A stretch of 64,000 nucleotides of DNA from Necropsobacter rosorum (GTDB lineage: Bacteria; Pseudomonadota; Gammaproteobacteria; Enterobacterales; Pasteurellaceae): assembly GCA_000751835.1 (NCBI GenBank), contig CCMQ01000006.1, positions 310,001 to 374,000 of the forward strand, read 5' to 3'. The translations under genes were made by a program, and so were the position numbers. How positions within the stretch are numbered: the first letter of the stretch is position 1; every line of letters starts with the position of its first letter. This document shows positions 1-64,000 of this stretch, one piece after another. Under the pieces are notes generated by a model. It did not search any database and was not told the origin of the DNA. It was given only the letters and a program-made list of their open reading frames with translations.

Positions 1-222
1 TCGTTATTTTACGACTACGCGACGGGTAAATATTATAAAAGTACGCGCACGCTGAGCAAAAATACCGATAACCATGTCACGCTGCAAAGCCTCGGTGCCG
101 GCCTCGCGTTATCTGCCGCCAATAATTACCATATCGGCCTGACGTTCGCCAAACCGATAAACAACAAACTCGCCGCGTCCGATCGGCATCAAGTCTGGCT
201 GTCCGCCATGAAAACATTTTAA
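1..222 (+). CDS. hxuB: C-terminal end of an HxuB-like TpsB outer-membrane transporter (partial)
   Basis: Only the last 73 codons are in the window; the reading frame is open from base 1 to a TAA at 220-222. The translation (SLFYDYATGKYY..., ending ...HQVWLSAMKTF) has the alternating polar/hydrophobic pattern and aromatic C-terminal residue of an outer-membrane beta-barrel. It sits 12 bp before a TpsA exoprotein, the usual order of two-partner secretion operons. TpsB proteins (FhaC/ShlB/HxuB) carry the partner across the outer membrane. The HxuB assignment rests on the HxuA-like partner and is inference; the N-terminal POTRA domains lie outside the window. Confidence 0.75.
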   Translation, partial: SLFYDYATGKYYKSTRTLSKNTDNHVTLQSLGAGLALSAANNYHIGLTFAKPINNKLAASDRHQVWLSAMKTF

Positions 223-234
223 TAAGGGAACAAT

Positions 235-3177
235 ATGAAGAAATTACATGTAATCAGCCTTGCCATGGCAAGCTATATTGCACAGCTCCATGCCGCCGGC
301 TTGCCGCAAAACGGTCAAATCACCTCGGGGCAGGCGCAGATCGCCACTCAAGCGGATAACATGACCATCCGCCAGCAAAGTCCGCAGGTCAGTATTGATT
401 GGCAGAGTTTCGATATCGGTCAAAAAAATCAGGTGGAATTCAAACAACCGAGTTCCACCGCCATCGCCTATAATCGTGTGCGCGGCGCAAACGCCAGTGA
501 AATTCAGGGTAAGCTGGTGGCAAACGGTCGGGTGTTTCTGGCTAATCCGAACGGGGTGTTATTCAGCAAAGACGCGCAGGTTAATGTGGGCAGTCTGCTG
601 GTCACCACTAAAGCGCTGGAAAACCCGGCGCAAAACCTAAACAATCAGACGATGACCTTTGTGCGGGTCAAGCAAAAAGAAGGGGCAATCAAAAATCAGG
701 GAAAAATCACCGCACAAGGTGAAAACGGTTTTGTGGCGTTAATCGGCGATCAGGTCAGTAACGAAGGTACCATCGAAGGGAAATATTATCAGCAAACCAC
801 GAAAACCAAAACCATGGTGTGCAGCAATGATTATGGTGCGATATATAGTACGATTACCAGCGAACAGGCCTGTAGAGATTTTGCCAACGACTGGTGGGAA
901 GGCAGCCCGAGTGCACGCTGGCGCGAAAAAGAAAGCGTGAAAACCGTCGTTTCGCCGGGACAGGTGATTCTCGGCAGCGGCGAAAATTTTACCTTAACCT
1001 TAAATGACAGCAATATCGACCTTGATCTGGACGCCAACACCGTCGCCGCGCTGGTGGAGAACCGCGGCATGATTATATCCGAAGACGGTCATGTCGTTCT
1101 CACCGCCCAAGGGCGCAATGATGCGCTGAAAAGTGCGGTCAATAATGACGGTATTATTGAAGCCAAACGGGCGGCATTAACCGACAGCGGCAGCATTACC
1201 CTGCTGGCGGAAAATATTCAGCTCGGCAAACACAGTCGTCTGAACAGCGAAACGCTGAACCTGAAAGCGCCGCAACATCGCCTGCATATTCAATCTGCCG
1301 AGGGCGCCAAAATCACCGCCCGCAAAACCGTTATCGGAGAAAATAATGATCGCATCGGGCAAAAAACCGTGAAACATCTGCGGATTGAAGGGAGGTTCTC
1401 CCGCGATGACAGTAACGAATTCTATGATAAGGCCAAGAATAAACTGAATAGTCTTATTGAGATCAAAGCATTAGATAAAATTATGATTGCAGACAGTCTA
1501 TCGCCGAGCTCCGAGCATTCCTTTATTCAAACCGATGCGCTGGCCTCAATGTTAGCCAGCAGCGGAAAGGTCGCATTATTGAACGCCGGCTCTGGTTATG
1601 ATGCCGTCAAAGCCGGAATCGATATTTCCGGCAAACTGCATGTGGATTCCTTCCGAAATACGGATTCCTTCCTGCTGCTGGACTCGCCGCATCAAATTAG
1701 CATTCATCATGCCGACTGGCGGGCCAAAAACGGGCGTTTACTGCTATTGGGGCAGCTTTGGAACTATTACCAAGGGCGTGTACCGCAAGGACTGACACCG
1801 GCAATCCGGATCAGCCACAGCCGCTTCGATCTGGGGAACGGTTCGCTCGGCTTCGGGCATAATACGCAGCTGCAAAACCGGGTATATTACGAACAAAGCG
1901 CGCAATATGTGGAGGAGGATCAACGCAATTATTTCGCCGTCAATCTACAGGATGTCAGCTTTAACCGGGTTGATGATGTGGTCATTAGCGGCGGTTTCGG
2001 GCAGGTGGAATTCGACCGTGTAAACGCCGAAGGACGCACCAGTTTTTACATTCATGGCGGCAATCAACGCAAATGGGGCAAAGACGGCGCCCAAACCCGT
2101 TGGGAATACGGATTAAAAGATCTGGAAGAACGTATTTTGCGCTCCCAGCCGGATCATTCCCAACGCCGCTGGGCTTATTCCACAAAAACCGATGAAAGCC
2201 TGAACCGTGAATTCTGGGATTATTTTTACCAATGGGTCAAAGAGCGGTCGCATTTGGAGACCGATATTACAATTAAAAACAGCGATTTCAATCTGCACAA
2301 CGGCTTTATGCATTTAATGGCTAAACATGTGCGGCTGGAAAACAGCAATATCACTCTCCGTTTTGATCAACCGTTGGATTCCTTCGGTAAAGCCATCAAT
2401 AAAATGGGAATTAATGCCGAAAATACGCTTATGGACAATAGCCATATCCGAATTATCGGCGCCGATATGAAAGGCGTTACCCCCGATTCCAAATCCGGCG
2501 CGGCCGCCTTTCATCTGGTCGGCAATTTAACCGGTAAAAACCGCAGTACTATTTTTGTCCGCACTCATCAGGGCTACAGCTTCCGCACGGACGGGCGTTC
2601 AACTATTAAAGGGGAAAACAGTAAAGACGACTTAGCGATTACCGTTATCAATACCGGTCTACCGCCGGTGGCGGACGGTGCGGATCTGGGCCGTAACAAC
2701 AATGACGATTATTTAGGTACCGCAGGCATCGTCATCGGCGGCGAATCCGGCGACAGAACCCTGTTTGAAAACGTCAAAGTTCAGGCCATCGCCCCGAACG
2801 GCGCGAATGCCTACCTGAGCGCAAAAGCCTTACCGCTGGAAACCAAAAACGCGGATTTTTCCTATTTTGAATTACCGCGCAGCACCAATCAATTATCCGC
2901 TTATATTCAAGGTGAGCATACCCGGCTAAATCTGTCCGCGCGGGAAAAATTACAGCTGTTGGATCGCCTACAGGGTATCGCCGGCTCGAATCTTTCCAGC
3001 CATCAGGTAGCGCAAACCGCGCAAAATCAGCTGGCGCAACGCCGCCCGGCGGTAATCCGCGATAATCTGGCGGAAGACAGCGTTGCCATGACAATATGTG
3101 ATGAACAGGGACAATGCGAAGAACGGCTTATCGGAAAAGGCGGCAGCGCCCGCATAACGGTAGGCGAATTGCAATAA
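235..3177 (+). CDS. hxuA: HxuA-like heme:hemopexin-binding TpsA exoprotein
   Basis: A 980-residue secreted protein of the two-partner secretion class. Residues 1-21 form a signal peptide; the following TPS domain carries the hallmarks NRV near residue 80 and NPNG at 104-107, needed for recognition by the TpsB partner. The stretch IDWQSFDIGQ is very close to H. influenzae HxuA as I remember it, and the length is near that protein (about 930). The rest is a long beta-helix. A cysteine pair at 955 and 961 near the C-terminus resembles the disulfide loop that anchors or delays release of some TpsA proteins. A second pair (196, 213) lies in a Trp-rich insertion after the TPS domain. The start has a good ribosome site (AAGGGA, 224-229) directly after the partner gene. 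Likely role: taking heme from host hemopexin. Other TpsA roles (adhesin) cannot be excluded. Confidence 0.78.
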   Translation: MKKLHVISLAMASYIAQLHAAGLPQNGQITSGQAQIATQADNMTIRQQSPQVSIDWQSFDIGQKNQVEFKQPSSTAIAYNRVRGANASEIQGKLVANGRVFLANPNGVLFSKDAQVNVGSLLVTTKALENPAQNLNNQTMTFVRVKQKEGAIKNQGKITAQGENGFVALIGDQVSNEGTIEGKYYQQTTKTKTMVCSNDYGAIYSTITSEQACRDFANDWWEGSPSARWREKESVKTVVSPGQVILGSGENFTLTLNDSNIDLDLDANTVAALVENRGMIISEDGHVVLTAQGRNDALKSAVNNDGIIEAKRAALTDSGSITLLAENIQLGKHSRLNSETLNLKAPQHRLHIQSAEGAKITARKTVIGENNDRIGQKTVKHLRIEGRFSRDDSNEFYDKAKNKLNSLIEIKALDKIMIADSLSPSSEHSFIQTDALASMLASSGKVALLNAGSGYDAVKAGIDISGKLHVDSFRNTDSFLLLDSPHQISIHHADWRAKNGRLLLLGQLWNYYQGRVPQGLTPAIRISHSRFDLGNGSLGFGHNTQLQNRVYYEQSAQYVEEDQRNYFAVNLQDVSFNRVDDVVISGGFGQVEFDRVNAEGRTSFYIHGGNQRKWGKDGAQTRWEYGLKDLEERILRSQPDHSQRRWAYSTKTDESLNREFWDYFYQWVKERSHLETDITIKNSDFNLHNGFMHLMAKHVRLENSNITLRFDQPLDSFGKAINKMGINAENTLMDNSHIRIIGADMKGVTPDSKSGAAAFHLVGNLTGKNRSTIFVRTHQGYSFRTDGRSTIKGENSKDDLAITVINTGLPPVADGADLGRNNNDDYLGTAGIVIGGESGDRTLFENVKVQAIAPNGANAYLSAKALPLETKNADFSYFELPRSTNQLSAYIQGEHTRLNLSAREKLQLLDRLQGIAGSNLSSHQVAQTAQNQLAQRRPAVIRDNLAEDSVAMTICDEQGQCEERLIGKGGSARITVGELQ

Positions 3178-3188
3178 TCCGAACGCAC

Positions 3189-3212
3189 AAAAAAGCGGGC
3201 TGAAACGCCCGC
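3189..3212 (-). terminator. Hairpin with U-run on the minus strand
   Basis: A 6-bp GC stem (GCGGGC 3195-3200 with GCCCGC 3207-3212, six-base loop) is followed on the minus strand by six T. It lies 10-35 bp after the hxuA stop, so it may also slow plus-strand transcription, though a U-run is missing there. Confidence 0.5.
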
Positions 3213-3272
3213 CCTACACCGCCACCGACAACGCCGGCGGATTACGCTGATATTCTACGGCGTACAGTTTAA

Positions 3273-3281
3273 AAGTGCGGT
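3273..3281 (+). repeat. DNA uptake signal sequence (single copy)
   Basis: AAGTGCGGT, the core of the Haemophilus-type uptake signal. Other single copies include 6140-6148 (before rarA), 6801-6809 (inside the lolA signal-peptide codons), 9726-9734 (inside ftsK) and 61520-61528 (between uvrD and rlmM). Paired inverted copies are listed as terminators. Confidence 0.85.
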
Positions 3282-3332
3282 GGTTTTTTTGCTGATTTCG
3301 AATAAACCCGAATGATTAATGCCGTAAACTAT

Positions 3333-3358
3333 AAAAAAAAGGACGCCTTTAAGCATCC
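3333..3358 (-). terminator. serS terminator
   Basis: On the minus strand GGATGC and GCGTCC (3353-3358 and 3341-3346) pair with one G-U wobble and run into eight T (3340 down to 3333). It lies 26 bp past the serS stop. Confidence 0.7.
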
Positions 3359-3383
3359 TTCCATCCGTTAGCGATGAAGTTAA

Positions 3384-4682
<1,299 letters not shown>

Positions 4683-4755
4683 CTAACCTGTTAATTTGAA
4701 ATGTGTGTTACCCAGATAATTGGCTATTCTAGATCGGATTAATAAAATAAACCAG

Positions 4756-6105
4756 TTATCCGCGTGATTTATAACGACTATTCGGGCTTTGTTTATCCAG
4801 TTCGCGCAAACGGGTTAATTTTTCGCTGATCTGAATTTCCATACCGCGCGGCACCGGAAAATAATATTGTGTCTCTTGCAGCGCTTCGGGGAAGTAATTT
4901 TCGCCCGCGGCATAAGCGTTCGGCTCATCATGAGCATAGCGGTATTCGGCGCCGTAACCCAGCTCTTTCATTAACGCAGTCGGTGCATTGCGCAAATGTT
5001 CCGGTACGTCATAATCGGGGCTTTCCATCGCCTGTTTCTTGGCGGCTTTGAAAGCGGTATAAACCGCATTGCTTTTCGGCGCCACGGCAAGATACACAAT
5101 AGCCTGAGCAATCGCGCGTTCGCCTTCCGCAGCGCCGACCCGGGTAAAACAATCCCACGCCGCCAGCGCCACCTGCATTGCGCGTGGATCGGCATTGCCC
5201 ACATCTTCGGAGGCAATCGCCAGCAAACGCCGCGCCACATATAACGGATCACCGCCGGCGGTAATAATGCGGGCATACCAGTATAACGCGGCATCCGGCG
5301 CGGAACCGCGCACCGATTTATGCAGGGCGGAAATCAGATCATAAAAGCGATCGCCCTGTTTATCAAAACGCGCCTGCCGTTCGCCCAGCACCTCGGTCAG
5401 CAAAGTGCGGTCTAAAATTTTGCCGTTTTCCGTTTCCTCCGCCATATCCGCCATTAATTCCAGGCAATTCAGCGCCAGACGGGCATCGCCGTTGACATAA
5501 CCGGCCAGCAGAGACAGCAGATTGTCTTGTAAAATCAACCGCACTTTGCCTAGGCCGCGTTCGTTATCATCCACCGCCTGCCGTAACACCCGTTCGATAT
5601 CCGGCGCGCTCAGCGGTTTTAAAACATATACCCGCGCGCGGGAAAGCAGCGCGTTGTTCAGTTCAAAGGAGGGATTTTCCGTCGTCGCACCGATAAAAAT
5701 CACCGTGCCGTCTTCAATATGCGGCAAAAAGGCATCCTGCTGACTTTTATTAAAGCGGTGTACTTCGTCCACAAACAACACCGTACGCCGATCCGCCAGC
5801 CGGTTTTGTTTGGCCCGCTCAATCGCCTCGCGAATTTCTTTAATGCCGCCCGTTACGGCGGAAATGCGTTCCACATCGGCTTGAATCCGCTGTGCGATAA
5901 TCTCCGCCAGCGTGGTTTTGCCGGTGCCCGGCGGCCCCCATAGAATCATCGAATGAATATGCCCGGCCTCAATGGCTTTGCGTAACGGTTTACCCGGTGC
6001 CAACAGGTGAGACTGCCCGCAATACTGTTCCAATGTCGTCGGTCTCATGCGGGCGGCTAAAGGCCGAAACTCATTTTCGTTAAAATCGAAAGCCAGATTA
6101 GACAT
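4756..6105 (-). CDS. rarA: Replication-associated recombination protein A (AAA+ ATPase)
   Basis: A 449-residue AAA+ ATPase of the RarA/MgsA/WRNIP1 family that acts at stalled replication forks and ssDNA-dsDNA junctions. Walker [10 protein letters not shown] is at about 57-65, Walker [10 protein letters not shown] at about 110-118, and a sensor [12 protein letters not shown] follows. The C-terminal tetramerisation part ([19 protein letters not shown]..., [13 protein letters not shown]) is complete. I place the start at [13 protein letters not shown] because it matches the family N-terminus; the frame is open 12 codons further upstream, but that stretch contains an uptake-signal copy just before it and looks non-coding. 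It lies between lolA and serS as in E. coli. Confidence 0.95.
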
Positions 6106-6212
6106 CGTATTTTGCTTTACCATAGTACGCCCTGCCAACAAGTGCGGTGTAGAAACGCGGAGAAATTCATCAAAACCGGCAGGATAAATCCATACCGATC
6201 ATCCGTTCGGGG

Positions 6213-6833
6213 TTATTTTTTCTTGCGCTGATCGTCCAGCTCCACGCCTTTCGGCACGCTAAACCGGAACAGACTATCCGCCAGCGGCAGATTGGTGATG
6301 TTGCGCAGCAGATACAGATTCGCCTGACCGTCTTTTTCGATGGTACTGAAATTTTTCAGCACGCCGTCCGCCTCAATCCGGATATCGAACTGTTTGATGT
6401 TGCTTTGCGCGGATTTCGGTTTCAGGATAAACGTATCGGCACGCTGTTCCACCGAATATTGATTCCAATGGGCTTTATCGTTACTGGTCAGCAGCACGAA
6501 AGGCGTATCGTTGACCGCCTCGCTCACCCAGTTGGCCGTGACCTGTTCCACGAAAGGATCATAAAACCACAGGGTTTTACCGTCGGAAATAATCTGCGTT
6601 TCCTGCGGCGCTTTATTATCCATGCGGAACAAATTCGGCCGTTTAATCTGAATTTTACCGCTGCCCTGCTGGATTTCCTTGCCTTTCGGATCGCTGACTT
6701 TTTGCGTGTAATCGGCGCTCAGTACATCCACTTTGCTTAACCGCGCCTGCAATTCTTCCGCCGCATCCGCCCACGCCAGCGGGCTGATGCCGGCAAGCAA
6801 AAGTGCGGTCAGTTTTAATGCTGTTTTTTTCAT
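6213..6833 (-). CDS. lolA: Periplasmic lipoprotein carrier LolA
   Basis: A 206-residue periplasmic chaperone that takes lipoproteins from the LolCDE complex and hands them to LolB in the outer membrane. Residues 1-22 form a signal peptide ([22 protein letters not shown]); the mature part has the LolA pattern ([44 protein letters not shown]). The start is set at MKKTALKL; the open frame reaches 11 codons further but without a signal-like sequence. An uptake signal (6801-6809) is embedded in the signal-peptide codons. The receptor partner lolB is also in this window at 17479-18117. Confidence 0.95.
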
Positions 6834-6953
6834 CGTTGTCGTCCTTAAACAAAAAAGTAATGGCATGAATTAGACCGTCAGAGACAAAATTAATTCACCC
6901 GCCGCGTTGCCGCTCACATCATTTGGCCGTTGCCTTCAGGCTGGCGGTGCGCG

Positions 6954-9800
6954 TTAATAATCGGACGGGCGGGATAAAATCTCCCGTTTTCCGTTCTGCA
7001 TCGCCGATACGATGCCCTGTTCTTCCAGTTGATCCATAATCCGTGCGGCACGGTTGAACCCCACGCGGAAACGGCGCTGAATGGCGGAAACTGATGTGGT
7101 GCCGGTGCTGACCACAAATTCCACCACATCATCAAACAGATCGTCCAGCTCGCCGTCATCAAAACCGCGCTCGCCGTCGCCGCTCTCTTCGTCTTCCGCA
7201 CCGTCTAAAATGCCGTCGATATAATTCGGTTTACCGCGTGCGCGCCAGTCGTCGGCCACGCGCGCCACTTCGTCATCGCTCATAAATGCGCCGTGTACGC
7301 GGATCAAATCGGAAGATCCCTGACCGGAATACAGCATATCGCCGCGCCCCAGCAAGGCTTCCGCGCCGCCCTGATCCAAAATGGTGCGCGAGTCGATTTT
7401 ACTCGCCACGGTAAAGGCGATACGGCTTGGAATATTCGCCTTAATCAGCCCGGTGATCACATCCACCGACGGACGCTGCGTGGCTAAAATCAGATGAATG
7501 CCGATGGCGCGGGCTTTTTGCGCCAGACGCGCGATCAGCTCTTCAATCTGTTTGCCGGCAACCATCATCAAATCCGCAAATTCGTCCACGATCACCACAA
7601 TATAACTGAGTTTTTCCAATGCCGGCGGCAGGGTGTCCATGGTATCGCCCGGTCGCCACAACGGATTCGGAATCGGCATGCCCATGGCGTTATATTCGTC
7701 GATTTTCTCGTTATAGCCTTCAATATTGCGCACGCGCAGCGCCGATAACAACTGATAGCGGCGTTCCATTTCGTCCACGCACCAGCGCAGCGCATTGGCG
7801 GCTTTTTTCATATCGGTCACCACTTCGGTCAGCAAATGCGGGATGCCGTTATAAATGGACAATTCCACCACTTTCGGGTCGATCATGATAAATTTGACTT
7901 CTTCCGGTTTAACCCGGAACAACAGGCTTAAAATCATGGTATTCACGCCCACGGATTTGCCCGAACCGGTCGACCCCGCCACCAGTAAGTGCGGCATTTT
8001 CGCCAGATCCACCACTACCGGTTTGCCGCTGATATCTTTCCCCAGCGCCATGGACAGCAGTGAGGTTGAACGGCGGAATTCGTCACTGTCCAGCACATCG
8101 CGCAACGGTACGGTCTGGCGCTGCACGTTCGGCGTTTCAATGCCGATATAAGGTTTGCCCGGAATCACTTCCGCCACACGGATCGAACGGAACATCAACG
8201 CGCGCGCCAAATCCGTATCGATCCCCGTCACTTTGGAGGCTTTCACGCCCGGCTGTAACTCCAGTTCATAGCGCGTAACCACCGGACCGACCAGCACATC
8301 TTTCACCGTGGCTTTCACATTGAAATTCCGCAGCTGCTGCTCGATACGCTGCGAGGTTTCGATAATTTCGTCCTGGGTAATTTCCTGCGCTTTGACCGGC
8401 CGATGCTCCAGCAAATCCAGACTCGGCAGCGGCGTGGTCGGTTTGGCGCCGATCGTCACTTTTTTCTGTAACGCCGGATGAATCAGGGAATCGCCGTAAG
8501 ACTGATAATGCGGCGGCGCAGACGGCGGAGTTTCAGGCGTTTGCGGTGCGTCGGATAAAATCACATGCAGGGCGTCTTCCGCGTGCATCGCTTTGGCACG
8601 CTGTTCCATCTCATTCAGTCGCTGTTGTTCCTGCTCGGCAAACTGACGTGCCAGCTCCGCCATGTCCGCTTCGCCCTGTACCGCCGGGGCGGGATCAACG
8701 GTAATTTGCTCGGTGGCGTTCAGCGTTGCATTGCTGTCGGGCATGGAAACTTTCGGCATGGCGATATCCGCATAAGCCGCGCTATAGCCATTATTGGCAT
8801 AATGATCGCCGGCAAATTCGGTCGGCCGTTCGACGGCGGAATAAGCATAATCCGCGGCGCTCGAAACTGTCGGCGACGGCGTAATGCTGACCGACGGCAA
8901 TTCATTGGCGGGTTGTACCGTATAGGCACCGAATGCCGGTATTTCGGACGACATCGTCCCCGCCGCCGAAACCTCGCCCGCTGTGTTTGAACGCGCGCTC
9001 TCAGGTTCAGGCGCAACGGAAGTCAGACCGCTAATATGAATTAACTTATCGATATTGACCAAGCCGTCGTCGGCGTCTTTTTCCGCGTTTTCTTCGCTAT
9101 CCGCCACCACCGTATTCGCCTGCGGCGGACGGATAATAATTTCCTCCAGCGGCTGGGTAACGGTTTCTTTGCCCGCGCTTTCTGCCGCCGTATCAATAGC
9201 CGGTGCCGAGTCGTTTTGCGCCTTATCTTCATTTTTCATGGTCAGCCAGTAATAAAATTTCATCAGCAGCCGCAGCAGCGAGGCGCCGGAGCAAAAAATA
9301 AAGCCCACCACGCTAAAAATAAAGGCGGTAAATAAAATGCCGAATTTACCCAACAGCGGAAAAAACGACACCGTCAGACTCGCCCCCAGCACGCCGCCGG
9401 CCAGATAATACGGCGTATTGGACAGCAGCAAGGTCGCCAGCACGGTTAACCCGCAAAGCAATAATACAAAACCGCATAAACGAAAACCGAAACGCAGCCA
9501 GGTCAGGCTGTCCGTGCGCTTGGTTTTAATAAAACTGACCGGCGCAACAAACAGCACAAAGGGCAGAATATTCCCGATATGACCGAACATCGCAAAAAAC
9601 AAATCGATAAGCCAAGCGCCGAACGCACCGGCTTTATTAATGGTGGTCGGCTGCGAGGTTGACACCGACCACGAACTGTCCAGCGGGCTGTAACCTGACC
9701 AGGCGATAATCAAATACAGCCCGAAAAGTGCGGTTAATCCTAACAATAATTCAACGAGATATTGTTTCGGCGAAAAATGATGAGTAATACGTTTAATCAT
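6954..9800 (-). CDS. ftsK: DNA translocase FtsK
   Basis: A 948-residue cell-division protein that pumps chromosomal DNA through the closing septum and activates XerCD at dif. The first 190 residues hold four hydrophobic segments and a short soluble loop; about 190-450 is a low-complexity Ala/Pro/Glu-rich linker; the RecA-like motor follows with Walker [14 protein letters not shown] near 605-615 and Walker [15 protein letters not shown]; the last 70 residues are the winged-helix gamma domain ([23 protein letters not shown] cut short here) that reads KOPS. It is shorter than E. coli FtsK (1329) because of a shorter linker. It begins 7 bp after the lrp stop, so both are probably co-transcribed. 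Confidence 0.97.
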
Positions 9801-9807
9801 TATCTGT

Positions 9808-10287
9808 TTATTTTAATTGTAAAAAATTAGTCTGCTTCACTTCTTCCATCACCACATAAGTGCGGGTGTCGTTCACCCCGGGCAGACGCAGCAAAGTGGT
9901 GCCGAGTAATTGCCGGTAAGCCGCCATATCCGCCACCCGGGTTTTCAATAAATAGTCGAAATCGCCGGAAACCAAATGACATTCCTGAATCTCATCCAGT
10001 TGCTGCACCGCCGCGTTAAATTCTTCAAACACATCCGGTTTGCCGCGCACCAAGGTAATTTCCACAATCACCAGCAACGGCGAATTGAGCAACTCCGGAT
10101 TCAGCAACGCGCGGTAGCCCATAATCACGCCCTGTTTTTCCAGACGTTTCACCCGTTCCAGACAAGGTGTCGGCGACAAGCCGACTTTTTTCGACAAATC
10201 AATATTGGAGATCTTGCCGTTGCGCTGTAATTCGGTCAGAATTTTTATATCAATGCTGTCAAGTGCTCTCGTTAATTTCTTTTCCAT
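9808..10287 (-). CDS. lrp: Leucine-responsive regulatory protein
   Basis: A 159-residue Lrp/AsnC transcription factor. The N-terminal helix-turn-helix ([23 protein letters not shown]) is followed by the RAM ligand-binding beta-alpha-beta domain ([38 protein letters not shown]). The closeness to enteric Lrp and its place directly before ftsK, as in E. coli, favour Lrp itself over AsnC or another paralogue. Known Lrp proteins control amino-acid metabolism, transport and pili; no Lrp site is claimed here. Confidence 0.93.
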
Positions 10288-10424
10288 AAAATCTCCAACT
10301 CTAAATAGGTAAATAACGTCAAAAAGACTGAAGAAGGTCTGATTTTACACTATTTCATTAGATTTTTATGTGATTTTTTTTATAAAATGTCGGCCTGCAA
10401 TCATTTGTTTCGAGGTTGTTAAAT

Positions 10425-10760
10425 ATGGCAAATCCGTTTATCGCCCACTGGACCTCCACCGGCAATACATTATGTTTAGGCCACTGGGAAATCACCTATC
10501 ACGACAAGGCATTAACGCTGCCGGAAAAAATACGCGAACACGATATGGGTACCCGCGGCATTTATTATTTTATCGATCCCACCGATGAGCTGTATTTGGA
10601 AGGGCTGGATGAAGACGACTGGATTTTAGCCAATATCGACTGGCTGAGCGAGGTGTTTATCGAGGCGGATATTCCGCTGGAAGAAGAATATATGCGCCTG
10701 TTTTATCAGGCGGTCAACCCGCAGGACTGGCGCTGCGGCAGCTGCGGCGGCTGTATTTAA
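10425..10760 (+). CDS. Small acidic protein of unknown function with a C-terminal CGSCGGC tail
   Basis: I do not recognise a named family for this 111-residue protein. The ATG at 10425 is preceded by GAGG (10412-10415) at good spacing; a TTG three codons upstream abuts that site and is unlikely. The sequence is acidic (IPLEEEYMRLFY, EGLDEDDWI), has no signal peptide or membrane segment, and ends WRCGSCGGCI, which could bind metal or act as a redox tail. It lies alone between the divergent lrp and the convergent radA, so it probably has its own promoter in 10288-10424. Conserved hypothetical is the safest label. Confidence 0.8.
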   Translation: MANPFIAHWTSTGNTLCLGHWEITYHDKALTLPEKIREHDMGTRGIYYFIDPTDELYLEGLDEDDWILANIDWLSEVFIEADIPLEEEYMRLFYQAVNPQDWRCGSCGGCI

Positions 10761-10789
10761 AGGCCGCCGCCGTATGCTTTTTCCTGAGA

Positions 10790-12166
10790 TTAAAAATTAT
10801 CGACAATCGCCAGCGCGTCCGCCAGTTTTTTTACGGTGAAAACCTGCATATTTTGCACCGCACTTTTCGGTTTATTGGCAAACGGTACGATCGCCCGTTT
10901 AAAGCCGTGTTTCGCCGCTTCGCTGATGCGTTCCTGCCCGCTCGGCACCGGCCGGATTTCGCCCGCCAGTCCCACTTCGCCGAACACCACCAAATCCTGC
11001 GGCAGCGGCCGGTTGCGGAAGCTGGAAATCAATGCCAGCAACAGCGCCAAATCGGCGCCCGTTTCCGTTACTTTCACCCCGCCGACCACATTGACGAATA
11101 CATCCTGATCCGACATTTGCAAGCCGCCGTGGCGGTGTAATACCGCCAGCAACAGCGCCAGCCGGTTTTGTTCCAGCCCCACCGCCACCCGGCGCGGATT
11201 TGCCAGCATGGAATGATCCACCAACGCCTGAATTTCTACCAACAGCGGGCGCGTACCTTCCCAGATGACCATCACCGAACTGCCGGCGGTTTGTTCTTCG
11301 CCGCGGCTTAAAAAAATGGCGGACGGATTTTTCACTTCGCGCAGCCCCTGTTCGGTCATGGCGAACACGCCCAGCTCATTGACCGCACCGAAGCGGTTTT
11401 TATGGCTGCGCAGGGTCCGATAGCGGGAATCCGCCTCGCCTTCCAATAATAATGACGCGTCGATCACATGTTCCAGCACTTTCGGCCCGGCCAGCGTTCC
11501 GTCTTTGGTCACATGCCCCACCAGTATTATCGCCACTTGACGGGTTTTCGCATAGCGGGTAAGAAAAGAGGCGCACTCGCGCACCTGCGCCACGCTGCCC
11601 GGTGAGGACTGAATATCCGCCAGATGCATGACCTGAATGGAATCGATCACCATGATCTGCGGTTTCAGCTGATCCGCCAGCTGACAGATTTGTTCCACCG
11701 AGGTTTCCGACAGCAAATTCAGCCGATCCGGCGGCAATCCCAAACGATTGGCCCGCATCGCCACCTGCTGTAGGGATTCCTCGCCGGTGACATAAAGTGC
11801 GGTCATTGTTTGCGCTAAATCGCACATCACCTGTAACAACAGGGTACTTTTACCCGCCCCCGGATGACCGCCGATTAAAATCGCGCTGCCCGGCACTATC
11901 CCGCCGCCGAGCACCCGATCCAGCTCGTTAAAACCGCTGCCGAAACGCGGCAGCTCCTGCAGACTGATGTCCGACAGGGTCTGAATTTTAGCCTGCGTTT
12001 CGCCGGCATAACCGCTGAAACGATCATTTTTCGTGTTTTTTGCCGAGACCAAGCGGACTTCGCTGATACTGTTCCACGCCTTGCAGGCGGAACACTGCCC
12101 CTGCCAGCGGGCAAATTCCGCCCCGCACTGATTGCAGACATACGCGGTTTTAGCTGTTTTCGCCAT
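10790..12166 (-). CDS. radA: DNA repair protein RadA (Sms)
   Basis: A 458-residue RecA-like ATPase that promotes branch migration of recombination intermediates and, in naturally competent bacteria, integration of incoming DNA. An N-terminal zinc finger (CNQCGAEF...CSACKAW) precedes Walker A GGHPGAGKST, then the RadA-specific KNRFG motif (RSHKNRFGAVNELGVF) and a C-terminal Lon-protease-like domain. The start is taken at MAKTAKTAYVC; the open frame extends 7 codons upstream. This start overlaps the 3' end of the CYTH gene by 17 bp, which suggests coupled expression. Confidence 0.96.
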   Translation of the reverse strand: MAKTAKTAYVCNQCGAEFARWQGQCSACKAWNSISEVRLVSAKNTKNDRFSGYAGETQAKIQTLSDISLQELPRFGSGFNELDRVLGGGIVPGSAILIGGHPGAGKSTLLLQVMCDLAQTMTALYVTGEESLQQVAMRANRLGLPPDRLNLLSETSVEQICQLADQLKPQIMVIDSIQVMHLADIQSSPGSVAQVRECASFLTRYAKTRQVAIILVGHVTKDGTLAGPKVLEHVIDASLLLEGEADSRYRTLRSHKNRFGAVNELGVFAMTEQGLREVKNPSAIFLSRGEEQTAGSSVMVIWEGTRPLLVEIQALVDHSMLANPRRVAVGLEQNRLALLLAVLHRHGGLQMSDQDVFVNVVGGVKVTETGADLALLLALISSFRNRPLPQDLVVFGEVGLAGEIRPVPSGQERISEAAKHGFKRAIVPFANKPKSAVQNMQVFTVKKLADALAIVDNF

Positions 12167-13250
12167 GATGATATTGTTCCGTGTCATCCAAACTCAAAGA
12201 AATTAAATGCAGCATCCGTTTCACATAAGGTGCCGATTGCAGCAGCTCAAACAATGTTTCCAGCGCCGGGCGGTTAAGCTTGGTTTCGCTGTGGCGGCGG
12301 ATGATAGTTTTGAGCTGAGACAACAAACGGGCGTTGCTTTCCGCAATGGCGGTCAGCGCATCCTGCCCGTCATCGGTAGTTTGTCCCTTTTCCCGCCGCG
12401 CATGCAGCACGCTTTCAAGCAAGGCGCCGTGTTCCGTATAATAATGATACAGATTGAAAAAAGCGCCGATGCGCTCGACGGTGCGCACAAAATCGGCGGC
12501 GAAATAATCCGCCCCCAGCGCAAAGGTGTCTTCAATCAGATCCTGTTCCAGCTGAAAAAGTGCGGTCAGTTTTTGCTGAGAATTTCCCGCGCCGGCTTCA
12601 GCGTGCAAAAATTCACGCCAACTGTCCGACCAGTTTTTAACCGCCGTATTTTTCTGCCCGGCCAGACGATAACCGCGCTGCGCTTTACTGGCGGCGCTTA
12701 AGCGCACGCCGTTTTCCAGACTTAACGCGGCAACAAAATGCAGTAAATCCTTGATGCGTCCCTGTTTCAGTTCAAATTCCACTTCGCAAATGGGTTCGCA
12801 TTTATCACCGGCGCGGATTTCGCCCTGATCCAGCGCAATTTCCACCACCACTCCGTTACCGCATTCCACCAGCCAGCAACGGCGCTCAAAATCGGTGCTG
12901 AAAATCCGCTGTAGTGTCACATCGCGCCAATCCGCTGCAAGTTGATAAGTATCGACCAGCGTCGGTAGATCCGGCTGGGCGTTATCCAGCGCAATGTTAT
13001 ATTCCGGCCGGATATGCAAACCGCCCAAGGTTTTGCCGTCGGTTTTCAGGGTGAAGGTAAAGCGCCCGTCGGCCTGCCGAACCCGCAATCCCATATGCCG
13101 GGCGGCGAAAAAATACTGCGGCGTATCATAATACGCATTGGCCAGAAACTGAGTTTTCTGTGACAAAATGCGGAAAGCGGAAATTTCCTGACTTAAAAAT
13201 GCGGCAAAACCGGCGGACACCGCCAGTTTCAGTTCAACTTCATTATTCAT
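12150..13250 (-). CDS. CYTH-domain protein (YgiF-like inorganic triphosphatase)
   Basis: A 366-residue protein whose N-terminus NNEVELKLAV carries the CYTH signature ExExK, followed by the expected tunnel strands (FLANAYYDTPQ, LRVRQADGRFTFTLKT, CEVEFELKQG). In E. coli the CYTH protein YgiF hydrolyses inorganic triphosphate and lies near ygiM and cca, as here. The region after about residue 200 is helical and resembles a shortened CHAD domain; the family usually has a longer one. The start is set at MNNEVEL because ExExK must be near the N-terminus. The stop overlaps the radA start. Substrate is inferred from family only. Confidence 0.85.
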   Translation of the reverse strand: MNNEVELKLAVSAGFAAFLSQEISAFRILSQKTQFLANAYYDTPQYFFAARHMGLRVRQADGRFTFTLKTDGKTLGGLHIRPEYNIALDNAQPDLPTLVDTYQLAADWRDVTLQRIFSTDFERRCWLVECGNGVVVEIALDQGEIRAGDKCEPICEVEFELKQGRIKDLLHFVAALSLENGVRLSAASKAQRGYRLAGQKNTAVKNWSDSWREFLHAEAGAGNSQQKLTALFQLEQDLIEDTFALGADYFAADFVRTVERIGAFFNLYHYYTEHGALLESVLHARREKGQTTDDGQDALTAIAESNARLLSQLKTIIRRHSETKLNRPALETLFELLQSAPYVKRMLHLISLSLDDTEQYHHGENS

Positions 13251-13420
13251 AGCATGCCTTTCAAGGTAAAACATCAACCATAGTGCGGTCGCAATGATGC
13301 ACAAATCATGTCGGCATTATCCAATAAATCCCGATCTTTTTCGATTAAAATCGTGAATTTTTCATTCACATAAGGTAATATGCGCGCTGAATTACTTTCA
13401 ACCCCTTAAGGAGTTAGCTA

Positions 13421-14101
13421 ATGGCAGTAAATAATATTTTCGGTTTATTTGCCCACTCGCCTTTAAAACCGCTGCAGCAGCACTCGGACAAAGTGACCGA
13501 ATGCTGTAGCTTTTTAGTGCAGTTTTTTGAATATACCTTTGAAAACGATTGGCAGCATGCCGAACAGATGCGCCAGCAGATTTCCGAAGCGGAACGTCAG
13601 GCCGACAGCCTGAAACGGGAAATCCGTTTAAAACTGCCGCGCGGTTTATTCATGCCCATCGATCGCACCGACCTGCTGGAGCTGGTCACCCAGCAGGATA
13701 AACTCGCCAACTATGCCAAAGATATTGCCGGACGGATGATCGGACGCCAGTTTTCTTTTCCGGCGGAAATGCAGGATGAGTTTATGCGCTATGTCTGCCG
13801 CAGTCTGGATGCCACCGTGCAGGCGCACAAAGTCATCAATGAAATGGACGAACTGCTGGAAACCGGTTTTAAAGGACGTGAGCTGACGTTTGTGAATAAT
13901 ATGATTCAGGCATTAGACGATATTGAAGACGATACCGATCAAATGCAAATCAAGCTGCGCTTAATGCTGCGCGGCGTTGAAGACCGCTACAATCCTATCG
14001 ATGTCATGTTTTTATATAAAATTCTGGAGTGGATCGGCGTACTCGCGGATCAAGCGCAGCGTGTCGGTTCCCGCATTGAATTAATGCTGGCCCGCTCATA
14101 A
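13421..14101 (+). CDS. DUF47/PhoU-like phosphate transport accessory protein
   Basis: A 226-residue, all-helical cytoplasmic protein of the DUF47 (TIGR00153, PhoU-related) family. It starts MAVNNIFGLFAHSPLKPLQQH behind AAGGAG (about 13409-13414) and has the typical pattern of long amphipathic helices with acidic clusters (ALDDIEDDTDQMQIKLR). The phosphate transporter gene pit begins 27 bp downstream, and DUF47 genes are usually paired with pit, where the protein is thought to modulate transport. The exact mechanism is unknown. Confidence 0.9.
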   Translation: MAVNNIFGLFAHSPLKPLQQHSDKVTECCSFLVQFFEYTFENDWQHAEQMRQQISEAERQADSLKREIRLKLPRGLFMPIDRTDLLELVTQQDKLANYAKDIAGRMIGRQFSFPAEMQDEFMRYVCRSLDATVQAHKVINEMDELLETGFKGRELTFVNNMIQALDDIEDDTDQMQIKLRLMLRGVEDRYNPIDVMFLYKILEWIGVLADQAQRVGSRIELMLARS

Positions 14102-14128
14102 TTATCATTACATACATAGGAAAACACT

Positions 14129-15391
14129 ATGGAAATTATTCAAGAATATGGCACATTGCTTGTCATTATTACTGCCGCGTTCGGCTTTTTTATGGCATTC
14201 GGGGTCGGTGCCAATGACGTATCCAACGCAATGGGAACGTCAGTTGGCTCGGGAACAATTACAGCGAAACAAGCTATTATCATTGCAATGATCTTTGAAT
14301 CCGCCGGGGCTTATCTGGCCGGCGGTGAAGTGACGGAAACCATTAAAAGCGGGGTGATCAACACCGTTGAATACGCCGCAACGCCGGAAATTCTGGCGCT
14401 TGGTATGATGGCGGCGTTATTTTCCTCCGGCTTATGGCTTTTGATCGCCTCCAAAATGGGATGGCCGGTTTCCACCACGCACACCATTATCGGGGCGATT
14501 ATCGGCTTTGCCTGCGTAACCGTCGGTCCGCACTCCGTAGATTGGGGCTCAATCCGCAATATTATCGGCAGCTGGTTTATCACGCCGGTACTGGCCGGAA
14601 TCGTCGCCTACGGTATATTCTTCAGCACGCAGAAGCTGATCTTCGATACCGAAAAACCGCTGCATAACGCGCAGAAATACGGGCCTTATTATATGGGCGT
14701 GACTATCCTGATTTTATGTATAGTGACGATGACCAAAGGGTTAAAACATGTCGGTCTGCACTTAAGCGGGCTTGAAACCACGGTGATTTCCCTGTCTATC
14801 AGCGCCGTTTCCGTGGTGCTGAGCCGCTTTTATTTCCGCAGCCGTATTTTTCGCCATACCATGCGCTCCGGCACTTTCGGCGCGGTGGAAAAAATATTCA
14901 GTATTCTGATGCTGCTCACCGCCTGCGCCATGGCATTTGCGCACGGTTCAAACGATGTGGCCAACGCCATCGGCCCGGTATCCGCGGTGGTTTCCATTGT
15001 GGATCATCAGGGACAAATCATCGCCAACAGCCCGCTGGCATGGTGGATTCTGCCTTTAGGCGCCGCCGGGATCGCACTCGGGCTTATCGTAATGGGTTAT
15101 AAAGTGATGGCCACTATCGGTACCGGGATTACGGATTTAACGCCAAGCCGCGGATTCGCCGCCCAATTCGCCACCGCCACCACCGTGGTGCTGGCCTCCG
15201 GTACCGGCTTGCCGATTTCCACCACCCAAACGCTGGTGGGCGCAATTTTAGGCATCGGTTTCGCCCGGGGTATTGCGGCGTTAAATCTGACCGTTATCCG
15301 CAATATCGTCGCCTCTTGGATCATTACCCTGCCGGCGGGCGCATTATTTGCGATTCTGATTTACTATGTGCTGAGCGCGATTTTCATCTAA
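14129..15391 (+). CDS. pit: Low-affinity inorganic phosphate transporter, PiT family
   Basis: A 420-residue inner-membrane protein with about ten hydrophobic segments and the duplicated PiT signature: GANDVSNAMGTSVGSG near residue 28 and HGSNDVANAIGPVSAVV near 272, each followed by a VSTTHT or ISTTQT motif. PiT proteins import metal-phosphate complexes with protons or sodium. It follows the DUF47 gene in the same orientation and is closed by an uptake-signal hairpin. Confidence 0.94.
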   Translation: MEIIQEYGTLLVIITAAFGFFMAFGVGANDVSNAMGTSVGSGTITAKQAIIIAMIFESAGAYLAGGEVTETIKSGVINTVEYAATPEILALGMMAALFSSGLWLLIASKMGWPVSTTHTIIGAIIGFACVTVGPHSVDWGSIRNIIGSWFITPVLAGIVAYGIFFSTQKLIFDTEKPLHNAQKYGPYYMGVTILILCIVTMTKGLKHVGLHLSGLETTVISLSISAVSVVLSRFYFRSRIFRHTMRSGTFGAVEKIFSILMLLTACAMAFAHGSNDVANAIGPVSAVVSIVDHQGQIIANSPLAWWILPLGAAGIALGLIVMGYKVMATIGTGITDLTPSRGFAAQFATATTVVLASGTGLPISTTQTLVGAILGIGFARGIAALNLTVIRNIVASWIITLPAGALFAILIYYVLSAIFI

Positions 15392-15452
15392 TCGATACCC
15401 GGTTCGTCCGGCACCAGCCACGCCGGTTCAGCGAAAATTTTGTCAATAGGTT

Positions 15453-15485
15453 AAAGTGCGGTACAATCTACCGCACTTTTTATTT
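15453..15485 (+). terminator. pit terminator made of an inverted uptake-signal pair
   Basis: AAAGTGCGGT (15453-15462) and ACCGCACTTT (15470-15479) form a perfect 10-bp stem with a seven-base loop followed by TTATTT. Confidence 0.85.
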
Positions 15486-15512
15486 GCTTAATTTACTTAG
15501 GATGTCTGTATT

Positions 15513-16124
15513 ATGCAAAAAATCGCTCAATATCTTCTTTCCGCCCTGCTTTTCGCTCTCACGGTACCAACCGCACAGGCGGAAACCCAATATGTTACGG
15601 AAAATCTGTCCACCTTTTTACGCAAAGGTGCCGGCGACCAGTATAAAATCGCCGGCGCCATTCAGTCCGGCGATGCCGTCACCGTGCTGGATCGTAAAGA
15701 TAAATACACCCTTATCCGTGATGCCAAAAACCGCGAAGCCTGGATTCTCAGCAACGAGCTGACCGCCACGCCGAGCAGCAAACAGGAAAACCCGAAATTA
15801 AAAGCGCAGATTCAGGAACTCACCCTGAAACTTAACCGTCTGGACGGCGACTGGCAGCAGCGAACCAGCGAAATGCAACGCCGCGCAAAACAGGCGGAAG
15901 AACAAAGCAGCCAGCTGCTGGAACAGAATTCGCAGCTGAAACGTGAACTGGAAATCACCAAAAATAAAAACCGCGATCTGGAAGCCATGCTGGATGCCGG
16001 CAAGCGGGAAATCGCGATTCAATGGTTTATTTACGGCGGCTCGGTGTTAGGTGTCGGCCTCCTGCTCGGTCTGATTATTCCGTTGATTCTGCCTAAACGC
16101 CGCCGTCGCGACGGTTGGGCATAA
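15513..16124 (+). CDS. SH3-domain and membrane-anchor protein (YgiM-like)
   Basis: A 203-residue envelope protein of the TIGR04211 type. Residues 1-23 form a signal peptide (ending AQA), then a bacterial SH3 domain (TENLSTFLRKGAGDQYKIAG cut at 20, SGDAVTVLDRKDKYTLIRD), a coiled coil at about 90-160 and one transmembrane helix (IYGGSVLGVGLLLGLIIPLIL) close to a basic C-terminus. The E. coli homologue YgiM stands directly before cca, as here. Function is not established; SH3b domains of this kind often sit in periplasmic or murein-associated proteins. Confidence 0.88.
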   Translation: MQKIAQYLLSALLFALTVPTAQAETQYVTENLSTFLRKGAGDQYKIAGAIQSGDAVTVLDRKDKYTLIRDAKNREAWILSNELTATPSSKQENPKLKAQIQELTLKLNRLDGDWQQRTSEMQRRAKQAEEQSSQLLEQNSQLKRELEITKNKNRDLEAMLDAGKREIAIQWFIYGGSVLGVGLLLGLIIPLILPKRRRRDGWA

Positions 16125-16182
16125 CCTTTCCCGGCGGGCGGTGCGCCCGTCTTTATGATCCGGTCTGTTACGGTAATCGAAT

Positions 16183-17445
16183 ATGCAAATTTATCTTGTG
16201 GGCGGTGCGGTCAGGGATCGGCTGTTGGGGCTGCCGGTGAACGATCGCGACTGGCTGGTGGTCGGTGCCACCCCCGCGCAATTGCTGCAACAAGGTTATC
16301 GACAGGTGGGAAAAGATTTTCCCGTCTTTCTGCACCCGCACAGCAACGAAGAATACGCCCTCGCCCGCACCGAGAAAAAAGCCGGCCGCGGCTACACCGG
16401 ATTTCGCTGCGATTTCAATCCGCACATTACCCTTGAACAGGATTTAATGCGCCGCGATCTGACCATCAACGCCATTGCCGAAGATCAGCACGGCACCCTG
16501 CACGACCCCTATCACGGCGTGCGTGATCTCCGGCTGCGGGTGCTGCGCCACATCTCGCCGGCATTTGCCGAAGATCCGCTGCGGGTATTGCGGGTTGCCC
16601 GTTTTGCCGCCCGTTATCATGAGCTCGGCTTTACCATTGCGCCCGAAACCTGCCGGTTAATGCGGGAAATCACCCGACAGGGCGAATTAGCCCAACTGAC
16701 CGCCGAACGGGTCTGGCAGGAAACGGAAAATGCGTTGCTGGAAAAAAATCCGGCAATCTATTTTGAAACCTTACGGGAAATCGGCGCACTGGCCGTCTTA
16801 TTTCCGGAGCTCGACGCCCTGTGCGGCGTGCCGAATCCGCCGCGTTCTCACCCGGAGATCGACAGTTTTACCCACAGTATGCTGACCTTACAACAAGCGG
16901 TACGGCTGACGGACGGCACCGACTATCATCAAAGTGCGGTGCGTTTTGCCGCAGTTTGTCATGATCTGGGCAAAGCGCTTACGCCGCCGGCGCTGCTGCC
17001 GCATCATTACGGCCACGAACAGGCCGGCGTTCAGCCTGCCCGAAATCTATGCCGACGCCTTAAAGTGCCGGCTTATACGCAGGAACTGGCGGTGCTGAGC
17101 TGCGAATATCACAGCCATATTCACAGAGCGTTCGAGCTGCGCCCCGATACGGTGCTGAAGCTGTTCAACCGTTTGGACATCTGGCGTAAACCGTCGCGCT
17201 TTCAGGAATTACTGCTGGTGTGCCGCGCCGACAGCTGCGGACGCACAGGTTATGCCGAGACGCCGTATCCGCAGGCGGATTTTCTGCTTGAACTCTACCG
17301 CAGCGCGCTGCAAGTGGACGTGCGGCAAATTATCGCCGAGGGGTTTAGCCGGCAGGGCATCGGTGACGAATTGAACCGGCGGCGAAAGCTCGCCCTGCAA
17401 CAAAAACGTGCGCAAATTCTACCGCACTTTACTAACGCCGGCTAA
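16183..17445 (+). CDS. cca: Multifunctional CCA-adding enzyme
   Basis: A 420-residue tRNA nucleotidyltransferase that builds or repairs the 3' CCA end. The class II head has [10 protein letters not shown] at about residue 6, the catalytic region [15 protein letters not shown], the [10 protein letters not shown] motif and [16 protein letters not shown]. The C-terminal half carries an HD phosphohydrolase domain ([14 protein letters not shown]), which in E. coli gives 2'-phosphatase and cyclic phosphodiesterase activity, so this is the long bacterial form. It begins 58 bp after the SH3-anchor gene. Confidence 0.96.
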
Positions 17446-17478
17446 CACCGTAAAATACGCACAAATTTTTTATTTATT

Positions 17479-18117
17479 ATGATTATGCACTCTTTGAAAA
17501 ACGTTTTTTTCGTGTTATGTATCGGTTTCGTTCTCAGTGCCTGTACAAGCTTGGATATTGACAGCAATCGCCCGACCGACGTACAGCATATTGACCGCAA
17601 CGATCCCGCATGGCAGCAGCATCTGCAAAAAATCCAAACCATTCACGCTTATGCCGCTCAGGGTCAGCTCGGTTATATCAGCGCGAAAGAGCGTTTTTCC
17701 ACCCGTTTTGACTGGCAATATCGCCACCCGAAAGCCTATACCTTGCTGCTTTCTTCTACAATCAGCAGCGCCACGCTTAAATTCGAGATGACCAATCAGG
17801 GCATGACCATTTCCGACAATAAAGGCAACCGGCGCTCCGAGGCGGACGCCAAAATGCTGCTGCGCGACATCGTCGGCATGGATATTCCGCTGGAACAACT
17901 GGCCGTCTGGCTAAAAGGTCAGCCTGATCCGACCAGCGATTATCAGGTCGGCACCAATCATTTGCTGGCCGGTTTCAGCTATCGGCTCGACGGCACGCTG
18001 TGGACGGCGGATTATCTGAATTATCACAGCGGGCAGGCCATTGCATTGCCGCGCGATATTCTGCTGAAAAATGCCGCACAAACCTTAAAAATCCGTGTGG
18101 ACAACTGGCAATACTGA
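17479..18117 (+). CDS. lolB: Outer-membrane lipoprotein receptor LolB
   Basis: A 212-residue lipoprotein. The signal peptide ends in the lipobox LSAC (cysteine near residue 22); the mature part has the LolB fold pattern (AAQGQLGYISAKERFSTRFDWQY). It inserts lipoproteins delivered by LolA into the outer membrane. An alternative ATG lies two codons downstream (17485); neither has a clear Shine-Dalgarno. Its stop overlaps the ispE start by one base (TGATG), as in the lolB-ispE-prs order of E. coli. Confidence 0.95.
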   Translation: MIMHSLKNVFFVLCIGFVLSACTSLDIDSNRPTDVQHIDRNDPAWQQHLQKIQTIHAYAAQGQLGYISAKERFSTRFDWQYRHPKAYTLLLSSTISSATLKFEMTNQGMTISDNKGNRRSEADAKMLLRDIVGMDIPLEQLAVWLKGQPDPTSDYQVGTNHLLAGFSYRLDGTLWTADYLNYHSGQAIALPRDILLKNAAQTLKIRVDNWQY

Positions 18118-19004
18118 TGAAAACCTATCGATTTTCCACCGCACTTTCGCCGCATAACGCCCATTCGCCGCGGCGTTTTCCCTGTCCGGCCAAGCTGAAT
18201 CTGTTTTTGTATATTAATGGCAGACGCCCCGACGGTTATCATGAACTACAGACCTTATTTCAGTTTCTGGATTTCGGCGACTGGCTGCAAATCGCCGTGC
18301 GCCAAGACGGAAAAATCACCCTCTCGCCGCCGTTTGCCGGTATCGATACCGAAGAGAATCTGATTTACCGCGCCGCCCGTTTGCTGCAAGACGAAACCGG
18401 CTGCACATTGGGGGCGGATCTGTATCTGGATAAAATTCTGCCGCTCGGCGGCGGGGTCGGCGGCGGTTCTTCCGATGCGGCGACCACGCTGGTGGCATTA
18501 AATCATTTATGGCATACCGCACTTTCCACCCAAAAACTCTGCGAACTGGGACTGCGCTTAGGCGCCGATGTGCCGATCTTTATTCACGGTAAAGCCGCAT
18601 TTGCCGAAGGAGTGGGTGAAAAAATCACCTATTGTGCGCCGCCTGAAAAATGGTATCTGGTGCTGAAACCGGCGGTGTCGGTTTCCACCGCACATATCTT
18701 CGCTCATCCTGCGCTACCGCGCAATACGCCGAAGAAAACGCTGTCTCGGTTGCTGCGTGAAAATTATGCAAACGATTGCCAAAAACTTGTGCTGGATCAG
18801 TATCCGGAGGTTGAAGAAACGCTCCGCTGGTTGTTACAATATGCACCGGCAAGATTAACCGGAACAGGCGCCTGCGTTTTCGCGCAATTTGACGACGAGC
18901 AATCGGCGCAGGCGGTATTTCGTGATAAACCGGAAAAATTATTCGGTTTCGTTGCTAAAGGGGTCAATATTTCGCCGCTACAGCATATGTTGGATTCGCT
19001 TTAA
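18117..19004 (+). CDS. ispE: 4-diphosphocytidyl-2-C-methyl-D-erythritol kinase
   Basis: A 295-residue GHMP-family kinase that phosphorylates CDP-methylerythritol in the MEP isoprenoid pathway. It has the substrate motif PAKLNLFLYINGRRPDGYHEL and the glycine-rich ATP loop LPLGGGVGGGSSDAA. The ATG at 18117 overlaps the lolB stop by one base, supporting translational coupling; the open frame starts earlier inside lolB but this is not needed. An uptake signal lies in the first codons, giving a slightly longer N-terminus than in E. coli (283). Confidence 0.96.
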   Translation: MKTYRFSTALSPHNAHSPRRFPCPAKLNLFLYINGRRPDGYHELQTLFQFLDFGDWLQIAVRQDGKITLSPPFAGIDTEENLIYRAARLLQDETGCTLGADLYLDKILPLGGGVGGGSSDAATTLVALNHLWHTALSTQKLCELGLRLGADVPIFIHGKAAFAEGVGEKITYCAPPEKWYLVLKPAVSVSTAHIFAHPALPRNTPKKTLSRLLRENYANDCQKLVLDQYPEVEETLRWLLQYAPARLTGTGACVFAQFDDEQSAQAVFRDKPEKLFGFVAKGVNISPLQHMLDSL

Positions 19005-19071
19005 CGGAACCCGTTGATGACTTTATATACACACTTTCTTATCATCCAAAATCCTTGAGGTTAAATTTACC

Positions 19072-20019
19072 ATGCCCGACATTAAACTTTTTGCTGGTAA
19101 CGCCACGCCAGAACTCGCCAAACGTATTTCCGAACGTTTATATCTTTCATTGGGAGACGCAACCGTCGGCCGTTTCAGCGACGGTGAAATTCAGGTTCAG
19201 ATCAATGAAAATGTGCGCGGCAGTGATGTGTTCATCATCCAGTCCACCTGCGCCCCGACAAACGACAACCTGATGGAACTGATCGTTATGGTCGATGCCC
19301 TGCGCCGTGCATCGGCAGGCCGTATTACCGCGGTGATTCCGTATTTCGGTTATGCCCGTCAGGATCGCCGTGTCCGTTCCGCCCGCGTACCGATTACCGC
19401 CAAAGTGGTGGCGGATTTCTTATCCAGCGTCGGGGTGGATCGCGTATTGACCTGCGATCTGCATGCCGAACAGATTCAGGGCTTCTTCGATGTGCCGGTG
19501 GATAATGTCTTCGGCTCGCCGGTATTGATTCACGATATTCTGAAAAAATCCGATCTGCACAACCCGATCGTGGTGTCACCGGATATCGGCGGCGTGGTGC
19601 GCGCCCGCGCGGTGGCGAAATTATTGAACGATACCGATATGGCAATCATCGATAAACGCCGCCCGAAAGCCAATGTGGCGCAGGTGATGCACATTATCGG
19701 TGATGTGGCCGACCGCGACTGTATTTTGGTCGATGATATGATCGACACTGGCGGCACGCTGTGCAAAGCGGCGGAAGCGCTGAAAGAACGCGGCGCAAAA
19801 CGGGTGTTCGCCTATGCCACTCACGCGGTTTTCTCCGGCTCGGCGGCAAAAAATATCGCCAGCAACGCATTGGATGAAATCGTGGTGACGGATACCATTC
19901 CGCTGACGCCGGAAATCAAAGCGCTGGGTAAAGTACGCACCTTAACCCTTTCCGGTATGCTGGCGGAGGCGATTCGCCGCATCAGCAACGAAGAGTCCAT
20001 TTCCGCTATGTTTAACTAA
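19072..20019 (+). CDS. prs: Ribose-phosphate pyrophosphokinase
   Basis: A 315-residue enzyme making PRPP from ribose 5-phosphate and ATP for nucleotide, histidine and tryptophan synthesis. It contains the flexible loop [15 protein letters not shown] and the PRPP-binding motif [14 protein letters not shown], and matches the E. coli enzyme in length. A strong ribosome site (TTGAGG) precedes the ATG. It lies 67 bp after ispE and is followed by a terminator. Confidence 0.98.
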
Positions 20020-20041
20020 CGGATTTCGCACTTCTGTCAAT

Positions 20042-20072
20042 AACGGGCGCAATCATCGCCCGTTTATTTTTT
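20042..20072 (+). terminator. prs terminator
   Basis: Perfect 8-bp stem AACGGGCG (20042-20049) / CGCCCGTT (20057-20064), seven-base loop, then TATTTTTT. Confidence 0.88.
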
Positions 20073-20138
20073 GCCAATTTTGGCGCTGAAAATCACCGCA
20101 CCGACGAGCAAGCCTTTATGCTTTATGAGATTTTCGAT

Positions 20139-20170
20139 AAAAAACAGCGACCGTGTGATAACACGGCCGC
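20139..20170 (-). terminator. Terminator after the siderophore ABC operon
   Basis: On the minus strand a 10-bp stem with one G-U pair (20161-20170 with 20147-20156) and loop TATC is followed by six T (20144 down to 20139). It lies 48 bp past the stop of the substrate-binding protein gene. Confidence 0.75.
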
Positions 20171-20217
20171 AGGCTTTGAATGGATATTCAGATTCTTACT
20201 CAACGCGGAAAAACGCG

Positions 20218-21135
20218 CTATTTTTTCACCGCACTTTCCACTTCGTCAATCATAATACTCATGCTTTCCAGCCCGCCGAAAGTTAAATACCAGTTGGCGG
20301 CATTCAGGTAAACAATGTGATTGTTTTGCGCCACTTTGGTCTGTTTGATAATCGCGTTATCCAGCACGGTTTGCGCATTGTTGGCTTTATCGGTGATCGC
20401 CGCGGTACGATCCACCACCAATAAATAGTCCGGATTTTTTTCCAGAATATATTCAAAACCGACGCTCATGCCGTGGGTGGAGGATTTGATCGCCTTATCC
20501 GCCGGGGTAAAGCCGAAACCGGTATAAACGATGGCATAGCGGGAGTTGTCACCGAAGGCGCTGATTTTGCTTTCATTAACTAAGGTTATCAGCGCGGTTT
20601 TGCCTTTTACCTGTTCGGCTAAGGTTTTCATACGGCTGTCCAGCGCCGCCAGCTTTTCTTCCGCCAGTGCTTCCCGGCCGAAAATCTGACCGAAAATTCG
20701 GATATTCTGCTGAAAGCTCGGATAGAAATTATCGTAATCCGTTTTAACGAAAAAGACCGGCGCAATTTCTCTTAAGCGATCCAGCACTTTTTCCTGCCGT
20801 CCGGTGGCGATAATCAAATCCGGGTTGAGTTCGTTGATTTTTTCAAATGCCGGTTCCGGCGGCACGCCCACATTGGCATAATTCGCCGCGCTGAATTCGC
20901 TTAAATAATCCGGCACTTTACCGGCGTTGGCAACGCCGACGATGGTCTCTTTCGCCCCCAGCAGCCGGATCGTATCCACCGCGGAAAAATCCAGCACCAC
21001 CACCCGCTTAGGATGTTGCGGCACAACCTGTTTGCCGGCGGCATTTTCGACCGTGATCTCCGCCGCATTGGCCGTGACGACGCCCAAAAAGCCGAGCAAG
21101 GCGACGGCTAAGGTTAAGAAGGTTTTTTTCATCAT
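20218..21135 (-). CDS. Siderophore ABC transporter substrate-binding protein (CeuE/YclQ type)
   Basis: A 305-residue periplasmic binding protein. The start is placed at MMKKTFLTLAV behind AGGAGT; residues 1-24 are a Sec signal peptide ending ANA, and no lipobox is present. The mature part has the class III fold features: HPKRVVVLDFSAVDTIRLLG, an ELNPDLIIATGRQ motif and a long linking helix (EEKLAALDSRMKTLAEQV). Gene order (two permeases, ATPase, binding protein) equals that of ceuBCDE in Campylobacter and yclNOPQ in Bacillus, importers of ferri-catecholates such as enterobactin fragments or petrobactin. Substrate here is inference. It is the last gene of the operon. Confidence 0.88.
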   Translation of the reverse strand: MMKKTFLTLAVALLGFLGVVTANAAEITVENAAGKQVVPQHPKRVVVLDFSAVDTIRLLGAKETIVGVANAGKVPDYLSEFSAANYANVGVPPEPAFEKINELNPDLIIATGRQEKVLDRLREIAPVFFVKTDYDNFYPSFQQNIRIFGQIFGREALAEEKLAALDSRMKTLAEQVKGKTALITLVNESKISAFGDNSRYAIVYTGFGFTPADKAIKSSTHGMSVGFEYILEKNPDYLLVVDRTAAITDKANNAQTVLDNAIIKQTKVAQNNHIVYLNAANWYLTFGGLESMSIMIDEVESAVKK

Positions 21136-21160
21136 AGCGATTACTCCTGTTGTGTTGTGA

Positions 21161-21925
21161 TTAATTTCTGAAATAAACGGCGATTTTATGCCGGTTGATT
21201 TCCTGAATCGGGATCGGCATATCATAAATCGCCTGTAATACCGGCTCCTGCATAATACGGTTCACTTCGCCCTGCTGTACCAACCGGCCTTCTTTCATGG
21301 CAATGATGTAATCGGAATAGCAGGAGGCAAAATTAATATCATGAATCACAATCACCACCGTTTTATTCAGTTCGGTTGTCAGCTTGCGCAGCACCTGCAT
21401 GATCTGCACCGAATGTTTCATATCCAGATTATTCAGCGGTTCGTCCAGCAGAATATAATCCGTATCCTGTGCCAGCGTCATGGCAATATAGGCGCGCTGC
21501 AGCTGACCGCCGCTGAGTTTATCGATATAGCGCTGACGCAGCGGTTGCAGATCCATATAGCCGATGGCATTGTCGATAAAAGTGCGGTCGTTTTCGGTTA
21601 AGTTTCCTTTACTGTACGGAAAACGCCCGAAGCTGACCAGTTCTTCCACCGTCAGACGCAGATTAATATGATTGGATTGTTTTAAGATCGACAGCTGCTT
21701 GGCGATATCCGCACTCTTCTGTTCGTTCAGCCGTTTACCGTTCAGATAAATTTCGCCGCTGTCGGGATTAAGCAAGCGGCTGATAATCGACAGCAGCGTG
21801 CTTTTGCCCGCACCGTTCGGCCCGATAAAGGAGGTGATTTTTCCCTGCGGAATGGTCAGCGACACGTTGTCCACCACCTTTTTATTCGCATAGCTTTTAT
21901 TAATATTCCTGATTTCTATTGCCAT
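21161..21925 (-). CDS. Siderophore ABC transporter ATP-binding protein (CeuD/YclP type)
   Basis: A 254-residue ABC ATPase with Walker A GPNGAGKST near residue 36, signature LSGGQLQRAYIA, Walker B DYILLDEPLNNLD and a switch histidine (VVIVIHDINFA). It energises the permease pair encoded just upstream. Its start overlaps the preceding permease by 10 bp, and the binding-protein gene follows 25 bp later, so the four genes form one transcript. Confidence 0.93.
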   Translation of the reverse strand: MAIEIRNINKSYANKKVVDNVSLTIPQGKITSFIGPNGAGKSTLLSIISRLLNPDSGEIYLNGKRLNEQKSADIAKQLSILKQSNHINLRLTVEELVSFGRFPYSKGNLTENDRTFIDNAIGYMDLQPLRQRYIDKLSGGQLQRAYIAMTLAQDTDYILLDEPLNNLDMKHSVQIMQVLRKLTTELNKTVVIVIHDINFASCYSDYIIAMKEGRLVQQGEVNRIMQEPVLQAIYDMPIPIQEINRHKIAVYFRN

Positions 21926-22881
21926 TTTTTATTCACTCGTAATAACAGGTAGATAAAATAAACACCGCCGACAAAATTCACAATAATACTCAGAGTGGTA
22001 TTAAAGCTGAACACCTGAGAAACCAGCAGCTGACCGAATACCAGCGTAATCACCGCAATCAGCATCGCCGCCGGGATCAGCACCGAATGGCGGTAAGTGC
22101 GGACAAATTCAAAGGTCACATTCATCACCAGCAGACCGAGAAAGGTCAGCGGGCCGACCAGTGCGGTGGAAACCGAGGTCAGAATCGCCACCAGAATCAG
22201 CAAGCGTTTTGCGATGCGATGGTAATCCACGCCGAGGTTAATCGTCTGATCCCGGCCTAAAGACAGCACGTCAAAATAAGGCAGATAGCGGACGGCATAA
22301 ATAATGGCGAGGATCAAAATAGCCAGCGCAAGCCATAAAATATTGGTATTGATGCGGTTAAAACTGGCAAAGCCGATATCCTGCGCGATCTGAAATTCAT
22401 TCGGGTCGATCAGCACTTCCATAAAGGTGGTCAGACTTTGAAAAAAGGTGCCGAAAATAATCCCTACCAGCAGCAGGAAAAAGATATTTTGCTGTTCTTT
22501 TTTAAACAGAAAATGATACAACAGCAGCGAAAACAGCACCATTACGCCGGTACACAGCACAAATAGCAGCACGGAATCAATGGCCATCAGCGTGCCGGAA
22601 CCAAAGATAAAAATAATGCCGGTCTGAATCAGCAGATACAGATTATCCAGCCCCAGAATCGTCGGGGTGAGAATCCGGTTATTGGCGACGGTCATAAAGA
22701 TCATGGTCGCCAGCGCAACGGACATGCCGGTCACCACAATCGCCGCAACCGCCAGTGCACGGCTGTGCAGGGCATATTCCCAGCGATTGGGTAAGTTGTA
22801 AAACAAATATAACGCCACCGCCAGTATGGCTAAGGCGCCCAATAGGATTAATTGGCGGAAAGATGCGGTGTGTTTAGCCAT
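21916..22881 (-). CDS. Siderophore ABC transporter permease (second; CeuC/YclO type)
   Basis: A 321-residue FecCD-family inner-membrane permease with about nine hydrophobic segments and the conserved cytoplasmic coupling stretch (GLLVMNVTFEFVRTYRHSVL). It pairs with the permease encoded upstream to form the heterodimeric channel. Its start overlaps that gene by 8 bp, and its stop overlaps the ATPase by 10 bp. Confidence 0.92.
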   Translation of the reverse strand: MAKHTASFRQLILLGALAILAVALYLFYNLPNRWEYALHSRALAVAAIVVTGMSVALATMIFMTVANNRILTPTILGLDNLYLLIQTGIIFIFGSGTLMAIDSVLLFVLCTGVMVLFSLLLYHFLFKKEQQNIFFLLLVGIIFGTFFQSLTTFMEVLIDPNEFQIAQDIGFASFNRINTNILWLALAILILAIIYAVRYLPYFDVLSLGRDQTINLGVDYHRIAKRLLILVAILTSVSTALVGPLTFLGLLVMNVTFEFVRTYRHSVLIPAAMLIAVITLVFGQLLVSQVFSFNTTLSIIVNFVGGVYFIYLLLRVNKKWQ

Positions 22882-23827
22882 GGCGATACCGTTTCAATAA
22901 CAAATACAGGAAAATGCCGCTGCCGAACACTCCGACCATCGCATTAATGGAAATTTCGTACGGATAAATCACCGCACGCCCCAAAATATCACACAACAGC
23001 ACGAACACCGCCCCCAGCAATGCGGTATGCGACAATATTTTTTTCAGATTATCGCCCAGATACAGGGTAACGATATTCGGAATAATCAGCCCTAAAAACG
23101 GAATCACGCCCACCGATACGATCACAATGGACGATACCGTCGCCACAATGGCCAGCCCCAGATATAAAACCTGCTGATAGTTCAAGCCGAGATTGGTGGC
23201 GAAATCCTGCCCCATGCCGACAATGGAAAAGCGGTTGGCAAACAGGTAGGCGATCAGCAAAGCGGGAATGCTGAAATACAGTATTTCATAGCGCCCTGAC
23301 ATCACCAGAGAAAAATCGCCCTGTAGCCAGCCGGACAGATTTTGCAGCAAATCCTGCTGATAGGCGATAAACGCGGTAATCGAGCTGATAATATTGCCGA
23401 ACATAATGCCGACCAGCGGCACAAAGATCGTATCCTTAAATTTCAGGCGGGATAAAATGGTCATAAACAGCAACGTGCCGATAAAGGACACCACAATGGC
23501 AATCGCCGTTTTCAACAGCATGGATGCGGCGGGAAACAGCAATATCGCGATCAGAATGCCTAAACGCGCGCTGTCCATAGTCCCTGCCGTGGTCGGCGAC
23601 ACAAACCGGTTGCGACTGAGCTGCTGCATCACCAAACCGCAGATACTCAGCGCCGCACCGGCGATAAGAATGCTGATCAGGCGCGGGATGCGGCTGATTA
23701 AAAAAATCTGCCATTGCATCGGATCCAAATGCAGCAATCCCTGCAGATTCACCGTACTCACACCGAGAAAAAGAGAAACCACGGAAAGCAACAATAATAA
23801 GATAAACAGATAACGGCGTTTAATCAT
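22874..23827 (-). CDS. Siderophore ABC transporter permease (first; CeuB/YclN type)
   Basis: A 317-residue FecCD-family permease, first gene of the operon. It has a signal-anchor-like N-terminus (RRYLFILLLLLSVVSLFLG), the family motif RIPRLISILIAGAALSICGLVMQ (first 20 residues RIPRLISILIAGAALSICGL) and the coupling region PFLGLIIPNIVTLYLG. A Fur-like box lies 22 bp upstream of the ATG, so expression is probably repressed in iron-replete cells. Confidence 0.92.
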   Translation of the reverse strand: MIKRRYLFILLLLLSVVSLFLGVSTVNLQGLLHLDPMQWQIFLISRIPRLISILIAGAALSICGLVMQQLSRNRFVSPTTAGTMDSARLGILIAILLFPAASMLLKTAIAIVVSFIGTLLFMTILSRLKFKDTIFVPLVGIMFGNIISSITAFIAYQQDLLQNLSGWLQGDFSLVMSGRYEILYFSIPALLIAYLFANRFSIVGMGQDFATNLGLNYQQVLYLGLAIVATVSSIVIVSVGVIPFLGLIIPNIVTLYLGDNLKKILSHTALLGAVFVLLCDILGRAVIYPYEISINAMVGVFGSGIFLYLLLKRYRHG

Positions 23828-23848
23828 AAAATGTCATATAAAATTAAA

Positions 23849-23867
23849 AATGAGAATAATTATTATG
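23849..23867 (-). promoter_or_regulatory. Fur-box-like site upstream of the siderophore importer
   Basis: AATGAGAATAATTATTATG matches 13 of 19 positions of the classical Fur consensus (GATAATGATAATCATTATC), and its central ATAAT.ATTAT part is symmetrical. It sits 22 bp before the first permease gene. Function is inferred from the match and from the iron-import cargo. Confidence 0.65.
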
Positions 23868-23915
23868 AGTAAATGAGCATAATATCATGCCTTATTTCAG
23901 GCGCAATAACAAGCA

Positions 23916-23957
23916 TAAAAAATGCAGCGGAAAACCTTGAATTTTTCCACCGCACTT
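23916..23957 (-). terminator. Possible mepM terminator
   Basis: On the minus strand, an uptake signal leads into GGAAAA, which can pair with TTTTCC before a run of six T. The stem is interrupted, so this is tentative. Confidence 0.4.
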
Positions 23958-23989
23958 TTGCTTACTACCAGGAGAAAATGGGTATTGCG

Positions 23990-25576
23990 TTACATTTTTA
24001 ACTGCCGCTCGGCCTCTTTGGCGCGCAGCAGGAACTGACGACGTTCGGCAGTTGACATTTCGCTGCTGGTGCCCGGCAGTTTAACGGTTAACGGATTGAC
24101 CGGTCGCCCGTTAATATGAAATTCGTAATGCAGATGCGGGCCGGTGGAACGCCCGGTATTCCCCGACAAGGCAATCCGTTCGCCGCGTTTCACCGTTTGA
24201 CCGGCTTTCACCAACGGTTTGCTTAAATGCATATAAACGGTCTGATATTCACGACCATGGCGGATAACGATATAGCGCCCCGCGCCGCTGGCCTGATAGG
24301 CCACTTTTTCCACCCGGCCGTCTGCCGGCGCAATAACCGGCGTGCCGATCGACATGGCAAAATCCACCCCGTTATGCGGGCGTACGCGGCCGGTGACCGG
24401 ATGGCGGCGAGCAGGATTAAACGGCGATGAAACCCGCGCCTGACGCTGCATCGGATAACGGGCAAAACCCTTGCCTAAGGTTTCCCCCTGACGGTTATAA
24501 TAGCGCCCGTTGCCGGCCTGAATGGCATAATAGCTTTTTCCGCCGGAGATAATATGAATGGCTTCCACATTCCCCTGCCCGGTCAGCTTATTATCCAGAT
24601 ATTCACGCGAAACCAGCACGGCAAATTTATCATCCTTTTTCAGTCGGTTCATGCTGATTTGCCATTGCAGTGCGGTCACTAACTGACTGATTTGTTTACC
24701 GTCCAGCCCCAAGCGCCGCAGGCTGGCGGCAAATGAGCCGGTGATCTGGCCTCTCAGGGTTTCTTTTTTCCAGATGCTTTTCTTTTCCAGAATCTGGCGC
24801 TTAAATTTTCCGTTTTCCTGCCGTTCGTAAATACGTTCTTCTTTTTCCGAGACCAGCCAGTTTAAATATTCCAGTTCATTGTCGCGGTTTAAAATCCAGT
24901 AAAACTGTTGCCCGGCCCGCAGTTTTTTCAACTCAGGATAGGCGGCGATCAATTCCTTGCTGGTATCATCCTCCAGACCGGACTGTTCCAGCACATCTTT
25001 CAGCGTATCACCGCGGACAACCGTATGGCTGAACTGATTTTTGATCCGCAGCGCCTGATCCGCTACATCCAGCAAATCATTCAGCACGCTTTGGGCGTCC
25101 TGCGGTAATTGCGACATGCCGTCATCTTCATCCAGATCGACCTGATCCACTTCGTCGTCATGTCCCTGTAAATCGTCATCATAGGAAGTGGCGTCTTCTG
25201 CCGGTGGCGGCAACGGACTCTGCTGCCCCGGACGGTGTAACAGCGCCGCGTTCATGGCGGCATTCAGCGCCATAGACACGGCGTCGGTTTGCGTCGGCAG
25301 CGAGTCGGCAAGCGCATTGACATCGACGAATTGCGGTGCGACAGGCTCCGGCGGCGGTGCGGTTTCATTTAAAGGCTGATATTGGCTCTCATCGCCGGCA
25401 ACCACGGTTTCCAGCTTGGTTTCCGCCGTCTCTTTCAGGCTCAGCAGCATCCCCGCCAGAATAGAGAGAATAGCCAAAAAGAAAATCGCTGCTTTAATCC
25501 GCGATTTTCTTTTTCGTCTGTCCCTTGCCAACTTAACGTGCCGCACTCTCTGTTTTTCCTTTGATGACCACTTCAT
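23990..25576 (-). CDS. mepM: Murein DD-endopeptidase, M23 family (MepM-like)
   Basis: A 528-residue periplasmic enzyme expected to cut peptide crosslinks in murein so that new strands can be inserted. A basic N-terminus is followed by one membrane anchor ([17 protein letters not shown], about residues 29-45), a Pro/Asp-rich linker with an acidic run near 145-160, a LysM/OapA-like region ([18 protein letters not shown]) and the M23 metalloprotease domain with the zinc motifs [14 protein letters not shown] and TGPHLHYEF. It is transcribed away from znuCB as yebA/mepM is in E. coli, but znuA is not next to it. Confidence 0.92.
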
Positions 25577-25654
25577 GAGAACTTTGCATGCTATTCAGAC
25601 CAACGATAAGGCAAAAAATTCAGCCCCGAATTGAAAAAAAACATTAACCGGATA

Positions 25655-25670
25655 AATTATAAACATAATT
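25655..25670. promoter_or_regulatory. Inverted repeat in the mepM-znuC divergent region
   Basis: AATTAT-AAAC-ATAATT is a perfect 6-bp inverted repeat in an AT-rich stretch, 73 bp before the chosen znuC start. It could be a Zur operator by position, but the match to the enteric Zur site is weak. Confidence 0.3.
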
Positions 25671-25742
25671 CAACTTCAGCTTGTTAAAAACGGGAAAATA
25701 AGCTATTTTAAGCCGATTATTTAGCACTTGAATACAGCGACA

Positions 25743-26552
25743 ATGCAGGTTCGTTCCGTGACACATCCTCTTATTGAGTTAAAGCATATCAATGTTCGTT
25801 TCGAACAGAAAACCGCTTTACAGAACATCAATTTAACCATTTATCCCAACTCGGTGATCACCATCGTCGGCCCCAACGGCGGCGGTAAATCCACCTTGCT
25901 GAAAGTGCTGCTGAAACTGCTGCCGCCCACCTCCGGCAGCGTCATTTATCACCGCAACGTGCGGATCGGCTATGTGCCGCAGAAAATTCATCTCGATCAC
26001 AGCCTGCCGATAACAGTGGAAAAATTCCTGTCCCTGAAAAAAGGGATCAGCAACACCGCTATCCGCGAAACACTGGCGCTTTTGTCGATCGGCGAATTAG
26101 TGCATAACAGCATGCAGAAGCTATCCGGCGGTGAAATGCAGCGGGTCTTGCTGGCACGCGCGATTTTAAACCGACCGCACCTTTTGGTGCTGGACGAACC
26201 CACTCAGGGCGTGGATATTAACGGTCAGGCGGAGCTTTACCAGCTGATTCATCAAACCCGGCAGACCCTGAATTGCGCGGTGCTGATGGTTTCCCATGAT
26301 CTGCACATCGTGATGGCGGATACCAATGAAGTGCTGTGCATTAACCAGCATGTTTGCTGCGCCGGAACCCCGGAAAGCGTATCCAACGATCCGACCTTTA
26401 TTCATTTTTTCGGTGATCAGTTATCAAAAAATATCGCCTTTTATACTCATCACCATAATCATAAACACAACATCCACGGCGATGTCTGCTGCAATCGTTA
26501 TTTTCATTCGCAGCAATGCGCCCACCGGTTTGAAAACAAGGATAACTCATGA
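25743..26552 (+). CDS. znuC: Zinc ABC transporter ATP-binding protein ZnuC
   Basis: A 269-residue ABC ATPase driving zinc import with ZnuB. It has Walker [10 protein letters not shown], signature [14 protein letters not shown] and Walker [13 protein letters not shown]. The C-terminal tail is rich in His and Cys ([16 protein letters not shown], then HSQQCAHRF), typical in kind for ZnuC and a possible zinc sensor. The start is uncertain: a TTG at 25728, ATG at 25743 and GTG at 25758 are in frame, and only the GTG has a weak CAGG site ahead. The stop overlaps znuB as ATGA. The binding protein ZnuA must be encoded elsewhere. Confidence 0.93.
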
Positions 26553-27334
26553 TCGATATTCTGCTTCCCGCCTGGCTGACCGGAATGTTGCTGTCATTAA
26601 TCACCGCCCCGCTCGGCGCGTTTGTGGTGTGGCGCAAAATGGCGTATTTCGGCGATACGCTGGCACATTCCGCGCTGCTCGGCGTGGCGCTGGGAATTTT
26701 TCTGCACATCAATCCGTATCTGGCGATTGTCGTACTCACGTTGCTGATTGCCGGATTCATGGTCTGGCTGGAAAGCAATACCCAGTTTTCCGTCGATACG
26801 CTGCTGGGCATTATCGCCCACAGCTGCCTTTCGCTCGGCGTGGTCACGGTGGGGTTACTGCACAATGTGCGCGTTGATCTGATGGCTTATTTGTTCGGTG
26901 ATCTGCTGGCGATTAATTACGATGACTTATATTTTATCGGCGGCGGCGCCCTTTTCGTGATGGTGACGCTGTTTTATTGCTGGAAACCGCTGCTGTCCAC
27001 CACCGTCAGCCCCGAACTGGCACAGGTAGAAGGTATTAATATCCGCCGGATGCGCTTTATTCTCATGATGCTGACCGCCTTAACCATCGCACTCAGCATG
27101 AAATTTGTCGGCGCCCTGATCATCACCTCGCTGTTGATTATTCCCGCCGCAACCGCCCGGCGTTTTGCCCGCACCCCGGAAACCATGGTGTGTATCGGCA
27201 TCCTGATCAGCATGTTATCCGTTTCGCTGGGTTTAACCCTGTCCGCCTGCTACGATACCGCCGCCGGCCCTTCTGTGGTGATCTGTTCAACCTTCTTATT
27301 TCTGCTGTCCTTATTTAAGAAAGAAATCAATTAA
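26549..27334 (+). CDS. znuB: Zinc ABC transporter permease ZnuB
   Basis: A 261-residue inner-membrane permease of the metal ABC family (ABC-3) with seven to eight hydrophobic segments. The N-terminus has the family motif [25 protein letters not shown] (first 20: [20 protein letters not shown]) that couples to the ATPase. It overlaps znuC by four bases, and a bidirectional terminator follows. Confidence 0.94.
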
Positions 27335-27385
27335 AAAACCACCGCACTTCAAACGCCTTGCAGCGCTAAAGTGCGGTGATTTTTT
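27333..27385. terminator. Bidirectional terminator of znuB and amtB from an inverted uptake-signal pair
   Basis: CACCGCACTT (27340-27349) pairs with AAGTGCGGTG (27369-27378) across a 19-base loop. A run of A lies before it and ATTTTTT after it, so either strand meets a U-run. It lies between two converging genes. Confidence 0.82.
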
Positions 27386-27466
27386 GCACGGTTTTTTGCC
27401 CTGCCGCCGGCGTGCGGACTCGTGCCTGTCCGTTCGGCGATACAGGGCAAACCGTATCAATATCGG

Positions 27467-28765
27467 TTATTCCACCCGTTCGCCGTGCAGCACCAAATCC
27501 AGCCCCTGCCGTTCCGCATCATGATCCACACGCAGACCGATGAACTTATCGATGATCTTCAGTAAAATAACGCTGCCGACAGCGCTGAATACCACGGTGA
27601 TCAGCACGCTTTTCAGCTGAATCCAGACGGTAGTTTCCGCACCGGTAATCTCGCTTGAAACAAATATGCCGGTTAATACTGCGCCGACGATACCGCCGAT
27701 GCCGTGAATGCCGAAGGCATCCAGACTGTCGTCATAGCCACACCAATATTTCAGCTTCGTTACCCCTACAAAACACACGGCGCCGGTTATTGCGCCGATA
27801 AACAGCGCGCTTTGTACCGACACGAATCCCGCGGCCGGCGTAATGCCGACTAATCCCGCCACTGCGCCGGAAACCAGCCCCAATGCCGAAGGTTTATGCC
27901 GGCATAAGGTTTCGATCAAAATCCAGCTTAACGCGCCTGACGCTGCGGCGATCTGCGTAGTTGCCAGCGCCATGCCCGCTCGGCCGTCCGCCGCCAGCGC
28001 AGAACCGGCGTTAAAACCGAACCAGCCGATCCATAGCATCGCCGTACCGATTAACGTCAATACCAAGTTATGCGGTGTGATGACTTCGCGCCCGTAGCCG
28101 ACACGTTTTCCCAGCATAATCGCCGCCACCAGCCCGGCAACCCCGGCATTAATATGAATCACCGTGCCGCCGGCGTAATCCAGCACGCCATCATTTGCCA
28201 GCCAGCCGTCCAACGCCCACACCCAATGGGCGGTCGGTACATAAATCAGCAGCGACCAAAGCCCGACAAAACACAATAAGGCGGAAAATTTCATCCGTTC
28301 GGCCAAGGCGCCGGTGATAATCGCACCGGCAATAATCGCAAACGCCATTTGGAACACCATAAAGACCGATTCCGGAATCGTCGGCGCACCGGGATACACC
28401 GTCAGCATTTGTTGCTCGGTAAACACATTCAGCCCGTTTAAAAACAAACGTTCGCTCCCGCCTAGAAACCCGTCGCCGGGGGTAAACGCCAGACTATAGC
28501 CGACGCCCATCCATAACAGGGAAATTAAGCAACATACCGCAAAACTCTGCACCATGGTCGCCAGCACATTTTTCTTGCGCACCATACCGCCGTAAAATAG
28601 CGCTAAACCGGGAATGGTCATAAATAACACCAAAATGGCGCATACCGCAACCCAAGCCGTATCGCCCGCCTGTAACTCCGCGACCGGTCGAATCCAGTCG
28701 GTCAGCTGCGCAAAGGTGGCCGGCGATAAACCGGCCGATAATCCGAGTAAACAATATTTTTTCAT
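27467..28765 (-). CDS. amtB: Ammonium transporter AmtB
   Basis: A 432-residue inner-membrane channel of the Amt/Rh family. A cleavable signal peptide (ending TFA) is followed by about eleven membrane helices. The two pore histidines are in VIHINAGVAGLVAA and FGIHGIGGIVGAVLTG, and the family signature DYAGGTVIHIN is present. The glnK gene lies 21 bp upstream on the same strand; the PII trimer is known to plug AmtB when nitrogen is plentiful. H. influenzae lacks this pair as far as I recall, so the organism has wider nitrogen options. Confidence 0.96.
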   Translation of the reverse strand: MKKYCLLGLSAGLSPATFAQLTDWIRPVAELQAGDTAWVAVCAILVLFMTIPGLALFYGGMVRKKNVLATMVQSFAVCCLISLLWMGVGYSLAFTPGDGFLGGSERLFLNGLNVFTEQQMLTVYPGAPTIPESVFMVFQMAFAIIAGAIITGALAERMKFSALLCFVGLWSLLIYVPTAHWVWALDGWLANDGVLDYAGGTVIHINAGVAGLVAAIMLGKRVGYGREVITPHNLVLTLIGTAMLWIGWFGFNAGSALAADGRAGMALATTQIAAASGALSWILIETLCRHKPSALGLVSGAVAGLVGITPAAGFVSVQSALFIGAITGAVCFVGVTKLKYWCGYDDSLDAFGIHGIGGIVGAVLTGIFVSSEITGAETTVWIQLKSVLITVVFSAVGSVILLKIIDKFIGLRVDHDAERQGLDLVLHGERVE

Positions 28766-28786
28766 AAACCACCTGCCATCTCACTG

Positions 28787-29137
<351 letters not shown>

Positions 29138-29170
29138 TTAAGTTGATTGCCGTTACGCCACCGTTCAGCC

Positions 29171-29206
29171 CCGGTTGCCAAACCGGCAGTGCATCAAACA
29201 CTGCCG
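29171..29206 (-). promoter_or_regulatory. Overlapping alternative hairpins in the glnK leader
   Basis: Two perfect inverted repeats share bases 29184-29186: CGGCAGTG (29184-29191)/CACTGCCG (29199-29206) with a seven-base loop, and CCGGTT (29171-29176)/AACCGG (29181-29186) with loop GCCA. They cannot both form fully in one RNA. They lie 46-81 bp before the glnK start. They may be a leader switch or an operator; neither is shown. Confidence 0.45.
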
Positions 29207-29396
29207 AAAACAAAATAACATTAATAAAAATCTAAGTAAATATTAATTTATATAAAAAATATTTATTAAATTAAGCTAAAAATAAAATAAAAACCAACAA
29301 TAAAGAGATTTTATTAAATAACAAACTAAATCATGAATACCATAACGAGATACGGCGCGCAACTTAAGCGACGGGCGGATATCTGAAAAAATACAT

Positions 29397-29434
29397 AAAA
29401 AAACACCGCACTTTAGGGACATAAAAGTGCGGTG
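29397..29434 (-). terminator. metF terminator from an inverted uptake-signal pair
   Basis: CACCGCACTTT (29404-29414) pairs with AAAGTGCGGTG (29424-29434). On the minus strand a run of seven T (29403 down to 29397) follows the stem. It lies 22 bp past the metF stop. Confidence 0.85.
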
Positions 29435-29456
29435 CAAAATCCGATAATTTTTTGCG

Positions 29457-30347
<891 letters not shown>

Positions 30348-30573
30348 TCACTCCCGTTCCGCCGTATTTCCAACCCGGCCATATATGTTCAATAACCCGT
30401 CATATAACGCATGATAACGGATTTCGGTATTAAACTTAAACACAAAACGAATATGTGTCAATTTCAAATATTTCATTATTTTTATGAACGGAATTCATAA
30501 TAAACTTATTTGTAGTCATCTGGCGAATTCGCTATACTCAAGGCAATTTCAACTTGTCAGGTTTAGGAATAAG

Positions 30574-32664
30574 ATGAATAAAAAAGCCAAAGTCACATTG
30601 ACATTATCCGCCATTGCCGTGGCCTTAGGGATCGGCGCACAATTTTATACCAATTACAAAATCGATCAGGTCTTACAGAATTTTCCTTACTCTTTGCGTG
30701 ATCAGCTGACGCTGAACGTCACCCAGCAACACGCTAACTTTTTCAGCCGGGAACTGATGTTCAGCATTAGCGACGCCGATGCGGAAAAAACCGATATTAT
30801 TACCACCAAACTGACCGCACTGCCTTTTGCCGTTACCGCGGAATCCGAACTGCCGCAAACGCTGGTGCGGGAGCTGAACAAAAAACTGAAGATCACTATC
30901 GATAAAAACATGATCAGCAGTAAGTTTTCCGTGATCGGCGATTACCTGCAATCCAGCATTGCAACGCAATTCCGTGATCTGGCCAATAGCTCGCAAACCT
31001 TGGAAATCGATCTGAATTTCGCCGCCAAAACCAAATTTATGGAAATTCAGAGCCGGCTCAGCGGATTTAATTATGACGCCAACTCAAAAATCAACGGCCT
31101 GAAAACCAATCTGACCCTGATTCCCGTCGGGCGCAGTCAATATGATCTGGCCGAGCTTGATCTTAGCCTAAACAATGCGGATATTTATTTGCTGGACGGC
31201 GATAACACGCATATTCAGCTCAACAAACTTAATTATACGATCAACAAATCCGTTTCCGCCGACACCTACGACCTGACTACCGCCATCAACGGGGAAACGG
31301 TTTATCTTTCCGATAAAAACCGCAAAGAGGATAAAATCGCCCTCAACGGCGTGCAGATTTCCACCGTGCAAAACGGCATACCGAATGAGCTGGTGTTCGC
31401 CAATATACTGAATGCGTCGAATAAAGACAGCATTGATTATCCGAAAGCCATCAATCTGTTATTGGATCTGCTGTTTAATAATCAGCAATCGGAGGCTAAA
31501 GTCAGTATCGCGGGCCTGAATGTACCGCAAGGACAGCAAACCGTTCTGGCGCTGAAAAATGCCAATCTGGCCTTTAAAGGCAATTATCAGGATAAACAAA
31601 ACGCCGAATTTAATCTGACCTTCCGGCTTGACGAACTGAACGCCGCCCCGCCGGCCAAACAGGCGCTGAGCCTAAACGGCGTGGAGCTGGAAAACAACGT
31701 CTCCCATTCCGATTTAGCCGCCCGTTTAAGTTGGCTGAAAGGCGCGTTTGCCTTATTTAACCGTACCGCCGACAACAAGGCCAGCCAGCCACTGGAAAAA
31801 GATAATCCGGCATTTTTAACCGCACTAACCGATTTCGCCCATCGTTTCAACGAAACCTCTGCGCTCAAACTGCGCATCAATCGCCTGTCTTGGCAGGATA
31901 ATATGCGCTTTAACGGCTTGACCTTAAACTATACGGAAGCTCCCGCCGATGAGAAACAGCATTATGCGATTACACTCAGCGGCACGCTGGATAAATACAG
32001 CAACGAACCGGATGGATTGCAGCTCAGTAAGGTTAAACTGAATCTGCCGGCCAAGGTGGCGGATTTTCATCGTTTATTGCCGTATTATGTCTGCTCTCAG
32101 CATCTGATCGACGCTTACTGCGCCGCGAATTTAACGGATAAAACCCTATCCGAGCTGCAAGGGGAATTGTTTAAGGTGGGTGTCGCCATTGAGCAGGCGG
32201 ATCTCAGCGCCAATCTGGATTCCCTGCCGACGACCGACAGCGCCGACGTTACGGCGTCCCTGAGCTTAAATTTCCCGCCGCCGACAAATGATAATGATAA
32301 AGCGGAAAATCAGGCGGCGCTGATGAGTCAACGTCTGGAGCAGACCGATACCGTTCTGACACTGCGCATCCCGACGGTGCTGCTCAGCGACGATAATCAG
32401 GTCAAAGCCAAGCTGAAAAAAGAAAGCCGCTTCTGGCAAGGGTTCAACAACCTCATTAATCCCGACGGCCGGCTGTCTGCTTATTTTAGCCAAGAAAACG
32501 CCGACTATGTGTACCGTTTTGAGAAAAATTCCAATGGCGAATTCGTCAACGGTAAACCGCTGTCCCAGCTGGAACAGGATATTGAGCAGGATCAAGCCAT
32601 GCCGCAACCAGAAGCGCATGACGCACCGGCAGAAAGCGATTTACCAACCCCGCCGGCGAACTAG
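30574..32664 (+). CDS. Large membrane-anchored periplasmic protein, DUF945/YdgA-like (uncertain)
   Basis: A 696-residue protein with one N-terminal anchor (VTLTLSAIAVALGIGAQFY, about residues 7-25) and a long periplasmic part of alternating beta strands with many Asn/Asp/Leu (LNNADIYLLDGDNTHIQLNK). The start at MNKKAKVTL follows AGGAAT at a suitable distance; the frame is open 30 codons further up but without sense. The layout and the C-terminal motif NGKPLSQLE resemble the DUF945 protein at 45670-47118, which ends in NGAPLSDQE, so a distant relationship is possible. The extreme C-terminus is Pro/Asp/Ala-rich. Function unknown. Confidence 0.75.
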   Translation: MNKKAKVTLTLSAIAVALGIGAQFYTNYKIDQVLQNFPYSLRDQLTLNVTQQHANFFSRELMFSISDADAEKTDIITTKLTALPFAVTAESELPQTLVRELNKKLKITIDKNMISSKFSVIGDYLQSSIATQFRDLANSSQTLEIDLNFAAKTKFMEIQSRLSGFNYDANSKINGLKTNLTLIPVGRSQYDLAELDLSLNNADIYLLDGDNTHIQLNKLNYTINKSVSADTYDLTTAINGETVYLSDKNRKEDKIALNGVQISTVQNGIPNELVFANILNASNKDSIDYPKAINLLLDLLFNNQQSEAKVSIAGLNVPQGQQTVLALKNANLAFKGNYQDKQNAEFNLTFRLDELNAAPPAKQALSLNGVELENNVSHSDLAARLSWLKGAFALFNRTADNKASQPLEKDNPAFLTALTDFAHRFNETSALKLRINRLSWQDNMRFNGLTLNYTEAPADEKQHYAITLSGTLDKYSNEPDGLQLSKVKLNLPAKVADFHRLLPYYVCSQHLIDAYCAANLTDKTLSELQGELFKVGVAIEQADLSANLDSLPTTDSADVTASLSLNFPPPTNDNDKAENQAALMSQRLEQTDTVLTLRIPTVLLSDDNQVKAKLKKESRFWQGFNNLINPDGRLSAYFSQENADYVYRFEKNSNGEFVNGKPLSQLEQDIEQDQAMPQPEAHDAPAESDLPTPPAN

Positions 32665-32670
32665 CCGGCC

Positions 32671-32714
32671 AAAGTGCGGTGAAAAAAAACGAAATTTGCA
32701 CCGCACTTTCTTTA
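32671..32714 (+). terminator. Terminator from an inverted uptake-signal pair
   Basis: AAAGTGCGGTG (32671-32681) pairs with CACCGCACTTT (32699-32709), then CTTTA. It lies 7 bp past the preceding stop. Confidence 0.78.
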
Positions 32715-32807
32715 CAAATGCGAAAATCCTCCTACAATAGCCTTTCCTTAAACGACCTGCCCGCGCGGGCGGGTTACTGACCTGTAATCAGACACAAAGA
32801 GAAATCT

Positions 32808-34184
32808 ATGACAACGCCTTTTAAGCCCGAACTGCTTTCACCGGCAGGTTCGCTGAAAAATATGCGCTACGCCTTTGCTTACGGCGCGGATGCGGTATAT
32901 GCCGGCCAGCCGCGCTACAGCCTGCGCGTACGCAACAATGAATTTAACCACGCCAATTTAAAAATCGGGATTGATGAAGCCCATGCCTTAGGCAAAAAAT
33001 TCTATGTGGTGGTCAATATCGCCCCGCACAATTCCAAATTAAAAACCTTTATCAAAGACTTACAGCCGGTAATCGACATGAATCCGGATGCGCTGATTAT
33101 GTCCGATCCCGGTTTAATCATGCTGGTGCGCGAACATTTCCCGCACATGGATATTCATCTGTCGGTGCAGGCCAATGCGGTGAACTGGGCGACGGTCAAA
33201 TTCTGGCACCAGCTGGGGCTGACCCGCGTGATTCTCTCGCGCGAGCTTTCGCTGGACGAAATCGCCGAAATCCGCCGTCAGGTGCCGGATATCGAAATCG
33301 AAATCTTCGTGCACGGCGCATTATGTATGGCCTATTCCGGACGCTGTCTGCTGTCCGGTTATATCAATAAACGCGATCCGAATCAGGGAACCTGCACCAA
33401 CGCCTGCCGCTGGGAATATTCCGTGGAGGAAGGCAAAGAAGATGATATCGGCAATATCGTCAACGCCGCTGAAGCGATTGCGGTGAAAAACGTGACGCCG
33501 ACTCTGGGCGAAGGCGCACCTACCGATAAAGTGTTCCTGCTGGCGGAAAGTCAGCGCCCGGAAGAAAAAATGTCCGCCTTTGAAGACGAACACGGCACCT
33601 ATATTATGAACTCCAAGGATCTGCGCGCCGTTCAGCATGTGGAACAATTAACCAAACTGGGCGTGCATTCGCTGAAAATCGAAGGGCGCACCAAATCCTT
33701 CTATTATTGCGCCAGAACCGCGCAGGTATACCGCAAAGCCATTGATGATGCGGCGGCGGGCAAACCCTTTGACCGCAGCCTGATGGATACGCTGGAAAGT
33801 CTTGCGCACCGCGGTTATACGGAAGGTTTTCTGCGCCGGCATACCCACGACGAATATCAGAATTACGAGTACGGTTATTCCATTTCCGAACGTCAGCAGT
33901 TTGTCGGCGAATTTACCGGCGTGCGCCAAAACGGCATGGCGGAAGTGGCGGTAAAAAACAAATTTTTACTCGGCGACGAGGTGGAATTAATGACCCCGCA
34001 GGGCAATATCGTCTTCACCATCAAACGCCTGCTTAACCGCAAAGGCGAAGCGGTCGAAACTGCGCCCGGTGACGGACATTTCGTATTTTTAGACGTGCCG
34101 GCGGATATCGATTTACAGTATGCGCTGCTGATGCGCAATCTGGTCGGTACCGACACCCGAAATCCGCACGCCGCACAACGTTGA
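32808..34184 (+). CDS. trhP: tRNA 5-hydroxyuridine synthase TrhP (YegQ, U32 family)
   Basis: A 458-residue U32-family protein nearly collinear with E. coli YegQ, which hydroxylates U34 of certain tRNAs on the prephenate-dependent route to cmo5U. It shows the U32 signature EIFVHGALCMAYSGRCLLSG and a cysteine cluster (GTCTNACRWEY) expected to bind an iron-sulfur cluster. The ATG at 32808 is preceded by a purine-rich AAAGAGAAA. The leader contains the 12-bp palindrome GCCCGCGCGGGC at 32759-32770. It is followed by two other tRNA-modification genes (queA, tgt). Confidence 0.95.
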   Translation: MTTPFKPELLSPAGSLKNMRYAFAYGADAVYAGQPRYSLRVRNNEFNHANLKIGIDEAHALGKKFYVVVNIAPHNSKLKTFIKDLQPVIDMNPDALIMSDPGLIMLVREHFPHMDIHLSVQANAVNWATVKFWHQLGLTRVILSRELSLDEIAEIRRQVPDIEIEIFVHGALCMAYSGRCLLSGYINKRDPNQGTCTNACRWEYSVEEGKEDDIGNIVNAAEAIAVKNVTPTLGEGAPTDKVFLLAESQRPEEKMSAFEDEHGTYIMNSKDLRAVQHVEQLTKLGVHSLKIEGRTKSFYYCARTAQVYRKAIDDAAAGKPFDRSLMDTLESLAHRGYTEGFLRRHTHDEYQNYEYGYSISERQQFVGEFTGVRQNGMAEVAVKNKFLLGDEVELMTPQGNIVFTIKRLLNRKGEAVETAPGDGHFVFLDVPADIDLQYALLMRNLVGTDTRNPHAAQR

Positions 34185-34214
34185 GTCAACCGCAATATAT
34201 TTGTTAAAAAAATG

Positions 34215-34242
34215 TTGCAAATGTAAAAATTATGTGTATAAT
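34215..34242 (+). promoter_or_regulatory. Sigma-70 promoter candidate
   Basis: TTGCAA (34215-34220), 16-bp spacer, TATAAT (34237-34242) with TG dinucleotides just before the -10 box. It stands 31 bp after trhP and drives toward the terminator at 34282. Confidence 0.6.
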
Positions 34243-34248
34243 TCAGGC

Positions 34249-34309
34249 CGTACCCTAAAAAGTATGACTCCAAATATATTCGCCCTTTCTGCTTGAAAGG
34301 GCTTTTTTT
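34249..34309 (+). ncRNA. Candidate small RNA or leader transcript between trhP and queA
   Basis: A consensus-like promoter (34215-34242) and a strong intrinsic terminator (stem GCCCTTTC 34282-34289 / GAAAGGGC 34295-34302, loop TGCTT, seven T) bracket about 60 nt. No recognised RNA family matches. A 10-codon ORF (34264-34296, peptide MTPNIFALSA) ends inside the terminator, so an attenuator leader for queA is an alternative; it has no Shine-Dalgarno and no telling amino-acid bias. Confidence 0.5.
34282..34309 (+). terminator. Strong intrinsic terminator
   Basis: Perfect 8-bp stem with a five-base loop and seven consecutive T (34303-34309). It could end trhP read-through as well as the short transcript described above. 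Confidence 0.9.
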
Positions 34310-34413
34310 ATGCGCTAAAAACGAAAGCGCGATTTTTGCTTGTACTTGCCGACAATTCGCAATAGACTACGCCATTCGACTTTTTTCATCACAAAATAAA
34401 GAATTTTTTCATA

Positions 34414-35505
34414 ATGCGTGTTTCCGATTTTTATTTTGATTTACCCGACGAATTGATCGCCCGTTACCCGAATCCCGATCGCAGCGCCAGCCGGTTAATG
34501 CAGCTGAACGGTGAAAACGGGCAGATTTTTCACCGCACTTTTACCGATATCGTTGAGTTGATTCAGCCCGGCGATCTGTTGATTTTTAACAACACCCGCG
34601 TGATTCCCGCCCGCATGTTCGGCCGCAAAGCCAGCGGCGGCAAAGTGGAAGTGTTGGTGGAACGGATTCTGACGGAAAACCGTTTTCTGGCTCATGTGCG
34701 CGCGTCCAAAGCACCGAAAGAAGGCGCGTTATTATTGCTGGGCGAAGATAAATTAGGCGCCGGCAACGGCATCGCGGCCACGATGATTGCGCGTCAGGGC
34801 GCGTTATTCGAACTGGAAATCGTCGAAAAAAACACCGCACTTTTGGATCTGCTACAACAAATCGGCCATATGCCGCTGCCGCCTTATATTGATCGTCCCG
34901 ATGAAGAGGCGGATAAAGAGCGCTACCAAACGGTGTACAACAAAGTCCCCGGCGCCGTTGCCGCGCCCACTGCCGGGTTGCATTTTGACAATCAACTATT
35001 AGCGCAGCTGAAGGAAAAAGGCGTCAATTTCGCCTTCGTCACCCTGCACGTCGGTGCCGGCACCTTCCAGCCGGTACGGGTGGACAATATTAAAGATCAC
35101 ATTATGCACGCCGAATATGCGCAAGTCCCGCAGGATGTGGTGGACGCCATTTTGGCGACCAAACGCAACGGCAAGCGGGTGATCGCGGTCGGAACCACTT
35201 CCGTGCGTTCGGTCGAAAGCGCCGCATTAGCCGCCGAACGGCACGGCGGCGCGCAACTGCTCGAACCCTATTTTTCCGACACCTCGATTTTTATTTATCC
35301 CGGTAAAAAATTCCGCGTGGTGGACGGTTTAATCACCAATTTCCATTTGCCGGAAAGCACCCTGATCATGCTGGTTTCCGCCTTTGCGGGCTACAAACAT
35401 ATTATGACGGCCTATCAAAGTGCGGTGGAAAATCGCTATCGTTTTTTCAGTTACGGCGATGCGATGTTTATCAGCAAAAATGAGCATGTAACGGGGCTGG
35501 ATTAA
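34414..35505 (+). CDS. queA: S-adenosylmethionine:tRNA ribosyltransferase-isomerase
   Basis: A 363-residue enzyme that adds the epoxycyclopentane ring to preQ1-modified tRNA in queuosine synthesis. The family landmarks are complete: [19 protein letters not shown] (start), [39 protein letters not shown] and [19 protein letters not shown]. It lies 122 bp before tgt, the preceding enzyme of the same pathway, as in E. coli. Confidence 0.97.
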
Positions 35506-35582
35506 CGTTTTCAGGCGAATCTGCTCAGCATACTGTTTTTTGTTTGCACAAAAGAAAACCGGTTCACAACAAGCCGATATAA

Positions 35583-36779
<1,197 letters not shown>

Positions 36780-36797
36780 CGTAAGGATAAAGGTAAG

Positions 36798-37313
36798 ATG
36801 ATGCTGAATTTCAACACGCCCCCGGCCGTCGGCTGGGATGATCCCATCGACATGCTGTATGCCTGCCACGGTAAGGTGAAAAATTTTTGCCGCCAGTTAC
36901 GGATTTTGCCGGGTTATTTGCAAACGAAGGGCATCAATCAGGCGGTAAAAAATGATGTGCGGCAAATCCTGACTTATTTCAATCATTCGGCGCCGCTGCA
37001 TCACGAAGATGAAGAACAGGATTTTTTCCCGGCGCTGCTCAGTTACCGGCCTGATGTACAGCCGGATATTGATGCCCTTGAACGCCAGCATCTTGATTTG
37101 CACCAAAACTGGGCGCGCCTGTCCGCACAACTGGAGGCGCTGTTACACGACGATTGCGTGCAGGTTGACCCGGCGTTAATCGATACCTTTATCGCCGCGT
37201 ATGACAGCCATATCGCACGGGAAGAACCGCTGTTTGAACTCGGCAAACAACAGCTGTCAGCGGCCGAACTGCAAGCCATGGGGAAAATCATGGCGGCACG
37301 GCGCAAAAGATAA
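36798..37313 (+). CDS. Hemerythrin-domain protein
   Basis: A 171-residue helical protein with the spaced His/Glu ligands of a diiron hemerythrin-like site: CHGKV near residue 17, LHHEDEEQDFFP near 61-72, RQHLDLHQNW near 96-105 and SHIAREEPLFE near 138-148. Such domains bind O2 or NO, or protect iron-sulfur proteins; which applies here is unknown. It begins 18 bp after tgt and 14 bp before the TusA-like gene. These two genes interrupt the enteric tgt-yajC order. Confidence 0.85.
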   Translation: MMLNFNTPPAVGWDDPIDMLYACHGKVKNFCRQLRILPGYLQTKGINQAVKNDVRQILTYFNHSAPLHHEDEEQDFFPALLSYRPDVQPDIDALERQHLDLHQNWARLSAQLEALLHDDCVQVDPALIDTFIAAYDSHIAREEPLFELGKQQLSAAELQAMGKIMAARRKR

Positions 37314-37327
37314 CGCGACAGCATAAT

Positions 37328-37549
37328 ATGGCCGAATATGTACTGGATTTAACCGAGTTCAGCTGCCCGGTTCCGCTATTAAGAACGAAACGGGCATTGG
37401 CTCAATTACAACCGCAGGACGTATTATATCTGCGGTTGAATTTATCCGCCGCAATTGAGGATTTTCGACTGCTGTGCCGCCAAACGGGTCGGCGGCTTAT
37501 TTGCGTCGAACAGTTTCCTGCCTATCGACAACTGGTAATCGGAAAATAA
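37328..37549 (+). CDS. TusA-like sulfur carrier
   Basis: A 73-residue SirA/TusA-fold protein. The catalytic motif FSCPVPLLRTKRAL contains the single active cysteine (near residue 13) and the CPxP signature. TusA proteins relay persulfide sulfur, for example toward tRNA 2-thiolation or molybdenum cofactor; a paralogue role is likely since this one is not in the usual tusA setting. It follows the hemerythrin gene at 14 bp and is probably co-transcribed. Confidence 0.87.
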   Translation: MAEYVLDLTEFSCPVPLLRTKRALAQLQPQDVLYLRLNLSAAIEDFRLLCRQTGRRLICVEQFPAYRQLVIGK

Positions 37550-37670
37550 TCCCGCCGTCGTTTTCTCCGCCGCCGCATAAAATGTTTTTCACATTAGACC
37601 CATTTTATGCTATTTTAGCCACCTGTTTTTTCTGGAATTATGATTAATTTAACTTTAAAAAGGATACAAA

Positions 37671-37973
37671 ATGGAAGCTCAACAAGGTAGCCCAATGTCA
37701 ATGTTGTTTATTTTCGTGATTTTCGGTCTGATTTTCTATTTTATGATTTATCGTCCGCAGGCGAAACGCAACAAAGCCCACAAACAATTAATGTCCGAAT
37801 TGGCGAAAGGAACCAAAGTGCTGACTTCCGGCGGGTTAATGGGAAAAATCACCAAAATTTCGCCGGACAGCGAAGATGTGGTCATCGCCTTAAATTCTAA
37901 AACCGAAGTCAGCATTCAACGCAACTTTATCGTTTCCGTCTTACCGAAAGATCAACCAATCAGCGATCTTTAA
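37671..37973 (+). CDS. yajC: Sec translocase accessory protein YajC
   Basis: A 100-residue protein with one membrane segment (MLFIFVIFGLIFYFMIYRPQ, about residues 8-28) and a small cytoplasmic domain with the family motif KGTKVLTSGGLMGKI. It associates with SecD and SecF to aid protein export. A strong AAAAGG ribosome site precedes it; secD follows 34 bp later. Confidence 0.96.
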   Translation: MEAQQGSPMSMLFIFVIFGLIFYFMIYRPQAKRNKAHKQLMSELAKGTKVLTSGGLMGKITKISPDSEDVVIALNSKTEVSIQRNFIVSVLPKDQPISDL

Positions 37974-38007
37974 TGTTTAATCTATTCCGCAAGGGAACAG
38001 GAAATCT

Positions 38008-39858
38008 ATGTTAAATCGTTACCCTTTATGGAAGAATCTAATGGTGATCCTTGTGGTCGCCATTGGTCTTTTATATTCTCTTCCGAATCTTTACGGCGAA
38101 GATCCCGCCGTGCAAATCTCAGGCACCCGCGGACAGGAAGCCAACAGCGCATTGCTCGGTGAGGTTCAGCATATATTAGCGCAGAACCAATTGCCACTTA
38201 AATCGATTATGCTGGAAAACGGTTCTATTCTGGCCCGTTTTAATAACACCGATGATCAGCTGCTGGCGAAGGATAAAATTACCGAAACATTAGGCAATAA
38301 TTATTCCGTCGCCCTCAACCTTGCTGCGGCGACCCCGAAATGGCTGACCGATATCGGCGGCAACCCGATGAAATGGGGGCTGGATTTACGCGGCGGGGTG
38401 CGCTTCCTGATGGAAGTGGACATGAACACCGCGTTAAGCAAACGTCAGGAACAGCTACAGGACAATTTGCGCACCGAATTGCGTAAAGAAAAATACCAAT
38501 ACAGCGCCATCCGCGGCGGTGAGAATTTTACCACGCTGGTCACACTGGCTAAACCCGAGCAGCTATCCGGCGCACAACGTTTCCTGCGTAAACAGCATCC
38601 GACTCTTGAAGTGAACGAAGTATCAAACAATACCCTGTCTTTGGGCTTGTCCGATGCGGCGCTGAATGAAGCGCGCGATCACGCCATTGAGCAGAACCTA
38701 AGTATTTTGCGTCGCCGTGTGGAAGAGCTGGGCGTATCCGAGCCGGTTATCCAGCGACAGGGCGCCGAGCGCATCGTGGTGGAACTGCCGGGGGTACAGG
38801 ATACCGCGCGAGCAAAAGAAATTTTAGGTGCCACCGCCACACTGGAATTCCGTCTGGTCAACCAAAACGCCAATCCGGATGCGGCGGCACGCGGCATGGT
38901 GCCGTCCGATTCGGAAGTTAAACTGGATCGTCACGGTAATCCGGTCGTGTTGTATAAACGTGCGGTACTCGGCGGTGAACATATTACCAACGCCAGTTCC
39001 GGGGTGGATCAAAACACCGCGTCACCGCAGGTCAGCGTCACGCTGGACAGCGAAGGCGGCGAAATAATGTCGCAAACCACTAAGCTGAATCTGAAAAAGC
39101 CGATGGCAACCTTATATGTGGAATATAAAGACAGCGGTAAAAAAGACGAAAACGGCAAAACCGTTCTGGAAAAACATGAAGAAGTCATTAACGTCGCCAC
39201 GATTCAGGGACGTTTCGGCAGCCAGTTCCAAATTACCGGAATCGACAGCCCGGCGGAAGCACAAAATCTGTCCGTGCTGCTGCGTTCGGGCGCGCTGACC
39301 GCTCCGATTCAAATTGTTGAAGAACGCACCGTCGGCCCGTCTTTAGGCGCACAAAATGTCGAACAAGGCTTGAAAGCCGGTGTATGGGGGCTGGCTATCG
39401 TTATCCTGTTTATGCTGGTGTACTACAAATTGTTCGGCCTGTTCGCCAATATCGCCTTAATGGCCAATATGGTGCTGTTGGTGGGCTTAATGTCTCTGCT
39501 GCCGGGCGCGACGCTGACCATGCCGGGGATCGCCGGGATCATCCTTTCCGTCGGCATGTCCGTTGACGCCAACGTTCTGATCTTCGAGCGCATTAAAGAA
39601 GAAATGCGCAACGGCCGTTCCGTGCAGCAAGCCATTAACGAAGGGTATAACGGCGCCTTTACCAGTATTTTCGACGCCAACCTCACCACCATTCTGACCG
39701 CCGTAGTGCTTTACGCCGTCGGCACCGGGCCGGTGAAAGGCTTCGCCATTACGCTGTCGCTGGGGGTGGCGATTTCAATGTTCACCGCCATTACCGGCAC
39801 CCGTATGCTGGTCAACTGGCTATACGGCGGTAAAAAAGTAGAAAAACTGTCTATTTAA
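38008..39858 (+). CDS. secD: Protein translocase subunit SecD
   Basis: A 616-residue RND-type inner-membrane protein that uses the proton gradient to pull exported proteins into the periplasm. One N-terminal membrane segment, a large periplasmic P1 domain (GLDLRGGVRFLMEVD, about residues 125-140 onward) and a C-terminal bundle of five segments with GMSVDANVLIFERIKEE and the last motif GFAITLSLGVAISMFTAI are present. Length equals the E. coli protein (615). secF follows at 15 bp. Confidence 0.98.
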   Translation: MLNRYPLWKNLMVILVVAIGLLYSLPNLYGEDPAVQISGTRGQEANSALLGEVQHILAQNQLPLKSIMLENGSILARFNNTDDQLLAKDKITETLGNNYSVALNLAAATPKWLTDIGGNPMKWGLDLRGGVRFLMEVDMNTALSKRQEQLQDNLRTELRKEKYQYSAIRGGENFTTLVTLAKPEQLSGAQRFLRKQHPTLEVNEVSNNTLSLGLSDAALNEARDHAIEQNLSILRRRVEELGVSEPVIQRQGAERIVVELPGVQDTARAKEILGATATLEFRLVNQNANPDAAARGMVPSDSEVKLDRHGNPVVLYKRAVLGGEHITNASSGVDQNTASPQVSVTLDSEGGEIMSQTTKLNLKKPMATLYVEYKDSGKKDENGKTVLEKHEEVINVATIQGRFGSQFQITGIDSPAEAQNLSVLLRSGALTAPIQIVEERTVGPSLGAQNVEQGLKAGVWGLAIVILFMLVYYKLFGLFANIALMANMVLLVGLMSLLPGATLTMPGIAGIILSVGMSVDANVLIFERIKEEMRNGRSVQQAINEGYNGAFTSIFDANLTTILTAVVLYAVGTGPVKGFAITLSLGVAISMFTAITGTRMLVNWLYGGKKVEKLSI

Positions 39859-39873
39859 CGTGAGGATAATATT

Positions 39874-40842
39874 GTGAGTTTAGTAACAAAACAGAAAAAA
39901 GTTCACGAGTTCCAAGGCGTTAAATTACCTTTCGAACTGATTGAATTTATGAAATACCGTAAATGGGGCTACCTGTTTTCGGTGATTGTGATTGCCGTTT
40001 GTTTCTTTTTTATCTTCACCAAAGGGTTTAACTGGGGCTTGGATTTCACCGGCGGTACGGTGATCGAAACCCATTTCTCCCAACCGGCCGAACTGGAGAA
40101 AGTGCGTGCCACGTTAAAAGAAAACGGTATTGAAAGCGCGCTGGTACAAACCACCGGCGGCGTGCGTGATGTGATGATCCGCTTGCCGGCCACCGCCAGT
40201 GACGCGGAAATCGGTAATAAAATCCAAACCATGCTCGGCAAACTGGACAGCGCCATTCAAATCCGCAGTGTGGAGTTTGTCGGGCCGAATGTGGGCGAAG
40301 AGCTGACGCAAGGCGCCATTTACGCCACCTTAGCCACGCTGCTGATGCTGCTCGGTTATGTGGGTATGCGTTTTGAATGGCGTCTGGGTACCGGCGGCGT
40401 GCTGGCGCTGGCACACGATGTAATCGTCACACTGGGCGTGTTTTCCTATCTGCAGATTGAAATGGATCTGACCTTCGTGGCGGCGATTCTCTCCGTGGTA
40501 GGCTATTCCCTGAACGACAGTATCGTGGTGTTTGACCGCGTGCGCGAAAACTTCCGTAAAATCCGCCGCATCGGCACCATGGACGTGATTGACATTTCCC
40601 TGACGCAAACCCTGTCCAGAACCCTGATGACGTCAATCACAACTCTGTTTGTGGTGATTGCTTTATTTGCCTTCGGCGGGCCGACCATTCACAGCTTCTC
40701 GCTGGCGTTATTGATCGGAATCGGTTTCGGTACTTATTCTTCCATTTTCGTCGCCATTGCGATTGCCTTTGATCTCGGCTTAAAACGCGAACACATGGTG
40801 GTGCAGAAAGTGGATAAAGACGCCATTGACGAAATGCCGTAA
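39874..40842 (+). CDS. secF: Protein translocase subunit SecF
   Basis: A 322-residue partner of SecD. It begins with a GTG codon preceded by TGAGGA. It contains GLDFTGGTVIETHF in the first periplasmic part and the conserved GYSLNDSIVVFDRVREN in the membrane bundle. Length matches E. coli SecF (323). Two hairpins follow the stop. Confidence 0.98.
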   Translation: MSLVTKQKKVHEFQGVKLPFELIEFMKYRKWGYLFSVIVIAVCFFFIFTKGFNWGLDFTGGTVIETHFSQPAELEKVRATLKENGIESALVQTTGGVRDVMIRLPATASDAEIGNKIQTMLGKLDSAIQIRSVEFVGPNVGEELTQGAIYATLATLLMLLGYVGMRFEWRLGTGGVLALAHDVIVTLGVFSYLQIEMDLTFVAAILSVVGYSLNDSIVVFDRVRENFRKIRRIGTMDVIDISLTQTLSRTLMTSITTLFVVIALFAFGGPTIHSFSLALLIGIGFGTYSSIFVAIAIAFDLGLKREHMVVQKVDKDAIDEMP

Positions 40843-40848
40843 AATTTC

Positions 40849-40874
40849 ACCGCACTTTTCAACCAAAGTGCGGT
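40849..40874 (+). repeat. Inverted uptake-signal pair after secF
   Basis: ACCGCACTTT (40849-40858) and AAAGTGCGGT (40865-40874) make a perfect 10-bp stem with a six-base loop, but no U-run follows. The terminator proper is probably the next hairpin. Confidence 0.7.
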
Positions 40875-40894
40875 CTAATTTAACATTGTTTATC

Positions 40895-40916
40895 AAACCC
40901 GATTTATTCGGGTTTT
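40895..40916 (+). terminator. secDF terminator
   Basis: Perfect 8-bp stem AAACCCGA (40895-40902) / TCGGGTTT (40908-40915) with a five-base loop and a short T tract. Confidence 0.65.
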
Positions 40917-40938
40917 GTGCTATTAACAGGAAGGAATT

Positions 40939-43095
40939 ATGAACGCAAAACGACTTTTACTGAGCATTCTGCTTTCATCAAGCGCTTGTGCCCTGTTCGC
41001 CGCTAATCCCGCCGTGCCTGCCGTGGCAAGTAAAGAACAAACCGCTAACACGGCGGCACAAATCTCCCCAACTGAAAACAGCGCAAACCGAACAACCAAT
41101 CCGGCTGATCCGAGTGCGCAGAAAATCGCCGCGCTGGAACAGGAAATTCAGCGTCTGCACGATGCGCAGCAGAGCCAAAACCGCCTTAGCCAACAGCGTC
41201 GCACCTATCAGACGCTCACGCAGATACTAAGCGCCTCGAGCAGCGAAAATACCCGCCGGATCGCACAAAACCTACTGGCGGAACTGACTGATTACCCGCT
41301 GTATCCCTATGCCGAATATCAGTTACTGAAAGCCGATAAAGACAATATCACCCTGAGCGAAATCCTCGCCTTTCGCAAACGCAATCCGGACTTTCCGGCG
41401 GCGGATCTCAGCGCCGACTGGCTGCAACAGCAACAAAAAAATGCCCGTTGGCAGGACATTCTGACCAATGCCAACGCATTGCCAGCGGATCAGCGTACCC
41501 GCTGTATTCTGATGCAGGCCCGACAGGAACTGGCTAAAACTGACAAAAAACAGACCGCACTTTTCGCACAGGAGTTCACTCAACTCTGGCTGACCGGCGA
41601 CAGCCTGCCAAGACAATGCGATCCGTTGTTGGATCAATGGTCGAAAGACGGCGGCATTACGCCCGAACGGGTCAAACAGCGTGCCTTGCTGGCATTTGAG
41701 AAAAATAACACGAACCTGATTACTCATCTGACAAGACAGACCGCCGACAATGGGCTGAAAACCTGGCTGACGGATCTCAACCGGCTGCTGAACAGCCCGC
41801 AGGCGCTGCAAAATCCCCACAATACCTTTTATATCGAAAAATTATCGCCGCAAAATGCCGAGGATAAACGTCTGCTGCTGGCGGTGATGCCCGCCTTTAT
41901 CAACACCGTGGCGGAAACGGATTTGCCAGCCGATGCGCCCTTTGCTCAATTCGCCGACTGGGCGAACCGCTTCGGCCTCACCGCACAACAAACCGCCCAA
42001 TGGAAAAAACGCCTGCTGAGCCGGATTTTCGACACCGAGAACGACAACCTGCAACAATGGCGGGATAAAGAAATCATGGCGTTAAAAGATGATGCGCTGC
42101 TGGAACGCCGCATTCGCCTTGCTATTCGCCAACAAAGCGAGATCACGCCGTGGCTACAGGCGCTGTCGGATAAAACCGCGGCCAAAGACGAATGGCGTTA
42201 TTGGTCGGCCAAGGCCTTACAAAAGCAAGGAAAAAACACACAGGCGCAGGCAATCCTGCGGGCGATGCAAAACGATGGCGCCGGTTTTTATCCGATGCTG
42301 GCCGCCGAAGAACTGGGCATTGACTATCAACCGCAAATGAAAGAACTGACGGCGGATAAAAACCTTGATGTTGTGCAAAAATATGCCGGTGAACTGACGC
42401 GGATTCAGGAATTGCGCCATGTCAACGACAATGCCAACGCCGGGCGCGAATGGCGCAAATTGCTCGATGCTGCGGCATTTCAACAAAAATTGCAGCTGGC
42501 GGAATATGCCGGCCAACAGCAATGGTATGATTTGCAGGTCGAAGCCACCATTCAAGCAAAAGCCTGGCGCTTTATTCGTTTACGCCTGCCAAACGCTTAT
42601 CAGGATTGGTTTGATTTATTCTTAAACGATAAAAAAATCGACCGCACTTTTGCCATGGCAATCAGTCGTCAGGAAAGCGCATGGCGCCCGAATGCGACCT
42701 CGCCCGCCGATGCCAGAGGATTAATGCAGCTGCTGCCGTCCACCGCCAGACTGACGGCGCAGAAATTCAGCCTGCCGTACGGCGATGATAAACGGCTGTT
42801 CGATCCGTTTACCAATATCATGCTGGGAACCGCCCATTTGCAGGAATTATATGATCGCTACGGCAATAACCGTATTTTAATCGCGGCGGCCTATAATGCC
42901 GGCGCACGGCGGGTTGACAGCTGGCTGGAAAGATCCGCCGGTAAGCTGAGCATGGCGGAATTCGTCGCCTCAATTCCCTTTTACGAAACCCGCGGCTATG
43001 TGCAGAATGTGCTGACCTATGCCTATTATTATCAACGCTTGCAAAATCTGCCGATACAAAAATTTACCCAAGAGGAATATAATCGATTATACTAG
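40939..43095 (+). CDS. slt: Soluble lytic murein transglycosylase
   Basis: A 718-residue periplasmic Slt70-type enzyme that cleaves glycan strands to 1,6-anhydro ends. It has a signal peptide (ending LFA), then a low-complexity Gln-rich region with an uncommonly long spacer (about 25-100), a superhelical U/L domain, and a C-terminal lysozyme-like domain with the catalytic glutamate in AISRQESAWRPNATSPADA (near residue 578), RGLMQLLPSTA and AAYNAGARRV. It is longer than E. coli Slt (645) because of the N-terminal spacer. trpR follows as in E. coli. Confidence 0.94.
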   Translation: MNAKRLLLSILLSSSACALFAANPAVPAVASKEQTANTAAQISPTENSANRTTNPADPSAQKIAALEQEIQRLHDAQQSQNRLSQQRRTYQTLTQILSASSSENTRRIAQNLLAELTDYPLYPYAEYQLLKADKDNITLSEILAFRKRNPDFPAADLSADWLQQQQKNARWQDILTNANALPADQRTRCILMQARQELAKTDKKQTALFAQEFTQLWLTGDSLPRQCDPLLDQWSKDGGITPERVKQRALLAFEKNNTNLITHLTRQTADNGLKTWLTDLNRLLNSPQALQNPHNTFYIEKLSPQNAEDKRLLLAVMPAFINTVAETDLPADAPFAQFADWANRFGLTAQQTAQWKKRLLSRIFDTENDNLQQWRDKEIMALKDDALLERRIRLAIRQQSEITPWLQALSDKTAAKDEWRYWSAKALQKQGKNTQAQAILRAMQNDGAGFYPMLAAEELGIDYQPQMKELTADKNLDVVQKYAGELTRIQELRHVNDNANAGREWRKLLDAAAFQQKLQLAEYAGQQQWYDLQVEATIQAKAWRFIRLRLPNAYQDWFDLFLNDKKIDRTFAMAISRQESAWRPNATSPADARGLMQLLPSTARLTAQKFSLPYGDDKRLFDPFTNIMLGTAHLQELYDRYGNNRILIAAAYNAGARRVDSWLERSAGKLSMAEFVASIPFYETRGYVQNVLTYAYYYQRLQNLPIQKFTQEEYNRLY

Positions 43096-43105
43096 TGCAC
43101 CAGTA
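43090..43105 (+). promoter_or_regulatory. TrpR-operator-like palindrome before trpR
   Basis: TACTAGTGCACCAGTA is a near-perfect 16-bp palindrome (one mismatch) and agrees at 9 of 12 core positions with the trp operator core CTAGTTAACTAG. It overlaps a possible -10 box TATACT (43088-43093) and the slt stop codon, 21 bp before the trpR ATG. This is the arrangement expected for autorepression. Confidence 0.6.
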
Positions 43106-43125
43106 CTACGCTATGAGGTGAATTT

Positions 43126-43434
43126 ATGTATGTAAGTCGCAATATGGAACAATGGCACGCCTTTATCACAATATTACGTCATGCCTTTGAGCAGGGCAAA
43201 GAACAGGAGCTGTTGACCCTGCTGCTGACGGCGGACGAACGGGATGCGGTGGGGCTGCGGTTGCAAATTGTCGCACAGTTGCTGGACAAAGCCCTGCCGC
43301 AGCGGGAAATTCAGCAGAATCTGAATACCAGCGCGGCAACGATTACTCGCGGCTCGAATATGATCAAAACCATGCCACCCGATTTTATGCAATGGGTAAA
43401 AGAGCAGCTTGATGGGCAAACGGAAGAAAATTAG
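43126..43434 (+). CDS. trpR: Trp operon repressor
   Basis: A 102-residue helical repressor that binds L-tryptophan and then its operators. The sequence [22 protein letters not shown] and the helix-turn-helix [20 protein letters not shown] fit the family. The ATG at 43126 has the ribosome site GAGGTG; a second ATG six codons later is closer to the enteric start. An operator-like site lies upstream. The mtgA start overlaps its end by 23 bp. Confidence 0.95.
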
Positions 43435-44134
43435 CCTGCAAAACGCGGTTCGCCGGCTGCGACAAAACGGCTGGCGCTGGCTATGCCGTCTGGTATTGGT
43501 ATGCTGCGGCGTCACTTTGTTTTTTCGTTTCGTGCCGGTGCCGTTTTCCGCCTATATGGCACAACAGAAAATAGCCCATATGCTGCAAGGGGAAAGCTAT
43601 TCGCTGCATTATCGCTGGACAAGTATCGAACAGATCCCATGGCAAATGCAGCTGGCGGTGATCGCCGCCGAAGATCAGTTTTTTCCCGAACATAACGGCT
43701 TTGACTGGCAGGCCATTGAAAGCGCATTTAAGCATAACCGGCATTCGAAACGGATTCGCGGCGCATCAACCATTTCGCAGCAAACGGCGAAAAACCTGTA
43801 TTTATGGCATGGCCAGAGCTGGCTGCGTAAGGGGCTGGAAGTGCCGGCGACGTTGATGCTTGAACTGTTATGGTCAAAGCGCCGGATTTTGGAAGTCTAT
43901 TTAAATATCGCCGAATTCGGGGACGGTATTTTCGGGGTCGAGGCCGCCAGCCGGCATTATTTCAAAAAACCGGCACGGGATCTGAGCCAGCAGGAAGCGG
44001 CGCTGCTGGCCGCCGTGCTGCCGAATCCGCGGTTATTTAAGGTCAACCGCCCTTCTGCCTACGTTCAGCAGCGACAACGCTGGATAATCCGGCAAATGAA
44101 CGCATTAGGCAAAAATTATCTGCAACAACTGTAA
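43412..44134 (+). CDS. mtgA: Monofunctional biosynthetic peptidoglycan glycosyltransferase
   Basis: A 240-residue inner-membrane glycosyltransferase (GT51) that polymerises lipid II. A basic start and one membrane segment ([20 protein letters not shown]) precede the catalytic region with the GT51 motifs [15 protein letters not shown] (catalytic Glu), [17 protein letters not shown] and [17 protein letters not shown]. The ATG at 43412 lies inside trpR in another frame, so translation may be coupled. Confidence 0.95.
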
Positions 44135-44145
44135 GGAGTAACATT

Positions 44146-44892
44146 ATGACTATTCTCGTCACCGGTGCCTCCGCCGGTTTTGGTAAAGCTATCTGTACCG
44201 CCTTTGTCAAGGCTGGTTATTCGGTGATCGGCGCGGCACGCCGTGCGGATAAATTACAGGCTTTAAAACAGGAACTGGGCGATCAGTTTTATCCGCTGCA
44301 AATGGATGTGTCCGATCCTGCGCAAATTGACACCGCACTTCGCCAACTGCCTGAAAGCCTGCAACAACTCGATGGGCTGATTAACAATGCCGGGCTGGCT
44401 TTAGGTCTGGAACCGGCGCACCAAGCCGACTTTAACGACTGGCAGACTATGATCAACACCAATGTGGTGGGGCTGGTCTATCTGACCCGCCAGATTTTAC
44501 CGCAAATGGTCGAGCGCAATCGGGGACATATTATTAATCTGGGTTCCATTGCCGGCACTTATCCTTATCCGGGCGGCAATGTGTACGGCGCAACCAAGGC
44601 GTTCGTGGCGCAGTTCAGCCTCAATTTACGCGCCGATTTAGCCGGTACGCCAATCCGCGTGTCCAATATCGAACCGGGTTTATGCGGCGGTACGGAATTT
44701 TCTAACGTGCGTTTTAAAGGCGACGACGCCAAGGCCGCCGGTCTTTATCAGAATGTGGACTATATCCGCCCCGAAGATATCGCCAACACGATTTTATGGA
44801 TCTATCAGCAACCGCCGCATGTCAATATCAATCGGATTGAGATCATGCCGGTGGCGCAAACCTTCTCACCGCTGGCGGTCAGCCGTAAGTAA
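44146..44892 (+). CDS. ydfG: NADP-dependent short-chain dehydrogenase YdfG
   Basis: A 248-residue SDR enzyme. The nucleotide-binding motif TGASAGFG is at residue 6, INNAGLALG follows, and the catalytic Ser...Tyr-x3-Lys are in LGSIAGTYPYPGGNVYGATK. E. coli YdfG oxidises L-allo-threonine, serine and 3-hydroxy acids, and reduces malonic semialdehyde. It begins 12 bp after mtgA behind AAGGAG. It converges on msrB. Confidence 0.93.
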   Translation: MTILVTGASAGFGKAICTAFVKAGYSVIGAARRADKLQALKQELGDQFYPLQMDVSDPAQIDTALRQLPESLQQLDGLINNAGLALGLEPAHQADFNDWQTMINTNVVGLVYLTRQILPQMVERNRGHIINLGSIAGTYPYPGGNVYGATKAFVAQFSLNLRADLAGTPIRVSNIEPGLCGGTEFSNVRFKGDDAKAAGLYQNVDYIRPEDIANTILWIYQQPPHVNINRIEIMPVAQTFSPLAVSRK

Positions 44893-44898
44893 AAGAAG

Positions 44899-44931
44899 AA
44901 AAAACGGGCGGAAGCATCTCGCCTTCCGCCC
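44899..44931 (-). terminator. msrB terminator (shared with ydfG)
   Basis: GGGCGGAAG (44906-44914) pairs perfectly with CTTCCGCCC (44923-44931); on the minus strand a C and six T follow. The stem touches the msrB stop codon. It can also fold in plus-strand RNA after ydfG. Confidence 0.85.
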
Positions 44932-45459
44932 TTAGCCGTTTTGTGCGTGATCTTCCAGCCATGGAATTAAATAACCGTAATTTTCCTCTTCCATTTTGTG
45001 CAGCGGAATAAAACGTATTGCCGCGCTATTGATACAATAGCGCAATCCGCCGCTTGTCGCCGGCCCGTCATCAAAAACATGACCTAAATGCGCATTGCCC
45101 GAACGGCTCAGCACTTCTGTTCTGATCATCGTAAAGCCGATATCTTTTTGATACTTCACGACTTCCGGCACAATCGGCTTGCTAAAACTCGGCCAGCCGC
45201 AGGGAGAATCGAATTTATCCGCAGAACGGAATAAAGGCTCGCCGGTAGTAATATCCACATAAATTCCCGGCTCAAAATGATCCCAGTATTCATTCCGAAA
45301 CGGATATTCCGTCTCTTTTTCCTGCGTCACCCGATATTGCAGCTCGTTTAACCGCACTTTTAATGCCTCTTGGCTCGGTTTCGGATATGCATTCGGATCA
45401 ATATGCGGCTGTTTTGCTTGCGCCGAATCCATCGGATAATCATCGTCGGGATAAGTCAT
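44932..45459 (-). CDS. msrB: Peptide methionine (R)-S-oxide reductase, zinc-free form
   Basis: A 175-residue MsrB that repairs R-methionine sulfoxide. The catalytic cysteine is in [13 protein letters not shown], with the other motifs [12 protein letters not shown] and [12 protein letters not shown]. The two CxxC pairs that bind zinc in the E. coli enzyme are absent ([14 protein letters not shown] and [12 protein letters not shown]), as in MsrB domains of MsrAB fusions. No MsrA domain and no signal peptide are present. The first 25 residues are an extra acidic extension. Confidence 0.93.
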
Positions 45460-45608
45460 CGCCTCGCCTCCTCGCGGTATTTAATGCTTTACTCACTACG
45501 GCAACCGCGTTATCGCTTGCCGAGCAATGTATCTCCTCGGTCAATTAACGGTGCCGTTATAACTCTTTGCCTTCATCCGGCATAAACCGTTTTCGAATCA
45601 ACTAGTTA

Positions 45609-45650
45609 AAGTGCGGTGAAAACTGACTGTAATTTCACCGCTCTTTTTTA
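45609..45650 (-). terminator. Possible terminator from a degenerate uptake-signal pair
   Basis: AAGTGCGGTGAAA pairs with TTTCACCGCTCTT except for one mismatch that spoils the second uptake core. The run of T on the minus strand is short. Confidence 0.4.
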
Positions 45651-45669
45651 GAAGAAATACCGCCGGCGA

Positions 45670-47118
45670 TTATCTGCCGAACATCATCATTGCCGCAAAC
45701 AACGCCATCTGCACTTCCTGATCGGAAAGTGGCGCGCCGTTGAAATTCAATTGATGATTGTCCAGCAACAAATGCAGGCTTAACTGTTCGTCCGTTTCGT
45801 TGAACAGATTGGCCTGTCTGGCCTGACGCAGCAATTCCTGCATTTGGCTGTCGGCAAGCGCCGCCGCGGCTTCACGGCCGAGCGTCGGCGAATTGGCTTG
45901 CTCAATCAGGGTCAGATATTCGCTTAATGCCGCTTTATCCAGCTCAATATCAAGCCCCAGCTCGTTAAATAATCCCAGCACGGTTTTCTGTTCCCGCACC
46001 CGCTGCTCGACATCTTTGGTTAACACCAGATTAAACTGCGCCGATAACTTCCCTTTCGGATTGAAAAAAGCGAACGGAGTAATTTTGATCTGCGGCGAAC
46101 GGTTCAGAATCACTTTCAGCGCATCGTCGGCAAGCGGTGTCAACGTCAGGTTATCCCCCTGTTGTTTATCCATTTCATCCGTGAGCGTGTTTAAGGCCTG
46201 AACGTCCAGATGATTAAACTGCATAATCATATCGGCACCGCCGAAAGACAGGCCGTTATGAGCGATATCCTCCGCTTTGTACATCACCGCCGCATCGGCA
46301 AAACCCTGCTCCGCTTTTATCGCCAGCCCCAGTTCGGCATTTTTAAACGCCGTGCTGATTGTCTGACCGGCATGATTTTTACCGTCCAGACGGAGATCCT
46401 CGCTTTTAAGGTAATAAGATCCCGGCAACAACGCTTTCAATGCTTCGTCCGGCGTTCTGTCCAGCTCAATATGACTGTTGACGGCGGTCAGCACACCACT
46501 TTGCAGCCCGTCGCGCTCGGAAGCCGTCTCGTGCGGCAATGCATCTAGCGTAATTTTTGCCGACGGGATAGTCACCCGGGTTTTGCCGTATCCGTCTTTA
46601 TCCGTATCAAAATCAGCGGACAGCGACCATTCCAGCCGGCCGTTATTCAACTCACCCGAGACATCGGAATATGCCGTTCCTTTCAGCCGCTGATCATAGG
46701 TCATCATAAAGGTGCTTTTCAGCGGGTTGGATTGATTGTCTTTAAACCAGTTTTCGGTCTGTTGATTTTTTACCATCGCCACTTCCGCCGAAAACATGGC
46801 GACGGAAAAATCATTAATCGTCAGCGGGCCGTGATACACCTTGCCGGCAAACGGGATGACATAGCTTTTATTCTCTTTTGTCGAGCGAATCACCGCATCA
46901 TAGCTGACTGCCGAGCTAAACAGACCGCGTTCGAATTTGACATTTTCAAGCTGCGCGCTCATCTCGCCGCCGAGGCTGAGCGTTGCCAGTCTTTCGTTGC
47001 TTTTATTCAGCTGATACTGATACTGCGCTTCCGCCGTTTTCCCGGTGTACCACGCCCCGCCCGTCCACAGCGCGCCGAGTGCGACAATAACCCCGAGGGC
47101 TATCGATGATTTTCTCAT
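45670..47118 (-). CDS. DUF945 (YdgA-like) periplasmic protein
   Basis: A 482-residue protein with one N-terminal anchor (SIALGVIVALGALWTGGAWY) and a long periplasmic region of alternating strands (GEMSAQLENVKFERGLFSSAV, first 20 residues), ending in a motif NGAPLSDQEVQM. It resembles the DUF945 family, and its position beside dnaK agrees with the H. influenzae gene order I remember (HI1236-HI1238). Function is not established; an envelope role is likely. Transcribed away from dnaK. Confidence 0.8.
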   Translation of the reverse strand: MRKSSIALGVIVALGALWTGGAWYTGKTAEAQYQYQLNKSNERLATLSLGGEMSAQLENVKFERGLFSSAVSYDAVIRSTKENKSYVIPFAGKVYHGPLTINDFSVAMFSAEVAMVKNQQTENWFKDNQSNPLKSTFMMTYDQRLKGTAYSDVSGELNNGRLEWSLSADFDTDKDGYGKTRVTIPSAKITLDALPHETASERDGLQSGVLTAVNSHIELDRTPDEALKALLPGSYYLKSEDLRLDGKNHAGQTISTAFKNAELGLAIKAEQGFADAAVMYKAEDIAHNGLSFGGADMIMQFNHLDVQALNTLTDEMDKQQGDNLTLTPLADDALKVILNRSPQIKITPFAFFNPKGKLSAQFNLVLTKDVEQRVREQKTVLGLFNELGLDIELDKAALSEYLTLIEQANSPTLGREAAAALADSQMQELLRQARQANLFNETDEQLSLHLLLDNHQLNFNGAPLSDQEVQMALFAAMMMFGR

Positions 47119-47208
47119 AATCAGTTCCTTTATATTGAATATTATTTTATCTACCGGGGTTAAATTAGCATAAATACGCCATAAGTTAAAAAATTTTTAG
47201 CTTTTCCC

Positions 47209-47237
47209 CTTGAATTCCGCTTTTCCGCTCGCATTTA
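47209..47237 (+). promoter_or_regulatory. Heat-shock (sigma-32-like) promoter candidate, distal
   Basis: CTTGAAT, 14-bp spacer, CGCATTTA; one mismatch to each sigma-32 box (CTTGAAA and CCCCATNT). It lies about 143 bp before dnaK. Confidence 0.45.
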
Positions 47238-47313
47238 GTCTGGCAAGAGCAGACGGCCCGCAGAAATTCGGTATTTTATCACCGCACTTTTGCAAACTTT
47301 TTACTGACATTCA

Positions 47314-47341
47314 CTTGAAATAGTAAAAGCCGGCCCAATCT
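47314..47341 (+). promoter_or_regulatory. Heat-shock (sigma-32-like) promoter candidate, proximal
   Basis: Perfect -35 CTTGAAA (47314-47320), 13-bp spacer and CCCAATCT (47334-47341). It lies 38 bp before the dnaK ATG, a good distance for a transcript with the AGGAG ribosome site. Confidence 0.65.
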
Positions 47342-47379
47342 TAGCGACATGCAGCAAATTTAACAGGAGAAAACATATT

Positions 47380-49287
47380 ATGGGAAAAATTATTGGTATT
47401 GACTTAGGTACAACAAACTCTTGTGTCGCCGTTATGGACGGTGACAAACCGCGCGTTATTGAAAATGCGGAAGGCGATCGTACCACTCCGTCAATCATTG
47501 CATATACGAATGATAACGAAACTTTAGTCGGTCAACCGGCAAAACGTCAGGCGGTAACCAATCCGAAAAACACATTATTCGCCATCAAACGCTTAATCGG
47601 CCGTCGTTTTGAAGATCAGGAAGTTCAGCGCGACGTCAGCATTATGCCGTTTGACATTGTCAAAGCGGATAACGGCGATGCCTGGGTGTCGGTGAAAGGC
47701 GACAAAATGGCGCCGCCGCAGATTTCCGCCGAAGTGCTGAAAAAAATGAAGAAAACCGCAGAAGATTTTCTGGGTGAAAGCGTAACCGAAGCGGTAATTA
47801 CGGTGCCGGCATATTTTAACGACGCTCAGCGTCAGGCTACCAAAGACGCCGGCCGTATCGCCGGTTTGGAAGTTAAACGTATTATTAACGAACCAACTGC
47901 GGCGGCACTGGCTTACGGGCTGGATAAAGGTAAAGGCAACCATACCATCGCGGTGTATGACTTGGGCGGCGGTACATTCGACTTATCCATTATCGAAATT
48001 GACGAAGTGGGCGGCGAAAAAACCTTTGAAGTGTTATCCACTAACGGGGATACCCATTTAGGCGGTGAAGACTTCGACAACCGTGTCATTAATTATTTGG
48101 TCGACGAGTTCAAAAAAGAACAAGGCGTGGATTTACGCAACGATCCGTTAGCCATGCAGCGTTTGAAAGAAGCGGGCGAGAAAGCCAAAATCGAATTGTC
48201 TTCCGCACAGCAGACCGATGTCAACCTGCCGTACATTACCGCGGATGCGACCGGCCCTAAACACCTAAACATCAAACTGACCCGCGCGAAACTGGAAGCG
48301 TTGGTGGAAGATTTGGTAACCCGTTCAATGGAACCGGTGAAAACCGCATTGGCAGATGCAGGGTTGAGCGTATCACAAATTGACGACGTTATTTTGGTGG
48401 GCGGTCAGACCCGTATGCCGTTAGTACAGCAGAAAGTTGCCGAGTTCTTCGGTAAAGAACCGCGTAAAGACGTCAACCCGGACGAAGCCGTTGCGATCGG
48501 TGCGGCGGTACAGGGCGGCGTATTAGCCGGTGATGTCACCGACGTGTTGCTGTTAGACGTTACACCGTTATCCCTTGGTATCGAAACCATGGGCGGTGTG
48601 ATGACAACGCTGATTGAGAAAAACACCACGATTCCGACCAAGAAATCGCAAGTGTTCTCCACCGCGGAAGATAATCAGAGTGCGGTAACGATCCATGTGC
48701 TGCAAGGTGAACGTAAACAAGCCTCGGCGAACAAATCGCTGGGTCAGTTCAATCTGGAAGGAATTAACCCTGCACCGCGCGGTATGCCGCAGATTGAAGT
48801 TACCTTCGATATTGATGCGGACGGTATCATCCATGTATCAGCCAAAGACAAAGGCACCGGTAAAGAACAGCAGATTACCATTAAAGCCTCTTCCGGTTTA
48901 AGCGATGAAGAAATTCAGCAAATGGTACGCGACGCCGAAGCGAACGCCGAAGCCGACCGTAAATTTGAAGAATTAGTGCAGGCGCGTAACCAGGCGGATC
49001 ATTTAGTTCACTCCACTCGCAAACAATTAAGCGAAGCGGGTGATAAATTACCGGCGGAAGACAGAGCGGCGATTGAATCTGCGGTGAATGATCTTGAAAG
49101 CGCAGCGAAAGGCGAAGATAAAGCCGCTATCGATGCCAAAGTTCAAGCCTTAATTCAGGTTTCGGAAAAACTGGTTCAGGCCGGTCAGCAACAAGCGCAG
49201 GCGGATGCACAAGCGCAGAGCCAGAACGCAAAAGGCAACGACGATGTAGTCGATGCCGAATTCGAAGAAATGAAAGACAATAAATAA
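47380..49287 (+). CDS. dnaK: Chaperone DnaK (Hsp70)
   Basis: A 635-residue Hsp70. The ATPase domain has [20 protein letters not shown] at the start, the phosphate motif [17 protein letters not shown] and [11 protein letters not shown]; the linker [16 protein letters not shown] leads into the substrate domain; the helical lid ends in the DVVDAEFEE tail. It refolds and protects proteins with DnaJ and GrpE and regulates sigma-32. Two heat-shock promoter candidates precede it. Confidence 0.99.
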
Positions 49288-49309
49288 CGGCTTTTCATTC
49301 ACTCATCAC

Positions 49310-49333
49310 AAGGGCGTAGCGATACGCCCTTTT
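49310..49333 (+). terminator. Hairpin between dnaK and dnaJ
   Basis: Perfect 9-bp stem AAGGGCGTA / TACGCCCTT (49310-49318, 49323-49331) closed by a GCGA tetraloop, with only a short T tract. Probably a partial terminator or RNA-end protector that lowers dnaJ relative to dnaK. Confidence 0.6.
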
Positions 49334-49400
49334 GGCATGTAAACAAGCTTAAAACGCGGAGACCCGTTCGGGCGTCCGCACTCAACCTCGAAGCATTATT

Positions 49401-50525
49401 ATGGCGAAAAAAGATTATTACGAAGTCCTTGGTGTGGAACGCAACGCGGACGAAAAGGCGATAAAAAAAGCCTATAAACGTCTGGCGATGAAATATCATC
49501 CCGACCGCACCAAGGGTGACAAAGCAAGCGAAGAAAAATTCAAAGAAGTCAACGAAGCCTATGAAATTCTCGCCGATAAAGAAAAGCGCGCCGCTTATGA
49601 TCAATACGGTCATCAGGCCTTTGAACAAGGCGGTGCGGGCGGATTCGGCGGCGGTTTCGGCGGTGCCGATTTCGGCGATATTTTCGGTGATATGTTCGGC
49701 GATATTTTTGGCGGCGGACGCACGCGTCAGCGTGTGGTGCGCGGCGAAGATTTACGCTACGACATAGAAATTACGCTGGAAGAAGCGGTACGCGGGGCGA
49801 AAAAAGATATTCAGATCAATACCCTTGCGCAGTGCGATCATTGCCACGGTTCCGGTGCGGAAGCCGGTTCTAAAGTGGAAACCTGTCCGACCTGTCACGG
49901 TTCCGGCCGGATTCGTCGTCAGCAGGGTTTCTTTATGACCGAGCAAACCTGTCCGACCTGCCACGGCAGCGGTAAAAAAATCGAAAAACCTTGTAGCCAC
50001 TGTCACGGCGAAGGGCGCGTACATAAACGCAAAAATCTGTCCGTCACCATTCCGCCGGGTGTGGATACCGGCAATCAGCTACGTCTGTCGGGTGAAGGCG
50101 CGGCGGGAGAAAACGGCGCGCCGGCCGGTGATTTGTATGTGGTTATCCATGTCAAGGAACATCATATTTTTGAACGTGACGGCAACAATCTTTATTGCGA
50201 AGTGCCGATCGGTTTCACCATGGCGGCATTAGGCGGCGAAATCGAAGTGCCGACTTTAGACGGTCGTCTGAAAGTGAAAATTCCGGCGGAAACCCAAACC
50301 GGCAAACTGCTGCGCTTGCGCGGCAAAGGCGTCAGTTCGGCACGCGGCGGCTATGTGGGTGATTTAATTTGTAAAATCACCGTTGAAACGCCGATCAAAT
50401 TAAATGAAGAGCAAAAAGAGCTGTTGCGCAAACTGGGCGAAAGCCTCGACGGCAAACAGCACAGCCCGAAATCCTCCAGCTTTTTGGACGGGGTAAAAAA
50501 ATTCTTCGATAATTTAGGCAAATAA
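49401..50525 (+). CDS. dnaJ: Co-chaperone DnaJ (Hsp40)
   Basis: A 374-residue Hsp40 that stimulates DnaK. The J domain carries HPD (KYHPDRTKG), then a Gly/Phe-rich stretch at about 75-110, four zinc-finger repeats ([32 protein letters not shown]) and the C-terminal client-binding domains. It lies 113 bp after dnaK with a hairpin between them, and ends at a strong terminator. Confidence 0.98.
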
Positions 50526-50527
50526 GC

Positions 50528-50562
50528 AAAAGTGCGGTAAAATCGACCGCACTTTTTTCTTT
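50528..50562 (+). terminator. dnaJ terminator from an inverted uptake-signal pair
   Basis: AAAAGTGCGGT (50528-50538) and ACCGCACTTTT (50546-50556) form a perfect 11-bp stem with a seven-base loop, then TTCTTT. Confidence 0.88.
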
Positions 50563-50575
50563 GGGTGGTATTGCT

Positions 50576-51208
50576 ATGTTTCCGTGTACTTTGATTAAAA
50601 AAGCGATGAATCTGTTTTTTCGTCAGGGCATTAACGAAAAAAACAGACAGGAGCTGCAAAACCACAATATGTCGCTTCTCGCCAGCAACTGCAACGGCGC
50701 CTTGATTCTGCATGATCTCGGCGAACGCTTTAACTCGCCGTTCGTCAATCTGTATCTGACCCCGCAGGATTTTATCCGTTACCTACAGCATATGGAGTAT
50801 TACCAGCACCATCCGCTGCGCTTTGCGGCGGAAAATACCCCTTATCCTATCGGGTATCTGGATGATCTTACCATTCATTTTATGCATTACCATTCCGCTC
50901 AGGAAGCGGAGGCGAAATGGCAGGAACGCAGCCGGCGGATCGACCCGGACAATCTGTTTATTATGATGACCGACCGCGACGGCTGCCGCTATCAGGATTT
51001 ACAGGCGTTTGATCAACTGCCTTTCGCTCACAAAGTGGTGTTCACCCGCAAACCTTATGCGGATATCAACTCTGCGTTTTATATCAAAGGGTTCGAAGCG
51101 CAGGAATGCGTCGGCGATCTCTTCGATTATTCCGGCCTGTTCGGTAAAAAATATTATGATCAGTTCGATTATGTGGCGTGGTTTAACCAAAACCTGCGGC
51201 GGACGTAA
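50576..51208 (+). CDS. DUF1919 protein
   Basis: A 210-residue protein with the DUF1919 pattern: SLLASNCNGALILHDLG, FNSPFVNLYLTPQDFIRYL, YPIGYLDDLTIHFMHY, and IDPDNLFIMMTDRDGC. Members occur in capsule, lipopolysaccharide and exopolysaccharide loci, but the reaction is unknown. The ATG at 50576 is preceded only by a weak GGTGG; MNLFFRQG at 50606 is an alternative. It stands alone between dnaJ and yfbR rather than in a polysaccharide locus. Confidence 0.82.
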   Translation: MFPCTLIKKAMNLFFRQGINEKNRQELQNHNMSLLASNCNGALILHDLGERFNSPFVNLYLTPQDFIRYLQHMEYYQHHPLRFAAENTPYPIGYLDDLTIHFMHYHSAQEAEAKWQERSRRIDPDNLFIMMTDRDGCRYQDLQAFDQLPFAHKVVFTRKPYADINSAFYIKGFEAQECVGDLFDYSGLFGKKYYDQFDYVAWFNQNLRRT

Positions 51209-51248
51209 ATGCCATGCCCGACGGCTCGGCTAAGATCTCGGCTAAGAT

Positions 51249-51290
51249 AAAGTGCGGTAAAAAAATGTGCGGTTTTTTCACCGCACTTTT
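51249..51290. terminator. Bidirectional terminator with nested uptake-signal copies
   Basis: AAAGTGCGGT (51249-51258) and ACCGCACTTT (51280-51289) can pair; a tighter stem GTGCGGT (51267-51273) / ACCGCAC (51280-51286) shares the right arm. T runs follow on both strands, serving the DUF1919 gene and the converging yfbR. Confidence 0.78.
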
Positions 51291-51300
51291 GTCTTTTCAC

Positions 51301-51903
51301 CTACAAGGTGATTTCATCAATACTGCGCCCGAAACTCGGCACGAAAACCCGTACAAAATACTCCATTTCGTCGCTGTGCCATTCATCCATCAGTTTTTCC
51401 AGCCGCACTTTTGCCTGCGCGAATTCCTGATTACCGTTTTCCAGTTCGAACTTGACTTTGATATAGGCGCACAGTAAATCCGCCTGTTTAACGATATGTT
51501 TTTCCTGCGCGGAAAACCGCTCGCTGTCCAGATAGGACTCGAAATCCTGCTGCAATTCCGTCGGCAGCAGGCTCAGCAGATGCAGTTCGGCGGCACTTTC
51601 GATTTGTTTATAGGCCTCGGTGATCGCCGGATTGAAATATTTAATCGGCGTCGGCAAATCGCCGGTGAAAATTTCCGAGCTGTCGTGATACATGGCCAGC
51701 ACCGCGATCCGATCGGGATTCAGCCTGCCGGCATAAAATTTGTTTTTGATCAGCGCCAGCATATGCGCCACAAACGCAACCTGTAAACTGTGTTCCGCCA
51801 GATTCTCTTTTTCAATATTACGCATTAACGACCAGCGCTGAATCAGCCGCAGGCGATCCAGACAGGCGAAAAAATGACTGATTTTCAGCTCGTTTTGCCA
51901 CAT
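51301..51903 (-). CDS. yfbR: 5'-deoxynucleotidase YfbR
   Basis: A 200-residue HD-domain phosphohydrolase that removes phosphate from deoxyribonucleoside 5'-monophosphates. Metal ligands are seen in [20 protein letters not shown] (first His) and [20 protein letters not shown] (HD). Length equals the E. coli protein (199). It begins 1 bp after degS and ends the nrdR-ribD-degS-yfbR run. Confidence 0.94.
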
Positions 51904-51904
51904 A

Positions 51905-52939
51905 TCAGTTCACCGTATATTCTTCAATAGTCACCGGCAATACCAGCGTTTTGCCCAACCGGGAAATCACCACGTTCATGGTAGTATTCGGCTTCATATT
52001 GCTGATCACATTCATCATCTGCGCCGGCGATTCGGCCTCTACATCACCGAATTTCAAAATCACATCGCCGGGCTGAATACCGGCTTTCGCCGCCGGACTG
52101 TTTTCCATCACGCTGGTAATCACGATGCCTTTTTCCGTTTTGGCGCCCTGCCCGTTGCTGAACAGAATATCGCTCTGCACGCCGAAAAAGCCGCGAATCA
52201 CCCGACCGTCGCGAATAATCTTATGCATCACATCGCTGGCAAGCTCAATCGGAATGGCGAAATTCAATCCTTCCGCAATTTCATTGGCGTTTTTACCGAT
52301 ACTCAAGGTGCTGATTCCCACCAACTCGCCCGCCGAGTTAATCAAAGCGCCGCCGGAATTGCCACGGTTAATGGAGGCGTCGGTCTGAATAAAATTCTGC
52401 CGTCCGATAAAATCGCCCACGGCGTTACGCCCCAGCGCACTGATAATCCCCTGCGACACGCTTTGTCCCAGATTATAAGGATTGCCGATCGCCAGCACGA
52501 TATCGCCCACATGATCTTGACGCCGCGGATTTTGCGGAATGGTGGATAAATTGTCCGCCTTAATTTTCAGCACCGCCAGATCGGTCAGATTATCCGAACC
52601 GACCAGACTGGCTTCAAAAATTTTGCCGTTTTGCAGCGCCACCACAATTTGATCGGCATTTTGGATCACATGTTTATTGGTCAGGATATAGCCGTCTTTC
52701 GACATAATCACGCCGGAACCCAGATTATTGACCTGAGACTGATAATTATTGTTTGCTGAGGCAAACGCCTGATTATATACATTCACCACCGCCGGCGAGG
52801 CAATCCGCACGGCGTCTTTAAAAGAGGCGACATCCGTCTGTAAAATTGCCGGCGTGCTGCGAAACCACGGCAACACGAATAAAATCAGCGCGGCGGCAAG
52901 CAGACCGATCAAGATTGATTGAATGATTTTTTTTAACAT
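51905..52939 (-). CDS. degS: Periplasmic serine protease DegS
   Basis: A 344-residue HtrA-family protease that starts the sigma-E envelope-stress cascade by cutting RseA. One membrane anchor ([20 protein letters not shown]) precedes the trypsin-like domain with His in [10 protein letters not shown], Asp in [12 protein letters not shown] and Ser in [12 protein letters not shown], then a single PDZ domain ([18 protein letters not shown]). One PDZ and an uncleaved anchor point to DegS rather than DegP/DegQ. The start is set at MLKKIIQSI behind AAAGGAAA, 13 bp after ribD. Confidence 0.94.
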
Positions 52940-52952
52940 GACTGTTTCCTTT

Positions 52953-54086
52953 TTAACTGTCATCGTAAGGTCGGTAAACCAGTTTAACGTCCGATTCGAT
53001 TTGCCGTACGGATTGCAGCCGCCACAACGGCGCATCGGCAAGCCGGTGGATATGAGATAAAGGGAATAACCCTTTCGCCTGTTCGCCGAGCAACTTCGGC
53101 GCCATATAAACGATAAGTTCGTCCACCAGCTTCTGTTCGATCAATGCGCCGGCCAGCCCAGCGCCCGCTTCAATCCACAGGCTGTTAATCTGGCGGCGTC
53201 CCAGCTCGCGCATCAGTGCAGGCAGATAATGGGCGTTATCATCCGCCGTTAATCGGATCTGCTGACAAAAATCGGGAAAGGCGGACATCTCGCGCGCATT
53301 GCGGCTGACCAGCCACACCGGCGATGGGGTTTGAAACAGCTTGTGATCAGGCCGAACCAAATGCTGATTATCCACAATAATTCTTACCGGCTGACGCAAA
53401 TCCGCCTGCCGGAAATCGTTGCGTACCGCCTCCGGCAATTGTTCCCAACGCACATTCAGCAACGGATCATCGGCCGCCACAGTTTTACCGGTGGATAAAA
53501 TCGCCGCGGCTTGCGCCCGCGCCGCCTGCACATCCTGCCGGGCCAGCGCTCCGGTCAGCCATTTGCTTTCGCCGCTCGCCATTGCGGTTTTGCCGTCAAT
53601 GCTGATCGCCATTTTCAGCTGTACGAAAGGCACGCCGCAGCGCATGCGTTTGAGAAACCCCTTATTCAGCGCTTCCGCCTGTTCCTGCAATAAACCGACC
53701 ACCGTTTCCACTCCGGCCGCCTTTAACATCGCCAGCCCGTTACCCGCCACCTGCGGATTCGGATCCTGCATGGCGGCAATAACGCGCACCACACCGGCAT
53801 CAATCAAAGCGCGGGCGCAAGGCGGTGTCCGACCGAAATGCGAACAAGGTTCCAGTGTCACATAAGCGGTGGCTCCTTTCGCCCGCTCGCCGGCATCACG
53901 CAATGCCATCACTTCCGCGTGCGGTTGTCCCGCTTTGAAATGAAATCCTTGCCCGACCACCTTGCCGTTGTTAACCAACACACAACCCACCGCCGGATTC
54001 GGTGCGGTGGTAAACAAGCCTTTGGCAGCCAGTTGCAGCGCCATTTGCATAAATCGCCCGTCATCCCGGGTAAATCCGCGTTGCAT
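52953..54086 (-). CDS. ribD: Bifunctional riboflavin deaminase/reductase
   Basis: A 377-residue enzyme for two early riboflavin steps: deamination of the pyrimidinone and reduction of the ribose side chain. The deaminase domain has HAEVMAL and the zinc motif EPCSHFGRTPPCARAL; the reductase domain starts near residue 150 (VPFVQLKMAISIDGKTAMASG, first 20 residues). No FMN riboswitch is seen; expression is probably from the nrdR promoter, with 1 bp between the two genes. Confidence 0.96.
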   Translation of the reverse strand: MQRGFTRDDGRFMQMALQLAAKGLFTTAPNPAVGCVLVNNGKVVGQGFHFKAGQPHAEVMALRDAGERAKGATAYVTLEPCSHFGRTPPCARALIDAGVVRVIAAMQDPNPQVAGNGLAMLKAAGVETVVGLLQEQAEALNKGFLKRMRCGVPFVQLKMAISIDGKTAMASGESKWLTGALARQDVQAARAQAAAILSTGKTVAADDPLLNVRWEQLPEAVRNDFRQADLRQPVRIIVDNQHLVRPDHKLFQTPSPVWLVSRNAREMSAFPDFCQQIRLTADDNAHYLPALMRELGRRQINSLWIEAGAGLAGALIEQKLVDELIVYMAPKLLGEQAKGLFPLSHIHRLADAPLWRLQSVRQIESDVKLVYRPYDDS

Positions 54087-54087
54087 A

Positions 54088-54537
54088 TTAATCCTTTAAA
54101 TTTTCAATTTCCTGACTGAACTGGTTAATGTCGTCAAAACTTAAATATACCGAAGCAAAACGGATATACGCCACTTTATCCAACACTTTTAACTCGTTCA
54201 TCGCCAGTTTGCCGATAAGTTTGCTCGGCACTTCCCGCTCACCGGTGGCGCGCAGCTGATGAGTGATATGGCTGATGGCTTTCTCCACATCGTCGGAACT
54301 GACCGGGCGTTTTTCCAGCGCATGTAAAATACCGCGGCGCAATTTATCTTCGTTGAACGGCTCACGGCTGTGATCGCTTTTTATCACTTTCGGAATGATC
54401 AATTCCGCGGTTTCAAAGGTGGTAAAGCGTTCGTGGCACTTCCCGCATTCGCGGCGGCGGCGAACCTGATAGCCGTCGGAAACCAAACGGCTGTCAATCA
54501 CTTTGGTTTCTTCGGTGGAACAAAAAGGACAGTGCAT
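54088..54537 (-). CDS. nrdR: Transcriptional repressor NrdR
   Basis: A 149-residue regulator of ribonucleotide reductase genes. The N-terminal zinc ribbon [17 protein letters not shown]...[17 protein letters not shown] is followed by an ATP-cone domain ([18 protein letters not shown]). It senses ATP versus dATP. It is directly upstream of ribD, as in E. coli. Confidence 0.97.
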
Positions 54538-54736
54538 AAGCTCCTCTGATAGATAACAGATACAGACCGCTGCATTTTAACAAGATTTACATTGATTTAC
54601 GATATTTTTCGCCCGCCGCTCGCCATCTTACCGACGGTGCAGACGAATGGCAGCGCAATATTTTTTTGCCGACCGCTTGCATATCGGCAGGTTATTTCCT
54701 ACTATATCGCTCAACTTTTTATATTTGGAGAAACCG

Positions 54737-55597
54737 ATGTCAAACGACTTAATCTGTTATAAAAAAATGCCGGTCTGGCATAAAGACAGCCTGCCGCAAA
54801 TGTTTCAGGAAAAACACAACACCAAAGCCGGCACTTGGGGCAAGCTGACGGTGCTACAGGGCAAACTTAAATTTTATGTGCTGACCGAAGCGGGTGATAT
54901 TGTCAGCGAACATATTTTCAGCGCCGGACAGGAAACGCCGTTTGTGCCGCCGCAACAATGGCATAAAGTGGAGGCTTTATCCGATGATTTGGCCTGTTAT
55001 CTGGAATTTTATTGCCAGAAAGCGGATTATTTCAGCAAAAAATATAATATGACCGCCACCCATTCGGAAGTCAAAAATGCGGTGCAACTAATCAAACCTT
55101 GCAAAACGCTCGATCTCGGCTGCGGACAAGGACGCAATGCGCTGTTTTTAAGTCTGCTGGGCCATACGGTCACCGCGTGGGATCACAATGAAGCCAGTGT
55201 AGCATTTCTCAACCAGACCGCGGAGAAAGAAAATTTAACGATAAACACCGCACTTTACGATATTAACTCGGCGGCCATTGCAGAAAATTATGATTTTATT
55301 CTGTCCACCGTGGTATTTATGTTTTTAGATCGCAGCGCGGTGCCGGCGATTATCCGTAATATGCAGCAGCATACCAATCCGGGCGGTTATAATCTGATCG
55401 TGGCGGCGATGAGTACGGACGATGTGCCTTGCCCAGTGCCGTTTTCCTTTACCTTCAAGCAAAATGAGCTTAAGGCGTATTATCAGGATTGGGAATTTAT
55501 AAAATATAACGAGGAAATGGGCGAATTACACAAAACCGATGCAAACGGCAATCGGATTAAAATGAAATTCGTCACCATGTTGGCGAAAAAGCGCTGA
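54737..55597 (+). CDS. tehB: Tellurite resistance methyltransferase TehB
   Basis: A 286-residue protein with an N-terminal cupin-like domain (LICYKKMPVWHKDSLPQMFQ) and a C-terminal SAM methyltransferase domain (TLDLGCGQGRNALFLSLLG). The two-domain form and length agree with H. influenzae TehB, which is linked to tellurite and oxidant resistance. The start at MSNDLICYKK is behind TTGGAG; 30 upstream codons are excluded. It is not accompanied by tehA here. Confidence 0.93.
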   Translation: MSNDLICYKKMPVWHKDSLPQMFQEKHNTKAGTWGKLTVLQGKLKFYVLTEAGDIVSEHIFSAGQETPFVPPQQWHKVEALSDDLACYLEFYCQKADYFSKKYNMTATHSEVKNAVQLIKPCKTLDLGCGQGRNALFLSLLGHTVTAWDHNEASVAFLNQTAEKENLTINTALYDINSAAIAENYDFILSTVVFMFLDRSAVPAIIRNMQQHTNPGGYNLIVAAMSTDDVPCPVPFSFTFKQNELKAYYQDWEFIKYNEEMGELHKTDANGNRIKMKFVTMLAKKR

Positions 55598-55612
55598 TCA
55601 TGGTCTGTAACG

Positions 55613-55634
55613 GGATGCCGTTGCGGCATCCTTA
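55613..55634. terminator. Hairpin between tehB and modC
   Basis: GGATGCCG (55613-55620) pairs perfectly with CGGCATCC (55624-55631) with a three-base loop. It sits between converging genes; the T tract is short on both strands. Confidence 0.5.
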
Positions 55635-56690
55635 ACGGATCACCGAAACCGCTTTGATCTGCGCATAAACCTGCTGCCCGATTTGCAGGTTTAACTCGTT
55701 GCAGGACCATTTACTGACCGTCGCCCAAATGCGCTGTCGTTCAATCTCGATCTGCACGTCCATACGATCTTCCCGCGCGGCAAGGGCGCAGACGGTGCCG
55801 TGCAGAATATTGCGGATACTGCTTTTCTGCGGCTGCACCAAGGCAACGGAAACATCGGAGGCGGCAATACAGACCCGCACTTTTTGATTAACGTGCGGCT
55901 CAACCTGGCTGACCCATAACGATTGTTCGCCGATAGCAAGTGCGGTCATTTTATACAACGGATGATGAAAATGCACCGGCAGCGCCAGCACGGTACTTTG
56001 TTCGTTTTCCGTTTTCCACGCATCGAATAACGGATTTTGCCAGATATTTTCCAAGAGGTCATAGGCTTTGACTTTGCCGTCGTCCAACAATACCACCCGT
56101 TCCGCCAGACGCAATAATTCGTCCAGACTATGCGTGACATACAAAATGGGAATATTAATTCGTTTGGACAGGATTTCCAGATAATTAAGCAATTCCCGTT
56201 TGCGCGGCAAATCCAATGCCGACAAGGGTTCGTCCATCAGCAGAATTTCAGGATCGGTCAACAATGCGCGCCCGATGGCAACCCGCTGTTTTTCGCCGCC
56301 GGACAACGTAATCGGATAGCGTTTCAGCAAATGTCCGATCCCCAGCAACGCCACAATCTCATCAAATTCCTGCCGACTGGCATTTTTCATGCCGTAACGC
56401 AAATTGCCTTTTACCGTGTAATGCGGGAATAAGCGCGCATCCTGAAACACACAGCCGATATGACGCCGGTTCGGTGCCAGATTAATATGACGGCGCGTGT
56501 CCACCAAAGTGCGGTGATTTAACTGAATATATCCCTGATCCGGTTGCAGCAGCCCGCCGATTAAATTGATTAACGACGACTTGCCCGAGCCCGATAGCCC
56601 GAATAAGGCGGTAATGCCCTGATTCGGAATCTGTAGATTGGCGGCAAATGCCATTTGCCCCAGCCTTTTACTGACATTAATCTCTAACAT
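55632..56690 (-). CDS. modC: Molybdate ABC transporter ATP-binding protein ModC
   Basis: A 352-residue ABC ATPase with Walker [11 protein letters not shown], signature [14 protein letters not shown], Walker [13 protein letters not shown] and a C-terminal molybdate-binding TOBE domain ([19 protein letters not shown]). It powers ModB. Its start overlaps modB by 14 bp. Confidence 0.96.
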
Positions 56691-57402
56691 CCGCCTGCCC
56701 CAGTTTTTTCTGTGTTCGCTTCGCCAGCCATTCCGAGACCAATAACGAAAGCAGCGAAATCAAAATGGCGATCAAACAAAGCCGCGCCGCCGCACCTTCC
56801 TCCCCCGGAGTTTCAATGAAAGAAAACATCGCCAGCGGAATGGTTTGCGTTACTTTCGGAATATTGGAGACAAACGTAATCGTCGCGCCGAACTCGCCCA
56901 AAGAGCGGGCAAAACCGAGGATCAATCCGGCTAACACCCCCGGCAGAGAAAGCGGCAACGTGACGGTAAAAAACGTTCTTACCCCGGACGCGCCGAGCGT
57001 TCTTGCCGCCTGTTCCAGCCTGAAATCCACACTTTCCAATGCCAGCCGGACTGAGCGCACCACCAGCGGCAACGCCACAATCGCCGACGCCAGCGCCGCG
57101 CCGTACCAGTTAAAGCTGAAACTGAAATCAAACCATTGCAGCAGATAGCGCCCGACAAGCCCGTTGCGCCCCATCACGATCAACAATAAATAACCGATCA
57201 CCACCGGCGGCAGCACCAGCGGCAGATGAATAATGCCGTTCAGTACGGATTTGCCCCAGAATGTTTTACGCGCCAATAACCAAGCGAGAAAAACCGCAAG
57301 GGGCAAACTGGCGAAAATAGAAATCAGCGCCACTTTAAGACTTAATAAAATCGCGTTAATTTCAGGCTGGGATAACTGAAAATATTCAAACAATGATGAC
57401 AT
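56677..57402 (-). CDS. modB: Molybdate ABC transporter permease ModB
   Basis: A 241-residue inner-membrane permease with five to six hydrophobic segments and the coupling motif [20 protein letters not shown] followed by [14 protein letters not shown]. The start is placed at [11 protein letters not shown]; ten upstream codons in the open frame look non-coding. modA lies 79 bp upstream, the gap containing a small GC hairpin. Confidence 0.96.
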
Positions 57403-57481
57403 AAAATGCGGGATAGCGCGTTTCCTTTGCAATCAACTTGACGATAAGGCGCGGAGGACAATGATGTCCCCCGCCCGCGTA

Positions 57482-58246
57482 TTATTCACTGGAAAAACCG
57501 AATTTTTCAAATATTTTTTTCGCCGGTTCGGATGTTAAATAATCCAGAAATGCCCGGCTTTCCGGATTGTCATGGCCGGCGATAATCGCGGCAGGGTATT
57601 CCACCGGCGGGTGAGAGCCATCTGGGAACACTGCAACCACTTTGACTTTCTGGCTTGCTGCCGCATCCGTCGCATACACCACACCTAACGGCGATTCGCC
57701 CTGTTCGACCAACGCCAGCGCTGCGCGCACGTTATTGGCGCGGGCAAGTTTATCCTGCAACTGATCCCATTGTTTTAAATAGGTAAACGCCGCTTTGGCA
57801 TAAATGCCCGCCGGCACATGCGCCGGATCACCGACCGCCAGATAAGAACCTTTTAACGCCGCCTGCCATTGGTCATTGCTTAAATCGACTGCGCTGAGCT
57901 GACTTTGCTGCGGTGCGATCATCACCAGTTTATTGCCGACCAAATCAATGCGCGAATCCGCCGCAATGGCCTTTTTCTCCGCCAAAAAATCCATCCATTT
58001 CTGATCTGCGGAAACAAACACATCGGCCGGCGCGCCTTCCGTAATCTGGCGGGCAAGCACGGAAGAGGAAGCAAATGAAAAATCGATTTCTTGCTGCGGG
58101 TTGGCTTTGACATAATCAGCTTTCACGGCTTCCAGCGCATTGGTCATCGAGGCCGCAGCGAACACGGTAAGTTTTGCCTGCGCGGATAAAGCCAGTGCGG
58201 CACAGGCCAACACACAAGAAAGAGCAAGTTTTTTAAATTTAAGCAT
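57482..58246 (-). CDS. modA: Molybdate-binding periplasmic protein ModA
   Basis: A 254-residue periplasmic binding protein for molybdate or tungstate. The signal peptide (MLKFKKLALSCVLACAALAL...) ends at SAQA; the mature start KLTVFAAASMTNALEAV and the ligand region FSFASSSVLARQI fit the family. The start MLKFKK is chosen for its GGAG at good spacing; MEKLMLKF four codons up is possible. First gene of modABC, with a ModE-like site in its leader. Confidence 0.96.
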   Translation of the reverse strand: MLKFKKLALSCVLACAALALSAQAKLTVFAAASMTNALEAVKADYVKANPQQEIDFSFASSSVLARQITEGAPADVFVSADQKWMDFLAEKKAIAADSRIDLVGNKLVMIAPQQSQLSAVDLSNDQWQAALKGSYLAVGDPAHVPAGIYAKAAFTYLKQWDQLQDKLARANNVRAALALVEQGESPLGVVYATDAAASQKVKVVAVFPDGSHPPVEYPAAIIAGHDNPESRAFLDYLTSEPAKKIFEKFGFSSE

Positions 58247-58270
58247 AAGTTTCTCCATGACTGTGATTGA

Positions 58271-58298
58271 CGCAATATGCACGGAATTATATAACGAT
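58271..58298 (-). promoter_or_regulatory. ModE-box-like site between modA and modE
   Basis: The half site TATATAACGAT (58288-58298) is a full match to the ModE consensus half; the facing half six bases away (58271-58281) is degenerate, matching about half of the positions. It lies 25 bp upstream of the modA ATG. Confidence 0.6.
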
Positions 58299-58369
58299 TA
58301 AAAAAATAAAAGCTACATAAAAAAAGGACTTTCCATTAAAATACCCAGAACGGTTGAAACGGAGTCATC

Positions 58370-59149
58370 ATGATGTCGGAAAGCGAAATTCTTCTTACCA
58401 TAAAACTACAGCAGCAACTGTTTGTCGATCCGAAACGGATTCGGCTATTAAAAGAAATTCAGCACTGCGGTTCGATTAACCAAGCGGCCAAAAATGCGCA
58501 GGTCAGCTATAAAAGCGCATGGGATCATTTGGAAGCAATGAACAATATCAGCCCGAAACCGTTGCTTGAGCGCAATATCGGCGGCAAAAACGGCGGCGGC
58601 ACGGCATTGACGGTTTATGCCCAGCGTTTGCTGCAACTGTATGATTTACTGGAAAAAACACAGCAAAAAGCGTTTGAAATCTTGCAAGATGAAACCGTTC
58701 CGCTGGATAGCCTGCTGTCCGCCACCGCGCGTTTTTCGCTGCAAAGCAGCGCGCGCAATCAGTTTTTCGGTAAAGTCGTTCGTTTGGGCCGGCAAGATAT
58801 TCATTGCTATGTGGAAATTGAGGTGGACGATTTCCCTCATCCGTTTATCGCCTCCATCACGGCGCAAAGTGCGGTGCGTTTACAGCTTGTTGCGGGTAAA
58901 GAAGTGATGATTATGGTAAAAGCGCCTTGGGTGAAACTGTATCACAGTCGCCCGGAAAACGCGCCGAACTGTTTTAATGCCACCGTCAGCGCGATTACGG
59001 ATAAAGATCAGGTGAAAGAAGTGATTCTGAGCCTGCACGGCAACACCACATGCTGCGCCACCGTGGGTAAAGATGAAGCGTTCGCCTTAAACGAGCAGGT
59101 TTATTGCACGATCGATCCGGAACAGATTGTACTGGTGACGCTTTACTAA
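58370..59149 (+). CDS. modE: Molybdate-responsive transcriptional regulator ModE
   Basis: A 259-residue regulator that binds molybdate and represses modABC. The N-terminal winged helix (IRLLKEIQHCGSINQAAKNAQVSYKSAWDH, first 20: IRLLKEIQHCGSINQAAKNA) is followed by two MOP/TOBE domains (SARNQFFGKVVRLGRQDIH and APNCFNATVSAITDKDQ). Two ATGs start it (58370, 58373) behind GGAG. Divergent from modA as in E. coli. A perfect octamer repeat begins 13 bp after its stop. Confidence 0.95.
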   Translation: MMSESEILLTIKLQQQLFVDPKRIRLLKEIQHCGSINQAAKNAQVSYKSAWDHLEAMNNISPKPLLERNIGGKNGGGTALTVYAQRLLQLYDLLEKTQQKAFEILQDETVPLDSLLSATARFSLQSSARNQFFGKVVRLGRQDIHCYVEIEVDDFPHPFIASITAQSAVRLQLVAGKEVMIMVKAPWVKLYHSRPENAPNCFNATVSAITDKDQVKEVILSLHGNTTCCATVGKDEAFALNEQVYCTIDPEQIVLVTLY

Positions 59150-59161
59150 ACAACGCCCGCC

Positions 59162-59249
59162 GCCGGAAAGCCGGAAAGCCGGAAAGCCGGAAAGCCGGAA
59201 AGCCGGAAAGCCGGAAAGCCGGAAAGCCGGAAAGCCGGAAAGCCGGAAA
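59162..59249. repeat. Perfect tandem octamer repeat, GCCGGAAA x 11
   Basis: Eleven uninterrupted copies of GCCGGAAA (88 bp), between the stops of the converging modE (59149) and uvrD (59275). The unit length is not a multiple of three and contains no stop in any of the six frames, properties of hypermutable contingency repeats, but no recognisable gene crosses it. Adjacent CCGG units can form short stems in RNA. Confidence 0.95.
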
Positions 59250-59274
59250 TTATACTCAAGTGCGGTCGGTTTTG

Positions 59275-61455
59275 TTAAAGTTTTTCCAGTTTCGCCAGCG
59301 CGGCAATTAACCATTTAATTCCCTGTCCCTGAAAGGCAATTTGCAATCGAGTGTTGTTCTCCGCGCCTTCCACATTGATCACCGTCCCTAAGCCGAATTT
59401 CGCGTGTTTGACTTTCTGCCCGCTTTTCCACTCATTATTATCCGATAATACCGGCGCCGCGCTTCCCACCGCACTGCGATTGTAAGCGCGGGTCACGGTA
59501 CCGCGCAACCGCACCTCCTGAATGCAATCGGTCGGCAGTTCGGCAAGAAAACGTGACGGCAGATGGCGCTCTTCTTTGGCATATAAACGGCGGCTTTCGG
59601 CATAACACAGGGTCAGTTTTTGCTTCGCCCGGGTAATGCCCACATAGGCCAGCCGGCGTTCTTCCTCCAGCCGCCCCGGTTCTTCAAAAGAACGGAAACT
59701 CGGGAATACTCCTTCTTCCATGCCGACAATAAACACGCGCGCAAATTCCAGCCCTTTCGCCGAATGCAACGTCATCATCTGCACGCAGGCCTGATGCGGC
59801 GATGCCTGCTCTTCCCCGGCTTCCAGCGAGGCATGGGTTAAAAACGCGGTTAAATCGGACATCTCCGCCGCCTCATCCGGTTTGCTGAATTCTCTGGTGG
59901 CCGTTACCAATTCTTCCAGGTTTTCGATCCGCACTTCGCCCTTCTCGCCTTTTTCCTGCTTATACATGTCATATAAACCGGAATGCTTGATCACAAAATC
60001 CGTTTGCGCAAATAGCGGCATTTCATCCGTATCGCGCTGTAATGAATTGACCAGTTCAAGGAAACGCAACAGCGCGGTGGCTGCGCGGCCGGACAGCATA
60101 TTTTCCTGCATCGCCACCTGCGTTGCCTGCCACAGTGTAATTTGCCGTTCGCGGGTTAAGGTGCGTAAACTGCTTAAGGTGCGTTCACCGATACCGCGCG
60201 GCGGCGTATTCACCACCCGTTCAAAGGCGGCGTCATCCTGACGGTTGGCGATCAGCCGCAAATAAGCCAGCGCGTCTTTGATTTCCTGCCGTTCGAAGAA
60301 ACGCATGCCGCCGTAAATACGATAAGGAATTTTCGCCCGAATCAAGGCTTCTTCAATCACACGGGATTGGCTGTTGCTGCGGTACAGTACCGCACAATCG
60401 TCCGGCTTGCCGCCGTCTTCCAGCCATAGATTAATCTGACTCGCCACAAACAGCGCTTCGTCCAGTTCATTGAACGCGGCATACACGCCCACCGGTTCGC
60501 CTTTTTCGCCGTTCGTCCACAAATCCTTCCCCAACCGGTTATTATTATTGGCAATTAAATGATTGGCGCTGTGCAGAATATTGCCGGTGGAGCGATAATT
60601 CTGCTCAAGGCGGACGGTTTGCGCATGCCGGAAATCCTGCAAAAAGCGGTGAATATTTTCAATCTGCGCCCCGCGCCAGCCGTAAATGGACTGATCGTCG
60701 TCGCCGACAATCATCAGTTTGCCCTGCTCACCGGCCAGCAGTTTAATCCACGCATATTGAATTTTATTGGTATCCTGAAATTCATCCACCAGAATATGCT
60801 GAAAACGCTGGCGGTAACGCTGCAAAATCACCGGTTTTTTCAGCCATAATTCATAGGCGCGCAGCAAAAGCTCGGCGAAATCCACTAAACCGGCGCGCTC
60901 ACAGGCGTCCTGATAAATCCGGTAAATGCGGATCCATTCCCGTTCCTGCGCATCGTTGTTGTCGTCAATCTGATCCGGACGCAGCCCCTCTTCTTTTTTA
61001 TTATTGATATACCAGCAGGCCTGCTTATACGGGTACATTTTCTCGTCATAATGGTGTAATTTCATTAAACGTTTAAGCAGGCGCAGTTGATCTTCGCTGT
61101 CCAGAATCTGAAAATCCTGCGGCAAACCGGCATCGGCATGATGGGCGCGCAACAAACGGTGCGCAATGCTGTGAAAGGTGCCGACCCACATTCCGAATAA
61201 ACGCTGCGACGAATAGTTCGCCAGCGTGCTTTCAATACGCTGGCGCATTTCCGCCGCGGCTTTATTGGTAAAGGTCACCGCCATAATGCTGCCTTCGGCG
61301 ATATGTTCCACCGCAATCAGCCAAGCGATACGGTAAGTCAGCACACGGGTTTTACCGCTGCCGGCACCGGCCAGCACCAAATAATTGCCCAAGGGCGCGG
61401 CCACCGCTTCCCGTTGTTTATCATTTAATCCGTCGAGTAATTCAGAAATATCCAT
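59275..61455 (-). CDS. uvrD: DNA helicase II UvrD
   Basis: A 726-residue superfamily 1A helicase for nucleotide excision and mismatch repair. Motifs in order: Walker A LAGAGSGKTRVLTYR near residue 28, motif Ia AVTFTNKAAAEM, motif II VDEFQDTNKIQ, motif III GDDDQSIYGWRGA, motif IV QNYRST, motif V LHSAKGLEF, motif VI YVGITRAKQKL. The C-terminal Tudor-like end (GQKVKHAKFGLGTVINVEG) is complete and length equals E. coli UvrD (720). An octamer repeat lies 26 bp past its stop. Confidence 0.97.
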   Translation of the reverse strand: MDISELLDGLNDKQREAVAAPLGNYLVLAGAGSGKTRVLTYRIAWLIAVEHIAEGSIMAVTFTNKAAAEMRQRIESTLANYSSQRLFGMWVGTFHSIAHRLLRAHHADAGLPQDFQILDSEDQLRLLKRLMKLHHYDEKMYPYKQACWYINNKKEEGLRPDQIDDNNDAQEREWIRIYRIYQDACERAGLVDFAELLLRAYELWLKKPVILQRYRQRFQHILVDEFQDTNKIQYAWIKLLAGEQGKLMIVGDDDQSIYGWRGAQIENIHRFLQDFRHAQTVRLEQNYRSTGNILHSANHLIANNNNRLGKDLWTNGEKGEPVGVYAAFNELDEALFVASQINLWLEDGGKPDDCAVLYRSNSQSRVIEEALIRAKIPYRIYGGMRFFERQEIKDALAYLRLIANRQDDAAFERVVNTPPRGIGERTLSSLRTLTRERQITLWQATQVAMQENMLSGRAATALLRFLELVNSLQRDTDEMPLFAQTDFVIKHSGLYDMYKQEKGEKGEVRIENLEELVTATREFSKPDEAAEMSDLTAFLTHASLEAGEEQASPHQACVQMMTLHSAKGLEFARVFIVGMEEGVFPSFRSFEEPGRLEEERRLAYVGITRAKQKLTLCYAESRRLYAKEERHLPSRFLAELPTDCIQEVRLRGTVTRAYNRSAVGSAAPVLSDNNEWKSGQKVKHAKFGLGTVINVEGAENNTRLQIAFQGQGIKWLIAALAKLEKL

Positions 61456-61556
61456 GCCATCACCACTGTTTTTTTGTACAGGCTAAATTATATTGAGTTT
61501 TTAGCCAAAGGACAATAAAAAGTGCGGTAGGAATATTCGCCGTTTTCGGCGGGCGG

Positions 61557-61584
61557 AAAAAACCGGCACGCGTTGCTGCCGGTT
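61557..61584 (-). terminator. rlmM terminator
   Basis: On the minus strand AACCGGCA and TGCCGGTT pair perfectly across an eight-base loop and run into TTTT. It lies 6 bp past the rlmM stop. Confidence 0.88.
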
Positions 61585-61589
61585 TAACC

Positions 61590-62681
61590 TTAAGCGTACA
61601 CTTTAATATGCACGGTGATTTCTTCCCGATCGTGATAAAGGTGTTTGGCCTGAATCTGAAAACGCAATTCGGCTTTGCGCAACGCCTGCTCTATGTCGTG
61701 TAGACACTGACGCACTTCCGCATAGCGTTTTTTCATCGGTAATTTCAGATTGAAAATGGTTTCGCGACACCATCGGTTAATCAGCCATTTACAGATTAAC
61801 GCGCTGATACGGCTCGGCTGCTCCACCATATCGCAAACCAGCCAGTCGATACGCTGATGTTTCGGCGGCTGGAATTTAAAACCGTCTTCGGCACAATGTT
61901 CAATCCGTCCCGTCTCATGCAGACTTGCCGCCATTTTGCCGTGATCGACGGCATATACGAACAGCCCGCGTTTTACCAGCTGATACGTCCAGCCGCCCGG
62001 ACAAGCGCCGAGATCCACGCCGTACATATTGGCGTTGAAATGTCGCGCTTCTTGATTGCGCGGGATAAAAGTCAGAATGGCTTCTTCCAGCTTCAGCGTC
62101 GAACGACTCGGCGCCTGCGGCGGAAATTTCAGCCGCGCAATACCCATCGAATACGGCGAATGATTGTGGTTATAAGAATAGCCCACATAACAGCTGTCGC
62201 TGCGCAGGAAAAAAATATGCAAAGTCAGACCGCACTTTTCGCCCTCTTCAACCTGTAGCCAGCCTTGTTTTTTCAATGCGCTGCGCAGCGGCACGGTAAA
62301 TTTGCGGCAAAAGGCGGACAGCGCCTTGGCGTCATTGGTATCGGCCGTTTCCACCCGAAGGTCAGCGCTTTGCGACAGCGGAATCTGTGCGGCAATGCGC
62401 TGATATTGCGCGATAATCGGCGTAATGCGATCCGCCGGCGACAGATCCGACAATAACGCCGACACCACTATCATCTGACGGGCGAAAATCAGCCGCTTAA
62501 AAGGCAGCTCGCGCGCCAGACGATCCGCCTCACCGGCCTGATAACATTCGAAAATCACATAACCGCTGTTTTGCGCAATTCGGGCAAAGCCGAATACGCC
62601 CAGTGTCGCCGCTTGATCGGTCATTTCTGCCGCGGCTTCTTTTTCAAATCCGGCGCGGCAATATAAAGCTAATTTATTCAT
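61590..62681 (-). CDS. rlmM: 23S rRNA 2'-O-ribose methyltransferase RlmM
   Basis: A 363-residue SAM enzyme that methylates C2498 of 23S rRNA. An N-terminal THUMP-like part (MNKLALYCRAGFEKEAAAEM) is followed by the Rossmann methyltransferase domain with DLGACPGGWTYQLVKRG. The start at MNKLALY overlaps the gcvA stop by 8 bp. Length equals the E. coli protein (366); gcvA-rlmM linkage is the enteric order. Confidence 0.95.
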   Translation of the reverse strand: MNKLALYCRAGFEKEAAAEMTDQAATLGVFGFARIAQNSGYVIFECYQAGEADRLARELPFKRLIFARQMIVVSALLSDLSPADRITPIIAQYQRIAAQIPLSQSADLRVETADTNDAKALSAFCRKFTVPLRSALKKQGWLQVEEGEKCGLTLHIFFLRSDSCYVGYSYNHNHSPYSMGIARLKFPPQAPSRSTLKLEEAILTFIPRNQEARHFNANMYGVDLGACPGGWTYQLVKRGLFVYAVDHGKMAASLHETGRIEHCAEDGFKFQPPKHQRIDWLVCDMVEQPSRISALICKWLINRWCRETIFNLKLPMKKRYAEVRQCLHDIEQALRKAELRFQIQAKHLYHDREEITVHIKVYA

Positions 62682-63570
62682 TCGTTTCGCTCTGCTGCAT
62701 GCTGTCGATAATCCAGTCGCGAAATGCCGCGATCTGCGCATCGTTGGTTTTATCCAATCGGTTGATCACATAAAAGGATTTGGGATCTTTGAAATTGGTC
62801 GGCAAGACGATTTGCAGGCTGCCGTTATTGATTTCCTGCTGCGCCAGCACCCGGTTCGCCAATACGATGCCCTGACCGTGTACCGCCGCCTGCAGCGCCA
62901 TAAAGGTATGACTGAATAACGGCCCGTGTTGAATATCCAGGCCTTCCAGCTGTAAATAGCTGGCCATATTCTGCCAGTTATCGCGGGTATAAATATGAAT
63001 TAAGGTATGCTTTTTCAGATCGTCCGGTGAGTTTACCGGTTGCTGCGCTAATAATTTCGGCGATGCCAACAGCAACAAATTTTCTTCCGCCAGTTTTTCC
63101 ACCTGCAGATTGTCCCAGTTTCCACGGCCGTAATAAATTGCCACATCCACATCCTTGTTGAGCAATCCTTCATCCTGATCCACCCCTTTTAAGCGCACTT
63201 CAATATCCGGATGCAGGCGGTTGAATTCGCTCAAACGCGGCACCAGCCATTGAATGCCGAAAGTTTGCGGCACGCTGATGGCCAAATGTTTATCATTTTT
63301 CTGTGCCAGTAAATTGGCCGTCGCATCCGCCAGACGGTGCAGGATTTTCGTCACGTCGGTAAAATAGGCTTTGCCGAATTCGGTTAATTCCAGTGAACGG
63401 TTTTTGCGTTTAAACAGCTCAATGCCTAAAAAATCTTCTAATAGTTTTATCTGATGGCTGACCGCCGCCTGCGTAACAAACAGTTCGTCCGCCGCTTTAG
63501 TAAAGCTTAAATGGCGGGCCGAACATTCGAATGCTTTCAGTGAATTCAAGGGAGGCAAACGTTTATACAT
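62674..63570 (-). CDS. gcvA: Glycine cleavage system regulator GcvA (LysR family)
   Basis: A 298-residue LysR-type regulator. The N-terminal winged helix (LPPLNSLKAFECSARHLSFT, then KAADELFVTQAAVSHQIKLL) is GcvA-typical, followed by the periplasmic-binding-like effector domain. In E. coli it activates or represses gcvTHP with GcvR and activates gcvB. The start MYKRLPPL is behind GGGAAG; the four earlier codons are excluded. Its own leader carries an ATTAG/CTAAT site shared with the divergent gcvB. Confidence 0.93.
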   Translation of the reverse strand: MYKRLPPLNSLKAFECSARHLSFTKAADELFVTQAAVSHQIKLLEDFLGIELFKRKNRSLELTEFGKAYFTDVTKILHRLADATANLLAQKNDKHLAISVPQTFGIQWLVPRLSEFNRLHPDIEVRLKGVDQDEGLLNKDVDVAIYYGRGNWDNLQVEKLAEENLLLLASPKLLAQQPVNSPDDLKKHTLIHIYTRDNWQNMASYLQLEGLDIQHGPLFSHTFMALQAAVHGQGIVLANRVLAQQEINNGSLQIVLPTNFKDPKSFYVINRLDKTNDAQIAAFRDWIIDSMQQSETNE

Positions 63571-63621
63571 AAATCTTCCCAATAATAAAAATTTAATTTA
63601 TAATAAGTTACTGATTTTCGG

Positions 63622-63636
63622 ATTAGTTTTTCTAAT
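63622..63636. promoter_or_regulatory. GcvA-site-like inverted repeat
   Basis: ATTAG-TTTTT-CTAAT, an inverted pair of the CTAAT motif reported at GcvA targets, 52 bp before the gcvA ATG and 23 bp before the gcvB -35 box. Confidence 0.55.
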
Positions 63637-63658
63637 ACTTCAAATAAAAAAATATCCA

Positions 63659-63687
63659 TTGTTCAATCCGGACTACCTCTCTACAAT
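63659..63687 (+). promoter_or_regulatory. gcvB promoter
   Basis: TTGTTC (63659-63664), 17-bp spacer, TACAAT (63682-63687). Start of transcription is expected near 63695. Confidence 0.7.
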
Positions 63688-63694
63688 ACGCGCC

Positions 63695-63875
63695 ATACTT
63701 AATGATTGGTAATTCCTTACTGGTTAAAGAGTTTCGGACTTAAGTATGATGTTGTGTTTGCATATTGTCCGGGCAACCGGACAGAGTAACTGATAAAGTT
63801 ACTCATTTCACTTCCTGTATATTTTTTAAACCTTATTTAGGTTATACGCACCGCTCTGTTGAGCGGTGTTTTTTT
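63695..63875 (+). ncRNA. gcvB: GcvB small regulatory RNA
   Basis: About 180 nt, divergent from gcvA as in enterics. It has the G/U-rich seed R1 (TATGATGTTGTGTTTG, 63745-63760), hairpins GTCCGG-GCAA-CCGGAC (63767-63782) and GAGTAACT/AGTTACTC (63784-63804), the second seed CACTTCCTGTAT (63809-63820) and an intrinsic terminator CACCGCTC/GAGCGGTG (63849-63868) with seven T. GcvB with Hfq represses many amino-acid and peptide transporter mRNAs. The 5' end is estimated from the promoter. Confidence 0.88.
63849..63875 (+). terminator. gcvB terminator
   Basis: Perfect 8-bp stem with loop TGTT followed by seven T (63869-63875). Confidence 0.9.
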
Positions 63876-64000
63876 ATCTGCGCATACTACCACAATCTCG
63901 CCGACATTTCCGCGCCAAATTAAATAAATTGATAAAATTCCCCGATTTTCCCTTGAAACGGTTTTCAACCTTCAGAGAATGGTGTAGATTAAATTCATCG

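Follow-up and report, generated by a model that had tools for sequence, protein, structure and literature searches.

An octanucleotide repeat beside a promoter-like site between the convergent modE and uvrD genes of Necropsobacter rosorum

The spacer between modE and uvrD in the draft genome of Necropsobacter rosorum (2,525,687 bp, 48 contigs) harbours an uninterrupted octanucleotide array, (GCCGGAAA)11. It is a real, probably length-variable SSR of an ordinary type in an unusual place. The array is missing from both sister species, a promoter-like site on the minus strand ends exactly at one of its edges, and octamer arrays before adhesin genes of the genus have a like geometry. By analogy with known repeats, it may be a promoter-proximal octanucleotide SSR, located where a putative antisense transcript of modE would have its 5' end, a reading to which a probability of roughly 40% is assigned. 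The window, that is, the whole stretch of DNA analysed, spans 64,000 nucleotides, and the features are listed in Table 1.

Table 1. Positions of the genes, repeat arrays and promoter-like elements (numbers without a locus handle refer to the window).
Feature	Position	Strand	Remark
modA	57482..58282	-	molybdate-binding protein; NCBIfam match
modE	58370..59149	+	molybdate-dependent regulator; stop at array side; NCBIfam
Octanucleotide array (GCCGGAAA)x11	59162..59249		perfect, 88 bp; minus strand = (TTTCCGGC)x11
-10-like hexamer TATAAT	59249..59254	-	last base is the array's first base on the minus strand
AAGTGCGGT	59258..59266	+	between the -35-like and -10-like hexamers; read from sequence
-35-like hexamer TTAACA	59273..59278	-	overlaps the uvrD stop codon; spacer 18 nt
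uvrD	59275..61455	-	DNA helicase II, convergent neighbour; NCBIfam match
CACTGGCG arrays and adhesin genes behind them, own genome	L083 64-151 and 654-14915 (contig C20); L064 12911-13006 (contig C15)		
CACTGGCG arrays, other genomes	L103 4538-4609, 8373-8444, 11293-11364; L104 5155-5298; L145 1501-1604		

TRF reports a single array at this place (period 8, 11.0 copies, 100% matches, 0 indels, score 176), the sole one with a score above 70 in the 64-kb window. All six reading frames through it are open. The first-pass annotation had described it in the same way, as eleven uninterrupted copies open in six frames, and its location of the repeat between the stop codons of modE and uvrD, with no gene across, agrees with the ORF coordinates and the NCBIfam matches. 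The probability that ten further identical units follow the first from base composition alone is about 1e-48, so the array is not a product of chance; a perfect non-triplet tandem repeat so far above chance is what characterises SSR contingency loci. That the repeat might be an assembly artefact had been raised earlier; this, or a wrong copy number, is very unlikely. The genome is indeed a draft, several contigs of which end in or near other repeats, but strain P709T was sequenced by MiSeq with 2x250-base reads at 223x (PMC4192374), and the array is internal to a contig of 469,696 bases. As 88 bp fit well within a single 250-base read at this coverage, the reads span the array, and eleven copies are likely right for the majority of the sequenced culture.

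The assignment of modE rests on the ModE_repress and Mop domain models, which score over their cut-offs, while the PRK10676 equivalog model stays under its own (NCBIfam). Only two long frames cross the array (59087-59314 on the minus strand and 59104-59310 on the plus strand); each starts within a neighbouring gene (uvrD or modE) and translates the repeat, and both were therefore rejected as genes. On the minus strand past the array there is no protein gene. A 64-codon frame antisense to modE opens at the one start codon that has a fair ribosome site, and the next sense gene past modE, downstream of the putative minus-strand promoter, is modA. None of 4,227 Rfam families reaches its gathering score in 55000-62000.

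Two adjacent GCCGGAAA units are present in one of 140 Pasteurellaceae genomes, that of N. rosorum, where they are confined to the modE-uvrD array; three adjacent units are likewise found in this genome only among 394 of the order. A mobile or dispersed unit was rejected on these counts. The earlier proposal to look for further tracts of the unit thus led to the own genome alone within the family, and to one viral contig with three adjacent units (IMGVR_UViG_3300032038_000126, L070 1-160), in which a degenerate GCCAGAAA/GCCGGAAA octamer minisatellite occupies the start of the fetched stretch. A conserved modE-uvrD array was rejected as well, since the paired unit occurs in none of 39 modE loci from public genomes; a perfect array of any kind (at least four copies of 4-12 nt) is present in one of them, and elsewhere. 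The uvrD gene lies within the fetched stretch in 3 of the 39 loci, two of which are the sister species. These nearest loci, L011 (listed as Haemophilus sp. FF7) and L015 (N. massiliensis FF6), encode ModE proteins 82-83% identical to that of N. rosorum, and from this identity, and because the genus holds three genomes, both are presumably Necropsobacter. In each, uvrD adjoins modE in convergent orientation without the array. Its place is taken in L011 by a strong hairpin, GGCAGCCTT-loop-AAGGCTGCC, and in L015 by a shorter GGCAGC hairpin, each followed by AAGTGCGGT, which we take to be the core of the DNA uptake signal, and a T run. The absence from the sisters and the other genomes searched implies that the array is recent and private to the species or strain.

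A consensus scan of the minus strand identifies a sigma70-like site, TTAACA-18-TATAAT, with 11 of 12 matches, abutting the array; the first-pass annotation had missed it. The uptake-signal core in its spacer is at the same place in both sister species. Neither hexamer is present at the corresponding position in the sisters, where the closest matches reach 8 and 7 of 12, and the array is absent too, so that promoter-like site and array are found together. The background frequency of such sites was taken from a sample of the own genome (1,132,197 bases or about 45%, as 80 stretches plus the window, including 12,728 N), with stretches of 2,000 bases or more being counted. Sites with at least 11 of 12 matches occur at 25 of 2,238,938 strand-positions, and at 17 of 342,448 outside ORFs. 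On the non-ORF background, the chance of an 11/12 site at the array's edge is about 4e-4 (two edges, four offsets), and a shuffled 60-base flank yields a site of at least 11/12 in 3 of 20,000 trials (1.5e-4), both values having been computed after the site was noticed. At a looser threshold, the window contains 2 promoter-like sites versus 2.3 expected, which counts against the promoter reading. A search of viral contigs for the promoter-like 34-mer gave no hit.

In the own-genome sample, 14 arrays without interruption reach a length of 16 bp or more, with tetramer, pentamer, hexamer or octamer units. They provide 23 testable edges, and 5 edges coincide with contig ends. Only three arrays, all of octamers, have an 11/12 site, at one edge each; scores range from 4 to 8 at the remaining 20 edges. 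Two of these three arrays are paralogues, and the three therefore amount to two independent cases. The likeness to phase-variable repeats of the Pasteurellaceae, to which the first-pass annotation had pointed, gains from the number of arrays, from the second octamer family described below and from the octamers known in H. influenzae.

Several of the other arrays deserve a brief description. Tetramers of CAGT/AGTC reach 21 copies, several of them at contig ends (L054 74-157; L055 1-20; L086 12198-12277; L087 1-16); judged by eye, a membrane-protein-like frame lies near the one in L054, and a large frame starts inside the repeat in L087. The pentamers are TTGCG x16, CTGTG x9, CGCAA x4 and TGCTG x18 (L084 88-167, L090 1-45, L097 1-20 and L107 19814-19903), and the frame at the pentamer of L097 appears, again by eye, DNA methyltransferase-like. 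In-frame hexamers comprise CGGAAA x8 and x10 and CACGAC x8 (L086 143-190, L111 19825-19884, L113 3514-3561), the last of these lying where a putative metal-binding protein, so named by eye, is rich in His and Asp. Pasteurellaceae bacterium 15-036681 has a heptamer, CATTCTC x6, at L031 1314.

The second octamer family consists, in the own-genome sample, of (CACTGGCG)12 after rpoC, at a contig end, and (CACTGGCG)11 before a gene whose 4,753-residue product carries ESPR, YadA head, stalk and anchor domains. The octamer occurs in all three Necropsobacter genomes, and three adjacent units are present in 4 of the 140 family genomes. Genome G101 has three 9-copy arrays, each before a frame with a common beginning; two of these three frames were scanned, and both match ESPR and YadA head. 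Genome G100 carries 8+8 copies, followed by a frame that begins in the same way, and G034, from one other genus, carries 13 copies behind rpoC and before a frame of similar beginning. The array lies 2 nt after the -10 of an 11/12 site, TTGACA-16-TATATT/TATAGT, in both own contigs (C15 and C20), in all three cases of G101 and in the first array of G100; the second block of G100 is an exception to this rule, and in G034 the distance, read by eye, is 2-3 nt. As far as their sequences tell, the CACTGGCG-linked trimeric autotransporter adhesin genes behind rpoC, in the three Necropsobacter genomes and the other genus, likely form a phase-variable family. A literature search on Necropsobacter, octamer SSRs, hmwA and antisense or convergent SSRs, in which the Necropsobacter papers were covered in part, returned no report of the modE-uvrD array or of Necropsobacter octamers among the matches listed. 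Even if the modE-uvrD array does nothing, it led to these adhesin-linked octamers and thereby to a candidate adhesin switch in an opportunistic bacterium of rodents and humans.

The two kinds of array share the genome, the perfect octamer, an edge at the -10 of an 11/12 site and a 4-nt palindrome in the unit, and their copy numbers are similar (8-13 as against 11). They differ in the unit itself, in the YadA-type adhesin gene that follows the CACTGGCG arrays about 500 nt on, and in the occurrence of the latter in three species and another genus. The common palindrome was rejected as a sign of common function, as 41% of octamers have one. The sequences of GCCGGAAA and CACTGGCG are unrelated, and the modE-uvrD site, with its 18-nt spacer and TTAACA, is unlike the adhesin promoters (16 nt, TTGACA); both points count against the promoter-proximal reading, as does the lack of a protein gene after the array on the minus strand.

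If the sigma70-like site acts as a minus-strand promoter, transcription would start inside the first unit of the array, and the resulting RNA, antisense across modE, would have the array as its 5' end. Replication slippage would change the length of the array in 8-base steps, altering the initially transcribed sequence and the leader of the antisense RNA, and possibly also its amount, as with the hmwA repeats in H. influenzae. On this reading, the promoter would work, the copy number of the octamer would vary and modE (or modA beyond) would be affected. The reading is favoured by the analogy with hmw1A in respect of repeat number, promoter P2 and 5' UTR. The geometry of array and promoter-like site resembles that of the hmwA type, in which the repeat lies in the transcribed leader between a promoter and the gene served, but no such gene was found here; compared with SSR loci in which the repeat lies in a reading frame or promoter region, this one has the promoter-like edge but no protein gene after it. 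With a working promoter, the locus would carry repeat-driven phase variation beyond coding sequences and the promoters of adhesins, to antisense transcription across a metabolic regulator. A more far-reaching version, considered unlikely, is a phase-variable excludon, in which RNA antisense to one gene is sense for the next: copy number would set the amount of an antisense RNA that starts at the array's edge, silences modE and perhaps reads into modA. The gene order modA(-) modE(+) uvrD(-) would permit it, and scanning 58000-60600 found no terminator-like site on the minus strand. Were it true, heritable differences between single cells would arise in molybdate uptake and in the activity of molybdoenzymes, and the target of the contingency locus, reached through antisense RNA, would be a metabolic regulator instead of a surface structure.

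An equal rival of the promoter-proximal reading, about as likely, is neutral slippage, by which a short chance duplication in the intergenic spacer expanded without acquiring a function, the promoter-like site being a coincidence. The array does lie outside any gene, between two housekeeping genes, in a genome whose many other perfect arrays indicate that long SSRs are tolerated. Its absence from both sisters and every other one of the 140 family genomes suits this explanation, and so does the different stretch of about 35-50 bases that the sisters have at its place, from which it follows that the spacer is free to change. What neutral slippage leaves unexplained is the exact abutment of an 11/12 site, improbable by chance in the two controls given above, and the same geometry in the other octamer family.

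The alternative that the array tunes termination is unlikely, and weaker than both the promoter-proximal reading and neutral slippage. A ladder of CCGG helices would top a bidirectional hairpin, and copy number would alter the 3' ends of modE and uvrD transcripts. On both strands, the predicted fold stacks 4-bp CCGG helices into a ladder closed by the outer arms AACAACGCCCGCC and GCGGTCGGTTTTGTT, and the strong hairpin with downstream T run in L011 stands at the array's place. The ladder had been suggested for RNA from either strand; folding is better than in shuffled sequences on the plus strand (z -2.73) and no better on the minus strand (z -0.27). Scanning both strands at the array turned up no terminator-like site. 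An intrinsic terminator would have a G+C-rich stem-loop with a T run straight after it; here the T run is interrupted, and no clean one comes after the array in either direction. Even with the array removed, the outer arms still pair (-11.3 kcal/mol, plus strand), so that copy number need not matter. The earlier idea that copy number tunes 3'-end formation is thus weak, and the promoter-like site offers what would be a more specific explanation.

Octamer SSRs as such are already known. H. influenzae biogroup aegyptius is described as having the octamer GCATCATC before hmwA (PMC3309571), and H. influenzae as having the octanucleotide SSR ATTATTTG between the divergent genes cmkB and pdxS (PMC2651432). 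According to another study, expression of hmw1A in H. influenzae falls as its 7-bp repeats increase; P2 is the only promoter on which their number acts, and the 5' UTR changes in length with it (PMC8262952). The repeats of hmw1A and hmw2A (the 7-bp ATCTTTC and the octamer GCATCATC) resemble the modE-uvrD array in belonging to Pasteurellaceae, in their perfect units of 7-8 bases, in copy number (about 12 to 15 for the hmwA octamer) and in lying in a promoter or leader instead of a reading frame (PMC3309571, PMC2651432). The hmwA repeats precede adhesin genes and are strain-variable, whereas the modE-uvrD array comes from one genome and has no protein gene downstream of the promoter-like site. 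The ATTATTTG repeat is, like the present one, an intergenic octamer beside housekeeping genes (PMC2651432); it is strain-variable with one to six copies and lies 12 bp upstream of a gene, whereas the modE-uvrD array has 11 copies and lies between convergent genes.
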